A program made the translations under genes and the position numbers. From Paracoccus sp. (in: a-proteobacteria) (lineage in GTDB: Bacteria > Pseudomonadota > Alphaproteobacteria > Rhodobacterales > Rhodobacteraceae): 64,000 bases of DNA. The stretch lies in the NCBI RefSeq assembly GCF_030604785.1, contig NZ_JAUVVF010000005.1, forward strand, positions 62,001 through 126,000. Direction: 5' to 3'. Shown one piece after another: positions 1-64,000 of this stretch. The first letter of the stretch is position 1. Every line of letters begins with the position of its first letter. Below the pieces are notes generated by a model. The model was given only the letters and a program-made list of their open reading frames with translations. It had not been told where the DNA came from and searched no databases.

Positions 1-2
1 CC

Positions 3-86
3 GTGAACAGGGCGCTGTCGGCCTGGAAGGAGCTGACCGCGCCCCGTCCGGTCGAGCGGACCGGCATTCCGGCGACGGGGGTCTGA
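3..86 (+). CDS. 3' end of an unidentified upstream CDS (partial)
   Basis: Open frame from the left edge (...VNRALSAWKELTAPRPVERTGIPATGV*) ending in TGA at 84-86, directly before the ABC operon; no family recognised. Confidence 0.4.
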   Translation: MNRALSAWKELTAPRPVERTGIPATGV

Positions 87-87
87 G

Positions 88-906
88 TTGGACGCAAGCC
101 CCCTGCCCCGGAACGCCGCCATCGCCCCTGCCGCCCCGGTCATCGAGGCGCGCGGCGTCAGCCTGACCTTCCAGACCGCGGATGGGCCGGTCCATGCCCT
201 CAAGGATGTGGACCTGTCCATCGGGCGCGGCGAATTCGTCAGCTTCATCGGGCCTTCGGGCTGCGGCAAGACGACGTTTCTGCGCAGCATCGCCGCGCTG
301 GAGACGCCGACGGGCGGCACGCTCAGCGTGAACGGGATGGAGCCGGACGCCGCGCGGCGGGCGCGGGCCTATGGCTATGTCTTTCAGGCGCCGGGGCTTT
401 ATCCGTGGCGGACCATCGCCGGGAACATCTCGCTGCCGCTGGAGATCATGGGCTTCTCGCGCGCCGAGCGGGCGGAGCGGATCGCCCGCGTTCTGGATCT
501 GGTCGAGCTGTCGGGCTTTGGCGCCAAGTTCCCTTGGCAGCTGTCGGGGGGCATGCAGCAGCGCGCCAGCATCGCGCGCGCCCTCGCCTTCGACGCCGAC
601 ATCCTGCTGATGGACGAACCCTTCGGCGCGCTGGACGAGATCGTGCGCGACCGCCTGAACGAGGCGCTGCTGGAATTGTGGCGCAAGACCGGCAAGACGA
701 TCGGTTTCGTCACTCATTCGATCCCCGAGGCCGTCTATCTGTCCACCCGCATCGTCGTCATGTCGCCACGTCCGGGCCGGATCACCCGCGTGATCGAAAG
801 CACCCTGCCCGCCGAGCGTCCGCTGGACATCCGCGACACGCCCGAATTCATCGCGCTGGCCCATGAGGTGCGCGAGGGCCTGCGCGAGGGTCATGCCCAT
901 GATTGA
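88..906 (+). CDS. ABC transporter ATP-binding protein (nitrate/sulfonate/pyrimidine-type importer)
   Basis: Walker A GPSGCGKTT, signature LSGGMQQRASIARAL, Walker B ILLMDEPFGALD; ORF begins at TTG. Confidence 0.93.
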   Translation: MDASPLPRNAAIAPAAPVIEARGVSLTFQTADGPVHALKDVDLSIGRGEFVSFIGPSGCGKTTFLRSIAALETPTGGTLSVNGMEPDAARRARAYGYVFQAPGLYPWRTIAGNISLPLEIMGFSRAERAERIARVLDLVELSGFGAKFPWQLSGGMQQRASIARALAFDADILLMDEPFGALDEIVRDRLNEALLELWRKTGKTIGFVTHSIPEAVYLSTRIVVMSPRPGRITRVIESTLPAERPLDIRDTPEFIALAHEVREGLREGHAHD

Positions 907-1789
907 GGCGTGGCGCCGAGCCGGGCGCGGCAATCTGGTGCCGATCCTGACCGTGCTTCTGATCATCATCGGCATCTGGTATCTGGGCGCGATCCGCATG
1001 AACGCGCAATGGGAACGCGATCAGGCCGCCCGTGCGGGCATCGAGCTGAGCCTGCCCGAGCTTGTCTCGCGCACCCTTTCACAGGACCGACCGGTCCTGC
1101 CCGCGCCGCATCAGGTGGCCGAGGGGCTGTGGCAGGGCGTGGCAGGACAGGCCGTCACCTCGCGCCGGTCGCTGGTCTGGCATGGCTGGGTCACGCTGTC
1201 GGCGACGCTGGCGGGATTTGCCATCGGCACGGCGGCGGGGATCGTGCTGGCTATCGGGATCGTGCATAGCCGCGCGATGGACCAGTCGGTCATGCCCTGG
1301 GCCGTGGCCAGCCAGACCGTGCCGATCCTGGCCATCGCGCCGATGGTGATCGTGGTCCTGGCCTCGATCGGGGTGACGGGGCTTCTGCCCAAGGCGATCA
1401 TCGCGGCCTGGCTGTCCTTTTTCCCGGTGTTGGTCGGCATGGTCAAGGGGCTGCGCACGCCCGACGGGATGCAGCTTGACCAGATGCGCAGCTGGAGCGC
1501 GGGCGGAGGCCGGACCTTCTGGCATCTGCGCCTGCCCTCGTCGCTGCCCTATCTCTTTGCCAGCCTCAAGGTGGCCATCGCCGCAGCCCTTGTCGGCACC
1601 ATCGTGGGCGAATTGCCCGCAGGCGCCACGGCGGGGCTGGGCGCTCGGCTTCTGTCGGGCAGCTATTACGGGCAGACGGTGCAGATCTGGTCGGCTTTGT
1701 TCGCCGCCGCGATCCTGGCCGCCACGTTGGTCGCCATCGTCGGCCTGCTGGAACGGGCCACCCTCAAACGCATGGGGCTGGCCCGATGA
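893..1789 (+). CDS. ABC transporter permease (binding-protein-dependent)
   Basis: Hydrophobic, EAA-like loop; overlaps the end of the ATPase gene; ATG at 893 or 899. Confidence 0.9.
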   Translation: MPMIEAWRRAGRGNLVPILTVLLIIIGIWYLGAIRMNAQWERDQAARAGIELSLPELVSRTLSQDRPVLPAPHQVAEGLWQGVAGQAVTSRRSLVWHGWVTLSATLAGFAIGTAAGIVLAIGIVHSRAMDQSVMPWAVASQTVPILAIAPMVIVVLASIGVTGLLPKAIIAAWLSFFPVLVGMVKGLRTPDGMQLDQMRSWSAGGGRTFWHLRLPSSLPYLFASLKVAIAAALVGTIVGELPAGATAGLGARLLSGSYYGQTVQIWSALFAAAILAATLVAIVGLLERATLKRMGLAR

Positions 1790-2619
1790 GCGCGATACCG
1801 ATCCTGGGCGTCTGGCTGGCCGGGCTGGCGCTGAACCTGTGGCTGGCGCGCTTCGACACGCGCGCGACGCGCACCGCCGTCGCGCTGATCTTCGGGGCCA
1901 CGATCATCCTGCTCTGGGAGATGACGGTCCGCATCTATCAGGTGCCGACCGTCATCCTGCCCGCGCCCAGCCTGATCGCGGAAAGCGTCGTTGCGAACCG
2001 CTCAATCCTCTGGGCCGATTTCGTGCAGACGATCCTGAAGGGCGCGCTGTCGGGCTGGGTGATCGGGGCCGCCGCCGCCGTGGCGACCGCCATCGCCATC
2101 GACCGCAGCCCGTTCCTGCAGCGCGGCCTGCTGCCGATCGGCAATTTCGTCTCGGCCCTGCCCATCGTGGGGATCGCGCCGATCCTGGTCATGTGGTTCG
2201 GCTTCGACTGGCAGTCCAAGGCCGCCGTGGTCGTGGTGATGGTCTTCTTCCCGATCCTCGTGAACATGGTCGCGGGCCTCAAGGCGACCGAGCCGATGCA
2301 GCGCGACCTGATGTCCAGCTGGGCCGCGCCCTATTGGCCCGCCTTGTGGAAGCTGCGCCTGCCCGCCGCGATGCCGTTCCTTTTCAACGGCTTGAAGATC
2401 ACGACGACGCTGGCCCTGATCGGCGCCATCGTTGCCGAATTCTTCGGCAGCCCCACGCGCGGCATGGGTTTTCGCATCTCGACGGCGGTCGGGCGGCTGG
2501 ACCTGCCGCTGGTCTGGGCCGAGATTGTCGTGGCGGCCCTGGCGGGGACGCTGTTCTACGGAATTGTCGCGCTGATCGAGAAGAAGGTGACCTTCTGGCA
2601 CCCGTCGCAGCGCGGCTGA
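1786..2619 (+). CDS. ABC transporter permease (second permease)
   Basis: Paralogous to the preceding permease; 4-bp ATGA overlap. Confidence 0.9.
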   Translation: MSAIPILGVWLAGLALNLWLARFDTRATRTAVALIFGATIILLWEMTVRIYQVPTVILPAPSLIAESVVANRSILWADFVQTILKGALSGWVIGAAAAVATAIAIDRSPFLQRGLLPIGNFVSALPIVGIAPILVMWFGFDWQSKAAVVVVMVFFPILVNMVAGLKATEPMQRDLMSSWAAPYWPALWKLRLPAAMPFLFNGLKITTTLALIGAIVAEFFGSPTRGMGFRISTAVGRLDLPLVWAEIVVAALAGTLFYGIVALIEKKVTFWHPSQRG

Positions 2620-2656
2620 CCGGGCCGTCAAGGCCCACCAACAGGAGAGGACGCAG

Positions 2657-3640
2657 ATGAAACGACTGATGATTTCGGCCGCAGGGCTGGCACTCATGGC
2701 GGGCGCGGCGCAGGCAGACGATCTGACGCTGCAACTGAAATGGGTCACGCAGGCCCAGTTCGCGGGCTATTACGTTGCCCTTGATCAGGGCTTCTACGAA
2801 GAAGAGGGCCTGAACGTCACCATCCTGCCCGGCGGCCCGGACATCGCGCCGACGCAGGTTCTGGCCGGTGGCGGGGCCGATGTCATCGTCGAATGGATGC
2901 CCGCAGCCCTGGCCGCGCGCGAACGCGGCCTGCCACTGGTGAACATCGCGCAGCCGTTCAAATCCTCGGGGATGATGCTGACCTGCCTCAAGGAAAGCGG
3001 CATCGAGAATCCCGAGACCGATTTTGCGGGCAAGACGCTCGGCGTCTGGTTCTCGGGCAACGAATACCCGTTCCTGTCCTGGATGAACACGCTTGGCCTC
3101 TCGACCGAGGGCGGGGCCGATGGCGTGACGGTGCTGAAACAGGGCTTCAACGTCGATCCGCTGCTGCAGAAGCAGGCCGCCTGCATCAGCACGATGACCT
3201 ATAACGAATACTGGCAGGTGATCGATGCGGGCATCGCCCCCGAGGATCTGGTGACCTTCAAATACGAGGATCAGGGCGTCGCCACGCTGGAGGACGGGCT
3301 TTACGTCCTGGAACCCGCTCTGTCCGACGAAGAGATGGTGGACAAGCTGGCGCGCTTTGTCCGGGCCAGCATGAGGGGCTGGGAATTCGCCGCCGCCAAT
3401 CCCGAACAGGCCGCCGAGATCGTGCTGGAGAACGACGAGACCGGCGCCCAGACACTGGAGCATCAGACCCGCATGATGGGCGAGATCGCCAAGCTGCTGG
3501 AAGGCTCGAACGGCACGCTGGATCAGGCCGATTACCAGCGCACGGTCGATACGCTGCTGGCGGGCGGCTCGGACCCGGTCATCTCGGCCGCGCCCGAAGG
3601 CGCCTTCACCACCGCCGTCACCGACCGCGCCTTCCAGTAA
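2657..3640 (+). CDS. ABC transporter substrate-binding protein, NMT1/THI5-like
   Basis: Signal peptide MKRLMISAAGLALMAGAAQA; LQLKWVTQAQFAGYYVALDQGFYEEEGL is typical of THI5/NMT1-type SBPs. Confidence 0.9.
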   Translation: MKRLMISAAGLALMAGAAQADDLTLQLKWVTQAQFAGYYVALDQGFYEEEGLNVTILPGGPDIAPTQVLAGGGADVIVEWMPAALAARERGLPLVNIAQPFKSSGMMLTCLKESGIENPETDFAGKTLGVWFSGNEYPFLSWMNTLGLSTEGGADGVTVLKQGFNVDPLLQKQAACISTMTYNEYWQVIDAGIAPEDLVTFKYEDQGVATLEDGLYVLEPALSDEEMVDKLARFVRASMRGWEFAAANPEQAAEIVLENDETGAQTLEHQTRMMGEIAKLLEGSNGTLDQADYQRTVDTLLAGGSDPVISAAPEGAFTTAVTDRAFQ

Positions 3641-3663
3641 GGCCGCATCGGCGCGAAAGAACA

Positions 3664-3690
3664 GGGCCGCCCCGTAGGGCGGCCCTTTTT
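3664..3690 (+). terminator. Rho-independent terminator of the ABC operon
   Basis: GGGCCGCCC-CGTA-GGGCGGCCC followed by TTTTT: perfect 9-bp stem and T-run, 24 nt after the SBP stop. Confidence 0.9.
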
Positions 3691-3711
3691 CGATCCCCGG
3701 ATCGCGCGGCC

Positions 3712-6700
3712 CTATTCGGCGGGCTGAACCGCGCCGCGCCGGGACTGCCGGCGCGCCTCGGCCCGTGCCGCGCGGCGCAGGCGCCGCCGCCCGTCCCAGG
3801 CCAGCAGCGTCGGCGTCAGCAGCAGCGTCACCGCCGTCGCCACGACCAGACCGCCCGCGATCCCCGTCGAAAGCTGGATCCAGAACTGCCCCGAAGGCGC
3901 CCCGAAATACAGGTCGCGCCCCGCGAAGTCGATCGTCATGCCCAGCACCATCGGCATCAGGCCGATCACCGTCGTCGTCGCGGTCAGGATCACCGGGCGG
4001 AAACGCTCGGCGGCGGCGCGACGGGCGGCGCGGTCCGGGTCCAGCCCGTTGCCGCGATGCTCGTTATAGGCGTCGATCAGGACGATGTTGTTGTTCACCA
4101 CCACCCCGGCCAAAGCCATGATGCCGATGCCGCTCATCACGATCGAGAAGGGCTCCTGCCGGATCATCAGGCCCAGGAACACGCCAGCGATGGAAAAGAT
4201 GATCGCGGTCAGGATCAGGAAAGCCTGATAGAAGCTGTTCATCTGGATCAACAGGATCGTGAACATCAGGAACAGGGCCACGAAGAAGGCGCCGACAAGG
4301 AAGGTCATCGCCTCCTGCTGGTCCTCGATCTCGCCGCCGTAATTGACCTCGACCGTCTCGGGCAGATCAAGCGCCGCGATGGCCGCGCCGATGCGCTGCA
4401 ACTCGACCGCCAGCGTCGTGCCGGGCGCCAGATCGGCGCTCAGCGTCTGGGTCTCGCGGGCGCCCACGCGGGTGATGGCGGCGGGCGCGGGTGCGGGGAT
4501 GATCTGCACCACGTTCGAGATCGGCACCTGCCCCGAGGCGACGTTCACCCGCAGATTGGCGAGGTTCTCGAAATTGCGCTGCTCGGGCGGGTAGCGCAGG
4601 GTGATGTCCACCTCGTCATCGGCGAAATCGGGCAGATAGGTGCCCAGGCTCACGCCGTTGGTCAGCAGCCGCACGGCGGTACCGATCGTGTCCATGTCCA
4701 CCCCGTAGCGCGCCGATTCCTCTCGGTCCACGACCAGTCGGATCTCGGGATTGGGGCGCGGCGTGTCATTGGCGATGTCGACGAAGGTGCCCGCCTCGAT
4801 CATCAGCTGCTCGATCGCCTCGGCGGCGGCCTGCAAGGTCGCGCGGTCCCGGGCCGAGACCTCGATCTGCACCGGGCGCGAAGCCCCCGGCCCGGCCGAG
4901 GCGGCCTCGACCTGGATGCCCAGCCCCGGCAGGCTTTCGGTCAGCGCGCGCATCTCGTCGATGATCTCGCCCGAGCGGCGGCGGGTCTGCCAATCCGTGA
5001 ACTCGACCTGGATCTGCCCGATCACGTCCGAGGACATGTTGCCCCGCACCCGTTCCTCGACCGATCCGATGGTGCGGGAATAGACGCTGTCGATCCCCTC
5101 CAGCCCGATCAGGCGGCGCTCGACCAGCTGCACAAGCTGGTCTGCCTCCTGCACCGCGAGGTTGCCGTTCGCGGTGATCTGGACCTGCGCCCGTTCGGCA
5201 TCGGTCGCGGGGAAGAAATCCACCCCCCGGCCCAGCAGCGAATAGGCGTAGAACACCGCCAGCAGCCCCAGGATCGCCAGCCCGAGCGAGGTGCCCGGCC
5301 GCGCGATGGTCCAGCCCGAGAAGCGGTTCATCACCGACGGCACCTCGGCCTCGTCCGGGGCCAGATTGCCGTCGCCGCCCCCGCCCAGCACCGTCCCCGC
5401 CACCGGCACGAAGATCAGCGCCATCGCCAGCGACATCAGCAGCGTCGCGATCATCGTCGCGGGCAGGTAGAACATGAACTGCCCCGCCAGGCCCGGCCAG
5501 AACAGCAGCGGGAAGAACACCGCCAGCGTCGTCGCGGTCGAGGCCGTGATCGGCCAGGCCATGCGCTGCGCGGCCATGAGGAAGGCGTCGAACTTGTTGT
5601 GGCCCTTGGCGATCAGCCGCTCGCCCAGTTCGACCACCACGATGGCGCCGTCGACCAGCATCCCCACGACAAGGATCAGCGCGAACAGCACGATCACGTT
5701 CAGCGTGAAGCCAAGCGCCCAGATCACGAGAATGCCGCCGAGGAAAGAGCCCGGGATTGCAACCGCCACCAGAAGCGAGGCGCGCGTGCCCAGAAACAGC
5801 ACCGTGACAAGCATCACCAGCACCACGGCGGCGATGACGTTGTTCTGCAGATCCGACAGCAGGTCGCGCATCTCGACGGACTGGTCGTTCATGAAATCGA
5901 CCTGAACCTGACCCGGCCAGCCCGAAATCGTCCGGTTCACCTCGGCGCGCACGGCCTCGACCGTGTCGATCACGTTGGCGCCCGCGGATTTCCGCACGTC
6001 GATGGCCAGGGCGGGCTGGCCGTCGATGCGGGCATAGCTGACAGGGTCCTTGAAGGTCTGGCGCACCTCGGCCACGTCCTGCACCCGCAGGACGGTCGGG
6101 CCGTTGACCAGAACCGGGATCGACATGATTTCGTCCAGCCGCACGACCGTGCCGGGGATCGACACGCCCAGCCGCCCCGCGCCGGTATCGAAACTGCCCA
6201 CCGCGATCAGCTGGTTGTTGGCCTGCACCGCCTGCGACAGCTGCCCGGGCGAGATGCCGTAGGTCTCCATCGCAAGGGGGTCGATCAGAACCTCAAGCTG
6301 GTCCTCGCGGTCACCGGTCAGGTCGGCCTGAAGCACGCCGCTGACCGTCTCGATCCGGTCGGCCAGCTGGCGGCCCAGACGGATCAGCTCCCGCTCGGGG
6401 ACATGGCCCGACAGCGCGACCGTCAGGATCGGGAACATCGACATGTCGATCTCGCGCACGAAGGGGCCGTCCGCGCCCTGCGGGATGTCGGGACCGGCAT
6501 CGTCCACCGCATCCTTGACCGATTGCAGCGCCGTGTCCTGATCGAAGCCGGGCCGGAATTCCAGCTGGACCGAGGCGAAGCCCTCGCTGGCCTTGGTGGT
6601 CATGCGCCGCAGCCCCTCCAGCGCGTTGACCTGCCGTTCGATCGGCTCGGCCAGCAGCTTGGCGGCATCCTCGGCGCTGACGCCGCTATAGGTGACGTTC

Positions 6701-6843
6701 ACGATGAAGATCGGGATGTCGACCTCGGGCATCGATTCCTTCGGGATCGACACATAGGCGTAGAAGCCCGACAGAAGCAGCGCGAACATCACCAGGACGA
6801 TGGTCCGCGAACGCGAGAAGGCTGCCGCGATCATCCCGTTCAT
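3712..6843 (-). CDS. Efflux RND transporter permease subunit
   Basis: 1043 aa AcrB/MexF-like permease; adjacent to an adaptor gene. Confidence 0.96.
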   Translation of the reverse strand: MNGMIAAAFSRSRTIVLVMFALLLSGFYAYVSIPKESMPEVDIPIFIVNVTYSGVSAEDAAKLLAEPIERQVNALEGLRRMTTKASEGFASVQLEFRPGFDQDTALQSVKDAVDDAGPDIPQGADGPFVREIDMSMFPILTVALSGHVPERELIRLGRQLADRIETVSGVLQADLTGDREDQLEVLIDPLAMETYGISPGQLSQAVQANNQLIAVGSFDTGAGRLGVSIPGTVVRLDEIMSIPVLVNGPTVLRVQDVAEVRQTFKDPVSYARIDGQPALAIDVRKSAGANVIDTVEAVRAEVNRTISGWPGQVQVDFMNDQSVEMRDLLSDLQNNVIAAVVLVMLVTVLFLGTRASLLVAVAIPGSFLGGILVIWALGFTLNVIVLFALILVVGMLVDGAIVVVELGERLIAKGHNKFDAFLMAAQRMAWPITASTATTLAVFFPLLFWPGLAGQFMFYLPATMIATLLMSLAMALIFVPVAGTVLGGGGDGNLAPDEAEVPSVMNRFSGWTIARPGTSLGLAILGLLAVFYAYSLLGRGVDFFPATDAERAQVQITANGNLAVQEADQLVQLVERRLIGLEGIDSVYSRTIGSVEERVRGNMSSDVIGQIQVEFTDWQTRRRSGEIIDEMRALTESLPGLGIQVEAASAGPGASRPVQIEVSARDRATLQAAAEAIEQLMIEAGTFVDIANDTPRPNPEIRLVVDREESARYGVDMDTIGTAVRLLTNGVSLGTYLPDFADDEVDITLRYPPEQRNFENLANLRVNVASGQVPISNVVQIIPAPAPAAITRVGARETQTLSADLAPGTTLAVELQRIGAAIAALDLPETVEVNYGGEIEDQQEAMTFLVGAFFVALFLMFTILLIQMNSFYQAFLILTAIIFSIAGVFLGLMIRQEPFSIVMSGIGIMALAGVVVNNNIVLIDAYNEHRGNGLDPDRAARRAAAERFRPVILTATTTVIGLMPMVLGMTIDFAGRDLYFGAPSGQFWIQLSTGIAGGLVVATAVTLLLTPTLLAWDGRRRLRRAARAEARRQSRRGAVQPAE

Positions 6844-6853
6844 GGCTGCCCCC

Positions 6854-8068
6854 TCAATTCTCGGCCGACGGCGCCGGCGCGTCGGGATCCGCGGCCCCGA
6901 TCAGCGCCGCCGCCGCTTCGGCCTCGGCCGAATCCGGGTCGGCGGCCGCCGGTCCGGGCGCCGGCGCTTCGGTGCCGCCGCCCAGCACGCTGCGGAATTC
7001 CTCGGGCGTCTCGGACACAAGCGCCCGCTGGCCGTCATTCAGCGCCCCCTGCGAGATGGTCACGATCTGCACCTCGTCGGGCAGGCCGGTGGCCCAGATC
7101 GCCTCGGCGCGGGCCTGAACGATGTCGATGGGCGCGAAACGCAGCGTCTCGCCATCGGGCTCGACGATCATCACGCCGATCCGCCCGGCATCGTCCAGCC
7201 GCACAAGCGCGGGCGAAATGCGATGCGCGACCTGTTCGGCCAGGGACAGCGCGATCTCGGCCGACAGGCCCGCCGGAACGGCGCTGTCGGGGTTCGGGAT
7301 CTCGATCTCGACGCGGAAGGTGCGGGTTTCGGGCGTGGCCACGGGCGAGATGAAGCTCACCCGCCCCTCGGCCTCGCGCCCGCCCTGAAAGGCGACCTCC
7401 GCCCGCTGGCCAAGCGAGACCGAGGTGATCTCGTTCTGGCGCACCTCGATCTGGGCAATCAGCGGATCGTTGTTCACGATCTCAAGCACCTCGCCGCCCG
7501 ATTGCACGAAGCTGCCCACCTCGGCCAGCACATTGCTTACCGTGCCGGTGATCGGCGCGCGAAGCCGCGTATTGTCCAGTTCCAGCTCGGCCGCGCGCAG
7601 CCCCGCCCGCGCGGCCTCCAACGCGGCAAAGCGCGATTGCAGCTCGGCCTCGGATGTCACGCCGCGCTCGCGCAATTGCCGCGCGGCCTCGTGATCGCGC
7701 TCGGCCGAGCGCAGTTCCGCCTCGGCCCGCGCCACGCCCGCCTGCCGGTCATCGGCCGACAGCCGCGCGATCTGGGCGCCCTGCTCGACCGCATCGCCCT
7801 GGCGCACGACCTCCTCGACGATGCCCGCCGTCCGCGCGCGCAGGATCGAGGTCTGGTTCGGCACGATATTGCCATACAGAACCACGCGCGGCTGGATGCG
7901 TTCGGCCGTGCTGAGATGGGCCGCGACATTGGGCAGCGGCGGCTCGACGCGGGCGGGCTGTTCGGGCGGCGTGCGGTTCAGCATGCCCCCGCCGATCCAG
8001 ACGACCAGCAGGGCAAGGATCGCCAGAAAGACCAGCGTGGACGACGATTTCAATCGCGACATTGGCAA
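6854..8068 (-). CDS. Efflux RND transporter periplasmic adaptor subunit
   Basis: HlyD/MexE-like: N-terminal TM, lipoyl-type repeats, coiled coil; upstream of the RND permease. Confidence 0.94.
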   Translation of the reverse strand: MPMSRLKSSSTLVFLAILALLVVWIGGGMLNRTPPEQPARVEPPLPNVAAHLSTAERIQPRVVLYGNIVPNQTSILRARTAGIVEEVVRQGDAVEQGAQIARLSADDRQAGVARAEAELRSAERDHEAARQLRERGVTSEAELQSRFAALEAARAGLRAAELELDNTRLRAPITGTVSNVLAEVGSFVQSGGEVLEIVNNDPLIAQIEVRQNEITSVSLGQRAEVAFQGGREAEGRVSFISPVATPETRTFRVEIEIPNPDSAVPAGLSAEIALSLAEQVAHRISPALVRLDDAGRIGVMIVEPDGETLRFAPIDIVQARAEAIWATGLPDEVQIVTISQGALNDGQRALVSETPEEFRSVLGGGTEAPAPGPAAADPDSAEAEAAAALIGAADPDAPAPSAEN

Positions 8069-8250
8069 ACACTCAGGCTCGAGGCACGATGGCCGTTGGA
8101 CAGGCGCAACCGCCCCAAGAAATGGCTGCCGGACCGGGCAAGCAACAGATGGACAGCCGCAGGGGCAAGGTCAACCGCCGGAACCAGAAACGCGGCTCCG
8201 CCGACGGATCATGCTTCACGATTGCTTGTTCATGCCCGATCTGCCGGCGA

Positions 8251-8325
8251 TGGTGGCCCGTGAGAGATTCGAACTCCCGACCGGCCCGGTGTAAACGGGA
8301 CGCTCTACCACTGAGCTAACGGGCC
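8251..8325 (-). tRNA. tRNA-Val (anticodon TAC), CCA encoded
   Basis: Reverse strand GGCCCGT...loop TTTACAC...GTTCGAAT...ACGGGCC-A-CCA; 7-bp acceptor stem and T-arm pair. Confidence 0.95.
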
Positions 8326-8378
8326 ATCCGCAGCCGCGCGCATCGAACCCCAAAGTGCGGCGAATGGCAAGCCCGCGA

Positions 8379-8951
8379 TCAGCCGCAATCCTCGGGATGG
8401 CGCAGCACCTGCGGCACGCCGCCCCGCAGCGCCAGGACCCGGCCCTGATCGACCGGCGCCTCGTGCAGGCGCGACCGCCCCGCTCCCGTGACCAGTGCCC
8501 AGATCATCCGCAGCGTGATCCCGTGGCTGACAATCAGGACAGGCCCCGTCAGGCGCGCCAGAAAGCCCGCCATCCGCGTCTCCAGCGCGGCCAGCCCCTC
8601 GCCGCCGGGCAGCGCGTCATACCAGCCCAGATCGCCCGCCCCGAACAGGCCGGGTCGTTCGCGTTCCAGATCGGCCATCAGCCGGCCGGCGGCCGTTCCC
8701 AGCCCGATCTCGCGCAAGGCGGGATCACAGGTGAAGCCGTCCGGAAAGACGATCCGAGCGGTCGCCACGGCCCGCCCCTGCGGACTGGCCAGATGCAGCC
8801 CCGGCAGGCCCGCGACCAGCGCCGCCTGCCAGTCTGCCTGCCGCTGGCCGCGCGGCGTCAGGGGCGAATCATGGGCGCCCTGCAGACGGCCCTCGGCGTT
8901 CCAGACGGTCTCGCCATGGCGCATCAGCCACAGATCGGGAAAGGCGCTCAC
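8379..8951 (-). CDS. Histidine phosphatase family protein
   Basis: LWLMRHGETVWNAEGRLQG motif (RHGE) and catalytic SHG. Confidence 0.92.
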   Translation of the reverse strand: MSAFPDLWLMRHGETVWNAEGRLQGAHDSPLTPRGQRQADWQAALVAGLPGLHLASPQGRAVATARIVFPDGFTCDPALREIGLGTAAGRLMADLERERPGLFGAGDLGWYDALPGGEGLAALETRMAGFLARLTGPVLIVSHGITLRMIWALVTGAGRSRLHEAPVDQGRVLALRGGVPQVLRHPEDCG

Positions 8952-8983
8952 ATCGGGCCCGGCGCGTGACGGAATGGGGGGAT

Positions 8984-9057
8984 TGGAGCGGGTGAAGGGA
9001 ATCGAACCCTCGTCGTAAGCTTGGGAAGCTTCTGCTCTACCATTGAGCTACACCCGC
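8984..9057 (-). tRNA. tRNA-Gly (anticodon CCC), CCA encoded
   Basis: Reverse strand GCGGGTG TAGCTCAATGGTAGAGC...TTCCCAA...GGTTCGATTCC...CACCCGC T CCA. Confidence 0.95.
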
Positions 9058-9099
9058 GAACATGATCCGCGTAACCCAAGGCCCGCGCAGCGTCAAGCC

Positions 9100-9522
9100 T
9101 CAGCGCAGCCCCATCTCGGCCAGGGCTGCGGCCACGGCGGGCGGCAGCGGCGTCTCGGCCTCGCGCGAGGCGGGAAGGTCCGGCGGCGCATCCTTGGCCT
9201 CCAGATAGCGCCAGCCCTGGAACGGCCGGCGCGGCACGGCAGCGACCGGCACCAGCGCGCGGTCCAGAACCAGCCCGCAGCGGCGCACGCCGTCGCCGCC
9301 CTCGACCGGCTCCAGCGCCAAGATGCGCTGGCGGGCCAGCATCACGCCCTTGAACACCCAGTAGATAGAGCCGCCCTCAAGCAGCTCGGCATCGCGCTTG
9401 GGCCACATCCGGGTGACGTGGCGCGCGGGTGCGCGGCCGAAATGGCTGGCCTGCCATGCGGCCAGATCACCGGGGCCCTCGGCCCCGACACACAGCTTCA
9501 TCAGATGCAGTTTCGCGCTCAT
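9100..9522 (-). CDS. DUF1489 family protein
   Basis: MSAKLHLMKLCVGAEGPGDLAAWQ...RHVTRMWPKR...GSIYWVFKGVMLARQRI; start moved in from the ORF-track start. Confidence 0.85.
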   Translation of the reverse strand: MSAKLHLMKLCVGAEGPGDLAAWQASHFGRAPARHVTRMWPKRDAELLEGGSIYWVFKGVMLARQRILALEPVEGGDGVRRCGLVLDRALVPVAAVPRRPFQGWRYLEAKDAPPDLPASREAETPLPPAVAAALAEMGLR

Positions 9523-9653
9523 GCCCGACAGGTAATGCCCCCGCCTGCGACACTCAAGCGGCAAGCCCGCGCCGTGGCGCCGCAGGAATACGAAACGGGG
9601 CCGCACCAGTTGATGCGACCCCGTCCGTCATTCAGCCGCGCAGGCGGCGGGGA

Positions 9654-10988
9654 TCAAAGCTCGTCCAGCTTCTCGACGGCCTGTTCCAGCTCTTCCTTGG
9701 TCACGGTCTTTTCCTCGACCTTGGCCAGCGAGGCGATGTGGTCGATCACCTTGTCCTCGAAGATCGGCGCGCGAAGCTGCTGCTGGGCGCCCTGATTCTG
9801 CTGGATGAACTCGAAGAAGGCACGCTCCTGACCCGGATATTGACGGGCGGCGCGCAGGACGGCCTGCGTCATCTCCTGGTCGGTGACGGTCACTTCGGCC
9901 TTCTGGCCGATCTCGGCCAGCAGCAGGCCCAGACGCACGCGGCGCTCGGCCAGCTTCTTGTGCTCGTCGGTCGGCTCGATGGCGCCGTGATTGTGGTCGT
10001 GAACCTCGGGGTTCTCCTCGTGCCACAGCTGGTGGGCGATCTGCTGGGCCTCGGCCTCGACCAGCGATTCGGGCAGATCGAAGCTGACGGTCGCGTCCAG
10101 CTGGTCCAGCAGGGCGCGCTTCATCACCTGACGCGCGGCGCCGGCATATTCGGCCTCCAGACGGTCCGAGATCTGCTTCTTCAGCGCCTCGAGATCCTCG
10201 GCGCCGAACTTCTTGGCCAGCTCGTCATCGATCTCAGCGGCCTTGGGGGCCTTCACGGCCTTGACCTTGCATTCGAAGATCGCGTCCTTGCCGGCCAGAT
10301 GGGCGGCGCCGTATTCCTCGGGGAACTTGACCTCGACCTTGACCTCGTCATCGGTCTTGGCGCCGACCAGCTGCGCCTCGAAGCCAGGGATGAAGCTGTT
10401 CGAGCCCAGAACCAGCGGGTAATCCTCGGCCTCGCCGCCCTCGAAGGCCTCGCCATCGACGAAGCCCTTGAAGTCGATCACGACCTGATCGCCGTCCTTG
10501 GCCTTGTGGTTCTTCTTGCGCTCTTCGAAGCTTTGGGCCGATTTCGCCAGGTTTTCCAGCGCCTCGGTCACGGCGGCCTCTTCGGCCTCGACCTTCAGCT
10601 TCTCCAGGCTCAGGGCCGACAGATCGACCTCGGGGATGGCGGGCAGCGCCTCGTAGGTGACGTTGACGACGACGTCATCGCCTTCCTTCCAGGTCTCGCC
10701 GCCTTCCATCTCGACCTTGGGCTGGGTCGCGGGACGGTCGCCCGAGGTCTCCAGATGATTGCGCAGCGCGCCATCGATGGCTTCCTGCATCGCATCGCCC
10801 AGAACGCGGGGGCCGAACTGCTTCTTCAGCATGGCCATCGGGACCTTGCCCTTGCGGAAGCCCTTCATCTCGACCTCGGGCTGCGCCTCTTTCAGCTTGG
10901 CATCGACCGTGGCCGCCAGATCGGCAGCGGGCAGCGTGAACTGGTAGCCGCGCTTAAGACCTTCGTTCCGGGTTTCCTTGACCTGCAT
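9654..10988 (-). CDS. tig: Trigger factor
   Basis: [53 protein letters not shown] domain. Confidence 0.97.
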
Positions 10989-11113
10989 CATCGTCCTCAT
11001 GTCTGAAAGGGCCACCGGCTGCGGCGGCCCGGAAATTTGCGTCGTTCTAGTCGTGCAAGGCCCGTGCTGCAAGCAGATAGAGGCCGCGCGCCCCGCCGGC
11101 CCGGCCCGCGGCC

Positions 11114-11689
11114 CTAAAACCGCATGCCCAGGCTGAAATCGACCCCCTGCCCGCCGATCCCGAACGAGGCCGCCCCGAAACCGATCCCGATCAGCGCCCC
11201 GGCTGCGACCTGCCGGCCGTCATGCTGGCCCGCGCCGATGCGGCTCAGCGCCGTAGCCCCCGCCGCGCCGTAGACCGCAGCGCCGGCCGCCGGATCGTCG
11301 GGCCAGCACTTGCCCGCCAGATCCGCCGCGCCGAACCCCGCCGCCGCCGCATGGCCCGAGGGGAAGCCCCGCCCGCCGCCATTCGGCCGCCGCCCGATCG
11401 CCTGCCCGTCGGTCAGCGATTTCAGTCCCAGGACCAGCCCGGCCTGCAGTATCCCGCGCAGCGCGAATTCCTCCAGCCTGTCGTCGCGATGCGCGCAGAG
11501 CGCGGCGGCAGCGGGCAGCGCGTATTTCATCACCGTGCCGAACCGCTCGGCCGCGCTTTCGGGCGCGGGCGCGGGCGCGTCGCCGGGCACCAGCGCCAGC
11601 GGCACGACCGGCCCGCCCGCGACATGGACGGAATCCGCCCAGCCCGCCCCCGGCAGGGCCAGCGCGATCATCAGGGCAAGGCCGCGCAT
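11114..11689 (-). CDS. Phosphatase PAP2 superfamily protein
   Basis: Signal peptide; [12 protein letters not shown] and later [13 protein letters not shown] match PAP2 motifs. Confidence 0.8.
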
Positions 11690-11694
11690 GGGGC

Positions 11695-12102
11695 TCAGCG
11701 CTGCAGGCTCTGGACGTAATCGGCCAGCGCGACCAGCCGCGCGGGCGTGGGCACGGTCTGGCCCGATCCGTCGTCGAACATGACCTGCGGGCCCTCCAGC
11801 AGGTCCGAGAATTGCGGCATCGGGCTTTCGCTGCGGCCCATCGTGTAGCCCGCGATATGGCCCATCACCTGCGTCTTGGGGAACACCCCGCCATTGCGGC
11901 GCATGACCAGCGTGACATCGGCGGGCGCAGGCTCCATCCCCTCGGCCAGCGGGCCGCCGCCGCGCCCGTCATTGCCGTGGCAGGCCGCGCAATAGGCCGC
12001 GAAATCGGCCCGCGCCCCGCCCGGCCCCGCCTCGGGCGCGCAGGCCGCGACCAGCGCGGTCAGCCCCAGACCCGTCCCCAAAGCCAGAAAAAGTGCCCGC
12101 AT
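11695..12102 (-). CDS. c-type cytochrome
   Basis: Lipoprotein-like signal (ALVAACAPEAG), heme motif CAACHG, MPQFSDLL axial Met region. Confidence 0.9.
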   Translation of the reverse strand: MRALFLALGTGLGLTALVAACAPEAGPGGARADFAAYCAACHGNDGRGGGPLAEGMEPAPADVTLVMRRNGGVFPKTQVMGHIAGYTMGRSESPMPQFSDLLEGPQVMFDDGSGQTVPTPARLVALADYVQSLQR

Positions 12103-12181
12103 GTCGTTCCCCGTCTCGTTGTTCTTCTGCCCGCCGCAGGATGCCCGCAAGCCCGGCCTGCGGCAAGCCCGCACGACCCCC

Positions 12182-12850
12182 TCAGACCGGCACGCCCAGC
12201 CCGATCACCCGGTCCATCCTCGCGGCCAGCGCATGGTTATGAGTGGCGATCAGCGCCGACAGCCCCGTCTCGCGCACCAGCCCCATCAGCATGTCGAAGA
12301 CCCGGTCCGAGGTCTCGGGGTCCAGATTGCCCGTCGGCTCGTCGGCCAGCAGCAGAGAGGGCCGGTTGGCCAGCGCCCGGCAGAAGGCCACGCGCTGCTG
12401 CTCGCCGCCCGAAAGCTGCGCGGGGCGATGATCGGCGCGGTGGCTCAGGCCCACCCGCGCCAACAGGTCATCCGCCCGCGCCCGCGCCTCGCGCGCGGCC
12501 ACGCCCTCGGCCAGCTGCGGCAGCACGATATTCTCGGCGGCGCTGAATTCGGGCAGCAGATGGTGGAACTGATAGACGAAGCCCAGAGCGCGCCGCCGCG
12601 CCAGCGTGCGCTCGCGGTCGGGCAGGCCCGTCATGTCGCGCCCGTTCAGCAGGATGCGCCCGGCATCGGGCGTGTCCAGCAGGCCCGCAATGTGCAGCAG
12701 CGTGGACTTGCCCGCCCCCGAAGGCGCGACCAGCGCCACGACCTCGCCCCGCGCGACGCTCAGGCTCAGGCCGCGCAGAACCTCGACCGGGGCCGGGCCG
12801 CCAAGCCCATAGGTCTTGCCGATCCCTTCCAGCGCCAGAACGTCACTCAT
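12182..12850 (-). CDS. lolD: Lipoprotein-releasing ABC transporter ATP-binding protein
   Basis: Walker [25 protein letters not shown], paired with LolC/E permease. Confidence 0.93.
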
Positions 12851-14144
12851 ACCGCAGGGCCTCCACCGGGTTCATCCGCGCCGCCCGGCGCGCGGGAAAG
12901 ATCGTCACGATGAAGGACAGGGCCAGCGACAGGCCGACCGCCCGCCCGATATCCCACAGCCGCAATTCGGCGGGCAGACGGTAGATGCCGCGCACTTCCG
13001 GCTGCCAGGCCCCGCCACCGGTCAGCGCGTTCAGCGCCGCCATGATGTTCTCGACGTTCAGCGCCAGCAGGACGCCCAGAACCACCCCCGCCGCTGTGCC
13101 GATCACGCCGGTGAAGGCGCCGCACAGGAAGAAGACCCGCAGCACCGACCCCTCGGTCAGGCCCATCGTGCGCAGGATGCCGATATCGCGGCCCTTGTTC
13201 TTGACCAGCATGATCAGGCCGCTGGTGATGTTCATGGACGCGATCAGCACCAGAACCGACAGGATGACGAACATCACGTCATCCTCCATGTCCAGAGCCG
13301 CCAGAAACGACCCCGAGGCGTTGCGCCAGTTCCAGACCTGCGCCCCCTCTCCGGCGGCCTCCAGCAAAGGCCAGGTCCAGTCGTCCACCCGCTCGGGATC
13401 GCTGACGAAGATCTCGATCTCGTCGGCCACACCCTCGCGGTTGAAATAGCTCTGCGCCTCGGCCAGCGGCATGTAGATCCGCGTCCGGTCGATGTCGTAG
13501 CGCCCCGCGGAAAAGACAAAGACGACCTCATAGGCATTCACCCGCGGCGTCGTGCCAAAGGCCGTGCGCGCGCCCTCGGGCGCGATCAGCCGCACCCGGT
13601 CGCCCACCCCCAGCCCCAGCTCGCGCGCGATGCCCGACCCGATGGCGATCCCCTCCTCGAACCGCGCCAGATCGCCCATCGAGGTCGCCGGATCCACGAT
13701 CCGCTCCATCGCCTCCAGATCGGCGCGGCTGATCCCGAAGACCTCGGCCACGTTCGAGGCGTCATTGGCGCTGGCCATGACCTGCCCCTTGATCACGGCG
13801 GCGGTGCGCGTGACACCCGGCACGGCAGCCAGGCGGGCGGCCATCTCCTCGTAATCGGTGATCCGGCCGGGCACGATATAAACATCGTCGGTAAAGGCGT
13901 TCGTCACCCGCTGCGGCGCCATGTAGACGGTCGTATGGGCATTCGCGCCCAGGATCGTGTCCACGAATTCGGCCCGGAACCCGGCCCGGACGGCCAGCGT
14001 CGCGATCAGCGCCATCACGCCCAGCGCGATGCCGATCAGGCTGATCCAGGTCATGACGCTGACGCCGCCCTCGGCGCGGCGGGCACGCAGATAGCGCCAG
14101 GCGATCAGGAATTCGAAACGCGAAAAGGGTCGGGTCGCGGCCAT
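12843..14144 (-). CDS. lolC: Lipoprotein-releasing ABC transporter permease (LolC/E family)
   Basis: [38 protein letters not shown]; FtsX-like C-terminus; start at [12 protein letters not shown] rather than the longer ORF. Confidence 0.93.
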
Positions 14145-14280
14145 GGGCTCAAGCCTCTGATAACTCGCGCGGACCCTGACCCCGCGGCCCGCGAAGATCA
14201 AGCCGACAAGAGCGTGAGGGCTTCTTCGTTGCCAAAATACCCATCTTGCGACCCCAGCTGCCGGGTGCGACATAGCGGGC

Positions 14281-15645
14281 ATGGCGAAATCCTCATCGGC
14301 CTTCACCTGCACCGCCTGCGGCGCGGCCCACAAGAAATGGGCCGGGCGCTGCGATGCCTGCGGGGAATGGAACAGCATCATCGAAGAGGCCCCCCTGTCG
14401 CAAGGTCCGGGCCGCGGCCTCGGCGCGCACAAGGGCCGCGCCGTGCCCCTGTCGAACCTCTCGACCACCGAGCCGCCGCCGCCGCGCAGCCGCTCGGGGA
14501 TGGAGGAATTCGACCGGGTGCTGGGCGGCGGCCTCGTCCCCGGCTCGGCGCTCTTGGTGGGCGGCGATCCGGGCATCGGCAAGTCCACGCTGCTGCTCCA
14601 GCACGCCGCCGCCCTGTCGCGGACGGGTCGGCAGGCGATCTACTTCTCGGGCGAGGAGGCCAGCGCACAGGTCCGCATGCGCGCCATGCGGCTGGGCCTT
14701 GCCGATGCGCCGATGCGGCTGGGTGCCGAGACGAACCTGCGCGACATCCTCACCACGCTCGAGGCCGAACGCCCCGATCTGGCCGTGATCGATTCGATCC
14801 AGACCCTCTGGTCCGATACGATCGAGGCCGCGCCGGGCAGCGTGGCGCAGGTCCGCGCCAGCGCGCACGAGCTTGTGACCTTCGCCAAGAGGCGCGGCGT
14901 CGCCGTGATCCTCGTGGGCCATGTCACCAAGGAGGGCCAGATCGCCGGCCCCCGCGTGGTCGAGCACATGGTCGATTGCGTCCTCTATTTCGAGGGCGAG
15001 CGCGGCCACCAGTTCCGCATCCTGCGCTCGGTCAAGAACCGCTTCGGCCCCTCGGGCGAGATCGGCGTCTTCGAGATGACCGGCAGCGGCCTCTCCGAGG
15101 TCGCCAACCCCTCGGCGCTGTTCCTGTCCGAACGCGGCCAGCCCATCGCGGGCAGCGCGGTCTTTGCCGGGATCGAGGGCACCCGCCCCGTCCTGACCGA
15201 GGTGCAGGCCCTGGTCGCCCCCTCGACGCTGGCCTCGCCGCGCCGGACGGTGGTGGGCCTCGATTCGGGGCGCGTCTCGACGATCCTCGCCGTGCTGGAA
15301 GCCCGCTGCGGCATCCCCTTTGCCGGGCTCGACGTCTTCCTGAACGTGGCGGGCGGGATGAAGGTCGTCGAACCCGCCGCCGACCTCGCCATCGCGGGCG
15401 CGCTGCTCTCGGCGCGCGAGGACAGCGCCCTTCCGCCCGAGGCCGTGCTTTTCGGGGAAATCAGCCTGTCGGGCGCGCTGCGGCCCGTGGGTCAGGCGGA
15501 AAACCGGTTGAAAGAGGCGCAGAAACTTGGTTTCACACAAGCGATTTTGCCCGAGGCCCAGAAGGTCGAGGGCCAGGGCGGCATGGCGCAAAGGCGCATC
15601 GCCGACCTGACGGGATTTGTGGGCGAGGTCTTCGGCGCCGGCTGA
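14281..15645 (+). CDS. radA: DNA repair protein RadA
   Basis: Zinc finger CTACGAAHKKWAGRCDACGEWN, Walker A GDPGIGKST, KNRFG motif. Confidence 0.97.
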   Translation: MAKSSSAFTCTACGAAHKKWAGRCDACGEWNSIIEEAPLSQGPGRGLGAHKGRAVPLSNLSTTEPPPPRSRSGMEEFDRVLGGGLVPGSALLVGGDPGIGKSTLLLQHAAALSRTGRQAIYFSGEEASAQVRMRAMRLGLADAPMRLGAETNLRDILTTLEAERPDLAVIDSIQTLWSDTIEAAPGSVAQVRASAHELVTFAKRRGVAVILVGHVTKEGQIAGPRVVEHMVDCVLYFEGERGHQFRILRSVKNRFGPSGEIGVFEMTGSGLSEVANPSALFLSERGQPIAGSAVFAGIEGTRPVLTEVQALVAPSTLASPRRTVVGLDSGRVSTILAVLEARCGIPFAGLDVFLNVAGGMKVVEPAADLAIAGALLSAREDSALPPEAVLFGEISLSGALRPVGQAENRLKEAQKLGFTQAILPEAQKVEGQGGMAQRRIADLTGFVGEVFGAG

Positions 15646-15686
15646 ACCGCCTGAAATGCAAGCAGAACCGGCGCAGGGGCAAGCTT

Positions 15687-16298
15687 ATGGACGGTTTCAC
15701 GATCATTGACGCGGTGGTGGCGGGTGTCATCATCCTCTCGGCGATCCTCGCCTGGTCTCGCGGCTTCGTGCGCGAATCGCTGGCGATCCTCGGCTGGATC
15801 GCGGCCGCCGTGCTGGCCTTCATCTTCGCGCCGACCGTGCGCCCGATGATCGCACAGCTGCCGGTGGTTGACCGCTTCATGTCCGACAGCTGCGAACTGG
15901 CCACGATCGCGGCCTTCGCGGTCGTCTTCGCGCTGGCGCTGGTGATCTTCTCGATCATCACGCCGCTCTTCTCCTCGGTCGTGCAGCGCTCGGCGCTGGG
16001 CGGGGTGGATCAGGGGATCGGCTTCCTCTTCGGCGTGGCGCGCGGCATCCTTCTCGTGGCGATCGCCTTCATCGTCTATGACCGCGTGATGGTCACCCAG
16101 CAGGTCGCCATGGTCGAACAATCGCGCTCGGCCCAGGTCTTCGAGCGGATGCGCCTGTCGATGGATGACAGCATCCCCGAGGACGCGCCGGGCTGGATCG
16201 TGAACCGCTACGAACAGATGGTGCGCGACTGCACCGCGCCCGCCGGCTCTGCCCCGCTGCCGACCACCGCGCCCGCGCCCGCCCCTGCCGCGAACTGA
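15687..16298 (+). CDS. cvpA: CvpA family protein
   Basis: MDGFTIIDAVVAGVIILSAILAWSRGFVRESLAILGWIAA; upstream of purF. Confidence 0.92.
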   Translation: MDGFTIIDAVVAGVIILSAILAWSRGFVRESLAILGWIAAAVLAFIFAPTVRPMIAQLPVVDRFMSDSCELATIAAFAVVFALALVIFSIITPLFSSVVQRSALGGVDQGIGFLFGVARGILLVAIAFIVYDRVMVTQQVAMVEQSRSAQVFERMRLSMDDSIPEDAPGWIVNRYEQMVRDCTAPAGSAPLPTTAPAPAPAAN

Positions 16299-16334
16299 GG
16301 CACACGCAAAAGCGACAGCATTGTGACGAAAAAG

Positions 16335-16358
16335 CGCCCCCGCAGCCCTGCGGGGGCG
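16335..16358 (+). terminator. Strong GC hairpin between cvpA and purF (terminator-like, no T-run)
   Basis: CGCCCCCGCA-GCCC-TGCGGGGGCG. Confidence 0.55.
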
Positions 16359-16423
16359 TGACTTATGGGGCCAATCGGACTAAAGGTCCGGCGACAGCTA
16401 GCAGCCATCGAGGCCCCAAGCCG

Positions 16424-17914
16424 ATGCAACCTTTCCTGGCCCATCCCTTCGATTCGGACCGCCTGCACGAGGAATGCGGCATCTTCGGCGCCATCGGCGT
16501 GGCGGATGCGGCGAATTTCGTCGCACTCGGCCTGCATGCGCTTCAGCATCGCGGGCAAGAGGCCGGGGGCATCGTCGCCCACGACCCCGAACACGGGTTC
16601 AACAGCGCCCACCGCTTCGGCTATGTGCGCGACAACTTCACCAAGCCCGACCTGATGGCGACCCTGCCCGGTTCGCTGGCGATCGGCCATGTGCGCTATT
16701 CGACGGCCGGAACCAAGGCCAATACCGCGATCCGCGACGTGCAGCCCTTCTTCGGCGAATTCCACATGGGCGGCTGCGCCATCGCCCATAACGGCAACAT
16801 CACCAATGCCGCCGCCCTGCGCCGCGAGCTGATCGAGCGCGGCTCGATCTTCCAGTCCAGCTCGGACAGCGAATGCATCATCCACCTGATGGCCCGCTCG
16901 ATCCAGCGCAACATCCCCGAGCGGATGAAGGACGCCCTGCGCCGGATCGAGGGCGCCTTCAGCGTCATCGCCATGACCCGCACCAAGCTGATCGGCGTGC
17001 GCGACCCCCTGGGCGTACGCCCGCTGGTCCTGGGCAAGGTCGGCGAAGAGGGGTTCGTCCTCGCCTCGGAAACCTGCGCGCTGGACATCATCGGCGCCGA
17101 GTTCCTGCGCGAGATCGAGCCGGGCGAGATGGTCGTCATCTCGAAAGGCCAGATCGAAAGCTCGCGCCCCTTCGGCCCGTCCACCGGGCGGTTCTGCATC
17201 TTCGAGCATGTCTATTTCTCGCGCCCCGATTCCATCATCGGCGGGCGGTCGGTCTATGAAACGCGCCGCCAGATCGGCGTGGAACTGGCCCGCGAGGCGC
17301 CGGTCGAGGCGGATCTCGTCTGCCCCGTCCCCGACAGCGGCACCCCGGCCGCCATCGGCTTCGCGCAGGAATCGGGCATCCCCTACGGGATGGGGATCAT
17401 CCGCAACCAGTATATGGGCCGGACCTTCATCGAGCCGACGGACCAGATCCGCAACATGGGCGTGCGGCTGAAGCTGAACGTGAACCGCGCGCTGATCGCG
17501 GGCAAGCGCGTCGTGCTGGTCGATGACAGCGTGGTGCGCGGCACGACCAGCCGCAAGATCAAGGACATGATCCTGGATGCCGGCGCGGCCGAGGTGCATT
17601 TCCGCATCGCCTCGCCCCCCACAGCCTGGCCGTGCTTCTACGGCGTCGATACGCCCGACCGCGAGAAGTTGCTGGCCGCGAACATGTCCACCGAAGAGAT
17701 GCGCGACTGGATCGGCGTGGACAGCCTGTCCTTCGTCTCGCTGGACGGGCTTTACCGCGCCGTGGGCGAGGCCGAGGGCCGCAATGCGAAATGCCCGCAA
17801 TATTGCGATGCCTGCTTCTCGGGCGATTACCCGGTCGCGCCCTTCGACCAGCTCGAGCGCGGGTTCCGCATGAAGGCCGGGTCCGAGACGGCCGGGAAGA
17901 TGGCGGCCGAGTGA
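16424..17914 (+). CDS. purF: Amidophosphoribosyltransferase
   Basis: LHEECGIFGAIG N-terminal Cys nucleophile region, VVLVDDSVVRGTTSRKI PRPP motif. Confidence 0.97.
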   Translation: MQPFLAHPFDSDRLHEECGIFGAIGVADAANFVALGLHALQHRGQEAGGIVAHDPEHGFNSAHRFGYVRDNFTKPDLMATLPGSLAIGHVRYSTAGTKANTAIRDVQPFFGEFHMGGCAIAHNGNITNAAALRRELIERGSIFQSSSDSECIIHLMARSIQRNIPERMKDALRRIEGAFSVIAMTRTKLIGVRDPLGVRPLVLGKVGEEGFVLASETCALDIIGAEFLREIEPGEMVVISKGQIESSRPFGPSTGRFCIFEHVYFSRPDSIIGGRSVYETRRQIGVELAREAPVEADLVCPVPDSGTPAAIGFAQESGIPYGMGIIRNQYMGRTFIEPTDQIRNMGVRLKLNVNRALIAGKRVVLVDDSVVRGTTSRKIKDMILDAGAAEVHFRIASPPTAWPCFYGVDTPDREKLLAANMSTEEMRDWIGVDSLSFVSLDGLYRAVGEAEGRNAKCPQYCDACFSGDYPVAPFDQLERGFRMKAGSETAGKMAAE

Positions 17915-17930
17915 ATGCGTCCCGCGAGGG

Positions 17931-17983
17931 CCGGGGGCGCTTCGCCCCCCGGACCCCCCGAGGATATTTGCACCAAGGCAAAG
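17931..17983 (+). repeat. Dispersed 3'UTR element, copy 1: GC hairpin + ACCCCCCGAGGATATTTGCACCAAGGCAAAG tail
   Basis: Hairpin GGGGGCG-CTT-CGCCCCC, then a tail shared nearly identically with 34631-34659 (reverse) and 40355-40383. Confidence 0.9.
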
Positions 17984-17984
17984 A

Positions 17985-18419
17985 TCAGGGGACGATGCGT
18001 TCCAGCGCGTCGTAGGTGGCCGGGCCGTGGCGCCAGATCGCTTGGCACAGGCTGTCGGGCTTATGGCGAAGCGCGGCCAGTTCGTCGCGCGTGACCCAGC
18101 GGGCGCGGTTCACGATGCCCTCGGGATCCACGAGGGTGAGCGTTGGCGGACCGGTCAGCGTGGCGCGGAAATGGATCTCGACCTGATGGAAGCCGCGTTC
18201 GGGATCGTGGAATTCGTTGATCAAGAAAGGCTGGCCCACCGCGATGGTCAGGCCGGTTTCCTCGGCCACTTCGCGGGCCAGGTTCTCGGGCAGCGAGGCA
18301 TGGGGATCGACCCCGCCCCCCGGCAGGCACCAGAGGTCCGAGGCCTGGCCGGGATAGGCGTTCACCACCAGAACCCGCCCCGCATCGAGGATCGCGGCGC
18401 GGACCGCGAGCCGGATCAT
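17985..18419 (-). CDS. NUDIX hydrolase
   Basis: Nudix box GGGVDPHASLPENLAREVAEETGL. Confidence 0.92.
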   Translation of the reverse strand: MIRLAVRAAILDAGRVLVVNAYPGQASDLWCLPGGGVDPHASLPENLAREVAEETGLTIAVGQPFLINEFHDPERGFHQVEIHFRATLTGPPTLTLVDPEGIVNRARWVTRDELAALRHKPDSLCQAIWRHGPATYDALERIVP

Positions 18420-19450
18420 CCGGTGATCCGGTTCACATGGCCCATCTTGCGGCCCGGCCGCGCCTCGCCCTTGCCGTAGAGATGGATCTGCGTGCGGGGC
18501 CGGGCCAGCAGGTCGGGCACGCGCGCCATGTCGTCGCCGATCAGGTTCTCCATCACCACATCGGCATGGCGCTTGCCGTCGCCCAAGGGCAGGCCCGCAA
18601 CCGCGCGGATATGCTGTTCGAACTGGTCGACCGCGCAGCCCGCCTGCGTCCAGTGGCCGGAATTGTGCACGCGCGGCGCGATCTCGTTCACGATCAGGCC
18701 GTCCGGCGTCACGAAGAGCTCCACCCCCATCACGCCGACATAATCCAGCGCATTGGCGATCCGCGCCGCGATCAGGACCGCATCCGTGGTCAGCCGCGCG
18801 GGCAGGCCGCAGGGGATCGTCGTCGTCCGCAGGATGCCGCCCTCATGGACGTTCAGCCCCGGATCATAGGCGGCGGTCTGGCCATCGGCGCCGCGGGCGA
18901 TGATGACGCTGATCTCGGCCGAGAAATCGACGAAACCCTCGAGGATCGAGGGCGCGCCGGTCCATTCGTCGGGGCCGTCCCCGATGCGGACCTGCCCCTT
19001 GCCGTCATAGCCCATCCGCCGCGTCTTCAGGATCGAGGGCCGCCCGATCCGGGCGATCGCGTCGTCCAGCGCGCCCTGATCGGGCACGTCGGCAAAGGGG
19101 GCGGTCGCCAGCCCGATCTCGTTCAGGAAGGTCTTCTCGGTCAGCCGGTCCTGCGACACGGCCAGGGCCCGCCTGCCGGGCCGGATCGGGCGCAGCGATT
19201 CCAGCAGGTCCAGCGCAGAGGTCGGCACGTTCTCGAATTCGTAGGTGATCACGTCCACGCTTTCGGCGAAGGCGCGCAGCGCGGCCTCGTCCTCATAGGG
19301 GGCGGTGGTCAGGCGCCAGGCCACGTCGCCCGCAGGCGCGGCGCCGGGCTCGTAGATATGGCAGCGCAGGCCAAGGCGGCTGGCCGCCGCCGACAGCATC
19401 CGGCCCAGCTGGCCGCCGCCCAGAATGCCGATCGTGCGGATATCATTCAT
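18416..19450 (-). CDS. purK: 5-(carboxyamino)imidazole ribonucleotide synthase
   Basis: [25 protein letters not shown]-grasp; next to purE. Confidence 0.97.
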
Positions 19451-19949
19451 CGGAGGGCACCTCGGGGATCGAGGCCGACAGGGCCGCGCGCCAGTCGTCC
19501 AGACGCTCGGCCAAAGCGGAATCGCTCAGCGCCAGGATGCCAGCGGCCATCAGCCCGGCATTCGCCGCGCCCGCAGCCCCGATGGCCATGGTGGCGACCG
19601 GATAGCCCTTGGGCATCTGCACGATGGAATAGAGCGAATCGACCCCGGACAGGGCCTTGGTCTGGACCGGCACGCCCACGACCGGGATGCGCGTCTTCGA
19701 GGCCATCATGCCCGGCAGATGGGCCGCGCCCCCTGCCCCGGCGATGATCACCTTGAGCCCGCGCGACGCCGCCGCGCGCCCGTAATCCCACAGCCGGTCG
19801 GGCGTGCGATGCGCACTGACGATGCGCGCCTCATAGGGGATGCCCAGCTCGTCCAGCACCTGCGCGGCCTCGCGCATGGTGGGCCAGTCGGACTGGCTTC
19901 CCATGATGATCCCGACCTCGACCTGTCCTGCGATGTCCGCCATGCTCAC
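19443..19949 (-). CDS. purE: 5-(carboxyamino)imidazole ribonucleotide mutase
   Basis: [14 protein letters not shown]...[10 protein letters not shown]...[10 protein letters not shown]. Confidence 0.97.
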
Positions 19950-20001
19950 GCCCCTCTGCCGCCTTGCGACCCCGCATAGCGCGACGGCGGGCCGGTCGCA
20001 A

Positions 20002-20220
20002 TCAGGCGATGATGTCGGGCGTGATCTCGTCCTCGAGCCGGGCGATCCGGTCCTTCAGCGCCAGCTTCTGCTTTTTCAGCCGCTGCAGCGCCAGCGACGA
20101 TGTCAGCTGTTGTTCCTGCAAGGCCGCGATCGCCTGATCGAGGTCACGATGCTCGCAGCGCAGCGCCTCGAGACGGGCGCGCAGGATATCCTCGTGGCTC
20201 ATCGAATGCTGCATGTTCAT
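20002..20220 (-). CDS. DUF465 (YdcH) family protein
   Basis: Short coiled coil [22 protein letters not shown]. Confidence 0.85.
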
Positions 20221-20318
20221 CGAAAACGTCTCTGCAAGGGGAAACCTCTGGCTCCACTATAGCGCGACATTGCGCCGCTGTTAATGGAAACCGACATTTC
20301 CGCGAACTAGGCGGGCAT

Positions 20319-20347
20319 CTTGCAAATCCCTGACAGGATTTCCATAT
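20319..20347 (+). promoter_or_regulatory. Candidate RpoH (sigma-32) promoter for hsp20
   Basis: CTTGCAA-N14-TTCCATAT against consensus CTTGAAA-N13/14-CCCCATNT, ~65 bp upstream of the hsp20 ATG. Confidence 0.65.
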
Positions 20348-20411
20348 CCTGCGGACGGGGCCGCCGCTTCGGGGCCCCTGGATGCACAGTCGCTTTGACG
20401 AGAGGGCTGAG

Positions 20412-20822
20412 ATGACGAAGATGTCGCTGGGGTCGCACCCTTATCTTCTGGGTTTCGACCAGCTGGAACGCATGGTCGAGCGCGCCGCCAAGGGCGCCGA
20501 GGGTTATCCGCCCTACAATATCGAGCATATCGCCCCGGACGGGTTCCGCATCACCCTGGCCGTGGCCGGCTTTTCCGAGGCCGAGCTGAGCGTCACCACC
20601 GAGGATCGTCAACTGGTCATCCGTGGCCGCAATGCCGAGACCGACGACAAGCGCGTCTATCTGCATCGCGGCATCGCCGCCCGCGCCTTTCAGCGCAGCT
20701 TCGTGCTGGCCGAGGGGGTCGAGGTCACCGGCGCCTCGATGGAAAACGGCCTTCTACATGTCGAGCTTCGACGCACCCAACCGGAACAAGTGGTTCAGAC
20801 CATTCCGATCAGCCGCAAATAA
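20412..20822 (+). CDS. Hsp20/alpha-crystallin family small heat shock protein
   Basis: PPYNIEHIAPDGFRITLAVAGFSEAELSVTTEDRQLVIRG, IbpA-like. Confidence 0.95.
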   Translation: MTKMSLGSHPYLLGFDQLERMVERAAKGAEGYPPYNIEHIAPDGFRITLAVAGFSEAELSVTTEDRQLVIRGRNAETDDKRVYLHRGIAARAFQRSFVLAEGVEVTGASMENGLLHVELRRTQPEQVVQTIPISRK

Positions 20823-20832
20823 GGGGATCACG

Positions 20833-21060
20833 ATGGACAACAAGATCGCATTCACCGCCAACCGTCTTTCCAACACGGTCTATATCCGCAAGATCGCGAC
20901 CGAGACCCTGCCGCAGGAAATCCGTAGCCAACTTCCCGGCGTGGACGCCATGTATGCCGTCCATGACACGGATGGCGAAAGGCTGGCCCTCGTGCAGCAG
21001 CGCAGCCTCGCCTTCATGCTGGCGCGCCAGAACGAATTGACGCCGGTCAGCGTCCACTAG
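20833..21060 (+). CDS. DUF1150 family protein
   Basis: VYIRKIATETLPQEIRSQLPGVDAMYAVHDTDGERLALVQQRSLAFMLARQNELTPVSVH; 10 bp after hsp20. Confidence 0.88.
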   Translation: MDNKIAFTANRLSNTVYIRKIATETLPQEIRSQLPGVDAMYAVHDTDGERLALVQQRSLAFMLARQNELTPVSVH

Positions 21061-21871
21061 CCTCGGGCGCATAGCGCATGAAGGCAAAGGCCCGCCCGTC
21101 GGGCGCCCAGCAGGGCACGTTGATGCTGCCCTGACCGCCGAACAGGCTGACGACACGGCGCCGGTTCCCCCCGTCCGGCGCCATTAGCCACAGCGCCACG
21201 TCCAGATCGCGGGGATGGCCCTCGGTGCCGGGCGGATAGGCCAGGTAAAGCACATGCCTCCCGCAGGGCGAGGGATGGGGAAACCAGTTCACACCATCAT
21301 CGCGGAAGACCGGGGCCGCCTCGCTGCCATCGGCGCGCATCCGCCAGATCTGGGCATGGCCCGTCTCGTCCGAATTGAACCAGATGAAGCCGCCACAGGC
21401 CGAAAAATCCGGCCCGTCATGATGCGCCATGCCCGGCGTCAGCACGGTCTCGCGCCCCGTTTCCATGTCCAGAATTCCGATCCGCACCACCCGGTCGCTG
21501 CCCCTGACGCAGGCATAGGTCAGCCGCGCCCCATGCGCCCCGTGCCACCAGCTGGGGCGCGGCAGGCCCAGCGGCGTGGTGCGGCCGTTCTCCAGCAGAT
21601 GGATCCCCGCGCCGCTGCCGTCATGCGAGGACAGCACGATCCGGCCATCGGGCAGAAAGCCGTGATCGTTGTTGCAGCGTTCGTCCAGATCCATCGGGAT
21701 CGGCTCCAGCCCCGACGCATCCGCGCGCCACAGCCGCCCCTCGCCATTGACCAGGAACCACCCGTCGGGGTGCCAGTTCGGCGCCTCGATCAGGCGCGGC
21801 GTGCGCAGGATCACCCGGCAGGTGCCGCTGGCCAGATCATAGACCTCAAGCGATGAACGCCAACCCGCCAT
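21047..21871 (-). CDS. TolB-like/PD40 beta-propeller protein
   Basis: Repeats such as SACGGFIWFNSDETGHAQIWRMRADGSEA and CWAPDGRAFAFMRY; downstream end overlaps the DUF1150 3' end. Confidence 0.8.
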   Translation of the reverse strand: MAGWRSSLEVYDLASGTCRVILRTPRLIEAPNWHPDGWFLVNGEGRLWRADASGLEPIPMDLDERCNNDHGFLPDGRIVLSSHDGSGAGIHLLENGRTTPLGLPRPSWWHGAHGARLTYACVRGSDRVVRIGILDMETGRETVLTPGMAHHDGPDFSACGGFIWFNSDETGHAQIWRMRADGSEAAPVFRDDGVNWFPHPSPCGRHVLYLAYPPGTEGHPRDLDVALWLMAPDGGNRRRVVSLFGGQGSINVPCWAPDGRAFAFMRYAPEASGR

Positions 21872-21892
21872 CCCGTCCCCCCTGATGCGGAA

Positions 21893-21916
21893 CGGCCCCG
21901 CCGGGGCGGGGCCGTC
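21893..21916 (-). terminator. Strong GC hairpin downstream of sat-cysC
   Basis: ACGGCCCCGCC/GGCGGGGCCGT perfect inverted repeat between the two minus-strand genes; no T-run. Confidence 0.5.
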
Positions 21917-21935
21917 GTTCATTTCAGCCGGCCGG

Positions 21936-23645
21936 TCACTCCAGACCGATCAGACCCATGCTCTCCAGCTTCAGCAGCACCTGATGCGCGGCGCCGTCCA
22001 CATCGATATTGCTGGTGTCGATCCGCAGTTCGGGATTCGCCGGTTCCTCGTAAGGGTCCGAGATGCCGGTGAATTCCTTGATCTTGCCCTCGCGCGCCAG
22101 CTTGTAGAGGCCCTTGCGGTCACGGCGCTCGCATTCCTCGATCGGGGTGGCCACATGCACCTCGACAAAGGCGCCGCCGGCCTCGACCATCTCGCGCACG
22201 GCGCGGCGCGTCGCGGTATAGGGCGCGATGGGCGCGCAGATCGCGATGCCGCCATTCTTGGTGATCTCGGACGCGACATAGCCGATGCGCTTGATGTTGA
22301 TGTCGCGATGCTCTTTCGAGAAGCCCAGCTCGCTCGACAGATGCTTGCGGACCACGTCGCCATCCAGCAACGACACGGGCCGGCCGCCCATCTCCATCAG
22401 CTTGACCATCAGCGCGTTGGCGACGGTGGACTTGCCCGAACCCGACAGGCCGGTGAAGAACACCGTGAAGCCCTGCTTGGCGCGCGGAGGCGAGGTGCGG
22501 CGCAGCTGCGTCACGACCTCGGGGAAGCTGAACCATTCGGGGATGTCCAGCCCCTCGCGCAGGCGGCGGCGCAGTTCGGTGCCGCTGATATCCAGCACGG
22601 TGCAGCCCTCGGGAACCTCGTTGGCGGGATAATATTGCGCCTTTTCCTGCACATAGACCATGTGCTTGAAATCGACCATCTCGACGCCGATCTCGTCCTG
22701 GTGCTGCTTGAACAGCTCCTGCGCGTCATAAGGGCCGTAGAAATCGACGCCCGCGCTGTTCTTGCCGGGGCCGGCATGGTCGCGGCCGACGATGAAATGC
22801 GTGGCGCCGTGGTTCTTGCGGATCAGGCCATGCCAGACCGCCTCGCGCGGGCCGGCCATGCGCATCGCCAGGTTCAGAAGCGACAGCGTCGTGGTCGCGG
22901 CCGGATACTTGTCCAGCACCGCCTCGTAGCAGCGCACGCGGGTGAAATGGTCCACGTCGCCGGGCTTGGTCATGCCGACGACCGGGTGGATCATCAGGTT
23001 GGCCTGCGCCTCGCGGGCGGCGCGGAAGGTCAGCTCCTGATGGGCGCGGTGCAGCGGGTTGCGGGTCTGGAAGACCACGACGCGCTGCCAGTTCAGCTTC
23101 TTGAACATCGCGCGCAATTCGTTCGGCGTGTTGCGGCGGGCGCGGAAATCGTAATGCGTCGGCGCCTGCAGACCCTTGATCGGGCCGCCCAGATAGACCG
23201 GACCCGCGACATTGTGCAGGTAGTTCACGGCCGGATGGGCCAGATCGTCGGCGCCGAAGACCTTCTCGGCCTCGCGCGCCTTGTTCGGCACCCATTTGTC
23301 GGTGACGGACATGATCGCCAGGATCACGCCCTCCTGGTCGCGCAGGGCGATGTCGGTGCCCGGCTCAAGCCCTTCGGCGAATTTCTCGCTGACATCCAGC
23401 GTGATCGGCATCGGCCACAACGCGCCCGATTCGAGACGCATGTTCTCGACCACGCCGTCGTAATCGGCCTCGGTCAGAAAACCCTTCAGCGGGTTGAAGC
23501 CGCCATTCATCAGCAGCTCCAGATCGCAGATCTGGCGCGCGGTCAGGTCCCAGCTGGGCATCGCGCCCGCCTCGTCCTTCAGCGCAAGGGCGGCATCGGC
23601 CGAGACGAAAAGCTCGGGGATCGGCAAGTGGTTCGGATTGGTCAT
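21936..23645 (-). CDS. Bifunctional sulfate adenylyltransferase / adenylylsulfate kinase
   Basis: N-terminal ATP sulfurylase ([22 protein letters not shown]) fused to APS kinase ([40 protein letters not shown]). Confidence 0.96.
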
Positions 23646-23857
23646 CTCTTCGACTCGGATATTGCCACGGAAAACAGCGATTGCGCGCCACCCCACGGGC
23701 CGACACGCGTCGGAATCGCTCTAGCGCGGTCGAAAGCGATATTCAACCTTGGGAAAACGCCTCGAGCCGACCTGTGGCCGCAAAGCGTCATGGCCTTGCA
23801 GGAACTTCGCCCCGTCTGGGCCGTTGATGGACAACCCACCGAAAAAGGAGGCACGCC

Positions 23858-24445
23858 ATGACCCGTGACGCCCAACCCCACGAAGCCGCCAGCCCCGCCG
23901 AACTGCGCGCCCTGTCGCGTGACGAACAGGAACTGGCCGACATGGCGCGCAACCCGGTGCTGGCCGGGCTGAGCGACCGCGAGCTTGGCGACCTGATCTC
24001 GCGCCTGCGCGAGCGCCGCAACCGCGCCCGCGACATCGGCGACCGCCAGGGCCGCGAGGCGCGCGGCAAGCAGGCCCCCGCCGGTGCGACCATCGCCAGC
24101 AGCAATCACGGCACGATCAGCAAGCACGATTTCCTGTCCGAGGCGCTGGACCGCGCGATGGACGAACGCGAGCGCCGCGGCGGAGAGCATGGCGATCCCG
24201 TCACCGAGGGCGCCCATGGCGAGGAAAGCCAGGCCGAACTGACCCGCAAGGCGCAGGCCATGGCGAACGAGGGCCGCCGCGACAGCGCGATGAAAGAGGA
24301 CGGCGCGCCGCTGCACCCCTCGGACCCCGATGCCAGCGACGGCAAGGCCGGCATGGCCGCGACCGAACGCAACACCGCTCCGTCGGGCGCGCTGGATCAC
24401 GCGGGGAACCTGCCCTCGCGCGAACGCTCGCGCACGCGCTACTGA
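23858..24445 (+). CDS. Hydrophilic, charge-rich hypothetical protein
   Basis: 195 aa ORF with a purine-rich start context (gaaaaaggaggcacgccATG); no recognised catalytic motif. Confidence 0.8.
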   Translation: MTRDAQPHEAASPAELRALSRDEQELADMARNPVLAGLSDRELGDLISRLRERRNRARDIGDRQGREARGKQAPAGATIASSNHGTISKHDFLSEALDRAMDERERRGGEHGDPVTEGAHGEESQAELTRKAQAMANEGRRDSAMKEDGAPLHPSDPDASDGKAGMAATERNTAPSGALDHAGNLPSRERSRTRY

Positions 24446-24452
24446 TCCGGGC

Positions 24453-25091
24453 CTATCCCGCACCGGCCGCCTCGGCGGCCTGATGCCGCCGCCGGATCTC
24501 GGCGGCGGCGTCGTCATAGAGAAATGGCAGGAACGCATAGCGCCGCCCGCGCGTGACCGGATCGACCTGATGCAGCAGGCTGCACGAAAAGACGATCCCC
24601 GCGCCGGGCGGCGCCCTGAACCGCTCGTCCGAGAATTCCGGAAAGCTCAGCGCGCCCCCCTCGAAATCGCCGCCCAGATTGACCGACAGCGCAAAGCGCC
24701 GATGCGCGGTGCCCGGCGTCGTGTTGTCGCGATGGGCGCGGAAATGCCCGCCCTCGGCCGCGTCGTAGCAGGCGACCAGATAACGCTCCATCCGCGTGAC
24801 GGGGAAATGATGGCAGGCGCGGATCGCCGGCACCACGCGCGCGACGATGCGCGACTGGATCGTGGCGATCATCGCCGGATCGCTCACCACATGGTCGCGC
24901 CGCACCTTGTGCGCCGGATCGTGGCGCCCCACCGTGCGCCCGTCCTCGACCACCATGAAGCCCGACATCTCGCCCCCCGCCGCGTCATAGGCGGCGATCA
25001 GCGCGGCGCACAGGGCGGGCTCGAACAGATCGGGCAGGATCAGGACCGGAGCCCTGACCCCCAGGCGATGGGGCGTTGCGGCATTCGTCAT
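24453..25091 (-). CDS. 2OG-Fe(II) oxygenase (prolyl 4-hydroxylase-like)
   Basis: HFRAHRDNTTPGTAHRRFALSVNLGGDFEGGAL; HxD...H arrangement. Confidence 0.88.
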   Translation of the reverse strand: MTNAATPHRLGVRAPVLILPDLFEPALCAALIAAYDAAGGEMSGFMVVEDGRTVGRHDPAHKVRRDHVVSDPAMIATIQSRIVARVVPAIRACHHFPVTRMERYLVACYDAAEGGHFRAHRDNTTPGTAHRRFALSVNLGGDFEGGALSFPEFSDERFRAPPGAGIVFSCSLLHQVDPVTRGRRYAFLPFLYDDAAAEIRRRHQAAEAAGAG

Positions 25092-25156
25092 CCCCGCATT
25101 CTAGGCGCCTGAACGCCCGGATCCCAAGCCCCAAACGCGGACGAGTTTAACGATCC

Positions 25157-26787
<1,631 letters not shown>

Positions 26788-26818
26788 GGCCGACAGCCCG
26801 CAACAGCGTTCGCAAGCG

Positions 26819-26873
26819 GTGCACGTCCGGTGCACGCCCCGTGCCCCTGCCGTGCACGCACCGTGCGGCACTT
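26819..26873. repeat. 11-bp-period tandem array, consensus GTGCACGCCCC
   Basis: GTGC begins at 26819, 26830, 26841, 26852 and 26863, exactly 11 bp apart. Confidence 0.85.
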
Positions 26874-26876
26874 TTT
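26854..26876 (+). terminator. Possible intrinsic terminator of the lrp gene inside the 11-bp array
   Basis: GCACG-CAC-CGTGC hairpin, then GGCAC and TTTTT. Confidence 0.45.
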
Positions 26877-26959
26877 CCGGCAATTGCTGGCATTTTCCGC
26901 CCCGGCCTGCGCCAGCCCGTTGCGCGGTGCCGCCATGCAACGCCCGCAGGCGTTGCGCG

Positions 26960-27724
26960 TCACAGGGCGATGGCGCTGATCAGGCGGCCGTAATCGGCCT
27001 GCCCCTCATGCGTGGCGCGGCGATAGCTGAAGAAGCGGTCGGGATCGGCATAGGTGCAATGGCGCGACCATTCCGCCTCGACCCCGGCCTCGCGCAGGCG
27101 CTTCAGGCCGAAGCCCGGCAGGTCAAAATGCGGGCTTCCCTTGGGGCCGCCGCTGAAGAAACGTTCCGATTCAGGGTCTTCGGCCAGGAACTCGTCCATG
27201 AACGCGTCGCCCACCTCGTAATTGCGCTGGCTGATCGTGGGGCCGATCACCGCGCGGATTTCGGTCGCGCCCAGATCGCGCATCGCCGCGACCGTCGCCT
27301 CGATCACGCCCGCCAATGCGCCGCGCCAGCCCGCATGGCAGGCCCCCACCACGCCCGCCGCCGGATCGGCCAGCAGGATCGGCTGGCAATCGGCGGTCAG
27401 CACCGCGATGGCCACGTCGCGCCGCGCCGTGACCAGACCGTCCGCGTTGATTTCCTTGACACTTTCCAGATCGTCGTCCGGCGCCAGCGTCACCACATCG
27501 GCGGAATGAACCTGCTTCACCGTGGCCAGACAGGCGGGCTCGACCCCCATCGCCACGGCCACGCGGGCGCGGTTGACCTGGACCATGTCGCTCTGATCGC
27601 TGGATCTCCGCCCGCAATTCAGCCCCGAGAACAGCCCCGACGAGGCGCCCCCCTTGCGCGTGAAAAAGCCGTGCCGGACCGGCGACAGCAGCGGATGGGT
27701 CAGGATCTCAAGCGTCGTCTGCAT
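26960..27724 (-). CDS. pgeF: Peptidoglycan editing factor (YfiH/laccase-domain)
   Basis: VLTADCQPILLADPAAGVVGACHAGWRGALAGV. Confidence 0.95.
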   Translation of the reverse strand: MQTTLEILTHPLLSPVRHGFFTRKGGASSGLFSGLNCGRRSSDQSDMVQVNRARVAVAMGVEPACLATVKQVHSADVVTLAPDDDLESVKEINADGLVTARRDVAIAVLTADCQPILLADPAAGVVGACHAGWRGALAGVIEATVAAMRDLGATEIRAVIGPTISQRNYEVGDAFMDEFLAEDPESERFFSGGPKGSPHFDLPGFGLKRLREAGVEAEWSRHCTYADPDRFFSYRRATHEGQADYGRLISAIAL

Positions 27725-28769
27725 GACGTGTCAGCGCCTCGAAGCCGGGGACCGGAGGCGCCCCTTTCGGCCAGATTGCAAGGGTCTTGAACAGGTGACC
27801 CATTTCACCTTCATGGGTCAAGCGCCGAAGCGCGACCATCGCCCCGGCGTCGCCCGCCTGCGCCAGACGGCGCGCCCGCGCCTCGGCGCCAAGCGCCAGC
27901 AGCCAGTCGCCCTGCCGCCCCATCCGCGAGACGACCGCCCCCGCCCGGATCGCGGCAGCGGCAAGAGGGGCAAAGTCGACATGGGCGGTCAGGTCCGCCT
28001 CGCCCGGATGGGCCAGCGGATCGTCCGGCGCATGGCCGCGCAGCGCCTGGAACGTGTCGCCGCGCCCGTCCCAGCCGCCGTAATCGACCAGGATCGCCGC
28101 CCCCCCATGGCGCGCGATATGGCGGGCGATGGCCTCGATCGCGGCGACGGCGGCGGGGCAATCCTCGACGATCTCGCCGGCGTGGCCCCTGCGCGGCAGG
28201 TCGACCACCGGCCCCAGCCCCATCGCCAGACGGCCGTCGGCGTCCAGCCCGACCATGCGTTCGCGCCAGCCTTCGCCGGTCATCTGGAACTGCCGGATCG
28301 GCAATGCGTCCAGAAATTCGTTCGCCATCAGGAACAAGGGCTTGGACGGCAGATCCTCGATCCGGTCAAGATGCAGGACCGGCCCCAGACGGTCGCGCTG
28401 GACCTGCCGCAGATGGGGCGAGGCCTCGACAAGCGCGATCTGCGCGGCCTCGGTCATGCCCGGAGCCACGCGGATCGCGCGGCGCATATCGGCCATCAGC
28501 GTGCCCCGCCCCGGCCCCGGCTCGGCCAGCAGACAGGGCGCGGGGCTGCCCTGATCCATCCAGGCCTGCGCCAAGGCAAGGCCGCAAAGCTCTCCGTAAA
28601 GCTGGTGGATTTCGGGCGCGGTGGTGAAATCGCCCGCAGCGCCAAAGGGATCGCGCGTGGCGTAATAGCCGTGGCGGCTGTCCAGCAGGCAGATCTGCAT
28701 ATAATCGGCCAGCGTGATCGGCCCGGTGGCGCGGATGCGCGCGGCGATGATCCCGGCCAGAGGCGTCAT
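27708..28769 (-). CDS. Class I SAM-dependent methyltransferase, MidA/NDUFAF7 family
   Basis: [47 protein letters not shown]...[15 protein letters not shown]. Confidence 0.92.
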
Positions 28770-29656
28770 GCGCCCGGGCTGCCCACCGGCGCGCGGCGCC
28801 GCGCCTGCCAGATCAGCGCCAGCCCGATCAGGACCATCGGCAGCGACAGGACCTGCCCCATCGTCAGTCCGATCACCGGCCCGCCGATCACATGGCCAAG
28901 CGGGTTGTCGGGCGTGATGAACTGCGCGTCGGCCACGCGGAAGATCTCGACGAACATGCGCGCCAGGCCGTAGCCCGCCAGGAACACCCCGAAGGCCAGC
29001 CCCGGACGGCGCAGCCCGCCCGCGCGGACCAGCAGCAGCAGGATCAGACCCAGCAGCAGCCCCTCGAGGCCCGCCTCGTAAAGCTGGCTGGGATGGCGCG
29101 CGCAGGGTCCGATGATGCCGGGGCAGTCCTGCGCGGCGGGGCCGGGGAAGATCACGCCCCAGGGCAGGTCGGTCGGGCGGCCCCACAGTTCGGCATTGAT
29201 GAAATTCGCCACCCGGCCGAAGAAGATGCCGATCGGCGCCACGACCGCCATCGCATCCGCCAGGGGCAGGATCGGCACCCCGTTCCGCCGCGCCCACAGC
29301 CAGGATGCGACGATCACCCCGGCAAAGCCGCCGTGAAAGCTCATCCCGCCCTGCCAGACCATCGGGATCTGCGCGGGATTGGCCAGGTAATAGGCGGGGT
29401 CGTAGAACAGCACGAAGCCCAGCCTGCCGCCGACGATGACCCCAAGGATCACCCAGGTCAGCAGGTCGTCCACCCTCTCGGGCGCGCAGGGCGCCCGCCC
29501 GCCCCAGATCGCCGGGCGGCGCATCATCGACACGATCAGCCGCCAGCCCAGGATCAGGCCGACGATATAGGCCAGCGCATACCAGCGCAGCGACAGCGAC
29601 AGCCCGCCAAGGTTCAGCGTGAAGATCTCGGGGGATATCTGCGGAAAGGGGATCAT
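28766..29656 (-). CDS. lgt: Prolipoprotein diacylglyceryl transferase
   Basis: [62 protein letters not shown]. Confidence 0.97.
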
Positions 29657-29794
29657 GGGGCCTCGGGCTGGATTCTGGCGCGCACGCTATCGGCCGGACA
29701 AGCGGTGTCAACCGCAAGGCGTCCGCGAAAGCCGCATTGAACCGCGCCCCTGCCCGGACCATATAGAGGGCAAGTTCAGGATACGAGGCCAGCC

Positions 29795-30055
29795 ATGACG
29801 ACGCAGAACCGCTTTTTCGACGACATCTCGAAGCTGATGACCAATGCCATGGGCGTGGCGCAGGGCGCCCGGTCCGAAGCCGAGACCGCCATGAAGGGCT
29901 GGATCGACCGCTGGCTGGCCGAGCGCGATTTCGTCACCCGCGAGGAATTCGAGGCCGTGCGCGAAATGGCGATCAAGGCCCGCACCGAGAATGCCGAGCT
30001 GAAGGCCCGGCTGGACGCGCTGGAAAAGCCTGCGACGCCCGCTCAGGGCGCCTGA
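29795..30055 (+). CDS. ubiK: UbiK/BMFP-domain accessory factor
   Basis: TQNRFFDDISKLMTNAMGVAQGARSEAETAMKGWIDRWLAERDFVTREEFEAVREMA. Confidence 0.88.
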   Translation: MTTQNRFFDDISKLMTNAMGVAQGARSEAETAMKGWIDRWLAERDFVTREEFEAVREMAIKARTENAELKARLDALEKPATPAQGA

Positions 30056-30369
30056 TCGATCGGGGTGCGGCCGTGCAGTTCGCCTGCGCGGTCGTAAAGC
30101 AGGACCTCGCCCGTCTCGGTCACGACCACCAGCCAGTCGCGGGCAAAGGTGACGGCGGCCGGGCTTGCGCCCTCGGGCAATTGCACGCTGTCGGGCAGTT
30201 CCGGCAGGCCGGGCTGGGCCGGCTGGCCCAGACGCAGCCACAACAGCGCCACGACCGCGACCATCCCCAGCCCCATCACCAGCGCCAGCCCGGTCACCAG
30301 CGTCTTGAGAAAGCGCAGTTCGGGAACCGCTTTCGCCTCGGCCTTCCAGTCGCTATCGTCCCGTCCCAT
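30043..30369 (-). CDS. DUF6476-like small membrane protein
   Basis: One TM (FLKTLVTGLALVMGLGMVAVVALLWL) followed by a short beta-like domain; start codon overlaps the divergent rluA-type start. Confidence 0.75.
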   Translation of the reverse strand: MGRDDSDWKAEAKAVPELRFLKTLVTGLALVMGLGMVAVVALLWLRLGQPAQPGLPELPDSVQLPEGASPAAVTFARDWLVVVTETGEVLLYDRAGELHGRTPIDQAP

Positions 30370-31396
30370 GTCCATCCTTGTCGTCACGATCCCCGAGAAC
30401 CCGCCCGAACGGCTTGATAAGGCGCTTGCGCTGGCTGTGCCAGAGGAAGCCGCCCTGTCGCGGTCGCGTCTGGCCCGCCTGATCATCGAGGGCGCCGTCA
30501 CCGGCCCGTCGGGACCGGCCCGCGACGTCAAGGCGCGCGTGGCGGGCGGCGAGGAATACCGCATCGCCCTGACCGCCCCTGCCGAGGTCGAGACCCGCCC
30601 CGAGGCGATCCCGCTGAGCATCGCGCATGAGGACGATGACCTGATCGTGATCGACAAGCCTGCGGGGATGGTGGTCCATCCCGCGCCGGGCAGCCCCTCG
30701 GGCACGCTGGTCAACGCGCTGCTGGCCCATTGCGGCGAATCGCTGTCGGGGATCGGCGGCGAAAGACGGCCGGGCATCGTCCACCGGATCGACAAGGACA
30801 CGTCCGGCCTGCTGGTCGTGGCCAAATCCGACCGCGCCCATCACGGCCTTGCCGCGCAGTTCGAGGCGCACAGCGCGCGCCGCCTGTATCTGGCGCTGGC
30901 CCATGGCGTGATCGACCCTACCGATCCGCGCCTGCGCGGCACGCGCGGTGTCAGTTTCGAACCCGGCCATGTCCTGCGCATCGCCACCCATTTGGACCGC
31001 CACCCGACCGATCGCCAGAAACAGGCGGTCCATTTCGACAAGGGCCGCCACGCCATCACCCGCGCCCGGCTGATCGAGGCTTTTGGCCATCCGCCCTCGG
31101 CCATGCTGGTCGAATGCCGGCTGGAAACCGGGCGGACGCACCAGATCCGGGTGCATATGGCCCATGCCGGACTGGGGCTGATCGGCGATCCGGTCTATGG
31201 CGGGGCGCGCAAGGCCTCGGTCAGGGCGCTTGGTCCTGCGGCGGATGCGGTCTCGGCCTTCCCGCGCCAGGCGCTTCACGCCGCGCATCTGGGCTTTGTG
31301 CATCCGGTCACGGGGCAGGACATGGCCTTCGACAGCCCGCTGCCGCAGGACATGGCCGATCTTCTGGCCGCGCTGCGCGGGCAGCCCTCTGAGTGA
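30368..31396 (+). CDS. RluA family pseudouridine synthase
   Basis: RPGIVHRIDKDTSGLLVVAKSDRAHHGLAAQF and VECRLETGRTHQIRVHMAHAG. Confidence 0.95.
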   Translation: MSILVVTIPENPPERLDKALALAVPEEAALSRSRLARLIIEGAVTGPSGPARDVKARVAGGEEYRIALTAPAEVETRPEAIPLSIAHEDDDLIVIDKPAGMVVHPAPGSPSGTLVNALLAHCGESLSGIGGERRPGIVHRIDKDTSGLLVVAKSDRAHHGLAAQFEAHSARRLYLALAHGVIDPTDPRLRGTRGVSFEPGHVLRIATHLDRHPTDRQKQAVHFDKGRHAITRARLIEAFGHPPSAMLVECRLETGRTHQIRVHMAHAGLGLIGDPVYGGARKASVRALGPAADAVSAFPRQALHAAHLGFVHPVTGQDMAFDSPLPQDMADLLAALRGQPSE

Positions 31397-31413
31397 CGGC
31401 TTGACGTGCCGCC

Positions 31414-31442
31414 TTGACGTGAACGTGAGCCGATTTCGGATT
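31414..31442 (+). promoter_or_regulatory. Candidate promoter for rpoH
   Basis: TTGACG (second of two TTGACGT motifs) + 17 nt + CGGATT. Confidence 0.4.
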
Positions 31443-31547
31443 ACAAACCTGTCGAAATCACTCAATCTATCCCTGACCCGTCCCGGCCGATCGGGGAACC
31501 GATGCGTGTCCGGCGGCGTTTTTCTCGATCCTTGAAAGGCCCGAACG

Positions 31548-32459
31548 ATGGCAAGTTACAGCAACCTTCCGGCGCCCAGCCCAGAACAGGGGCTGAACCG
31601 CTATCTGCAAGAGATCCGCAAATTCCCCCTCCTGCAACCCGAGGAGGAGTATATGCTGGCGAAAGCCTGGGCCGATCATCAGGACAGCGAGGCCGCGCAT
31701 CGTCTGGTGACCAGCCACCTGCGTCTGGCCGCCAAAATCGCGATGGGCTATCGCGGCTACGGCCTGCCCCAGGCCGAAGTCATCTCCGAGGCGAATGTCG
31801 GCCTGATGCAGGCGGTCAAGCGCTTCGACCCGGAAAAGGGCTTCCGTCTGGCCACCTATGCGATGTGGTGGATCCGCGCCTCGATCCAGGAATACATCCT
31901 GCGATCTTGGTCGCTGGTGAAGATGGGCACGACAAGCGCGCAGAAGAAGCTGTTCTTCAACCTGCGCAAGGCCAAGTCGCGCATCGGCGCGCTGGAGGAT
32001 GGCGACCTGCGCCCCGAAAACGTCGCCCAGATCGCCCATGACCTGAACGTCACCGAACAGGAAGTGATCGAGATGAACCGCCGCCTGTCGGGCGGCGATG
32101 CCTCGCTGAACGCGACGGTGGGGTCGGGCGACGGCGAATCGGCTGCGCAATGGCAGGACTGGCTGGAGGACGAGGATGCCGATCAGGCCAGCGCCTATGC
32201 CGAATCCGAGGAACTGGATGCCCGCCGCCAGATGCTCATCGCAGCGATGGATGCGTTGAACGAACGCGAGCGCGACATCCTGATGGAACGCCGCCTGCGC
32301 GACGAGCCGATGACGCTGGAGGACCTGTCCACCCGCTACGGCGTGTCGCGCGAGCGGATCCGCCAGATCGAGGTGCGCGCCTTCGAGAAACTTCAGGACC
32401 GGATGCGCGGCCTCGCCCGCGAAAAGGGCATGCGGATCGCCGAGGCCGACACGGTCTGA
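31548..32459 (+). CDS. rpoH: RNA polymerase sigma-32 factor
   Basis: RpoH box QKKLFFNLRKAKSRI; AKIAMGYRGYGLPQAEVISEANVGLMQAVKRFDPEKGFRLATYAMWWIRASIQEYILRSWSLVK. Confidence 0.97.
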   Translation: MASYSNLPAPSPEQGLNRYLQEIRKFPLLQPEEEYMLAKAWADHQDSEAAHRLVTSHLRLAAKIAMGYRGYGLPQAEVISEANVGLMQAVKRFDPEKGFRLATYAMWWIRASIQEYILRSWSLVKMGTTSAQKKLFFNLRKAKSRIGALEDGDLRPENVAQIAHDLNVTEQEVIEMNRRLSGGDASLNATVGSGDGESAAQWQDWLEDEDADQASAYAESEELDARRQMLIAAMDALNERERDILMERRLRDEPMTLEDLSTRYGVSRERIRQIEVRAFEKLQDRMRGLAREKGMRIAEADTV

Positions 32460-32549
32460 CCGACAAGGCACCAGGTCGGGCACGGGGGTGCGATTGACGC
32501 CCCCGGACCCTGCGCTATGGTCTGGAGAAGGCAGGGCAGATCCGGACCG

Positions 32550-33575
32550 ATGACAGCGCTGAAACAGTTTCAACGGCTTGAGGCGCAAGGCGCCTGGCGC
32601 GAGACGCCCGATGCCCGATTGCGCGAGGTGATCGTCTCGGTCGGCGAGGCGACGCTGACCCTGTCCGATCCCAAATCCGACCGCCCGCTGACCCATTGGT
32701 CGCTGCCGGCGGTGGCCCGGCTCAACCCCGGCCAGACACCCGCGATCTACACCCCCACCCATGACACACCCGACGAGATCGTCGAGATCGACGACCCGCT
32801 GATGATCGACGCGATCGAGCGGGTGCAGGAGGCGATCGCCGCCCATCGCGCCCATCCGGGGCGACTTCGCGGTGCGCTGACGCTGCTGGCGGCGACAGTG
32901 ATGGTCGCGGGGGCGGTCTTCTGGCTGCCCGATGCGCTGATCCGCCACGCCGCCAACATCGCGCCGCCCGCGCAGGCCCGCCAGATCGGACTGGCCGTGC
33001 TGGCCGATATGGAGCGCAGCGGCGGCGCGGTCTGCACCCGCGCCTCGGGTCAGGCCGTGCTGGACTGGCTGGCGCCGCGCCTTGTCGGCTCCGAGGCCGT
33101 GATCAAGGTGATCCCGGGCCCCCTGAACGGCGCAAGGCGGCTGCCGGGCGGGGTCTATGCTTTAGGGGGCGACCTGCTGCTGGCCGCGCCCGCACCCGAA
33201 GGGCCGGCCGCTCATCTGGTCGCCGCCTCGCTGGCCGAGACCGAGACCCAGATCCGTCTGGCCGCCCTGCGCCATGCGGGACTTGGTGCGGTGCTGCGGC
33301 TCTGGACGCTCGGCGCGCTGCCGCGCGAGGCGATGGAGGGCTATGGCGAGACGCTTCTGTCCCAGCCCCTGCCCCGCCCGGAAACCGCGCCGCTCCTGTC
33401 GGCGCTGGCCGATCGGGGCCTGCCTTCGGAACCCTATGCGCTCAGCATCGATCCCACCGGCGCCTCGGTCCTGCCCCTGATCGAGGGCGACCCGCTGCGC
33501 CGCGGCGACATTGCCCCGGCGGACCTGCTGACCGATCCGCAATGGATCGCGCTGCAGCAGATCTGCGCGGGCTAG
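32550..33575 (+). CDS. Membrane protein with degenerate M48-metalloprotease-like C-terminal region (no HEXXH)
   Basis: TM at [67 protein letters not shown] lines up with the M48 core (NAFALPGG...LAHEIGH) but lacks HEXXH. Confidence 0.7.
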
Positions 33576-34582
33576 GCGGCCTGCGCAGCGGGCATCTCCG
33601 ACAGGATCCCGGCCGCGATCTCGAAACTGCGCAGCCGTGCCGCGTGGTCGTGGATCTGCCCGGTCAGGATGATCTCGTCGGGACTGTGCCGCGCGATCAG
33701 ATCGGCCAGCTGCTGCCTGACCGAGCCCGGATCCCCCACCGCGCTGATCCGCAGTGCGCGATCCACGGCCTGACGCATCCCGGCGCCTATGGCAGCATCG
33801 ATATCGTCGACCGGCCGGGGCAGCTTGCCGGGCTGCCCGCTGCGAAGCCGGGCAAAGGCCAGCTGCATCGTGGTCCGCAACCGCTCGGCCTCGGCCTGCG
33901 TCGGGGCGGCGAAGACGTTGATCGCCATGATGGCTTGGGGGCGCTCGGCATGGCGCGAAGGCCGGAATTGCGCGCGATAGACCGCCAGCGCGCGCTCCAG
34001 ATCGTCGGGCGCGAAATGGCTGGCAAAGGCATAGGGCAGGCCCAGATGCGCGGCCAGCTGCGCCCCGAAGAGGCTGCTGCCCAGGATCCAGACGGGCACA
34101 TGCGTTCCCTCGCCCGGCAGGGCGCGCACCGCCGCCCCGGGCCGCTCATCCCCCAGATACGAGATCAGCTCGACCACATCCTGCGGAAAGCTGTCGGCCA
34201 TCGGATCGCGGCGCAAGGCGCGGATCACCGCCCCGTCCCCGCCCGGCGCACGACCCAGACCCAGATCGATGCGCCCCGGAAAGATCGTCGCCAGCGTGCC
34301 GAAGGCCTCTGCCACGGTCAGCGGCGCATGATTGGGCAGCATGATCCCGCCCGCACCCACCCGCATGCGCTCGGTCGCCTGCGCGACCTGCCCGATCAGC
34401 ACGGCGGTCGCGGCCGAGGCGATGCCCGGCATGTTGTGATGCTCGGCCAGCCAGAAGCGGCGATAGCCCCAGCTCTCGGCATGGCGCGCCAGATCGACGC
34501 TGTTCAGGATCGCCTGCCGCGCATCCTGCCCCTCGGGCACCGGCGACAGATCCAGAAGCGAATAGGGAATGTGCTCACTCAT
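33572..34582 (-). CDS. LLM class flavin-dependent oxidoreductase
   Basis: [19 protein letters not shown]...[52 protein letters not shown]. Confidence 0.94.
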
Positions 34583-34630
34583 CCCCGAAAGCTAAGCCGC
34601 CCGCGCCCGGATTCAATCCCCACCCGCGCA

Positions 34631-34700
34631 TTTGCCTTGGTGCAAATATCCTCGGGGGTGAATTGCCCGGCACGGGCAAGAGGGGGCGCGAGAGCCCCCT
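34631..34700 (-). repeat. Dispersed 3'UTR element, copy 2 (reverse strand): two hairpins + ACCCCCGAGGATATTTGCACCAAGGCAAA
   Basis: Hairpins AGGGGGC-GCGAGA-GCCCCCT and TTGCCC-GGCAC-GGGCAA, then the conserved tail at 34631-34659. Confidence 0.9.
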
Positions 34701-34720
34701 GCCATCGGCCCGCAGGCCCG

Positions 34721-35305
34721 TCAGCCCATCTTGCGCAGATAGGTCCAGGTCGGCACGCGGGCATTGCGCGCGACCGACCAGCTTTCGGCATCGCCCAGAT
34801 AGACGAAGCCGCAATTGGTCAGCACCCGGGCCGAGCCGGGATTGTCCTGAAACGCCTCGGCGAAAAGCGTGCGCGAGCCATGCGGGTTGGCCGCGACCAG
34901 CCCCGCGACGGCCTCGGTCGCGAAGCCCGTATTCCAGAAGCCGGCACCGACCCAGAAGCCCAGCTCGGACTGGTCGCCCTCCATCCGGGTCAGCGACACG
35001 ACGCCCAACAGCTCGGCCAGCTGGCTGTGCGAGCCGTCGATGGCCCAGACATCCTCGCGCCGGTCGGCGGCCAAGGCGCGGGCCACGAAACCCTCGGCTG
35101 CGCCGGGGGGCAGCGGATGGGGGATGGCGCGCGTGCCCTCGGCCACGCGGCGATCGGCGGTGTAATGGGCGATCAGCCCGGCATCGGACACGCGCAGCGG
35201 CCGCAGCAGCAGCCGCTCGGTCTCGATCGTGATCTGGTCGGTGGCGCCAAGCGCCAGCGCGTTGAGGTCGTCCAAAGCTGTCCCCTCCCTCAAGGGTGCA
35301 GACAT
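34721..35305 (-). CDS. GNAT family N-acetyltransferase
   Basis: ITIETERLLLRPLRVSDAGLIAHYTAD...FWNTGFATEAVAGLVAA...NPGSARVLTNCGFVYLGD (RimJ-type). Confidence 0.92.
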   Translation of the reverse strand: MSAPLREGTALDDLNALALGATDQITIETERLLLRPLRVSDAGLIAHYTADRRVAEGTRAIPHPLPPGAAEGFVARALAADRREDVWAIDGSHSQLAELLGVVSLTRMEGDQSELGFWVGAGFWNTGFATEAVAGLVAANPHGSRTLFAEAFQDNPGSARVLTNCGFVYLGDAESWSVARNARVPTWTYLRKMG

Positions 35306-35357
35306 CACCATGTTTCCTCCTCCGGAAACGGTCATGAAACAGAACGTTTAAATGGCC

Positions 35358-35385
35358 GGGGGGACCGGCTTCCGCCGATCCCCCC
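35358..35385 (-). terminator. Strong hairpin downstream of rpmA
   Basis: 12-bp stem GGGGGGATCGGC-GGAA-GCCGGTCCCCCC (one G:T wobble). Confidence 0.6.
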
Positions 35386-35411
35386 TCTAGCAGCGAATTG
35401 TTACGCTCGGG

Positions 35412-35684
35412 TTACTCGGCGGCGTCGAGGGCTGCGGGCATCACCGAAATGAAGGTGCGACCCTTCAGGCCCTTGCGGAAGGTCACCTGGCCATCGGTCA
35501 GCGCGAACAGGGTGTGATCCTTGCCCATGCCGACATTGACGCCCGGCCACATCTTGGTGCCGCGCTGACGAACGATGATGTTGCCGGCGACAGCTTCCTG
35601 CCCGCCATAGAGTTTCACGCCAAGACGGCGGCCAGCCGAATCGCGACCGTTGCGGGACGAACCGCCTGCTTTCTTATGTGCCAT
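35412..35684 (-). CDS. rpmA: 50S ribosomal protein L27
   Basis: [44 protein letters not shown]. Confidence 0.98.
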
Positions 35685-35696
35685 GGGTCAGTCTCC

Positions 35697-36065
35697 TTAC
35701 GCTTCGACGGTGGCTTTGGTGGAAGCACCGATTGCGGCCTTCACGCCGGTCTTGTCGGCGCCGGTTTCCAGCACGTCGGTCACGCGCAGCAGGGTCAGCT
35801 GCTGGCGATGGCCGCGGGTGCGCTGCGAGCTGTGCTTGCGGCGGCGCTTGACATAGGTGATCACCTTGTCGGCCTTGATCTGGTCGATCACTTCGGCCTG
35901 CACGCAGGCACCGTCGACCAGAGGCGCGCCAAGGGTCGAGCCGACCATCAGCACTTCGTTGAACTGGACTTTCTCGCCAGCGGCGGCGGCCAGCTTCTCG
36001 ACACGCAGGACATCGCCCGCCTGAACCTTGTATTGCTTGCCGCCTGTCTTCAGAACCGCGAACAT
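35697..36065 (-). CDS. rplU: 50S ribosomal protein L21
   Basis: MFAVLKTGGKQYKVQAGDVLRVEKL...YVKRRRKHSSQRTRGHRQQLTLLRV. Confidence 0.98.
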   Translation of the reverse strand: MFAVLKTGGKQYKVQAGDVLRVEKLAAAAGEKVQFNEVLMVGSTLGAPLVDGACVQAEVIDQIKADKVITYVKRRRKHSSQRTRGHRQQLTLLRVTDVLETGADKTGVKAAIGASTKATVEA

Positions 36066-36200
36066 CGCTTCACTTCCCTTTCCTGCCGCGTCCTGCGGCC
36101 CTGCCGGTTTCGTGGCGCCTGGCGCCCCTCACCGTCAGAGTTCGGGGGCAAGGCCCCGCCTTCGGACAGCGCACCCGTCATGCGGGTGTCATCAATATAA
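36066..36200 (-). promoter_or_regulatory. Structured 5' leader of rplU-rpmA with candidate -10 box
   Basis: Reverse-strand TTATAT (36195-36200), then hairpins CACCCG-CATGA-CGGGTG, GGGGC-CTT-GCCCC and a GGCGCC-A-GGCGCC element. Confidence 0.45.
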
Positions 36201-36358
36201 CGCGCCGGCCAAGAGCCTGCGGCCCGACCGGATCACGCGCATATGGACGAGCGCGCGCCCCGTGTCAAGAAAACCCCGCCGAAACTTTGCGCGACCGGTC
36301 CGAGGGAACCGCGGACCGCCGCCGGGGCTTTCCCCCTGTCGGCGGATCAGGGAACGGA

Positions 36359-37336
36359 ATGCAACGCTTTGCCTGCCCCCGCTGCGGGGCCCGCGCCTAT
36401 TTCCACAACCTTGCCTGCCTGTGCGGCACGAGGCTGTGCTACGATCCCGAGACCCGGGCGATGGTCGCGGACGCGCTCGCCTGCGCGAACCGCGACCTGA
36501 TCGGCTGCAATTGGGTGGCCGATGCGGGATCGGCGGTCGGGCTCTGCCGGTCCTGCGCCATGTCGCGGGTCATTCCCGATCCGGGCATCGGCGACAACCG
36601 CGTGCTGTTCGACCGGGCCGAGCGCGCGAAAAGATGGGTTCTGGCGAATCTGTCGAACTGGGGCTGGTTCACCGATGCCGATCCGGGCCGCCGGCCGCAT
36701 TTCCTGATGCTGTCCGAACATGTCGAGGGCCGGACCGAGCAGATCACGATGGGCCATGCGGCGGGCGAGATCACCATCAACATCACCGAGGCCGACGCCC
36801 TGATCCGCCTGCAGCGCCAGCGCGATCTGGGCGAGCAATACCGTTCGATGGTCGGGCATTTCCGGCACGAGCTGGCGCATTTCCTGTTCGACCGGCTTGC
36901 CGTCGCCCCGGATTTCCTGCCCGCCTTCCGCGAGCATTTCGGCGACGAGCGTCAGGATTACGCCGCGGCCCTGGCGCGCCACTACGCTGCGCCGCGCGAT
37001 CCGGGCGAGGATTTCATCACCCCCTACGCGACCGCCCATCCCCATGAGGACTGGGCCGAGACGGCGGCCCATCTGCTGCACCTCGTCGATTTCACCGACA
37101 GTTTCGCGAGCGCCGGACTGACCATGCCGGGAATGCCACCGGATTTCCGCCCCTACGAAGAAACCGATACCGGCCTGCTGCTGAGCGTCGGCACCGAGGT
37201 CGCGATCGCGGTGAACGACATCAACCGGGCGCTGGACAATGACGACCTCTATCCCTTCGTGCTGACCCCGCAGGTGCGCCACAAGCTGCGCTTCGCCCAT
37301 CACTGGCTCAGCCGGCACCGCAGCCGGGGCGCCTGA
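36359..37336 (+). CDS. Zinc-ribbon putative zinc-binding metallopeptidase (Peptidase_Mx-like)
   Basis: N-terminal CPRCGARAYFHNLACLCGTRLCY ribbon; FRHELAHFLFD (HEXXH-like) and WAETAAHLLHL. Confidence 0.88.
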   Translation: MQRFACPRCGARAYFHNLACLCGTRLCYDPETRAMVADALACANRDLIGCNWVADAGSAVGLCRSCAMSRVIPDPGIGDNRVLFDRAERAKRWVLANLSNWGWFTDADPGRRPHFLMLSEHVEGRTEQITMGHAAGEITINITEADALIRLQRQRDLGEQYRSMVGHFRHELAHFLFDRLAVAPDFLPAFREHFGDERQDYAAALARHYAAPRDPGEDFITPYATAHPHEDWAETAAHLLHLVDFTDSFASAGLTMPGMPPDFRPYEETDTGLLLSVGTEVAIAVNDINRALDNDDLYPFVLTPQVRHKLRFAHHWLSRHRSRGA

Positions 37337-37341
37337 GCCTC

Positions 37342-39159
37342 TCAGCCCCCGGCGCGTTCCTCGAGGGTCAGCCATTCCTCCTCGGCCTGGGCCAGGGCGG
37401 CCTGCCGTTCGACCAGCGCGTCCGAGGCTTTCTGAAACTTGGCGGGGGCGCTCTGGAACAGGTCCGGGTCTGACAGGAATTCGGTCAGCTTGGCGATCTC
37501 GGCCTCGAGCCGCGCGATGATGCCGGGCAGCGCGTCCAGGCGGTGCCTTTCGCTGAAGCTGAGCCCCGTGCGCGCGGCCGGTTTCGCGACCTCGGCGGGT
37601 CGGTCGTCCTTTGCCGTCTCGCGCATGGGGGCGGGGGCTGCTGGCTGATCCTCGGCGCGTTGGGCACGGTAATCGCTGTAGCCGCCGGCATAGACCGTGG
37701 CGCGGCCGTCGCCCTCCATCGCGATGGTCGTGTCGGCCACGCGGTCGATGAAGTCGCGGTCATGGCTGACCAGCAGGACGGTGCCGTCATATTCGCCCAG
37801 CAGGTCCTGCAGCAGATCCAGCGTCTCGACATCCAGATCGTTGGTGGGCTCGTCCAGAACCAGCAGGTTCGAGGGGCGCGCCATCAGCCGCGCCAGCAGC
37901 AGCCGCGCCTTTTCGCCGCCCGACAGGCTGCGGACGGGTGCGCGAGCCTGCGCGTCGTCGAACAGGAAATCCTTGAGATAGGCGACCACATGGCGCGGCT
38001 GGCCGCGCACCATGACCTGATCGGCCTGGCCCGAGACGCGCATCTCGGGATCGCCGGTCAGCGATTCCCACAGCGTCTGGTCGGGGTTCAGCGCGGCGCG
38101 GGCCTGATCGAAGACCGCGATTTCCAGATTGGTGCCAAGCGTGACCTGCCCCTGATCGGGCGCGATCTCGCCGGTCAGCATCTTGATCAGCGTGGTCTTG
38201 CCCGCCCCGTTCGGGCCGACAAAGGCGATCCGGTCGCCCCGGTTCACGCGCAGATCGAACGGCCGCAGGATCACCCGCTCGCCGAAGGTCTTGGCGATGC
38301 CCCGCGCCTCGATCACCTTCTTGCCCGAGACCGGACCCGAATCCAGCGCCATCGCCGCCGTGCCCTGACGGCGGATCTGGGCGCCCCGTTCGGCGCGCAT
38401 CGCCGCCAGCGCGCGCAGGCGGCCCTGATTGCGCTTGCGCCGGGCGCTGATCCCCTCGACCGCCCAACGGGCCTCGGCCTTGATCTTGCGGTCCAGCTTG
38501 TGGCGGGCATCATCCTCGGCGGACCAGACGGCCTCGCGCCAATCCTCGAAGGCCTCGAAGCCCTTTTCCTGGCGTCGCACCTCGCCCCGGTCCACCCACA
38601 GCGTCGCGCGCGTCAGGCGACGCAGAAAGGCGCGGTCATGGCTGATCAGCACAAAGCCCGCACGGGTCTGGGACAGATGCTCTTCCAGCCAGCCGATCGC
38701 CTCGATGTCCAGATGGTTGGTCGGCTCGTCCAGCAGCATCAATTCGGGCGCCTGAGCCAGAAGCCGCGCCAGCGCCGCGCGACGGCGTTCCCCGCCCGAG
38801 GCCGTGGCGACGGGACGCTCGGGGTCGAATTTCAATCCCTCGGCGGCCATGTCCACGCGGTAGCCCTCATCCTCGGGCAGGCCGGCGCGGGCAAAGGCGC
38901 CAAGCGTGTCGAAACCCGTCAGATCGGGGTCCTGCTCCATATAGCCGACCGAGACGCCGGCGGACAGGACGACCTCGCCCCGGTCGGGCTCGACAAGGCC
39001 GGCCATGACCTTCATCAGCGTGGACTTGCCCGAGCCGTTGCGCCCCACCAGCGCGACGCGGTCGCCGGGCTGGATGGTCAGCGAAAGGCCGTCGAATACC
39101 GGATCGCCGCCGAAGGTCAGCGAAATCTCGGTCAGTTGCAGAAGGGGTGCGCGTGCCAT
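37342..39159 (-). CDS. ABC-F family ATP-binding protein (Uup-like)
   Basis: Two ABC domains (GRNGSGKSTLMK; GPNGAGKTTLIK), two signatures, C-terminal coiled coil. Confidence 0.94.
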   Translation of the reverse strand: MARAPLLQLTEISLTFGGDPVFDGLSLTIQPGDRVALVGRNGSGKSTLMKVMAGLVEPDRGEVVLSAGVSVGYMEQDPDLTGFDTLGAFARAGLPEDEGYRVDMAAEGLKFDPERPVATASGGERRRAALARLLAQAPELMLLDEPTNHLDIEAIGWLEEHLSQTRAGFVLISHDRAFLRRLTRATLWVDRGEVRRQEKGFEAFEDWREAVWSAEDDARHKLDRKIKAEARWAVEGISARRKRNQGRLRALAAMRAERGAQIRRQGTAAMALDSGPVSGKKVIEARGIAKTFGERVILRPFDLRVNRGDRIAFVGPNGAGKTTLIKMLTGEIAPDQGQVTLGTNLEIAVFDQARAALNPDQTLWESLTGDPEMRVSGQADQVMVRGQPRHVVAYLKDFLFDDAQARAPVRSLSGGEKARLLLARLMARPSNLLVLDEPTNDLDVETLDLLQDLLGEYDGTVLLVSHDRDFIDRVADTTIAMEGDGRATVYAGGYSDYRAQRAEDQPAAPAPMRETAKDDRPAEVAKPAARTGLSFSERHRLDALPGIIARLEAEIAKLTEFLSDPDLFQSAPAKFQKASDALVERQAALAQAEEEWLTLEERAGG

Positions 39160-39318
39160 GGGCGCGGCCTATCGCGCGGCCCCGATCTGGTCAATGCGTC
39201 ACGCGCAGCGGCCACCGCGCGTCACGCACCGGGACCCCCGCCACAGCGCACGGATTTTCTTGACAGCTTTCGTCGGGCTATGGCAAGAGCCCCCGGAAAC
39301 CTGATAAAAGAGGTCAAC

Positions 39319-40317
39319 ATGCGTCTTCTGACCACCGTCGCCGTGATCGGCGCCACCGCGATCCCGGCCTTTGCCGAAGAGGTGAACGTCTATTCGCACC
39401 GGCAGCCGGAACTGATCCAGCCGCTGTTCGACGCCTTCACCGCCGAGACCGGCATCACGGTCAATTCGTCCTTTGTCGACAAGGGCATGGTCGAGCGCCT
39501 TCAGGCCGAGGGCTCGCGTTCGCCCGCCGACCTGGTCCTGACCGTCGATGTCGCGCGCCTGGGCGAGGTCAAGGATGCCGGCGTCCTGCAGCCCATGGAT
39601 GCCGAGGCGCTGTCGGTCATTCCCGCGAACCTGCGCGACGACGAGAACATGTGGTTTGCCCTGACCACCCGCGCCCGCATCATCTATGCCCACAAGGACC
39701 GCGTGGCCGAGGACGAAGTCACCACCTACGAGGATCTGGCCGACCCGAAATGGCAGGGCCGCATCTGCACCCGCGTCTTCACGCATGATTACAACGTCGC
39801 GCTGACCGCCGCCCATCTGGCCCATCATGGCGAGGAGGCCACTCTGGCCTGGCTGGAAGGCATCAAGGCGAACCTGGCGCGCAAGCCCGAAGGTGGCGAC
39901 CGCGACCAGGTCAAGGCTATCTGGGCGGGCGAATGCGACATCGCCATCGGCAACACCTATTACATGGGCGGCATGCTGGCCGATGACGAGCAGAAGGCCT
40001 GGGCCGAATCGGTCCGCATCGAATTCCCGACCTTCGAGGATGGCGGCACGCATCTGAACGTCTCGGGCGTCGCCATGACCGCCGCCGCGCCGAACCGCGA
40101 AAACGCGCTGAAGCTGGTCGAATTCCTGGTCGGTGACGAGGCGCAGCGCATCTATGCCGAGACGAACCACGAATTCCCGGTGAAGGAAGGCGTAGCCCTG
40201 TCCGAGCTGGTCGCCAGCTGGGGCGAGTTCGAGGCCGACGATCTGGCCCTCTCGGAGATCTCGGACCTGCGCCCGCGCGCGCTTGACCTGATCGAGCAGG
40301 TCAACTTCGACGGCTGA
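39319..40317 (+). CDS. Fe(3+) ABC transporter substrate-binding protein
   Basis: Signal peptide; EEVNVYSHRQPELIQPLFDAFTAETGITVNSSFVDKGMVERL...GDIAIGNTYYMGGM-like AfuA/FbpA features. Confidence 0.92.
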   Translation: MRLLTTVAVIGATAIPAFAEEVNVYSHRQPELIQPLFDAFTAETGITVNSSFVDKGMVERLQAEGSRSPADLVLTVDVARLGEVKDAGVLQPMDAEALSVIPANLRDDENMWFALTTRARIIYAHKDRVAEDEVTTYEDLADPKWQGRICTRVFTHDYNVALTAAHLAHHGEEATLAWLEGIKANLARKPEGGDRDQVKAIWAGECDIAIGNTYYMGGMLADDEQKAWAESVRIEFPTFEDGGTHLNVSGVAMTAAAPNRENALKLVEFLVGDEAQRIYAETNHEFPVKEGVALSELVASWGEFEADDLALSEISDLRPRALDLIEQVNFDG

Positions 40318-40336
40318 TCCCGGCCGGGGGCGGGCC

Positions 40337-40383
40337 GTGGGGGCCAGCCCCCACACCCCCGGGATATTTGGACCAAGGCAAAG
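40337..40383 (+). repeat. Dispersed 3'UTR element, copy 3: hairpin + ACCCCCGGGATATTTGGACCAAGGCAAAG
   Basis: GTGGGGG-CCAG-CCCCCAC hairpin, then the conserved tail, 20 nt after the SBP stop. Confidence 0.9.
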
Positions 40384-40449
40384 GCGCAGGCAGGGCTTGC
40401 GCCTTCCGCATGTCTGGCGCAGGTTTCGGCCTGACAAGGAGCGAGAGGC

Positions 40450-41388
40450 ATGGCGCAGAAGATCATCATCGATACCGATCCGGGCCAGGACGATGCCGTG
40501 GCCATCCTGCTGGCGCTGGCCTCGCCCGAGATCGAGGTTCTGGGCGTGGTCGCGGTGGCGGGGAACGTGCCGCTGGCCCTGACCGAGGTGAATGCGCGCA
40601 AGATCGTGGAACTGGCGGGGCGGACGGATGTGCCGGTCTTTGCGGGCTGCGACCGCCCGCTGGCGCGGCCTCTGGTCACGGCCGAGCATGTGCATGGCAA
40701 GACCGGGCTGGACGGGATCGACCTGCCCGCGCCCGGCCTGCCCTTGCAGGCGCAGCACGGTGTCGAGTTCATCATCGAGGCCCTGCGTCGCGAGGCGGCG
40801 GGCAGTGTGACGCTGGTGCCCATCGGGCCGCTGACCAACATTGCCGAGGCGTTCCGCCGCGCGCCCGACATCATCGGCCGGGTGAAGCGCATCGTGCTGA
40901 TGGGGGGCGCCTATTTCGAGGTGGGCAACATCACCCCGGCTGCCGAGTTCAACATCTATGTCGATCCGGAAGCCGCCTCAGAGGTCTTTGCCTCGGGCGT
41001 GCCGATCGTGATGATGCCTCTGGATGTGACGCACCGGGCGCTGACCTCGCGTGACTGGGTCGAGGCGATGCGCGCCCTGCCGGGGCGCTGCGGGCCTGCC
41101 GTGGCCAGCTGGACCGATTTCTTCGAGCGCTATGACCGCGAGAAATACGGCAGCAGCGGCGCCCCCCTGCACGACCCCTGCACCATCGCCTGGCTGATCC
41201 GGCCCGAGCTGTTCCAGGGCCGCGAGATCAATGTCGAGATCGAGACCGAGGGGAGGTTCACCACCGGCATGACCGTCGCGGATTGGTGGCGTGTCAGCGG
41301 GCGGGCGCCGAACGCCCTGTTCATCCGCGATCTGGACCGCGACGGCATGTTCGCATTGCTGACGGAACGGCTGGCGCGTCTGCCCTAG
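40450..41388 (+). CDS. Nucleoside hydrolase
   Basis: IIIDTDPGQDDAVAILLAL...VPIGPLTNIAEAF. Confidence 0.95.
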   Translation: MAQKIIIDTDPGQDDAVAILLALASPEIEVLGVVAVAGNVPLALTEVNARKIVELAGRTDVPVFAGCDRPLARPLVTAEHVHGKTGLDGIDLPAPGLPLQAQHGVEFIIEALRREAAGSVTLVPIGPLTNIAEAFRRAPDIIGRVKRIVLMGGAYFEVGNITPAAEFNIYVDPEAASEVFASGVPIVMMPLDVTHRALTSRDWVEAMRALPGRCGPAVASWTDFFERYDREKYGSSGAPLHDPCTIAWLIRPELFQGREINVEIETEGRFTTGMTVADWWRVSGRAPNALFIRDLDRDGMFALLTERLARLP

Positions 41389-42059
41389 CGCGGCGCCTCG
41401 GGCAGGGGGACGGCCCCTGCCCCGTCGCCGATCTCGCGGTCGAGCCGGTCGGTCAGGGCCTCGGTGATGTCGATGGTTTCCAGCGAGACGAAAACCGTGC
41501 GGTAATCCAGGACCGCCACCGCGCCGCGTTCCGCCATCAGATCACCCATATGGGGCAGCGCCGCGCGGAAGAAGGCCGCACGGTCGGCATCGGCCCAGTC
41601 GTTCAGCTCTTGCACGGCCTGGGCGCGTTCGCGCCGGATCCGGGTCGCACGCAGATCGAAAGCCTCGGCGAGACGGCGGAACTCGTCGGGCGGAAGGGCT
41701 GCGCGGCGGTCGGTCAGCGCCGCCTCTTCCGAGGAGAGAAGCTGGGTCAGACGCTCGTTCTCGGCCGCGATCTGGCCGCCCTCGGCCTCGAGCTGGGCCT
41801 GGGCGCGCCGCCCCCAGGCCGAGGCGGCATAGAGGCGGTTCTGGTCGATGGTCAGGATGGCCGAGACCGGCACGCCCGACGGATCGGGCGGCGCGATCAC
41901 CCGCGCGGGCAGGTCGGGCGCGGCGATCTCGGGCGCGGGCAGATCGGCATCGGCGGCCAGTTCGCCGATCTCTGGCGCAGGGGCCTCGGTCTGGGCCAGC
42001 GCGGCGCCGGGCAGGATCAGCGCCGCCAGAAGCGCTGCGAGGGGACCCGCGCCGCGCAT
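41385..42059 (-). CDS. OmpH (Skp-like) family outer membrane chaperone
   Basis: Signal peptide, VSAILTIDQNRLYAASAWGRRAQAQLEAEGGQIAAENERL; directly downstream of bamA. Confidence 0.88.
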   Translation of the reverse strand: MRGAGPLAALLAALILPGAALAQTEAPAPEIGELAADADLPAPEIAAPDLPARVIAPPDPSGVPVSAILTIDQNRLYAASAWGRRAQAQLEAEGGQIAAENERLTQLLSSEEAALTDRRAALPPDEFRRLAEAFDLRATRIRRERAQAVQELNDWADADRAAFFRAALPHMGDLMAERGAVAVLDYRTVFVSLETIDITEALTDRLDREIGDGAGAVPLPEAPR

Positions 42060-42060
42060 C

Positions 42061-44415
42061 TCAGAACTGCGTCTGGATCGTCAGGTCGAAATTCTGCGTG
42101 CGGTCGAAATCTTCCTTGCGCAGCGCCTTCGAGAAGTTGAACCGCAGGGGCCCGATCGGCGTCGTCCAGAAGATCGAGGCGCCCACGGCCGAGCGCACCT
42201 TCATGCTGTCGTCGATCGTGCCGGTATTGCCGGCCACGTCGTCCAGACCCCAGAGGCTGCCGATATCGGCGAAGAGACCGCCGGAAATGCCGTATTCCTC
42301 GGGCAGGCCTATGGGGAATTGCGCCTCGGCGCGGGCGGCCCAGAAATACTTGCCGCCGAGCGCGTCCTGATTGTTCGCCCCCAGATCCCGCGGGCCGAGG
42401 CCGTTCGGCTCGAAGCCGCGGATGCGGCTGCCGCTGCGGAAGCGGTCGAGGATCCAGGGCTGATAGCCGTCGTAACCCTCGATCGCGCCGGCCTCGATCT
42501 GGCCGCGCAGGGTGATCTCCTCGCGCCAGGCATTGCTTTCGACACCGGCCGAGACGGTCGTGGTCACCGCCTTCGCGTCGCCGCCAAGGCCCGAAATGTC
42601 CTGACCGAAGCTGAAGCGATACGAGGTCAGCGGGTCCAGCCCGGTGCGGCGGCTGTCCCAGTTATAGGTGTAGCCCAGAGCCGAGGTCACGCGGCTGCCC
42701 GTCTCGTCGCGCAGCAGCCGCGAGCTGTCGTCATCGACGTTGCGCAGCGTGTCCTTGGACACGCGGTAGCGCAGTTCCAGCCGTGCATTCTGCGAGACCG
42801 GAAACTCGATCGACGGTCGCAGACCGATGGTCCGGGTGTCGTAATCGGAATTGAGGCTTTCGGTCTCGTTGTAATTGGCCGCGATGCTGAAGCGCAGGTT
42901 GCGCCCCAGGAAGAACGGCTCGGAGAAGTTGACCGAGGCCGTGCGGTCGCCGCTGGCGGTCGAGATCTGCAACCCGACCGACTGGCCGCGCCCCAGGAAG
43001 TTCTGCTCGCTCAGGCCGGCATTCAGGCCGATCCCGGCATTGACGCCGTAGGAGGCGCCGAAGGACAGGCTGCCGGTCGGCTGTTCCTCGACATTGACGC
43101 CGACGATGACCTGATCGGGGCCGCTGCCCTGACGGGTCTCGACCTGCGCATCCGCGAAATAGCCAAGCGCCCGGATGCGTTCGGCCGAGTTGCGGATCTC
43201 GCGGGGGTTGAAGGGGTCGCCCTCGACGGTCGAGAACTGGCGGCGGATCACCTCGTCCAGCGTGGTCGTGTTGCCCTCGATGTCGATGCGTTCCACGAAA
43301 ATGCGCTGCCCGCGCACCAGCGCGAAGGTCAGGTCCAGCGTCTGGTTCTGCGGGTTCCGGGTGACGCGAGGCTCGATATTGACGAAGTTCAGGCCCTGCT
43401 GGATGGCGATGGTCTCCATCCGGCGGATCGTGTTGTCGATGACGGCGGGGTTGTAGACCTCGCCCCGGCGGACGCGGTTCTGGGCGGCAAAGGCCGCGGC
43501 ATCGACGCCCGGAATCTCGGACACGGTGTCGATGCGGCCGAACCGGTAGCGCGGGCCTTCCTGGATGTTGAACGTGATGAAGAACGCGTCGCGTTCGCGG
43601 GCGATTTCCGGGGTCACTGCCTGGACGCGGAAATCGGCATAGCCGCGCGAGCGGTAGAAATCGGTCAGAAGCTGCTCGTCCAGCGGGATCCGCTCGGGCG
43701 AGAACGTGTCGCGGCGGATGAAGGTCCGCAGCAGGCCCGCCTGCTTGGTCTGCAGGACGTTGCGCAGGCGGCGGTCGGAAAAGGCGCGGTTGCCGGTAAA
43801 GCTGAGACGCTCGATCTCGGTCACGTTGCCCTCGCGGACCTCGAAGACCAGATCGACGCGGTTGTCGCTGCGGCGGATGATGCGCGGATCGACGCGCGCG
43901 GCCAGACGGCCCTCGGCGGCATAGACCTCGGCGATGGCCTGCGCGTCCTGGATCGCCTGGCTGGGCTGGTAGATGCGGCGTTCCTGGCTGCGGATGATCT
44001 CGGACAGGCGTTCGTTGTTCAGGCGGCGGTTGCCCTCGAAATTGATGCGGTTGATCGTGGGATATTCGCGCACGCGCACGACCAGCGTGCCGCCCTGCTG
44101 GACGATCTCGACCGTCTCGAACAGGCCCGAATTCTGCAGGCGCTGCAGCGCGTCGTTGATCTCGCCAGGCGAGGCATTGCCGGCGGGCAGGTTCATGAAG
44201 GACCGGATCGTGCCTTCCTCGACACGCTGGTTGCCCTCAACCCGAATGGCCGAAACCGTCTGCGCGCTGGCCTGCCAGGGCGCCACGCCCGCCGGTGCGG
44301 CAACCGCCAGAGCCGTCATCAGCGCCACCGCGCCCTTGCCCAGTTTCCGTGTCATGCCTGCCCCTCTTGTCTCGGCGACCGCGATGGCGATCTTTTTCTC
44401 GTTCTCTAGCGCCAA
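42061..44415 (-). CDS. bamA: Outer membrane protein assembly factor BamA
   Basis: POTRA repeats, NSAERIRALGYF, C-terminal surface-antigen barrel ending NFDLTIQTQF. Confidence 0.97.
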   Translation of the reverse strand: MALENEKKIAIAVAETRGAGMTRKLGKGAVALMTALAVAAPAGVAPWQASAQTVSAIRVEGNQRVEEGTIRSFMNLPAGNASPGEINDALQRLQNSGLFETVEIVQQGGTLVVRVREYPTINRINFEGNRRLNNERLSEIIRSQERRIYQPSQAIQDAQAIAEVYAAEGRLAARVDPRIIRRSDNRVDLVFEVREGNVTEIERLSFTGNRAFSDRRLRNVLQTKQAGLLRTFIRRDTFSPERIPLDEQLLTDFYRSRGYADFRVQAVTPEIARERDAFFITFNIQEGPRYRFGRIDTVSEIPGVDAAAFAAQNRVRRGEVYNPAVIDNTIRRMETIAIQQGLNFVNIEPRVTRNPQNQTLDLTFALVRGQRIFVERIDIEGNTTTLDEVIRRQFSTVEGDPFNPREIRNSAERIRALGYFADAQVETRQGSGPDQVIVGVNVEEQPTGSLSFGASYGVNAGIGLNAGLSEQNFLGRGQSVGLQISTASGDRTASVNFSEPFFLGRNLRFSIAANYNETESLNSDYDTRTIGLRPSIEFPVSQNARLELRYRVSKDTLRNVDDDSSRLLRDETGSRVTSALGYTYNWDSRRTGLDPLTSYRFSFGQDISGLGGDAKAVTTTVSAGVESNAWREEITLRGQIEAGAIEGYDGYQPWILDRFRSGSRIRGFEPNGLGPRDLGANNQDALGGKYFWAARAEAQFPIGLPEEYGISGGLFADIGSLWGLDDVAGNTGTIDDSMKVRSAVGASIFWTTPIGPLRFNFSKALRKEDFDRTQNFDLTIQTQF

Positions 44416-44445
44416 CGGGGAGGGCCTGTCAAAAGCCCTGCCGCG

Positions 44446-45777
44446 TCAGGGGCAGAAAAGATCGTTTGTCAGCCCGAAAATCATCAGCGACAGCACCGCG
44501 AACAGCCCGATCGAGGTCAGCATGTTCAGGACCCGTTCCGAAGGCTTCCGCCCGGTGATCGCCTCGTAGCTGTAGAACATCAGGTGGCCGCCATCCAGAA
44601 CAGGGATCGGCAGCAGGTTCAGAAAGCCGATCGCCGCCGACAGGACCGCGATCCACCACAGGAAGTTGCCGCCCCCCGCGCTGGCCGCCTGCCCCGTGCT
44701 TTCGGCGATGCTGATCGCCCCGCCCAGATTGCAGGTGCCGATCTGGCCGGTGATCATCGCCCAGAGCCCGGTCAGGGACGAGGCGATGATCGCCCAGGTC
44801 TGCCCCGCGCCAAGGGCCAGCGCCTCGACCGGGCCGGCGCGGCGGGTGGCGGGGGTGAAGAAGCTTTCCCCGCCGGTGACGCCGATCAGCCAGCGTTGCT
44901 CGAACCCGCCGCCCTGGGCGGGCAGGTCCGACAGTTTCGGGCGCAGCGTCACCTCGCGCTCGCCCGCACCCGGACGCCAGAGGCGCAGCAGAAGGGGCGC
45001 ACCCTCGGCGGCCTCGACGGCGGCGCGCAGGTCGGTGAAGCGCGCGACCGTCTCGCCGTCGATGGCCAGGATCACGTCGCCCGCGCGCAGGCCCGCCTCG
45101 GCGGCGGCGCTGCGGGGCGCCACGCCCGAGATGCGGGCGGGCATCGGATCGGGGCCGGGCACCGTCAGGCGGCGGCCCTCGCGTTCGATGGTCCAGGTCT
45201 GGACGGGCTGATGGGGCAGCGCCTCGGAGGCACGGCCAAGATCCGCCCAGGTCTCGACGGGCTGGTCGCCCACCGCCAGCACCAGATCGCCCGGCTGCAG
45301 CTGGTTCTGCACCTCGGGCGGCGCGGCCGAGATCGTGCCCACCCGCACCTCGGGCTGGGCGACGCCCTGCACCACCGCAAAGCCGCCGAAGATCAGGATC
45401 GACAGGATGAAGTTGAAGACCGGCCCGGCCAGCAGCGTGGCGAACCGCGCCCAGAGCGGCGCGCCGTCCAGCGTCTGGCGCCGCAGCGCCGGATCGACCG
45501 GACGCCCCGGCCCGGCACTGGCGATATTGTCGTCGCCCAGAAAGCGCACATAGCCGCCAAGCGGGATCGCGGCGACCTGCCAGACCGTGCCGCGCCGGTC
45601 GCGTCTTGCGGCCAGACGCGGGCCGAAGCCCACGCTGAACACCTCGGCCCGGATGCCGGACCAGCGGCCCACGATGTAATGGCCATATTCGTGCACCGTC
45701 ACGATCACAGCCAGCGCGACCACGAAGGCGGCCAGCGTCCACAGCGTGCCAAGCGTTCCGGTCAGGATCTCGGTCAT
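44446..45777 (-). CDS. rseP: RIP metalloprotease RseP (site-2 protease)
   Basis: VTVHEYGHYIVGR (HEXXH), two PDZ domains, LLPIPVLDGGHL. Confidence 0.97.
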   Translation of the reverse strand: MTEILTGTLGTLWTLAAFVVALAVIVTVHEYGHYIVGRWSGIRAEVFSVGFGPRLAARRDRRGTVWQVAAIPLGGYVRFLGDDNIASAGPGRPVDPALRRQTLDGAPLWARFATLLAGPVFNFILSILIFGGFAVVQGVAQPEVRVGTISAAPPEVQNQLQPGDLVLAVGDQPVETWADLGRASEALPHQPVQTWTIEREGRRLTVPGPDPMPARISGVAPRSAAAEAGLRAGDVILAIDGETVARFTDLRAAVEAAEGAPLLLRLWRPGAGEREVTLRPKLSDLPAQGGGFEQRWLIGVTGGESFFTPATRRAGPVEALALGAGQTWAIIASSLTGLWAMITGQIGTCNLGGAISIAESTGQAASAGGGNFLWWIAVLSAAIGFLNLLPIPVLDGGHLMFYSYEAITGRKPSERVLNMLTSIGLFAVLSLMIFGLTNDLFCP

Positions 45778-46928
45778 GCGGCTGTCCTTTCGCGGGACAG
45801 CGCGTCCCAGTGATGCACCTCGTCAAGGCTGGCGGGGTCCGAGCCAAAGCCCCCCTGCCCGGCCAGATCGGTCAGCGTGGCCTCGACCCGCGGAGCCATG
45901 TCGGTGAAGCGGATGCGCCCCGCGATGAAATCGTCCAGCGCCTGTTCCTTGGCCGCGTTGAAGACCGCCCCGGCCGCGCCCCCTGCCGCCATCACCTCGC
46001 GCGCAAGGCGCAGGGCGGGCCAGCGCCGTTCGTCCGGCTGGCGGAAGGTCAGGCTGCCCAAGGCGGCCAGATCGAGGGCCGCGACGGGCAGCGGCCGGCG
46101 TTCGGGCCAGTTCAGCGCATAGCCGATGGCGTGGCGCATGTCGGGCGCGCCCAGATGCGCGATGGAACCGCCGTCATGATGGCTGACCATGGCATGGATG
46201 ATCGATTCCGGATGGACCAGCACCTTGATGCGGTCGGCGCCGAGGCCAAAGAATTCCTTGGCCTCGATCACCTCCATCGCCTTGTTGAACATCGAGGCGC
46301 TGTCGATGGTGATGCGCTGGCCCATCGCCCAATTCGGATGGGTCGAGGCCTCGGCCACGGTCGCCGCCGCCAGCCGCTCCAGCGGCCAGTCGCGGAAGGC
46401 GCCGCCCGAGGCGGTGATGGTCACATCCTTGACGCTGTCTAGCTTCTCGCCCTGAAGTGCCTGAAATAGCGCCGAATGTTCGCTGTCCACCGGCAGGATC
46501 GTGGCGCCGCCCGTCCGGCCCGCCTGCCGCAGCAGCGCACCCGCGCAGACCAGCGATTCCTTGTTGGCCAGCGCCAGAACGCCGCCCTGTGCAAGCGCGG
46601 CCAGTCCGGGCGCCAACCCGGCCGCACCGACGATGGCCGACAGCACCCAGTCGGCGGGCCGTGCGGCGGCCTCGATCAGCGCCTCGCGGCCTGCGGCGGC
46701 GATGGTGCCGCTGCCCTGCAGCGCGGCGCGCAGATCGTCCAGCAGGTCGTCATGGGCGGTCACGGCGATCTCGGCACGCAGATCGCGCGCCTGCCGTGCC
46801 AGACGCTCGATGTTGCGGCCGCCGGTCAGGGCCACGACGTGAAAGCGGTCGGGGTCGCGGCGGATCAGATCGACACCGCTGATCCCGACCGAGCCGGTCG
46901 CGCCGAAGATCGAGATGCGTCTGGTCAC
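45774..46928 (-). CDS. dxr: 1-deoxy-D-xylulose-5-phosphate reductoisomerase
   Basis: RRISIFGATGSVGISGVDLI...LANKESLVCAG...PVDSEHSALFQ. Confidence 0.97.
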   Translation of the reverse strand: MTRRISIFGATGSVGISGVDLIRRDPDRFHVVALTGGRNIERLARQARDLRAEIAVTAHDDLLDDLRAALQGSGTIAAAGREALIEAAARPADWVLSAIVGAAGLAPGLAALAQGGVLALANKESLVCAGALLRQAGRTGGATILPVDSEHSALFQALQGEKLDSVKDVTITASGGAFRDWPLERLAAATVAEASTHPNWAMGQRITIDSASMFNKAMEVIEAKEFFGLGADRIKVLVHPESIIHAMVSHHDGGSIAHLGAPDMRHAIGYALNWPERRPLPVAALDLAALGSLTFRQPDERRWPALRLAREVMAAGGAAGAVFNAAKEQALDDFIAGRIRFTDMAPRVEATLTDLAGQGGFGSDPASLDEVHHWDALSRERTAA

Positions 46929-46929
46929 G

Positions 46930-47778
46930 TCAGTTCACCACCGGCAGGCTGGTCAGAAGCCCGATCAGCATCGTGGCCAGAACCGCCCCCGTCACTGCGT
47001 CAAAACGATCCATGAAGCCGCCATGGCCGGGGATCAGGTTCGAGCTGTCCTTGACGCCCGCCCGCCGCTTGAGCCAGCTTTCCGCGATGTCGCCCATCTG
47101 CCCCGCAAAGCAGACGATGGGCGAGACCCAGATCAGCGCCGCATCGCCATGGCCGGCAAGCCACAGGATCAGGCCCAGCAGCGTCGCGCCCACCCAACCC
47201 GCAACCGTGCCGGACCAGGTCTTCTTCGGGCTGAGCGAGGGCCAAAATTTCGGCCCGCCGATCATCCGGCCGACAAAATAGCCCGCCGTGTCAGACACGA
47301 TCACGATGCCCATCAGCCACAGCACGAAAGGCAGTCCGTAAGCCTCACGGAAGCCGACAAGGCCGTAGGCGACCAGCAGGATCGCCGCACCGAACAGCAC
47401 ATAGGTCAGCCGGTCGCGCCGCGCCGCGCCCGGAACGCCGGCGATCAGCGGCACGGCAAGCGCCAGCCAGATCAGCGCATGCGCCTCGGTCAGGGCGACG
47501 GCCTGCGCCAGCCCCGCCAGAGCCGCCAGCGCGACGGGGCGCGAGCGGCCGAACCGGGTGACGTGCCGGGCGGGCTTGCGCCAGCCGGTCATCGCCGCCA
47601 GTTCCCAGAAGGTGATGGCCGAGATCACCGCCATGCCCAGCCGCAGCCAGACGCCCTGCGCGGTGGCGAGCAGCACGCCGATCGCCAGCAGCACCAGCGT
47701 CGAGGCGATCCGCCGCGACAGGTCAGACCATTTGCCCGCCGAGGCGGAGACGCTGCCTATCCGCGACCCCGCCCTCAT
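46930..47778 (-). CDS. cdsA: Phosphatidate cytidylyltransferase
   Basis: C-terminal SPxVSxKTxEG-like SLSPKKTWSGTVAGW and KDSSNLIPGHGGFMDRFD; ATG overlaps the uppS stop. Confidence 0.95.
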   Translation of the reverse strand: MRAGSRIGSVSASAGKWSDLSRRIASTLVLLAIGVLLATAQGVWLRLGMAVISAITFWELAAMTGWRKPARHVTRFGRSRPVALAALAGLAQAVALTEAHALIWLALAVPLIAGVPGAARRDRLTYVLFGAAILLVAYGLVGFREAYGLPFVLWLMGIVIVSDTAGYFVGRMIGGPKFWPSLSPKKTWSGTVAGWVGATLLGLILWLAGHGDAALIWVSPIVCFAGQMGDIAESWLKRRAGVKDSSNLIPGHGGFMDRFDAVTGAVLATMLIGLLTSLPVVN

Positions 47779-48512
47779 GCGCCGCCAAAGCGCCGCTCGC
47801 GCAGGCCGAACCGGTCGAGGATGTCCGACAGATGCTGGGGCGTGAAATCGGGCCACAGGGTCGGGGTGAATTCGTATTCGGAATAGGCTGCCTGCCAGGG
47901 CAGGAAGTTCGAGATCCGCGTCTCGCCCGAGGTGCGGATCACCAGATCGGGGTCGGGATGGCCCGCCGTGTCGAGGCAGGCTTCCAGATCGGCCTCGCAG
48001 GGCTGGTCAACTTCGCCGCGCGCGACCTTGTCCGCCAGACGTCGCGAGGCGCGCAGCAATTCGTCCCTGCCGCCATAATTGATCGCCACGGTCAGGTTCA
48101 GCCGGGTATTGCCCGCCGTCCGCGCCTCGATCGAGGCCATGAGGTCCTGCAACTTCTGGTCCAGCCGCTCGCGCCCGCCGATGAAGCGCATCCGCACGCC
48201 CTCGGCCGACATGCTTTCGGCCTCGCGCTCGATATAGCGGCGGAAGATCTTCATCAGGCCCAGGACTTCCTCGGTCGAGCGTTTCCAGTTCTCGGTCGAG
48301 AAGGCGTATACCGTCAGCCAGTCCACCCCCAGATCGGGGCAGGCGCGCACGATCTGCTTGACGCGCTCGGCGCCGCGACGGTGCCCGACCAGACGCGGCC
48401 AGCCGCGTTCGGTCGCCCAACGGCCATTGCCGTCCATGATGATGGCGACATGGCGGGGACGCGTCGTCCCCCCTGCCGTCACCGCGGTCGCTGCGCCCCA
48501 GGCAAAAGCCAT
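47775..48512 (-). CDS. uppS: Isoprenyl transferase (undecaprenyl diphosphate synthase)
   Basis: HVAIIMDGNGRWATERGWPRLVGHRRGAERVK...YAFSTENWKRS. Confidence 0.97.
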   Translation of the reverse strand: MAFAWGAATAVTAGGTTRPRHVAIIMDGNGRWATERGWPRLVGHRRGAERVKQIVRACPDLGVDWLTVYAFSTENWKRSTEEVLGLMKIFRRYIEREAESMSAEGVRMRFIGGRERLDQKLQDLMASIEARTAGNTRLNLTVAINYGGRDELLRASRRLADKVARGEVDQPCEADLEACLDTAGHPDPDLVIRTSGETRISNFLPWQAAYSEYEFTPTLWPDFTPQHLSDILDRFGLRERRFGGA

Positions 48513-48519
48513 CGCCTTG

Positions 48520-49083
48520 TCAGACCTGCATGATTTCGGCCTGCTTGGCCGTCAGAGCCTCGTCCACCGACGCGATCATGCGGTCGGTCAGCGACTGGAT
48601 CTCGTTCTCGTAGAGCTTCTGGTCATCCTCGGGCATGCCATTGGCCTTGCCCTTCTTGACCTGGTCCATCCCGTCGCGGCGCACGTTGCGGATGGCGACG
48701 CGGGCATGTTCGGCATATTGCGCGGCGACCTTGGTCAGCTCGCGGCGGCGCTCCTCGTTCAGTTCCGGGATGGGCAGCATGATGATGGTGCCGTTCAGCT
48801 GCGGATTGATCCCCAGCCCGCTTTCGCGCAGCGCCTTCTCGACCTTGCCGACCATGGCCTTGTCCCAGATGTTGATCGTGACCATGCGCGGCTCGGGGAC
48901 GTTCACCGTGCCCAGCTGGTTGATCGGGGTCATCTGGCCATAGGCCTCGACCTGCACGGGGTCGATCATCGAGGCCGAGGCGCGGCCCGTGCGAAGGCTG
49001 GCGAATTCGCCGCGCAGGGCCTCCATCGCGCCTTTCATGCGCCGTTCCAGATCGTCGATGTCGATTTCGATGTCCTCAGCCAT
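48520..49083 (-). CDS. frr: Ribosome recycling factor
   Basis: [40 protein letters not shown]. Confidence 0.97.
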
Positions 49084-49176
49084 GTCGGACCGCCTCTGAA
49101 TTGGATTTTTTCCGCTTGTAACCAGATTGCCCGGGATTGGCAAAGCCTTTGCCCCCCGGATGGGCAGCGCGCCGCC

Positions 49177-49995
49177 TCACGAGGCGTCGCGCTTGTCCCG
49201 CTCGGCCTGCGCCAGCCGCTCTTCGATCGCGCTCAGGCGTGACAGCACCTCATCGCGATAGGCCTCGGTGGCGACGTTGGATTCCTCGGAATGCGCCTCC
49301 TGCATCGAGTTCACGATCAGACCGACGACAAGGTTCATCACCGCGAAGGTCGTGACCAGGATGAAGGGCACGAAAAACAGCCAGGCCTGAGGATAGACCT
49401 CCATCACCGGGCGCACGATGCCCATCGACCAGCTTTCCAGCGTCATGATCTGGAACAGCGAATAGGCCGAATTGCCCAGATCGCCGAACCAGTCGGGGAA
49501 GCTGCCCGCAAAGAGCTTGGTCGCCATGACCGCGAAGATGTAGAAGATGATCCCCATCAACAGGAAGACGCTTGCCATGCCGGGCAGCGCCGACAGGAAC
49601 CCCTCGACAACGCGGCGCAGGCGCGGCGTGACCGAGACGATCCGCAAGAGCCGCAGGATCCGCAGCGCGCGCAGCACCGACAGCCCCTGCGTCGCGGGCA
49701 TCAGCGCGATGGCAACGATGGCGAAATCGAACACGTTCCAGCCGTCGCGGAAGAAACGCAGCCTGCGGACATACAGCTTCAGCGCCAGCTCGATCACGAA
49801 GATCGTCAGGCACAGGCGGTCCAGAAACAGGATCAGAGGCCCCGCGAAGGCCATGATCCGGGGCGAGGTTTCCAGCCCAAGGATCATGGCGTTGAACAGG
49901 ATCACCGCGGTGATGAAGGTCTGGGCCGCGCGCCCGTGGATCAGCGCGTCAAGACGCGCGCGCGGGGAAAACGGTCCCTGCTCAGTTATGGACAT
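49177..49995 (-). CDS. NaChBac-type voltage-gated ion channel (BacNav)
   Basis: S4 [21 protein letters not shown]; selectivity filter [19 protein letters not shown]6 and C-terminal coiled coil; starts inside the pyrH 3' end. Confidence 0.95.
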
Positions 49996-50707
49996 GGGTG
50001 TAGGTCCCCCGACCTTCAAGAATGCTGCGGAACCCGCCGGGCGCGTCCAGCGAGAAGACGATGATCGGCAGGCGGTTGTCGCGCGCCAGCGCGATGGCCG
50101 AGGCGTCCATCACGCCCAGATGCTGCTGGAGCACGTCGTCATAGGTGACCTCGCCGTAACGCTTGGCATCCGCGTGCTTGACCGGATCCTTGTCATAGAC
50201 GCCATCCACCTTGGTCCCCTTGAAGATCGCCTCGCAATTCATCTCGGACGCGCGCAGCGTCGCGGCCGTGTCGGTGGTGAAATAGGGGTTCCCCGTTCCC
50301 GCCGCAAAGATCACGATGCGCTTTTTTTCCAGGTGCCGGATGGCGCGGCGGCGGATATAGGGCTCGCAGACCTCATCCATGCGGATGGCGCTGATGACGC
50401 GGCAATGCAGGCCCTTGGCCTCCAGCGCGGATTGCATGGCCAGCGCGTTCATCACGGTGGCCAGCATCCCCATGTAATCAGCCGTCGTCCGCTCCATCCC
50501 CTGGGCGCTGCCCTGCAGGCCGCGGAAGATGTTGCCGCCGCCGATGACCATGCAGACCTCAACGCCCATCTTCTGGACCGATTCGACCTCGTCGGCGATG
50601 CGCGAGACCGTGGGCGGATGCAGCCCGTAGCCCTGGTCGCCCATCAGCGCCTCGCCCGAGATCTTCAGCATCACGCGGCCATAGTGCTTGGGTGTCTCGG
50701 TGGTCAT
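49982..50707 (-). CDS. pyrH: UMP kinase
   Basis: [20 protein letters not shown]...[13 protein letters not shown]. Confidence 0.97.
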
Positions 50708-50788
50708 CTGGGGCTCCTGTCGCCGGTCGCTTTCATCGGGGCGTTAAATGTCGCAAAAGGCCCGCAGGTTCAACTGCCCGGATCGCCC

Positions 50789-51676
50789 ATGCAAGCGCCC
50801 ACCCTGTCAGAAATCGACCCGTCGCGCCATCTGCTGATCGCGGGGCCCACGGCCAGCGGCAAGTCGGCGCTGGCGCTGGCGGTGGCCCGGGCGCAGGGTG
50901 GCGTGATCGTGAACGCGGATGCGCTGCAGGTCTGGTCGTGCTGGCGCGTCCTGACCGCGCGCCCCGACGCCGCCGACGAGGCGAGCGCGCCCCATGCGCT
51001 ATACGGTCATGTGACGCCTGACCGGACTTATTCGGTGGGCGATTGGCTGCGCGATCTGGCGGGGCTCATAGGGCAGCGGCTGATCGTGACGGGCGGAACG
51101 GGCCTCTACCTCACGGCGCTGACGCGGGGTCTGGCGCAGATACCCGCGACGCCCCCCGCCCTGCGGGCCGAGGCCGACGCGATCCTGCGCGGCCCCGACG
51201 GTCTGGCGCGGCTGCTGGCGGATCTCGACGCGCCCACCGCCGCCCGGATCGACCGCCGCAACCCCGCCCGCGTCCAGCGCGCATGGGAGGTGCTGCGCGC
51301 CACGGGGCGCGGCCTGTCCTCGTGGCAGGACGAGACGCCGCCGCCCCTGATCGCCCCCGCCGACTGCCAGCGCATCCTGATCGAGGCCGACCGCGACTGG
51401 CTGGCCCGCCGGATCGAGACGCGGTTCCACGCGATGATCCGCGACGGCGCGCTGGACGAGGTTGCCGCGATGCTGCTCGACTGGCATCCCGACCGGCAAT
51501 GGGCGCGTGCCATCGGTGCGCCCGAGCTGGTCGCGCATCTGCAGGGCCGTACCAGTCTGGCCGAGGCGGTCGAACTGGCCGTCATCGCCACGCGCCAATA
51601 TGCCAAGACGCAGCGGATCTGGTTCCGGGGGCGCATGCGCGACTGGACGCTGCGCCGGGCCGAAACGCTGTTCTAG
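50789..51676 (+). CDS. miaA: tRNA dimethylallyltransferase
   Basis: HLLIAGPTASGKSALALAVA...NADALQVW...GGTGLYLTALTRGL. Confidence 0.96.
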   Translation: MQAPTLSEIDPSRHLLIAGPTASGKSALALAVARAQGGVIVNADALQVWSCWRVLTARPDAADEASAPHALYGHVTPDRTYSVGDWLRDLAGLIGQRLIVTGGTGLYLTALTRGLAQIPATPPALRAEADAILRGPDGLARLLADLDAPTAARIDRRNPARVQRAWEVLRATGRGLSSWQDETPPPLIAPADCQRILIEADRDWLARRIETRFHAMIRDGALDEVAAMLLDWHPDRQWARAIGAPELVAHLQGRTSLAEAVELAVIATRQYAKTQRIWFRGRMRDWTLRRAETLF

Positions 51677-51781
51677 ATCACACACCTGCAGGATGAATTG
51701 TATTCGGGTCGCATTTACTTCATGGTGTTTTAACCGGTTTGGGCGATGATCCCTGCATGAGGCAGGAGGAAACGCGGACAG

Positions 51782-52885
51782 ATGGCGGTTCTGGGCGGCA
51801 GTGACTGGCGCAAGGGGTTTCCCTTCACCGCAAGCCTTCTGCGGTCGGGTCGCGCGGGCGCACGGACCGGCGTCACCGCCCCCGTCATTCCCGATGATGG
51901 ACGCCCCGTCAATCGTCCTGCAGACAGCACTGACAGGCCGACGCCGCTGCGCGCTGCGACCGGCAAGGCCCCGCCCGAGGCTCTGGCGCTGGCGCTGACC
52001 GGTCCGGACCCGCTCGGGCCGTCGCGGCATGCGGGGATGCGACGGTTCGTGCCCCGCCGCGCCAGCCTGCGCCTGCTGCCGCTCGGGGCGTTCCTGTGGG
52101 GAACGAATGACAGCCCGCCGCAACCCCGGACGCGGCCCGAACATGTGCTGATCTGGGTGACGCAAGGCGGGCTGGCGCTGCGCTGGCCCGGATCGCGCGC
52201 GCTGCTGCGGCCCGGGGATTTGCGCTACATCCCTTCGGGCACCGCATTCGCAGCCCTGCCCGGGGTCGAGACGCAGGGCCATGTGCTGCTACTGCCGCAC
52301 GATCTGGTGCGGGGGCTCGACCCGGGGCTGCCCGCTCAGGGGCTGGCCGGGCGCGTCGGGCAGCAGGCCGAGCCGCTGTCCTTCGCGCTGCAGGACCTGA
52401 TGGCCGAGGCCGCGCGCGACGTGACGGAGCCGGCGCGCAGCAAGGCGCTGCGCCAGCACCTGTCGCTGCTGGCCCTGCGCCTGCAACGGCTGGACCCGCC
52501 CGCCGAAACCGGCCTCGACCCCGGTCCTGCCAGCGCCGATCACGCCTTGGTCGAGCGCTTTCTGGCCGAGATCGCGCCCGATCCGGGGCGGCAGGTGACG
52601 CTGGCAGAACTGGCGGCGCAGATGGGGACCAGCCTCACCGCCCTCGACCGGGCCTGTCTGGCCGCAAGAGGCAGGCGCGCGATCGATCTGCTGCACGGGC
52701 TTCGCCTGGACCGCGCGGCCGAGATGCTGCGCCACAGCGAATTGCCCGTGCATCGCATCTCGCAGATGCTGGGCTATTCCAGCCTGGCCCATTTCACCCG
52801 CGCCTTCGTGGCGGCGACGGGCAGACCGCCCGACGCCTTCCGCATGCAGATCAGGCGCGGCAGCGAATGGCGCGGGGACGCCTGA
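51782..52885 (+). CDS. AraC family transcriptional regulator
   Basis: C-terminal HTH: TLAELAAQMGTSLTALDRACLAARGRRAIDLLHGLRLDRAAEMLRHSELPVHRISQMLGYSSLAHFTRAFVAATGRPPDAFR; start uncertain (internal ATG at 52037). Confidence 0.85.
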   Translation: MAVLGGSDWRKGFPFTASLLRSGRAGARTGVTAPVIPDDGRPVNRPADSTDRPTPLRAATGKAPPEALALALTGPDPLGPSRHAGMRRFVPRRASLRLLPLGAFLWGTNDSPPQPRTRPEHVLIWVTQGGLALRWPGSRALLRPGDLRYIPSGTAFAALPGVETQGHVLLLPHDLVRGLDPGLPAQGLAGRVGQQAEPLSFALQDLMAEAARDVTEPARSKALRQHLSLLALRLQRLDPPAETGLDPGPASADHALVERFLAEIAPDPGRQVTLAELAAQMGTSLTALDRACLAARGRRAIDLLHGLRLDRAAEMLRHSELPVHRISQMLGYSSLAHFTRAFVAATGRPPDAFRMQIRRGSEWRGDA

Positions 52886-52992
52886 GGCGATGCGCCATGG
52901 CGACAGGCGCGCCTGAGCAGCGAGCCTCCAACACCATCCTCGCGGCATGGCAGCGCGGCAGCCGCCGGGTCAAGCCGCGATCCGTGGACGCT

Positions 52993-53742
52993 TCAAGCCT
53001 CGGACGGCACGCCAGCCCGACCGCGAAAGCCTGTGGCGACGACGAACTTCTCGGAACTGTCGCTGCGGCTTGCGGGCGGCTTCACGTTAACGACCTTCTC
53101 GAAATTGCGCTTGAGCATGGCCTGCATCTCGGCCTCGGCGCCGCCTGCCAGCACCTTGGCGACGAAGGTGCCGCCCGGCTCCAGCACGTCAAAAGCCAGT
53201 TGCGCGGCCGCCTCGACCAGCGCGACGATGCGCAGGTGGTCGGTGCCCTTGTGGCCGGACGAGGCGGCGGCCATGTCCGACATCACCACATCCGCGGGCC
53301 CGCCCAGCCATGCCTTGACCTGATCGTCGGCTCCGTCCGACAGGAAGTCCAGCTGATGGATCTCGGCCCCGGCGATCGGGTCCACCTCTTGCAGGTCCAG
53401 CCCCAGAACGCGGCCCTGCTTCTTGTCGGCCCGCTCGCCAAGCGCGTTGACGCGGGCGACGGCCACCTGACACCAGCCGCCCGGCGCGCAGCCCAGATCG
53501 ACGACCCGCGCCCCCGGCACCAGAAAGCGATACTTGTCGTCAAGCTCGATGATCTTGTAGGCGGCACGGCCCCGAAAGCCCTCGCGCCGGGCGCGGGCCA
53601 CATAGGGGTCGTTCAGCTGCCGTTCCAGCCAGAGCTTCGAGGACAGCTTGCGCCCCTTGGCGGTCTTGACCCGCACCTTCAGATCGCGCGCGCCGCGGCC
53701 GCTGGACTTGCCCGCGCGGCTGCCTGGTTGCTTTGTCATCAT
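52993..53742 (-). CDS. rlmE: 23S rRNA (uridine-2'-O-)-methyltransferase RlmE (FtsJ)
   Basis: [17 protein letters not shown]-type start, [35 protein letters not shown]. Confidence 0.95.
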
Positions 53743-54860
53743 GCCACTCCGTTCAGTCCTTCGGGCTTCAGCACCCCATCGCGCACCATCTGGGCATAAA
53801 GCAACCCCTCGCGCAGGCCCCGGTCGGCCACCGACAGCCGTGTCGTGGGCCAGACGCGCATCAGGGTCTGCAGGATCGCGGCGCCCGACATGATCAGGGC
53901 GTGACGCTCGCGCCCGATGCGCGGATCGGCGCGGCGCCCGTCGGGGCCAAGCTGAAGATAGGAATGGATCACCCGGTCGATCTGTTCGCTGGTCATCTCT
54001 AGCCCGTCAACCTTGGTCCGGTCATAGCGGCGCAGGCCCAGAAAGCTGGCCGCCACGGTCGTCACCGTCCCGGAGGTGCCGATGATCTGGAACCCCTCGT
54101 CGGGCGAGCCGTCGGCATAAGGGGTGAAATTGGCCAGCGCCTCTTCGAAGAACCACGACATCAGCGCGAAACGGCCCTGATCATCCTCGACATCGGCGAA
54201 CTGGTCACGCAGCGTCGCCACGCCCAAGGGCACGCTGATCCAGTCCACCACCCGCGCGCCGCCGGGCTGCGGATTTCCGAAGCCGTCCGACAGGCGCATG
54301 ATGGCGCGGGGCCGTTCCTTGGGCTCGACATCCTCGAGGTCGATCCAGACAAGCTCGGTCGAGCCGCCGCCGATATCGACGACCATCAGCGTCTCGGTCT
54401 TGTGGCTGACCAGCGGCGCGCAGGAGATGACGGCCAGCCGTGCCTCTTCCTCGGCGCCGATGATCTCGACGGGCAGGCCGGTCTCGCGGCGGATGGTGCG
54501 CATGAAGTCGCGGCTGTTGCGGGCGCGGCGGCAGGCCTCGGTCGCGACCATCCGCATCTTGCGGACCTTGTGCTGTTCCAGCTTTCGCTTGCAGACCTGC
54601 AACGCATGCACGGTCCGCGCCATGGAACTGCGCGAGAGCCGGCCCGAGGCTTCAAGCCCCTGCCCCAGCTGGACAGGCTTGGAAAAGCTGTCCACGACCT
54701 GAAACTGACTGCCCGACGGTCGGGCAATCAGCATCCGGCACGAATTGGTCCCAAGGTCGAGGGCCGCGTATAGCCCCCCATCCTCGGGGTGTCGGGTGCC
54801 TGACGGCTCGACCGTATTTCTCGGGAACGCGTCCGCACCCGCAGGACGCCTGGGCGTCAT
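53739..54860 (-). CDS. Ppx/GppA phosphatase family protein
   Basis: [19 protein letters not shown]...[15 protein letters not shown]...[11 protein letters not shown]. Confidence 0.94.
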
Positions 54861-54915
54861 GATCACGCCCTCCGATGACAAGTTGCTGAAAACGTAACCC
54901 GCGCGGGGGACGCGT

Positions 54916-56703
54916 TCAAGGGGTGGCGGACCCGCGATGATCGCCTGCGGCGCCAAGCGCGGCCGGCCGCGCCGCGTCCTGGCCGCACAGCGCGGGCGTC
55001 AGAGCGGCGATGGCATCCCATTGCGACAGGAAGACCCGGCCCGTCAGTTCGTGCAGCAGATGGCAGCGGCACAGACGGTCCATGACCGGGCCCTTGACCT
55101 CGGACAGGTGCAGCGTGACGCCCATGCCCGACAGCCGCTGGTTCAGCGCCTGAAGGCTTTCGACCGCCGACAGGTCCACGCTGTTCACCGCCGAGAACAT
55201 CAGCACGACATGGCGGATGCGCGGCTCGGCTGCGACGCGGTCCAGCACGCGATCCTCCAGCATGCGGGCATTGGCGAAATAGAGGCTCTCGTCGATGCGG
55301 ATGGTCAGCAGGCAGGGATCGGTCAGCACGTCGTGGCGCAGGATGTTGCGGAAATGCTGGGTGCCGGGGACCAGGCCCACCTCGGCGATATGGGGACGCG
55401 AGGTGTTCCACAGATGCAGCAGCACCGACAGGATCACCCCCGCGCTGACGCCGGTTTCCACGCCCATCAGCAGGGTCAGCGCGATGGTCACGGCGACGGC
55501 TGCGAAATCGGCGCGGCTGTAATCCCAGGCGTGGCGAAGGATCTTCAGATCGACCAGCGACAGGACCGCGACGATGATCGTCGCGGCCAGCGTGGCCGTG
55601 GGCAGGTAGTGGATCAGCGGCGTCAGCGCAAAGGCCGCGACGGCCAGCCCGATGGCGGTGAAGGCGCCTGCCGCGGGCGTCTCGGCGCCGGCATCGGCAT
55701 TCACGACCGACCGCGCAAAGCCGCCCGTGACCGGCATCCCGCCGGTGAAGCCCGCCCCGATATTGGCCGCGCCGAGGCCGATCAGCTCCTGATCCGGGTC
55801 GATGCGTTCGCGGCGTTTTGCGGCCAGGGTCTGGCCCACGCTGACGGATTCGACGAAACCGATGACCGAGATCAGCAGCGCCGGCACCAGCAGCGCCCCG
55901 ATCAGGTCGCTGGAAAAGGCGGGCAGCGTCAGCGGCGGCAGGCCCTGCGGCACCGTGCCCACAATCGCGACCCCGCTTTCGTCAAGGCCAAGGCCCCAGA
56001 CCAGCAGCGTCGTGACCAGCACCGCCAGCACCGGACCCGCCCGCGCGACCATCGTCGCGGCCCTCTGCGACAGCCCCAGTCGGCGCAGCAAGGGCGCCAG
56101 CGCCTTGCGCTGCCAGAACAGAAACGCCGTCGTCGCCACCCCAAGCGCCAGCGTGATAGGGTTCGTCCCGCCCACCGCCCCTGCCAGCGAGGCCAGCATC
56201 TGCGGCAGCGTATCCCCGCCCGCCTGCACGCCCAGAATATGGCGGAACTGGCTCAGCGCGATCAGCAGGCCCGACGCGGTGATGAAGCCCGCAATCACCG
56301 GATGCGACAGGAAATTGGCCAGAAAGCCCAGCCGGAAGAGGCCCATCAGGATCAGGATGCCGCCCGACAGCACGGCCAGCGTCAGCGCCGCCGCCGCATA
56401 GCCCGCCGTGCCCTGCGCCGCGACCTGCCCGACCGCCGCCGCCGTCATCAGCGAGACCACCGCGACCGGCCCCACCGCCAGCGCCCGCGACGAGCCAAAG
56501 ATCGCATAAAGCATGATCGGCAGGATCGAGGCATAGATCCCCGCCTCGGGCGGCAGCCCCGCCAGCATCGCATAGGCCAGCGATTGCGGGATCAGCATGA
56601 TCGTGACGATCACCGCCGCCAGCAGGTCGCCCTGCAAGGCCGCACGATCATAGCGCCGCCCCCAGTCGAGGATCGGCAGGTAGCGGGACAGCCGGAGGCG
56701 CAT
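54916..56703 (-). CDS. SulP family inorganic anion transporter (STAS domain)
   Basis: LLAAVIVTIMLIPQSLAYAMLAGLPPEAGIYASILPIMLYAIFGSSRALAVGPVAV; C-terminal STAS HVVLMFSAVNSVDLSAVESL. Confidence 0.96.
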   Translation of the reverse strand: MRLRLSRYLPILDWGRRYDRAALQGDLLAAVIVTIMLIPQSLAYAMLAGLPPEAGIYASILPIMLYAIFGSSRALAVGPVAVVSLMTAAAVGQVAAQGTAGYAAAALTLAVLSGGILILMGLFRLGFLANFLSHPVIAGFITASGLLIALSQFRHILGVQAGGDTLPQMLASLAGAVGGTNPITLALGVATTAFLFWQRKALAPLLRRLGLSQRAATMVARAGPVLAVLVTTLLVWGLGLDESGVAIVGTVPQGLPPLTLPAFSSDLIGALLVPALLISVIGFVESVSVGQTLAAKRRERIDPDQELIGLGAANIGAGFTGGMPVTGGFARSVVNADAGAETPAAGAFTAIGLAVAAFALTPLIHYLPTATLAATIIVAVLSLVDLKILRHAWDYSRADFAAVAVTIALTLLMGVETGVSAGVILSVLLHLWNTSRPHIAEVGLVPGTQHFRNILRHDVLTDPCLLTIRIDESLYFANARMLEDRVLDRVAAEPRIRHVVLMFSAVNSVDLSAVESLQALNQRLSGMGVTLHLSEVKGPVMDRLCRCHLLHELTGRVFLSQWDAIAALTPALCGQDAARPAALGAAGDHRGSATP

Positions 56704-56718
56704 GGGCAGACTTTCGCG

Positions 56719-57624
56719 TCAGAGGCCGTTCACCGGCACTTTCAGCATCGGGCGCCCGTCCGCATCCTTGGGGATCTCGCCCGCGCGCATGTTCACCTGC
56801 AAGGACGGGATGATCAGGCGCGGCATGTCAAGCTGCGCGTCGCGTTCGGTGCGAAAGGCGATGAAATCCTCGCGCGTCTTGCCCTCGCCGACATGGATGT
56901 TGTGCGCCTTTTCCTCGGCCACGGTCGTCTCCCACTGGATGTCGCGCCCGTTCGGGCCGTAATCGTGGCACATGAACAGCCGCGTCTCGTCGGGCAGCGA
57001 CAGGACGCGCTGGATGCTGTCATACAGCACGCCCGCATCGCCGCCGGGAAAATCGGCGCGGGCCGAGCCGCCGTCGGGCATGAACAGCGTGTCGCCCACA
57101 AAGGCCGCATCGCCCATCACATGCGTCATGCAGGCCGGCGTGTGGCCGGGCGTGTGAAAGGCGAAACAGCGCATCGCGCCGACATGGTATTCGTCTCCAT
57201 CCTCGAACAGGCGGTCGAACTGGCTGCCGTCGCGCTGGAATTCGGTGCCCTCGTTGAAGATCTTTCCGAACACGTCCTGAACGATCAGGATATTCGCGCC
57301 GATCCCGATCTTGCCGCCCAGCTTCTGCTGGATGTAGGGCGCCGCGGAGAGGTGGTCGGCATGGACATGGGTCTCGATGATCCATTCCAGCGACAGGCCC
57401 CGCGCCTCGATCTCGGCGATCAGGGCATCGGCATGGTCATAGGTGATCCGCCCGGCGGCGTAATCGATATCCATCACCGAATCGATGATGGCGCAGGCAT
57501 TCGAGGACGGGTCCTTGACGATGTAGCTGATCGTGTTCGTCTGCGCGTCGAAATGCGCCGAAACATCCGGGCGCACTCCAAGATCGACGGCGGGCAATGC
57601 CTTGGGGCTTTCGGTCATGGTCAT
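56719..57624 (-). CDS. MBL-fold hydrolase, persulfide dioxygenase-like (Blh/ETHE1 group)
   Basis: ETHVHADHLSAAPYIQQKLGGKIGIGANI, HTPGHTPACMTHV, FVGDTLFMPDGGSARADFPGG, FMCHDYGPNGRDI. Confidence 0.9.
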   Translation of the reverse strand: MTMTESPKALPAVDLGVRPDVSAHFDAQTNTISYIVKDPSSNACAIIDSVMDIDYAAGRITYDHADALIAEIEARGLSLEWIIETHVHADHLSAAPYIQQKLGGKIGIGANILIVQDVFGKIFNEGTEFQRDGSQFDRLFEDGDEYHVGAMRCFAFHTPGHTPACMTHVMGDAAFVGDTLFMPDGGSARADFPGGDAGVLYDSIQRVLSLPDETRLFMCHDYGPNGRDIQWETTVAEEKAHNIHVGEGKTREDFIAFRTERDAQLDMPRLIIPSLQVNMRAGEIPKDADGRPMLKVPVNGL

Positions 57625-57737
57625 GGGGCTCTCCTGCGGCTGGCATCATCCTGTCTGCTCGATATACGAATTCCAAAACCTGAATGCAATAACGGCGCTG
57701 CTTGACGCGCGTGACGGGCGGGGGCAAGCAGTTCGTC

Positions 57738-59189
57738 ATGATCGACCTGCGCCCTGTAGCCCACCCGATTGGAAAGATCGTCGTCGTGCTGGGCGCGGCG
57801 ATGCTGGCGCCCATGCTGGTCGATCTGTGGCAGGGCGATCCGCATTGGCAGGTCTTTCTGGAATGTGCCGTGATCACGATGGTCATGGGCGGGCTGATCA
57901 CCGTCGCCACGCGCGGCCACTATACCTCGCTGAAACTTCAGCAGGCCTTTCTGCTGACATCGGGGCTGTGGCTGGTCATCCCGGTCTTCGGCGCCCTGCC
58001 CTTCATGCTGGGCGCCCCGCGCGCCACCTTCACCGATGCCTTCTTCGAGGCGATGTCGGGCGTCACCACCACCGGCACCACCGCCTTTCCGGCGCTGGAC
58101 GGGCTGCCGCGCGGCACACATCTGTGGCGGGCGCTGCTGCAATGGATGGGGGGACTGGGGATCGTCGTCGTGGCGATGGTCTTCCTGCCGGTCATGCGCG
58201 TGGGCGGCATGCAGTTCTTCCGCTCCGAAGGCTTCGACACGCTCGGCAAGGTGCTGCCCCGCGCCCGCACCATCGCCGGAGAGATGACCGTCGTTTATCT
58301 GGCCCTGACGGGGGCCTGCGCGCTGACCTATCTGGCGCTAGGCATGACGGGGTTCGATGCGGTGGTCCATGCGCTGACCACGACCTCGACCGGGGGTTTC
58401 TCGAATTACGATGCCAGTTTCGGGGCCTATCTGGGCGGGCCGGAATGGGCGGCCTCGGTTTTCATGATCCTGGCCTCGATCCCCTTCGTGCGCATGGTGC
58501 AGGCGATGCGCGGCGATCTGGACCCGATCTGGCGCGACAGCCAGATCCGCGCCTATCTGCGCTGGATCGCCTATGCCTGCGGGATCATCATCATCTATCG
58601 GCTCGCCTACATCCACCGGGGCGTGCCGGTCGAGGAGGTGCTGCGCGAGACCGTCTTCAACACGATCACAATCTTTTCCGGAACCGGCTATGCCTCGACC
58701 GATGTGCTGGGCTGGGGGCATCTGCCGCTGGCGCTGCTGATCATCGTGGGCCTGATCGGGGGCTGCACGGGTTCGACGGGTTGTTCGGTCAAGGTGTTCC
58801 GCTACCTGATCCTGCTTCAGACCGTGCGCGCCCAGATCCGGCGGATGCATTCGCCCCACCGCGTCTATCCGCTGCGCTACGAGGGCCGCCCGCTGGACCG
58901 CGACGTCGTCAATTCCGTCATGGCCTTCTTCACGCTGTTCATGCTGACCTTCGGCCTGCTGATCGTCGGACTGTCGCTGACCGGGCTGCATCCGCGCACC
59001 GCGCTGACCGCCGCCTGGACGGCCATTGCCAATGTCGGCCCCGTCTGGGGCCCCGAGATCACCCGCAACGGGTCCGTCGCGAACTTTCCCGAGCCTGCCA
59101 AGATCCTGATGATCATCGGCATGTATCTGGGCCGACTGGAACTGGTCTCGGTCCTGGTCCTGCTGATGCCGCGCTTCTGGCGCGGCTGA
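57738..59189 (+). CDS. trkH: TrkH family potassium uptake protein
   Basis: TDAFFEAMSGVTTTGTTAF, ALTTTSTGGFSNYD, FSGTGYASTDVLGW, GGCTGSTGCSVKVFRY. Confidence 0.96.
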   Translation: MIDLRPVAHPIGKIVVVLGAAMLAPMLVDLWQGDPHWQVFLECAVITMVMGGLITVATRGHYTSLKLQQAFLLTSGLWLVIPVFGALPFMLGAPRATFTDAFFEAMSGVTTTGTTAFPALDGLPRGTHLWRALLQWMGGLGIVVVAMVFLPVMRVGGMQFFRSEGFDTLGKVLPRARTIAGEMTVVYLALTGACALTYLALGMTGFDAVVHALTTTSTGGFSNYDASFGAYLGGPEWAASVFMILASIPFVRMVQAMRGDLDPIWRDSQIRAYLRWIAYACGIIIIYRLAYIHRGVPVEEVLRETVFNTITIFSGTGYASTDVLGWGHLPLALLIIVGLIGGCTGSTGCSVKVFRYLILLQTVRAQIRRMHSPHRVYPLRYEGRPLDRDVVNSVMAFFTLFMLTFGLLIVGLSLTGLHPRTALTAAWTAIANVGPVWGPEITRNGSVANFPEPAKILMIIGMYLGRLELVSVLVLLMPRFWRG

Positions 59190-59192
59190 GCG

Positions 59193-60572
59193 TCAGGGCG
59201 TGACGGGCGCCGCCGGCGCGTCCTCGCCCGCGGCGGGGGCGAAGCGGTCGAGGCTGTCGGACAGTTCCGCCGCGATCCGGGTCTGCGTCTGGGGGTCCGA
59301 GGCCGGCCAGATCAGCACCCAGCCCTCGGCCCGGCCGTCGCGCACGCGGCCCTCGGCCTCGCCGCGATGGGCCTCGTTCTCGCCGCGCAGATGGACATGG
59401 CCCTGCCGGATCGTGCGTTCGGGGCTGGGCACCCAGCCAAGCGCGGTCACAAGCCCCGCAAGGTCCAGCAATTCCTGCTGCCCGCCCTTCTGGCTGAACA
59501 GGATCAGCGCCGCGCCGGAATCGTTGGCCGGGCCATAGATCGACAGCGCGCGTTCCGCCCGGTCGAAGACCAGCGCCGACAGGGGCGCGGTGACCGACAG
59601 GCCCGTCGCCTCGTCGCGCAATTCGGTCAGCCCCATGCGGTCGCGCCATTCGGCCCGCGCCTCGGTCAGCAGCCGCATCGCGGTGCCGGGATCGGTCGCG
59701 CGGCGCGCGGTCGCGATCTCGGCGCGGATCGCGGCCTGCGTCATCGGGCCGTCCTTGCCGTCGATGGCGCCCTCGTAATGACCCGCCCAACGCAGCGCGC
59801 GCTGGACATCCTCCAGCGGCGGCAGCGGTTCGGACGCGCCGGGCGCGGGCAGGTCCGGGGCGCCCCCCTCGACCAGCGGCGCGCCAAGGCTGTCCGCCCC
59901 GGTCACGACGGCATCCGAGGGGATGATCTCGGCCGTCTTCAGGACCGGCGCCCAGGCTTCGGCTGCCTCGGGAGACAGAGGGCCAAGCGCAAGCGCGAAC
60001 CAGCCGTCGGGCAAGGCCCAGAGCCAGGCGTCGCCGAACTCGGCCTGCCAGCGGGCCAGGGCCTCGCGGGCCTCGGTTTCGGTCTCGAACGCCTCGAGGC
60101 GCAGGAAACGCCCCTCGGGCAGGGCCGGCTCGGGCGCGGCTTCGGGTTCCGGTTCGGCTTCGGCAACGGCTTCGGGTTCAGGCGCGGGTTCGGGCTCGGC
60201 GACAGGTTCAGGCTCGGCGGCCGGCTCTGCGACGGGTTCCGCAGCGGCGGCGACAGGCGCCGCGCCCACCGGCGACAGGGTGGTGCTGGCAGGCGGCTGG
60301 CTGACGAAGGCGTCCCCCGGCACCGAACGCTCGGCCCGCAGATCGGCCAGCAGAGCCTCGGCCTCGGCCCGGTCCAGCGGACCAAGCGCGATCCCGGTCC
60401 AGCCCCCCGGCAGGGGCAGCGTCACCACATTGTCGAAGCGCTGCGCCCAGCCTGCCGCGGCCTCGGCGGCGGCGGCCTCGCTGCGCTTGGCCTCCAGCCG
60501 GATCACCGCGCCTTCGGCCATGGCCTGCATCGGCAGCATTCCCGCCAGAACGATCACACCCAAGCGCCGCAT
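59193..60572 (-). CDS. Secreted protein with two SPOR-like repeats, E/P/A-rich linker and peptidoglycan-binding-like region
   Basis: Signal peptide; [30 protein letters not shown] and [29 protein letters not shown] are paralogous; [27 protein letters not shown] resembles PG_binding_1. Confidence 0.85.
60130..60255. repeat. Degenerate hexanucleotide-like repeat encoding the EPxPE/A linker
   Basis: Runs of ggttcg/ggctcg/ggcttc on + strand. Confidence 0.7.
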
Positions 60573-60691
60573 GCCGCTGTCCCCATCTGTTTCATGGCTG
60601 CGGCGCGTTGGCCCGCCAGCCTTTATTGACCCTGCCCCGCCCGACGCCTAGAAGGCCCGGGCAGGCCCGATCTACCCAAAAGGACGCCCCC

Positions 60692-61611
<920 letters not shown>

Positions 61612-61615
<4 letters not shown>

Positions 61616-62088
61616 ACTGGGGCAAGATCGCCATCGTCACCCTGCTGGGCGGCGGCATCGCTGCGGGCGCGGGTGTCTGGTATACCCAGGAATACGCCTT
61701 CTTCGACCGCATCGACCCGGCCTCGCCCGAGGCCGAGATCACGGTCGAGACCGAGACCGGCCCCGTCCCCCTGGCGCTGACCGCGTTCGAGGGCATCAAT
61801 GCCGACAGCTCGCCCATCCGCTGGCGCATCTGCGGCCGCGCCGAGACGCTGCCCGAGGGGATGATCCCGGCCCCGAACTCGCTGCCCCTGAACGGGCCGC
61901 GCTGGTTTTCCTGCTACAACGCCCCGCAGATCGGCGCCGACCTGCAATCGGGCACCGCCACCGCATGGCTGGCCCAATCCGAGGTGCGCACGGATGTGGA
62001 CCGCATCCTCGTGACCTATCCTGACGGCCGCGTCTTCGGCTGGCACGAATACAACGAAAAGAACCCGGAACGCGGAGTGATGGACTGA
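61612..62088 (+). CDS. DUF6446-like single-TM protein
   Basis: N-terminal [26 protein letters not shown]; start overlaps the glyQ stop (ATGA), stop overlaps the glyS start (TGATG). Confidence 0.85.
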
Positions 62089-64000
62089 TGCCCGACCTTC
62101 TGATCGAGCTTTTCTCGGAAGAGATCCCCGCCCGGATGCAGGCCCGCGCACGCGAGGACCTCAAGCGCCTGATCACCGACGGGCTGGTCGAGGCCGGTCT
62201 GACCTATGCCAGCGCCGGCGCCTTCAGCACGCCGCGCCGCCTTGCGCTGACCGTCGAGGGGCTCAGCCCCGCCAGCCCCACCACGCGCGAGGAGCGCAAG
62301 GGTCCGCGCACCGACGCCCCCGAGGCCGCGCTGGAAGGCTTCCTGCGCTCGACCGGCCTGACGCGCGACCAGCTCGAAGCGCGCGACGACAAGAAGGGTC
62401 AGGTCTGGTTCGCCACGATCACGAAACCCGGCCGCCCCGCCGCCGAGATCGTGGCCGAGGTTCTGGACGGCGCGATCCGCAACTTCCCCTGGCCCAAATC
62501 CATGCGGTGGGGCTCGGGCAGCCTGCGTTGGGTGCGGCCGCTGCATTCTATCCTGTGCATCCTGACCGACGAGGCGGGCGCCTCGGTCGTGCCGCTGGAT
62601 GTGGACGGCATCGTCTCGGGCAACACGACGCGCGGACATCGCTTCATGGCGCCCGATAGCTTCGCGGTGACGGGCTTTGACGATTATGCCGGCAAGCTGC
62701 GCCGCGCCAAGGTGATGCTGGATGCCGACGAACGCGCCAGCGAAATCCGGTCTCAGGCCGAAAACCTCGCCTTTGCGCGCGGCTGGCAGATCGTGCCGGA
62801 TGAGGGCCTGCTGGCCGAGGTTGCGGGCCTCGTCGAATGGCCCGTCCCGCTGATGGGCGTGATCGAGGACCGCTTCCTGGCCCTGCCGCCCGAGGTGCTG
62901 CAAACCTCGATGAAGGAACACCAGAAGTTCTTTTCCGCCCTGAACCCCGCCACCGGCCGGATCGAGGGTTTTGTCACCATCGCCAATATCGAGACGCCCG
63001 ATGACGGCGCGACGATCCTTGCGGGCAACCAGCGCGTTCTGGCCGCCCGCCTGTCGGACGCTGCCTTCTTCTGGGAAAACGACCTGCGCGAGGCGAAATC
63101 GGGCATGACCGCCTGGGCCGAGGGTCTGGCTGCGGTCACATTCCACAACAAGCTCGGCTCGCAAGCCGACCGCGTGGCCCGCGTCGCGGCGCTTGCGCGC
63201 GAGATCGCGCCGCTGGTCGGCGCAGACCCGGACCACGCCGAACGCGCCGCGCGTCTGGCCAAGCTGGACCTGCGCTCGGCCATGGTGGGCGAGTTCCCCG
63301 AACTGCAAGGCACGATGGGCCGCTACTACGCGCTGGAGGCCGGAGAGCCCGAGGCCGTGGCCGACGCCGCCCGCGACCACTACTCGCCCCTCGGCCCCTC
63401 CGACGCGGTGCCGACCGCGCCTGTCTCGGTCGCCGTGGCCCTGGCCGACAAGATCGACACGCTGACCGGCTTCTGGGCCATCGACGAAAAGCCCACTGGG
63501 TCGAAGGACCCCTTCGCACTGCGGCGGGCGGCCTTGGGGGTGATCCGGCTGGTCCTGGAGAACAGCATTAAATCTAGGATGATTTTCATCCTAATCACGC
63601 GCGTGGGGCGACATCTTGGTATGTTGCTCACTTCACCCGTGGCTGCTCAACGTGCGGCGGTCGATGCTGTTCTGACGGATATAGACAGCCAGTACAGAAA
63701 TCACGTGCTTGAAGAGTTCAAAGACCTTCACAACGGAGTTCTTGGCGAGGATATGATTGCCTTTACCCAAAAGGCCGCAGACAGGGCCTTTGACCTCCTC
63801 TCCTTCCTCCACGACCGCCTCAAGGTCTATCTGCGGGACCAGGGCATCCGTCACGACATCATTGACGCGGTGCTGGCGCAGGACGGGAATGACGACCTCG
63901 TGCGCGTGGTGGCGCGCGCCACGGCGCTGAACGACATGCTGGCGACCGAGGACGGACGGAACCTGACGCAGGGCCTCAAGCGGGCGGGCAACATCCTGAC
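62088..64000 (+). CDS. glyS: Glycine--tRNA ligase subunit beta (truncated by window end)
   Basis: [28 protein letters not shown]...[20 protein letters not shown]...[23 protein letters not shown]...GLKRAGNIL; open to the right edge, hence not in the ORF track. Confidence 0.97.
63561..63780 (+). other. In-frame low-GC segment within glyS
   Basis: Hand count: 109 G+C of 220 (~50%) against 42 of 60 (70%) in 63481-63540; encodes [77 protein letters not shown]. Confidence 0.8.

Follow-up and report, generated by a model that had tools for sequence, protein, structure and literature searches.

Triplex repeats have been known in bacteria since 2000, though we know of no function for them. RNA 3′-end triple helices (MALAT1, PAN ENE) and triplex pseudoknots (telomerase RNA, SAM-II) are formed of U.A-U triples with an A-rich strand, and U.A-U triple helices protect 3′ ends from exonucleases in some eukaryotic and viral RNAs. 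The PIT/BoxC/TM_ECO sequences, found in E. coli among others, are repeats of the intrastrand-triplex type (Hoyne & Maher; Holder et al., 2015, PMC4666352). TM_ECO has the block order Y-R-R (CCCTCNCCC N3-6 GGGNGAGGG N3 GGGNGAGGG) and is found more often upstream of ORFs, with unbiased orientation (PMC4666352). Earlier work, as cited in PMC4666352, reported neither promoter nor terminator activity for PIT/TM_ECO repeats.

The element analysed here resembles PIT/TM_ECO in being dispersed, intergenic, G/C-rich, and present in many copies with varying loops and inverted pairs, and it likewise consists of three equal-length blocks obeying triplex base rules. However, its blocks run R-Y-Y on the given strand and R-R-Y on the other, which departs from the TM_ECO consensus. 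Furthermore, it has a loop–spacer lock, a lower stem or second hairpin, and a conserved core and tail, and it lies strictly at gene ends instead of upstream of ORFs without orientation bias. It is akin in principle to the E. coli PIT/TM_ECO triplex repeats but is not a member of them. A literature search of incomplete coverage found no description of the element, with the motif strings returning unrelated papers only, and term searches did not find the motif in a paper on R. sphaeroides PNPase 3′ ends (PMC7866481) and a Paracoccus sRNA paper (PMC5107571).

In the window, the whole 64,000-nucleotide stretch of DNA that was analysed, a search for the tail pattern GGATATTTGNACCAAGGCAAA with at most three mismatches returned exactly three matches (17962+, 34651-, 40362+), compared with none in 100 shuffles. 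The sequence-only reading had described near-identical tails at three intergenic places, each just 3′ of the upstream gene's stop codon and in the sense of that gene; the sequences read as described, and the placement holds for all three copies. An Rfam search of the window gave no family match at gathering score for the element and matched only two tRNAs. The parts of the copies are as follows.

17912-17914, + strand: stop codon of purF, the upstream gene of copy 1
17916-17927, + strand: copy 1, 5′ extension TGCGTCCCGCGA, common to one subfamily of copies
17931-17937, + strand: copy 1, lower stem CC and G-arm GGGGG
17938-17944, + strand: copy 1, loop segment CGCTTCG
17945-17952, + strand: copy 1, 3′ arm CCCCCC and lower stem GG
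17953-17959, + strand: copy 1, hinge A (one base) and third strand CCCCCC, the mirror of the 3′ arm
17960-17961, + strand: copy 1, spacer GA, its last base complementary to the loop-centre T
17962-17969, + strand: copy 1, core GGATATTT, conserved family-wide, with GAGTATTT in other genera
17970-17983, + strand: copy 1, tail GCACCAAGGCAAAG, genome-specific
34721-34723, - strand: stop codon of the GNAT acetyltransferase gene, the upstream gene of copy 2
34631-34699, - strand: copy 2, whole element
34699-34695, 34694-34687, and 34686-34682, - strand: copy 2, G-arm, loop CTCTCGCG, and 3′ arm
34679-34663, - strand: copy 2, second hairpin TTGCCC/GGGCAA
34659, 34658-34654, and 34653-34652, - strand: copy 2, hinge A, third strand CCCCC, and spacer GA
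34651-34644 and 34643-34631, - strand: copy 2, core and tail
40315-40317: stop codon of the solute-binding-protein gene, the upstream gene of copy 3
40337-40383, + strand: copy 3, whole element
40337-40338 and 40353-40354, + strand: copy 3, lower stem GT/AC
40339-40343, 40344-40347, and 40348-40352, + strand: copy 3, G-arm, loop CCAG, and 3′ arm
40355, 40356-40360, and 40361, + strand: copy 3, hinge A, third strand CCCCC, and spacer G
40362-40369 and 40370-40383, + strand: copy 3, core and tail

The strand order in the aligned copies is a G-arm of 4-7 bases, a loop, a C-arm, a linker, a second C-run, a spacer of 1-4 bases, the core, and the tail. The linker takes one of two forms, either a lower stem of 2-3 bp (CC:GG, GT:AC, CT:AG, GC:GC, or GCA:TGC), whose 5′ side precedes the G-arm, and then a single hinge base, or a second hairpin likewise followed by a hinge base. 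The first and second C-runs had the same length in 203 of 236 elements. In hairpin 1 of 138 tail-anchored copies, the pairs comprised 1057 Watson–Crick, one G·T, and no A·C, and second hairpins had 581 Watson–Crick, no G·T, and one A·C, compared with 355 Watson–Crick, 11 G·T, and four A·C in canonical U-tract terminators at the same loci. The earlier claim that the stems vary yet still pair through compensatory changes held in the window copies and across these 138 copies; the equality of the two C-runs, the loop–spacer pairing, and the triple covariation had not been part of that reading. A long-insert variant between the C-runs occurs at L147, L210, L211, and L219 and at the G043 loci L252, L297, and L302. 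The insert in L210, GTCGTCCATTGGGCTTGAACCAATGGCGCACCAATGGACGAC, contains one CCATTGG and two CCAATGG, giving one arm two possible partners.

The relation of the second C-run to the hairpin was analysed in 397 genomes, one per genus, by selecting hairpins whose G-arm contains an internal A and that precede the core, with the hairpin-to-core interval left free. Among the distinct sequences with asymmetric arms, the third strand was in parallel (mirror) order in 74, for example GGGGGAGG..CCTCCCCC..CCCCCTCC, and antiparallel in one, with 12 ties; the sole antiparallel exception has a two-A arm, which is itself compatible with mirror order. Had the second C-run been a rival partner for the G-arm, its order would have been that of the C-arm; because mirror order was seen, a duplex of the G-arm with the second C-run is ruled out. 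When G positions alone were used for the alignment, the base of the third strand facing internal A:T pairs was T in 69 cases, A in 20, G in two, and C in one, and facing G:C pairs it was C in 471 of 473 cases (T 1, A 1). A separate search of A-topped arms gave the same covariation, and in pooled loci the next third-strand base was T for 16 of 17 stems topped by A:T, compared with 11 of 219 other stems.

The loop centre formed a Watson–Crick pair with the last spacer base in 61 of 66 distinct types, compared with a mean of 34.6 and a maximum of 48 in 5000 shuffles, which overstate independence because the copies are related by descent, even though many genera and loop types contribute. A second loop–spacer pair, in antiparallel order, was present in 43 of 52 types (shuffle maximum 38), and a third was not significant in the shuffle test. 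The rule was first found in Paracoccus and then proved true of 44/44 elements from other genera, those with GAGTATTT cores included (22/22 by type). Among the few non-standard loop–spacer pairs, G·T was commoner than A·C on the strand given. Covariation within the aligned sequences establishes the hairpin, the second hairpin, the length match, the parallel/mirror triple covariation, and the loop–spacer complementarity. The base rules match those of an intramolecular triple helix that would be locked by the loop contact, with covariation revealing pairing and matching, not chemistry.

In the source genome (Paracoccus-like, 3.14 Mb, 83 contigs), the GGATATTTGNACCAAGGCAAA pattern occurred at 50 sites with at most three mismatches and its reversed control pattern at none, and the pattern C4 + 0-4 bases + GATATTT gave approximately 60 sites after removal of overlaps. 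The expectation of well over 100 copies per genome was thus too high for this genome, with its approximately 60 elements. Its sister species G043 yielded 133 raw pattern matches, some of them overlapping. The exact tail was almost confined to Paracoccus species; at up to two mismatches, 24 of the genus's 61 genomes have it. By comparison with controls of 0-3 matches, CCCC-N0-4-GGATATTT was strongly enriched in approximately half of 120 Rhodobacteraceae genera tested, with up to about 150 raw matches. CCCC-N0-4-GAGTATTT, of which the source genome has none, was enriched in many genera, several of them without the GGATATTT form (raw matches: 99 in G070, 189 in G065, and 184 in G170). Beyond Rhodobacteraceae, 250 genomes from the class gave counts at background only, and the element is restricted to this family. 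Genus G444 had 130 raw matches to a GAGGG-arm pattern, far above any other of the 397 genera, as the recent expansion of one subtype.

Genes in the stretches around the copies were called approximately, with an iterated codon model and a simple ORF scorer. In 138 clear cases, which leave out 44 elements (22 within called ORFs, 22 in long gaps), the element lay between convergent genes in 63, in tandem gaps in the same sense in 51 and antisense in 23, and between divergent genes in one, compared with 107 convergent, 247 tandem, and 60 divergent background gaps (p ~1e-8). A stop codon preceded the element in 137 of the 138. The core mostly lay 20-100 bases past the upstream stop, and the stop codon of the facing gene, where present, often adjoined the tail; the tail of copy 1 ends one base short of the stop codon of the facing NUDIX gene (17985-17987). 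At L001 (1473-1521) and L007 (1464-1521), two elements lie tail to tail between convergent genes, their tails forming a long inverted repeat. A replication-polarity signal was rejected on the even division of sites between the strands of the one-contig genome G039.

In the position behind purF, the element is present, with varying loops and tails, in most relatives whose PurF identity is at least 93%, and more distant Paracoccus species have a canonical U-tract terminator there. The element takes the place of a canonical terminator behind at least this one gene among related species. In the sister species G043, approximately ten source-genome sites with long flanking homology keep the element, including those of purF and of copy 2 (locus L295, where loop and tail differ). 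The tail is different at all of these sites, and most of them have a changed loop, arms, or second hairpin, with the pairing rules intact. The tail had been described as conserved, which is correct within one genome but not between species, since at the corresponding sites the sister species has CACAGAAGATG or GACCAAAGCAG; the dominant tails are particular to each genome. The position after stop codons and the survival of elements at orthologous loci despite changed content are both observed. The simplest account, we infer, is that whole cassettes are replaced via recombination between copies, from which genome-specific tails would follow. Directly 3′ of the purF stop in L157 is TAAGCCGGGGATATTCCGGCAAAG, an apparent deletion remnant of the element that has lost the hairpin, and at L058, L093, L101, and L122 a canonical terminator (AAAAAGGTCC..GGACCTTTTT) upstream of the core is fused, immediately on the 5′ side, to a reduced element.

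Considering these results, we propose that the window copies belong to one Rhodobacteraceae-wide family of gene-end elements built for three-stranded folding, the best reading of which, held with middling confidence, is a gene-end boundary or terminator. The order would be lower stem, G-arm (R), loop, C-arm (Y), hinge (or second hairpin and hinge), mirror C-run, spacer, core (GGATATTT/GAGTATTT), and tail. The mirror C-run may be laid in register as a third strand along the G:C hairpin, and the spacer would pair next with the loop centre, locking the triple helix. RNA polymerase may then be halted or released at the element, with the AT-rich core as a putative weak stretch for release. That the element serves to end or insulate transcription where genes finish, in many cases between a convergent pair, is a proposition for which we judge the chances about equal either way, and the element may represent a new way of ending or insulating genes. 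More tentatively, this bacterial family may have its own class of terminator or gene boundary, a loop-locked triple helix of RNA or template-strand DNA that is interchangeable with U-tract terminators and kept by cassette replacement. A triplex-like element with strict family-wide rules, located at gene ends and replacing a canonical terminator, makes triplex function directly testable, and in Rhodobacteraceae, which include model phototrophs, denitrifiers, and marine bacteria, it would be a type of signal that terminator predictors would miss.

Whether the fold is selected on DNA or RNA is approached through the base rules. Selection on RNA alone should tolerate G·U, so the near-absence of G·T in the stems counts against it. 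The purine-motif rule provides for A.AT and T.AT triples (PMC4666352), and A or T, rather than G or C, facing A:T suggests this base rule on the complementary DNA strand. A fold selected on DNA, likeliest a purine-motif triplex (G.GC, A.AT, T.AT) of the complementary, usually template, strand, or else a constraint on both strands, is somewhat probable. In the other direction, the G·T lean of the odd loop–spacer pairs leans towards the strand given (RNA or coding DNA), and the same-sense bias in tandem gaps (51 vs 23) suggests that the transcript matters. On balance, a DNA or two-strand constraint is slightly favoured by these sequence patterns over RNA. Of the earlier suggestion of an mRNA 3′-end module, the gene 3′-end location, the compensatory stems, and the conserved core stand, and action in the mRNA is less supported, as G.T is nearly absent and 23 of 74 tandem copies are antisense; a DNA purine-motif triplex would account for the third-strand rule at least as well.

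The alternative that fares best, possible though on the doubtful side, is an RNA element at the mRNA 3′ end, in which a hairpin, a pyrimidine-motif triplex (C+.G-C, U.A-U), and a loop–spacer pseudoknot would bring about intrinsic-like termination at GGAUAUUU and/or protection from exonucleases. The position behind stop codons, the substitution for a canonical terminator, the same-sense preference in tandem gaps, and the G.U-like lean of the odd loop–spacer pairs are consistent with it, as are the parallel orientation, shared with the pyrimidine motif, and the rank of U.A-U as commonest among the triples at A:T pairs. Like MALAT1, PAN ENE, telomerase RNA, and SAM-II, the element is predicted to have, close to an RNA 3′ end, a hairpin together with a major-groove triple helix, and a pseudoknot-like loop contact; unlike them, it is bacterial and C.G-C rich with occasional A:T levels, and its RNA nature is only putative. 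In the RNA, AUAUUU would fit the RNase E pattern RN|WUU as a candidate site. RNA can form pyrimidine-motif intrastrand triplexes, according to work cited in PMC4666352. However, at least five adjacent C+.G-C triples require protonation at near-neutral pH, the A opposite A:T pairs in 20 of 92 cases is unpredicted by the pyrimidine motif, and G.T is nearly nil among ~1640 stem pairs compared with 11 of 375 in canonical terminators; the antisense tandem copies also speak against it.

It is unlikely that the element is a selfish dispersed repeat, REP-like or other, that is tolerated only at gene ends, with fold and tail marking the target of a mobilising enzyme and the terminator-like location a by-product. 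Tens of dispersed copies, a dominant tail specific to the genome, and whole-cassette rewriting at orthologous sites would fit such a repeat, and the element shares with REP/BIME and RAYT systems dispersed intergenic palindromes near gene ends and inverted pairs, here tail to tail. However, the RAYT-type Y1 transposase (PF01797) has no match in the source genome and, present in one of eight element-rich genomes, is absent from the other seven; on this a RAYT-mobilised REP element was rejected, and with it the RAYT form of the REP-like mobile repeat suggested earlier. By reading, no GTAG or CGTC tag was found at the palindrome foot in the aligned copies. Furthermore, the element differs from REP/BIME in its mirror third strand and in sites that are kept between species, and its second hairpins are diverse yet perfectly paired, unlike fresh copies of a single master. 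Ordinary GC-hairpin intrinsic terminators of shared ancestry, with the second C-run and tail structurally idle, are very improbable and were already disfavoured, because, although GC-rich hairpins 3′ of stops, a core containing T, and the interchange with a canonical terminator behind purF recall intrinsic (Rho-independent) terminators, no U-tract or T-run adjoins the stem (GGATATTT starts at least seven bases past the hairpin-1 stem in the three window copies and contains no T-run longer than three), a terminator scan of the window does not list copy 1 (17933), core and tail reach ~30 bases beyond the hairpin, the mirror triple covariation and loop–spacer pairing are left unexplained, and antisense copies also occur.

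Returning to the proposed gene-end element, in tandem gaps at L014 (~1500-1550), L006, L023, and L033 a purine-rich tail lies at the position expected for the Shine–Dalgarno sequence of the next gene, reading AAAGGAG in L014.
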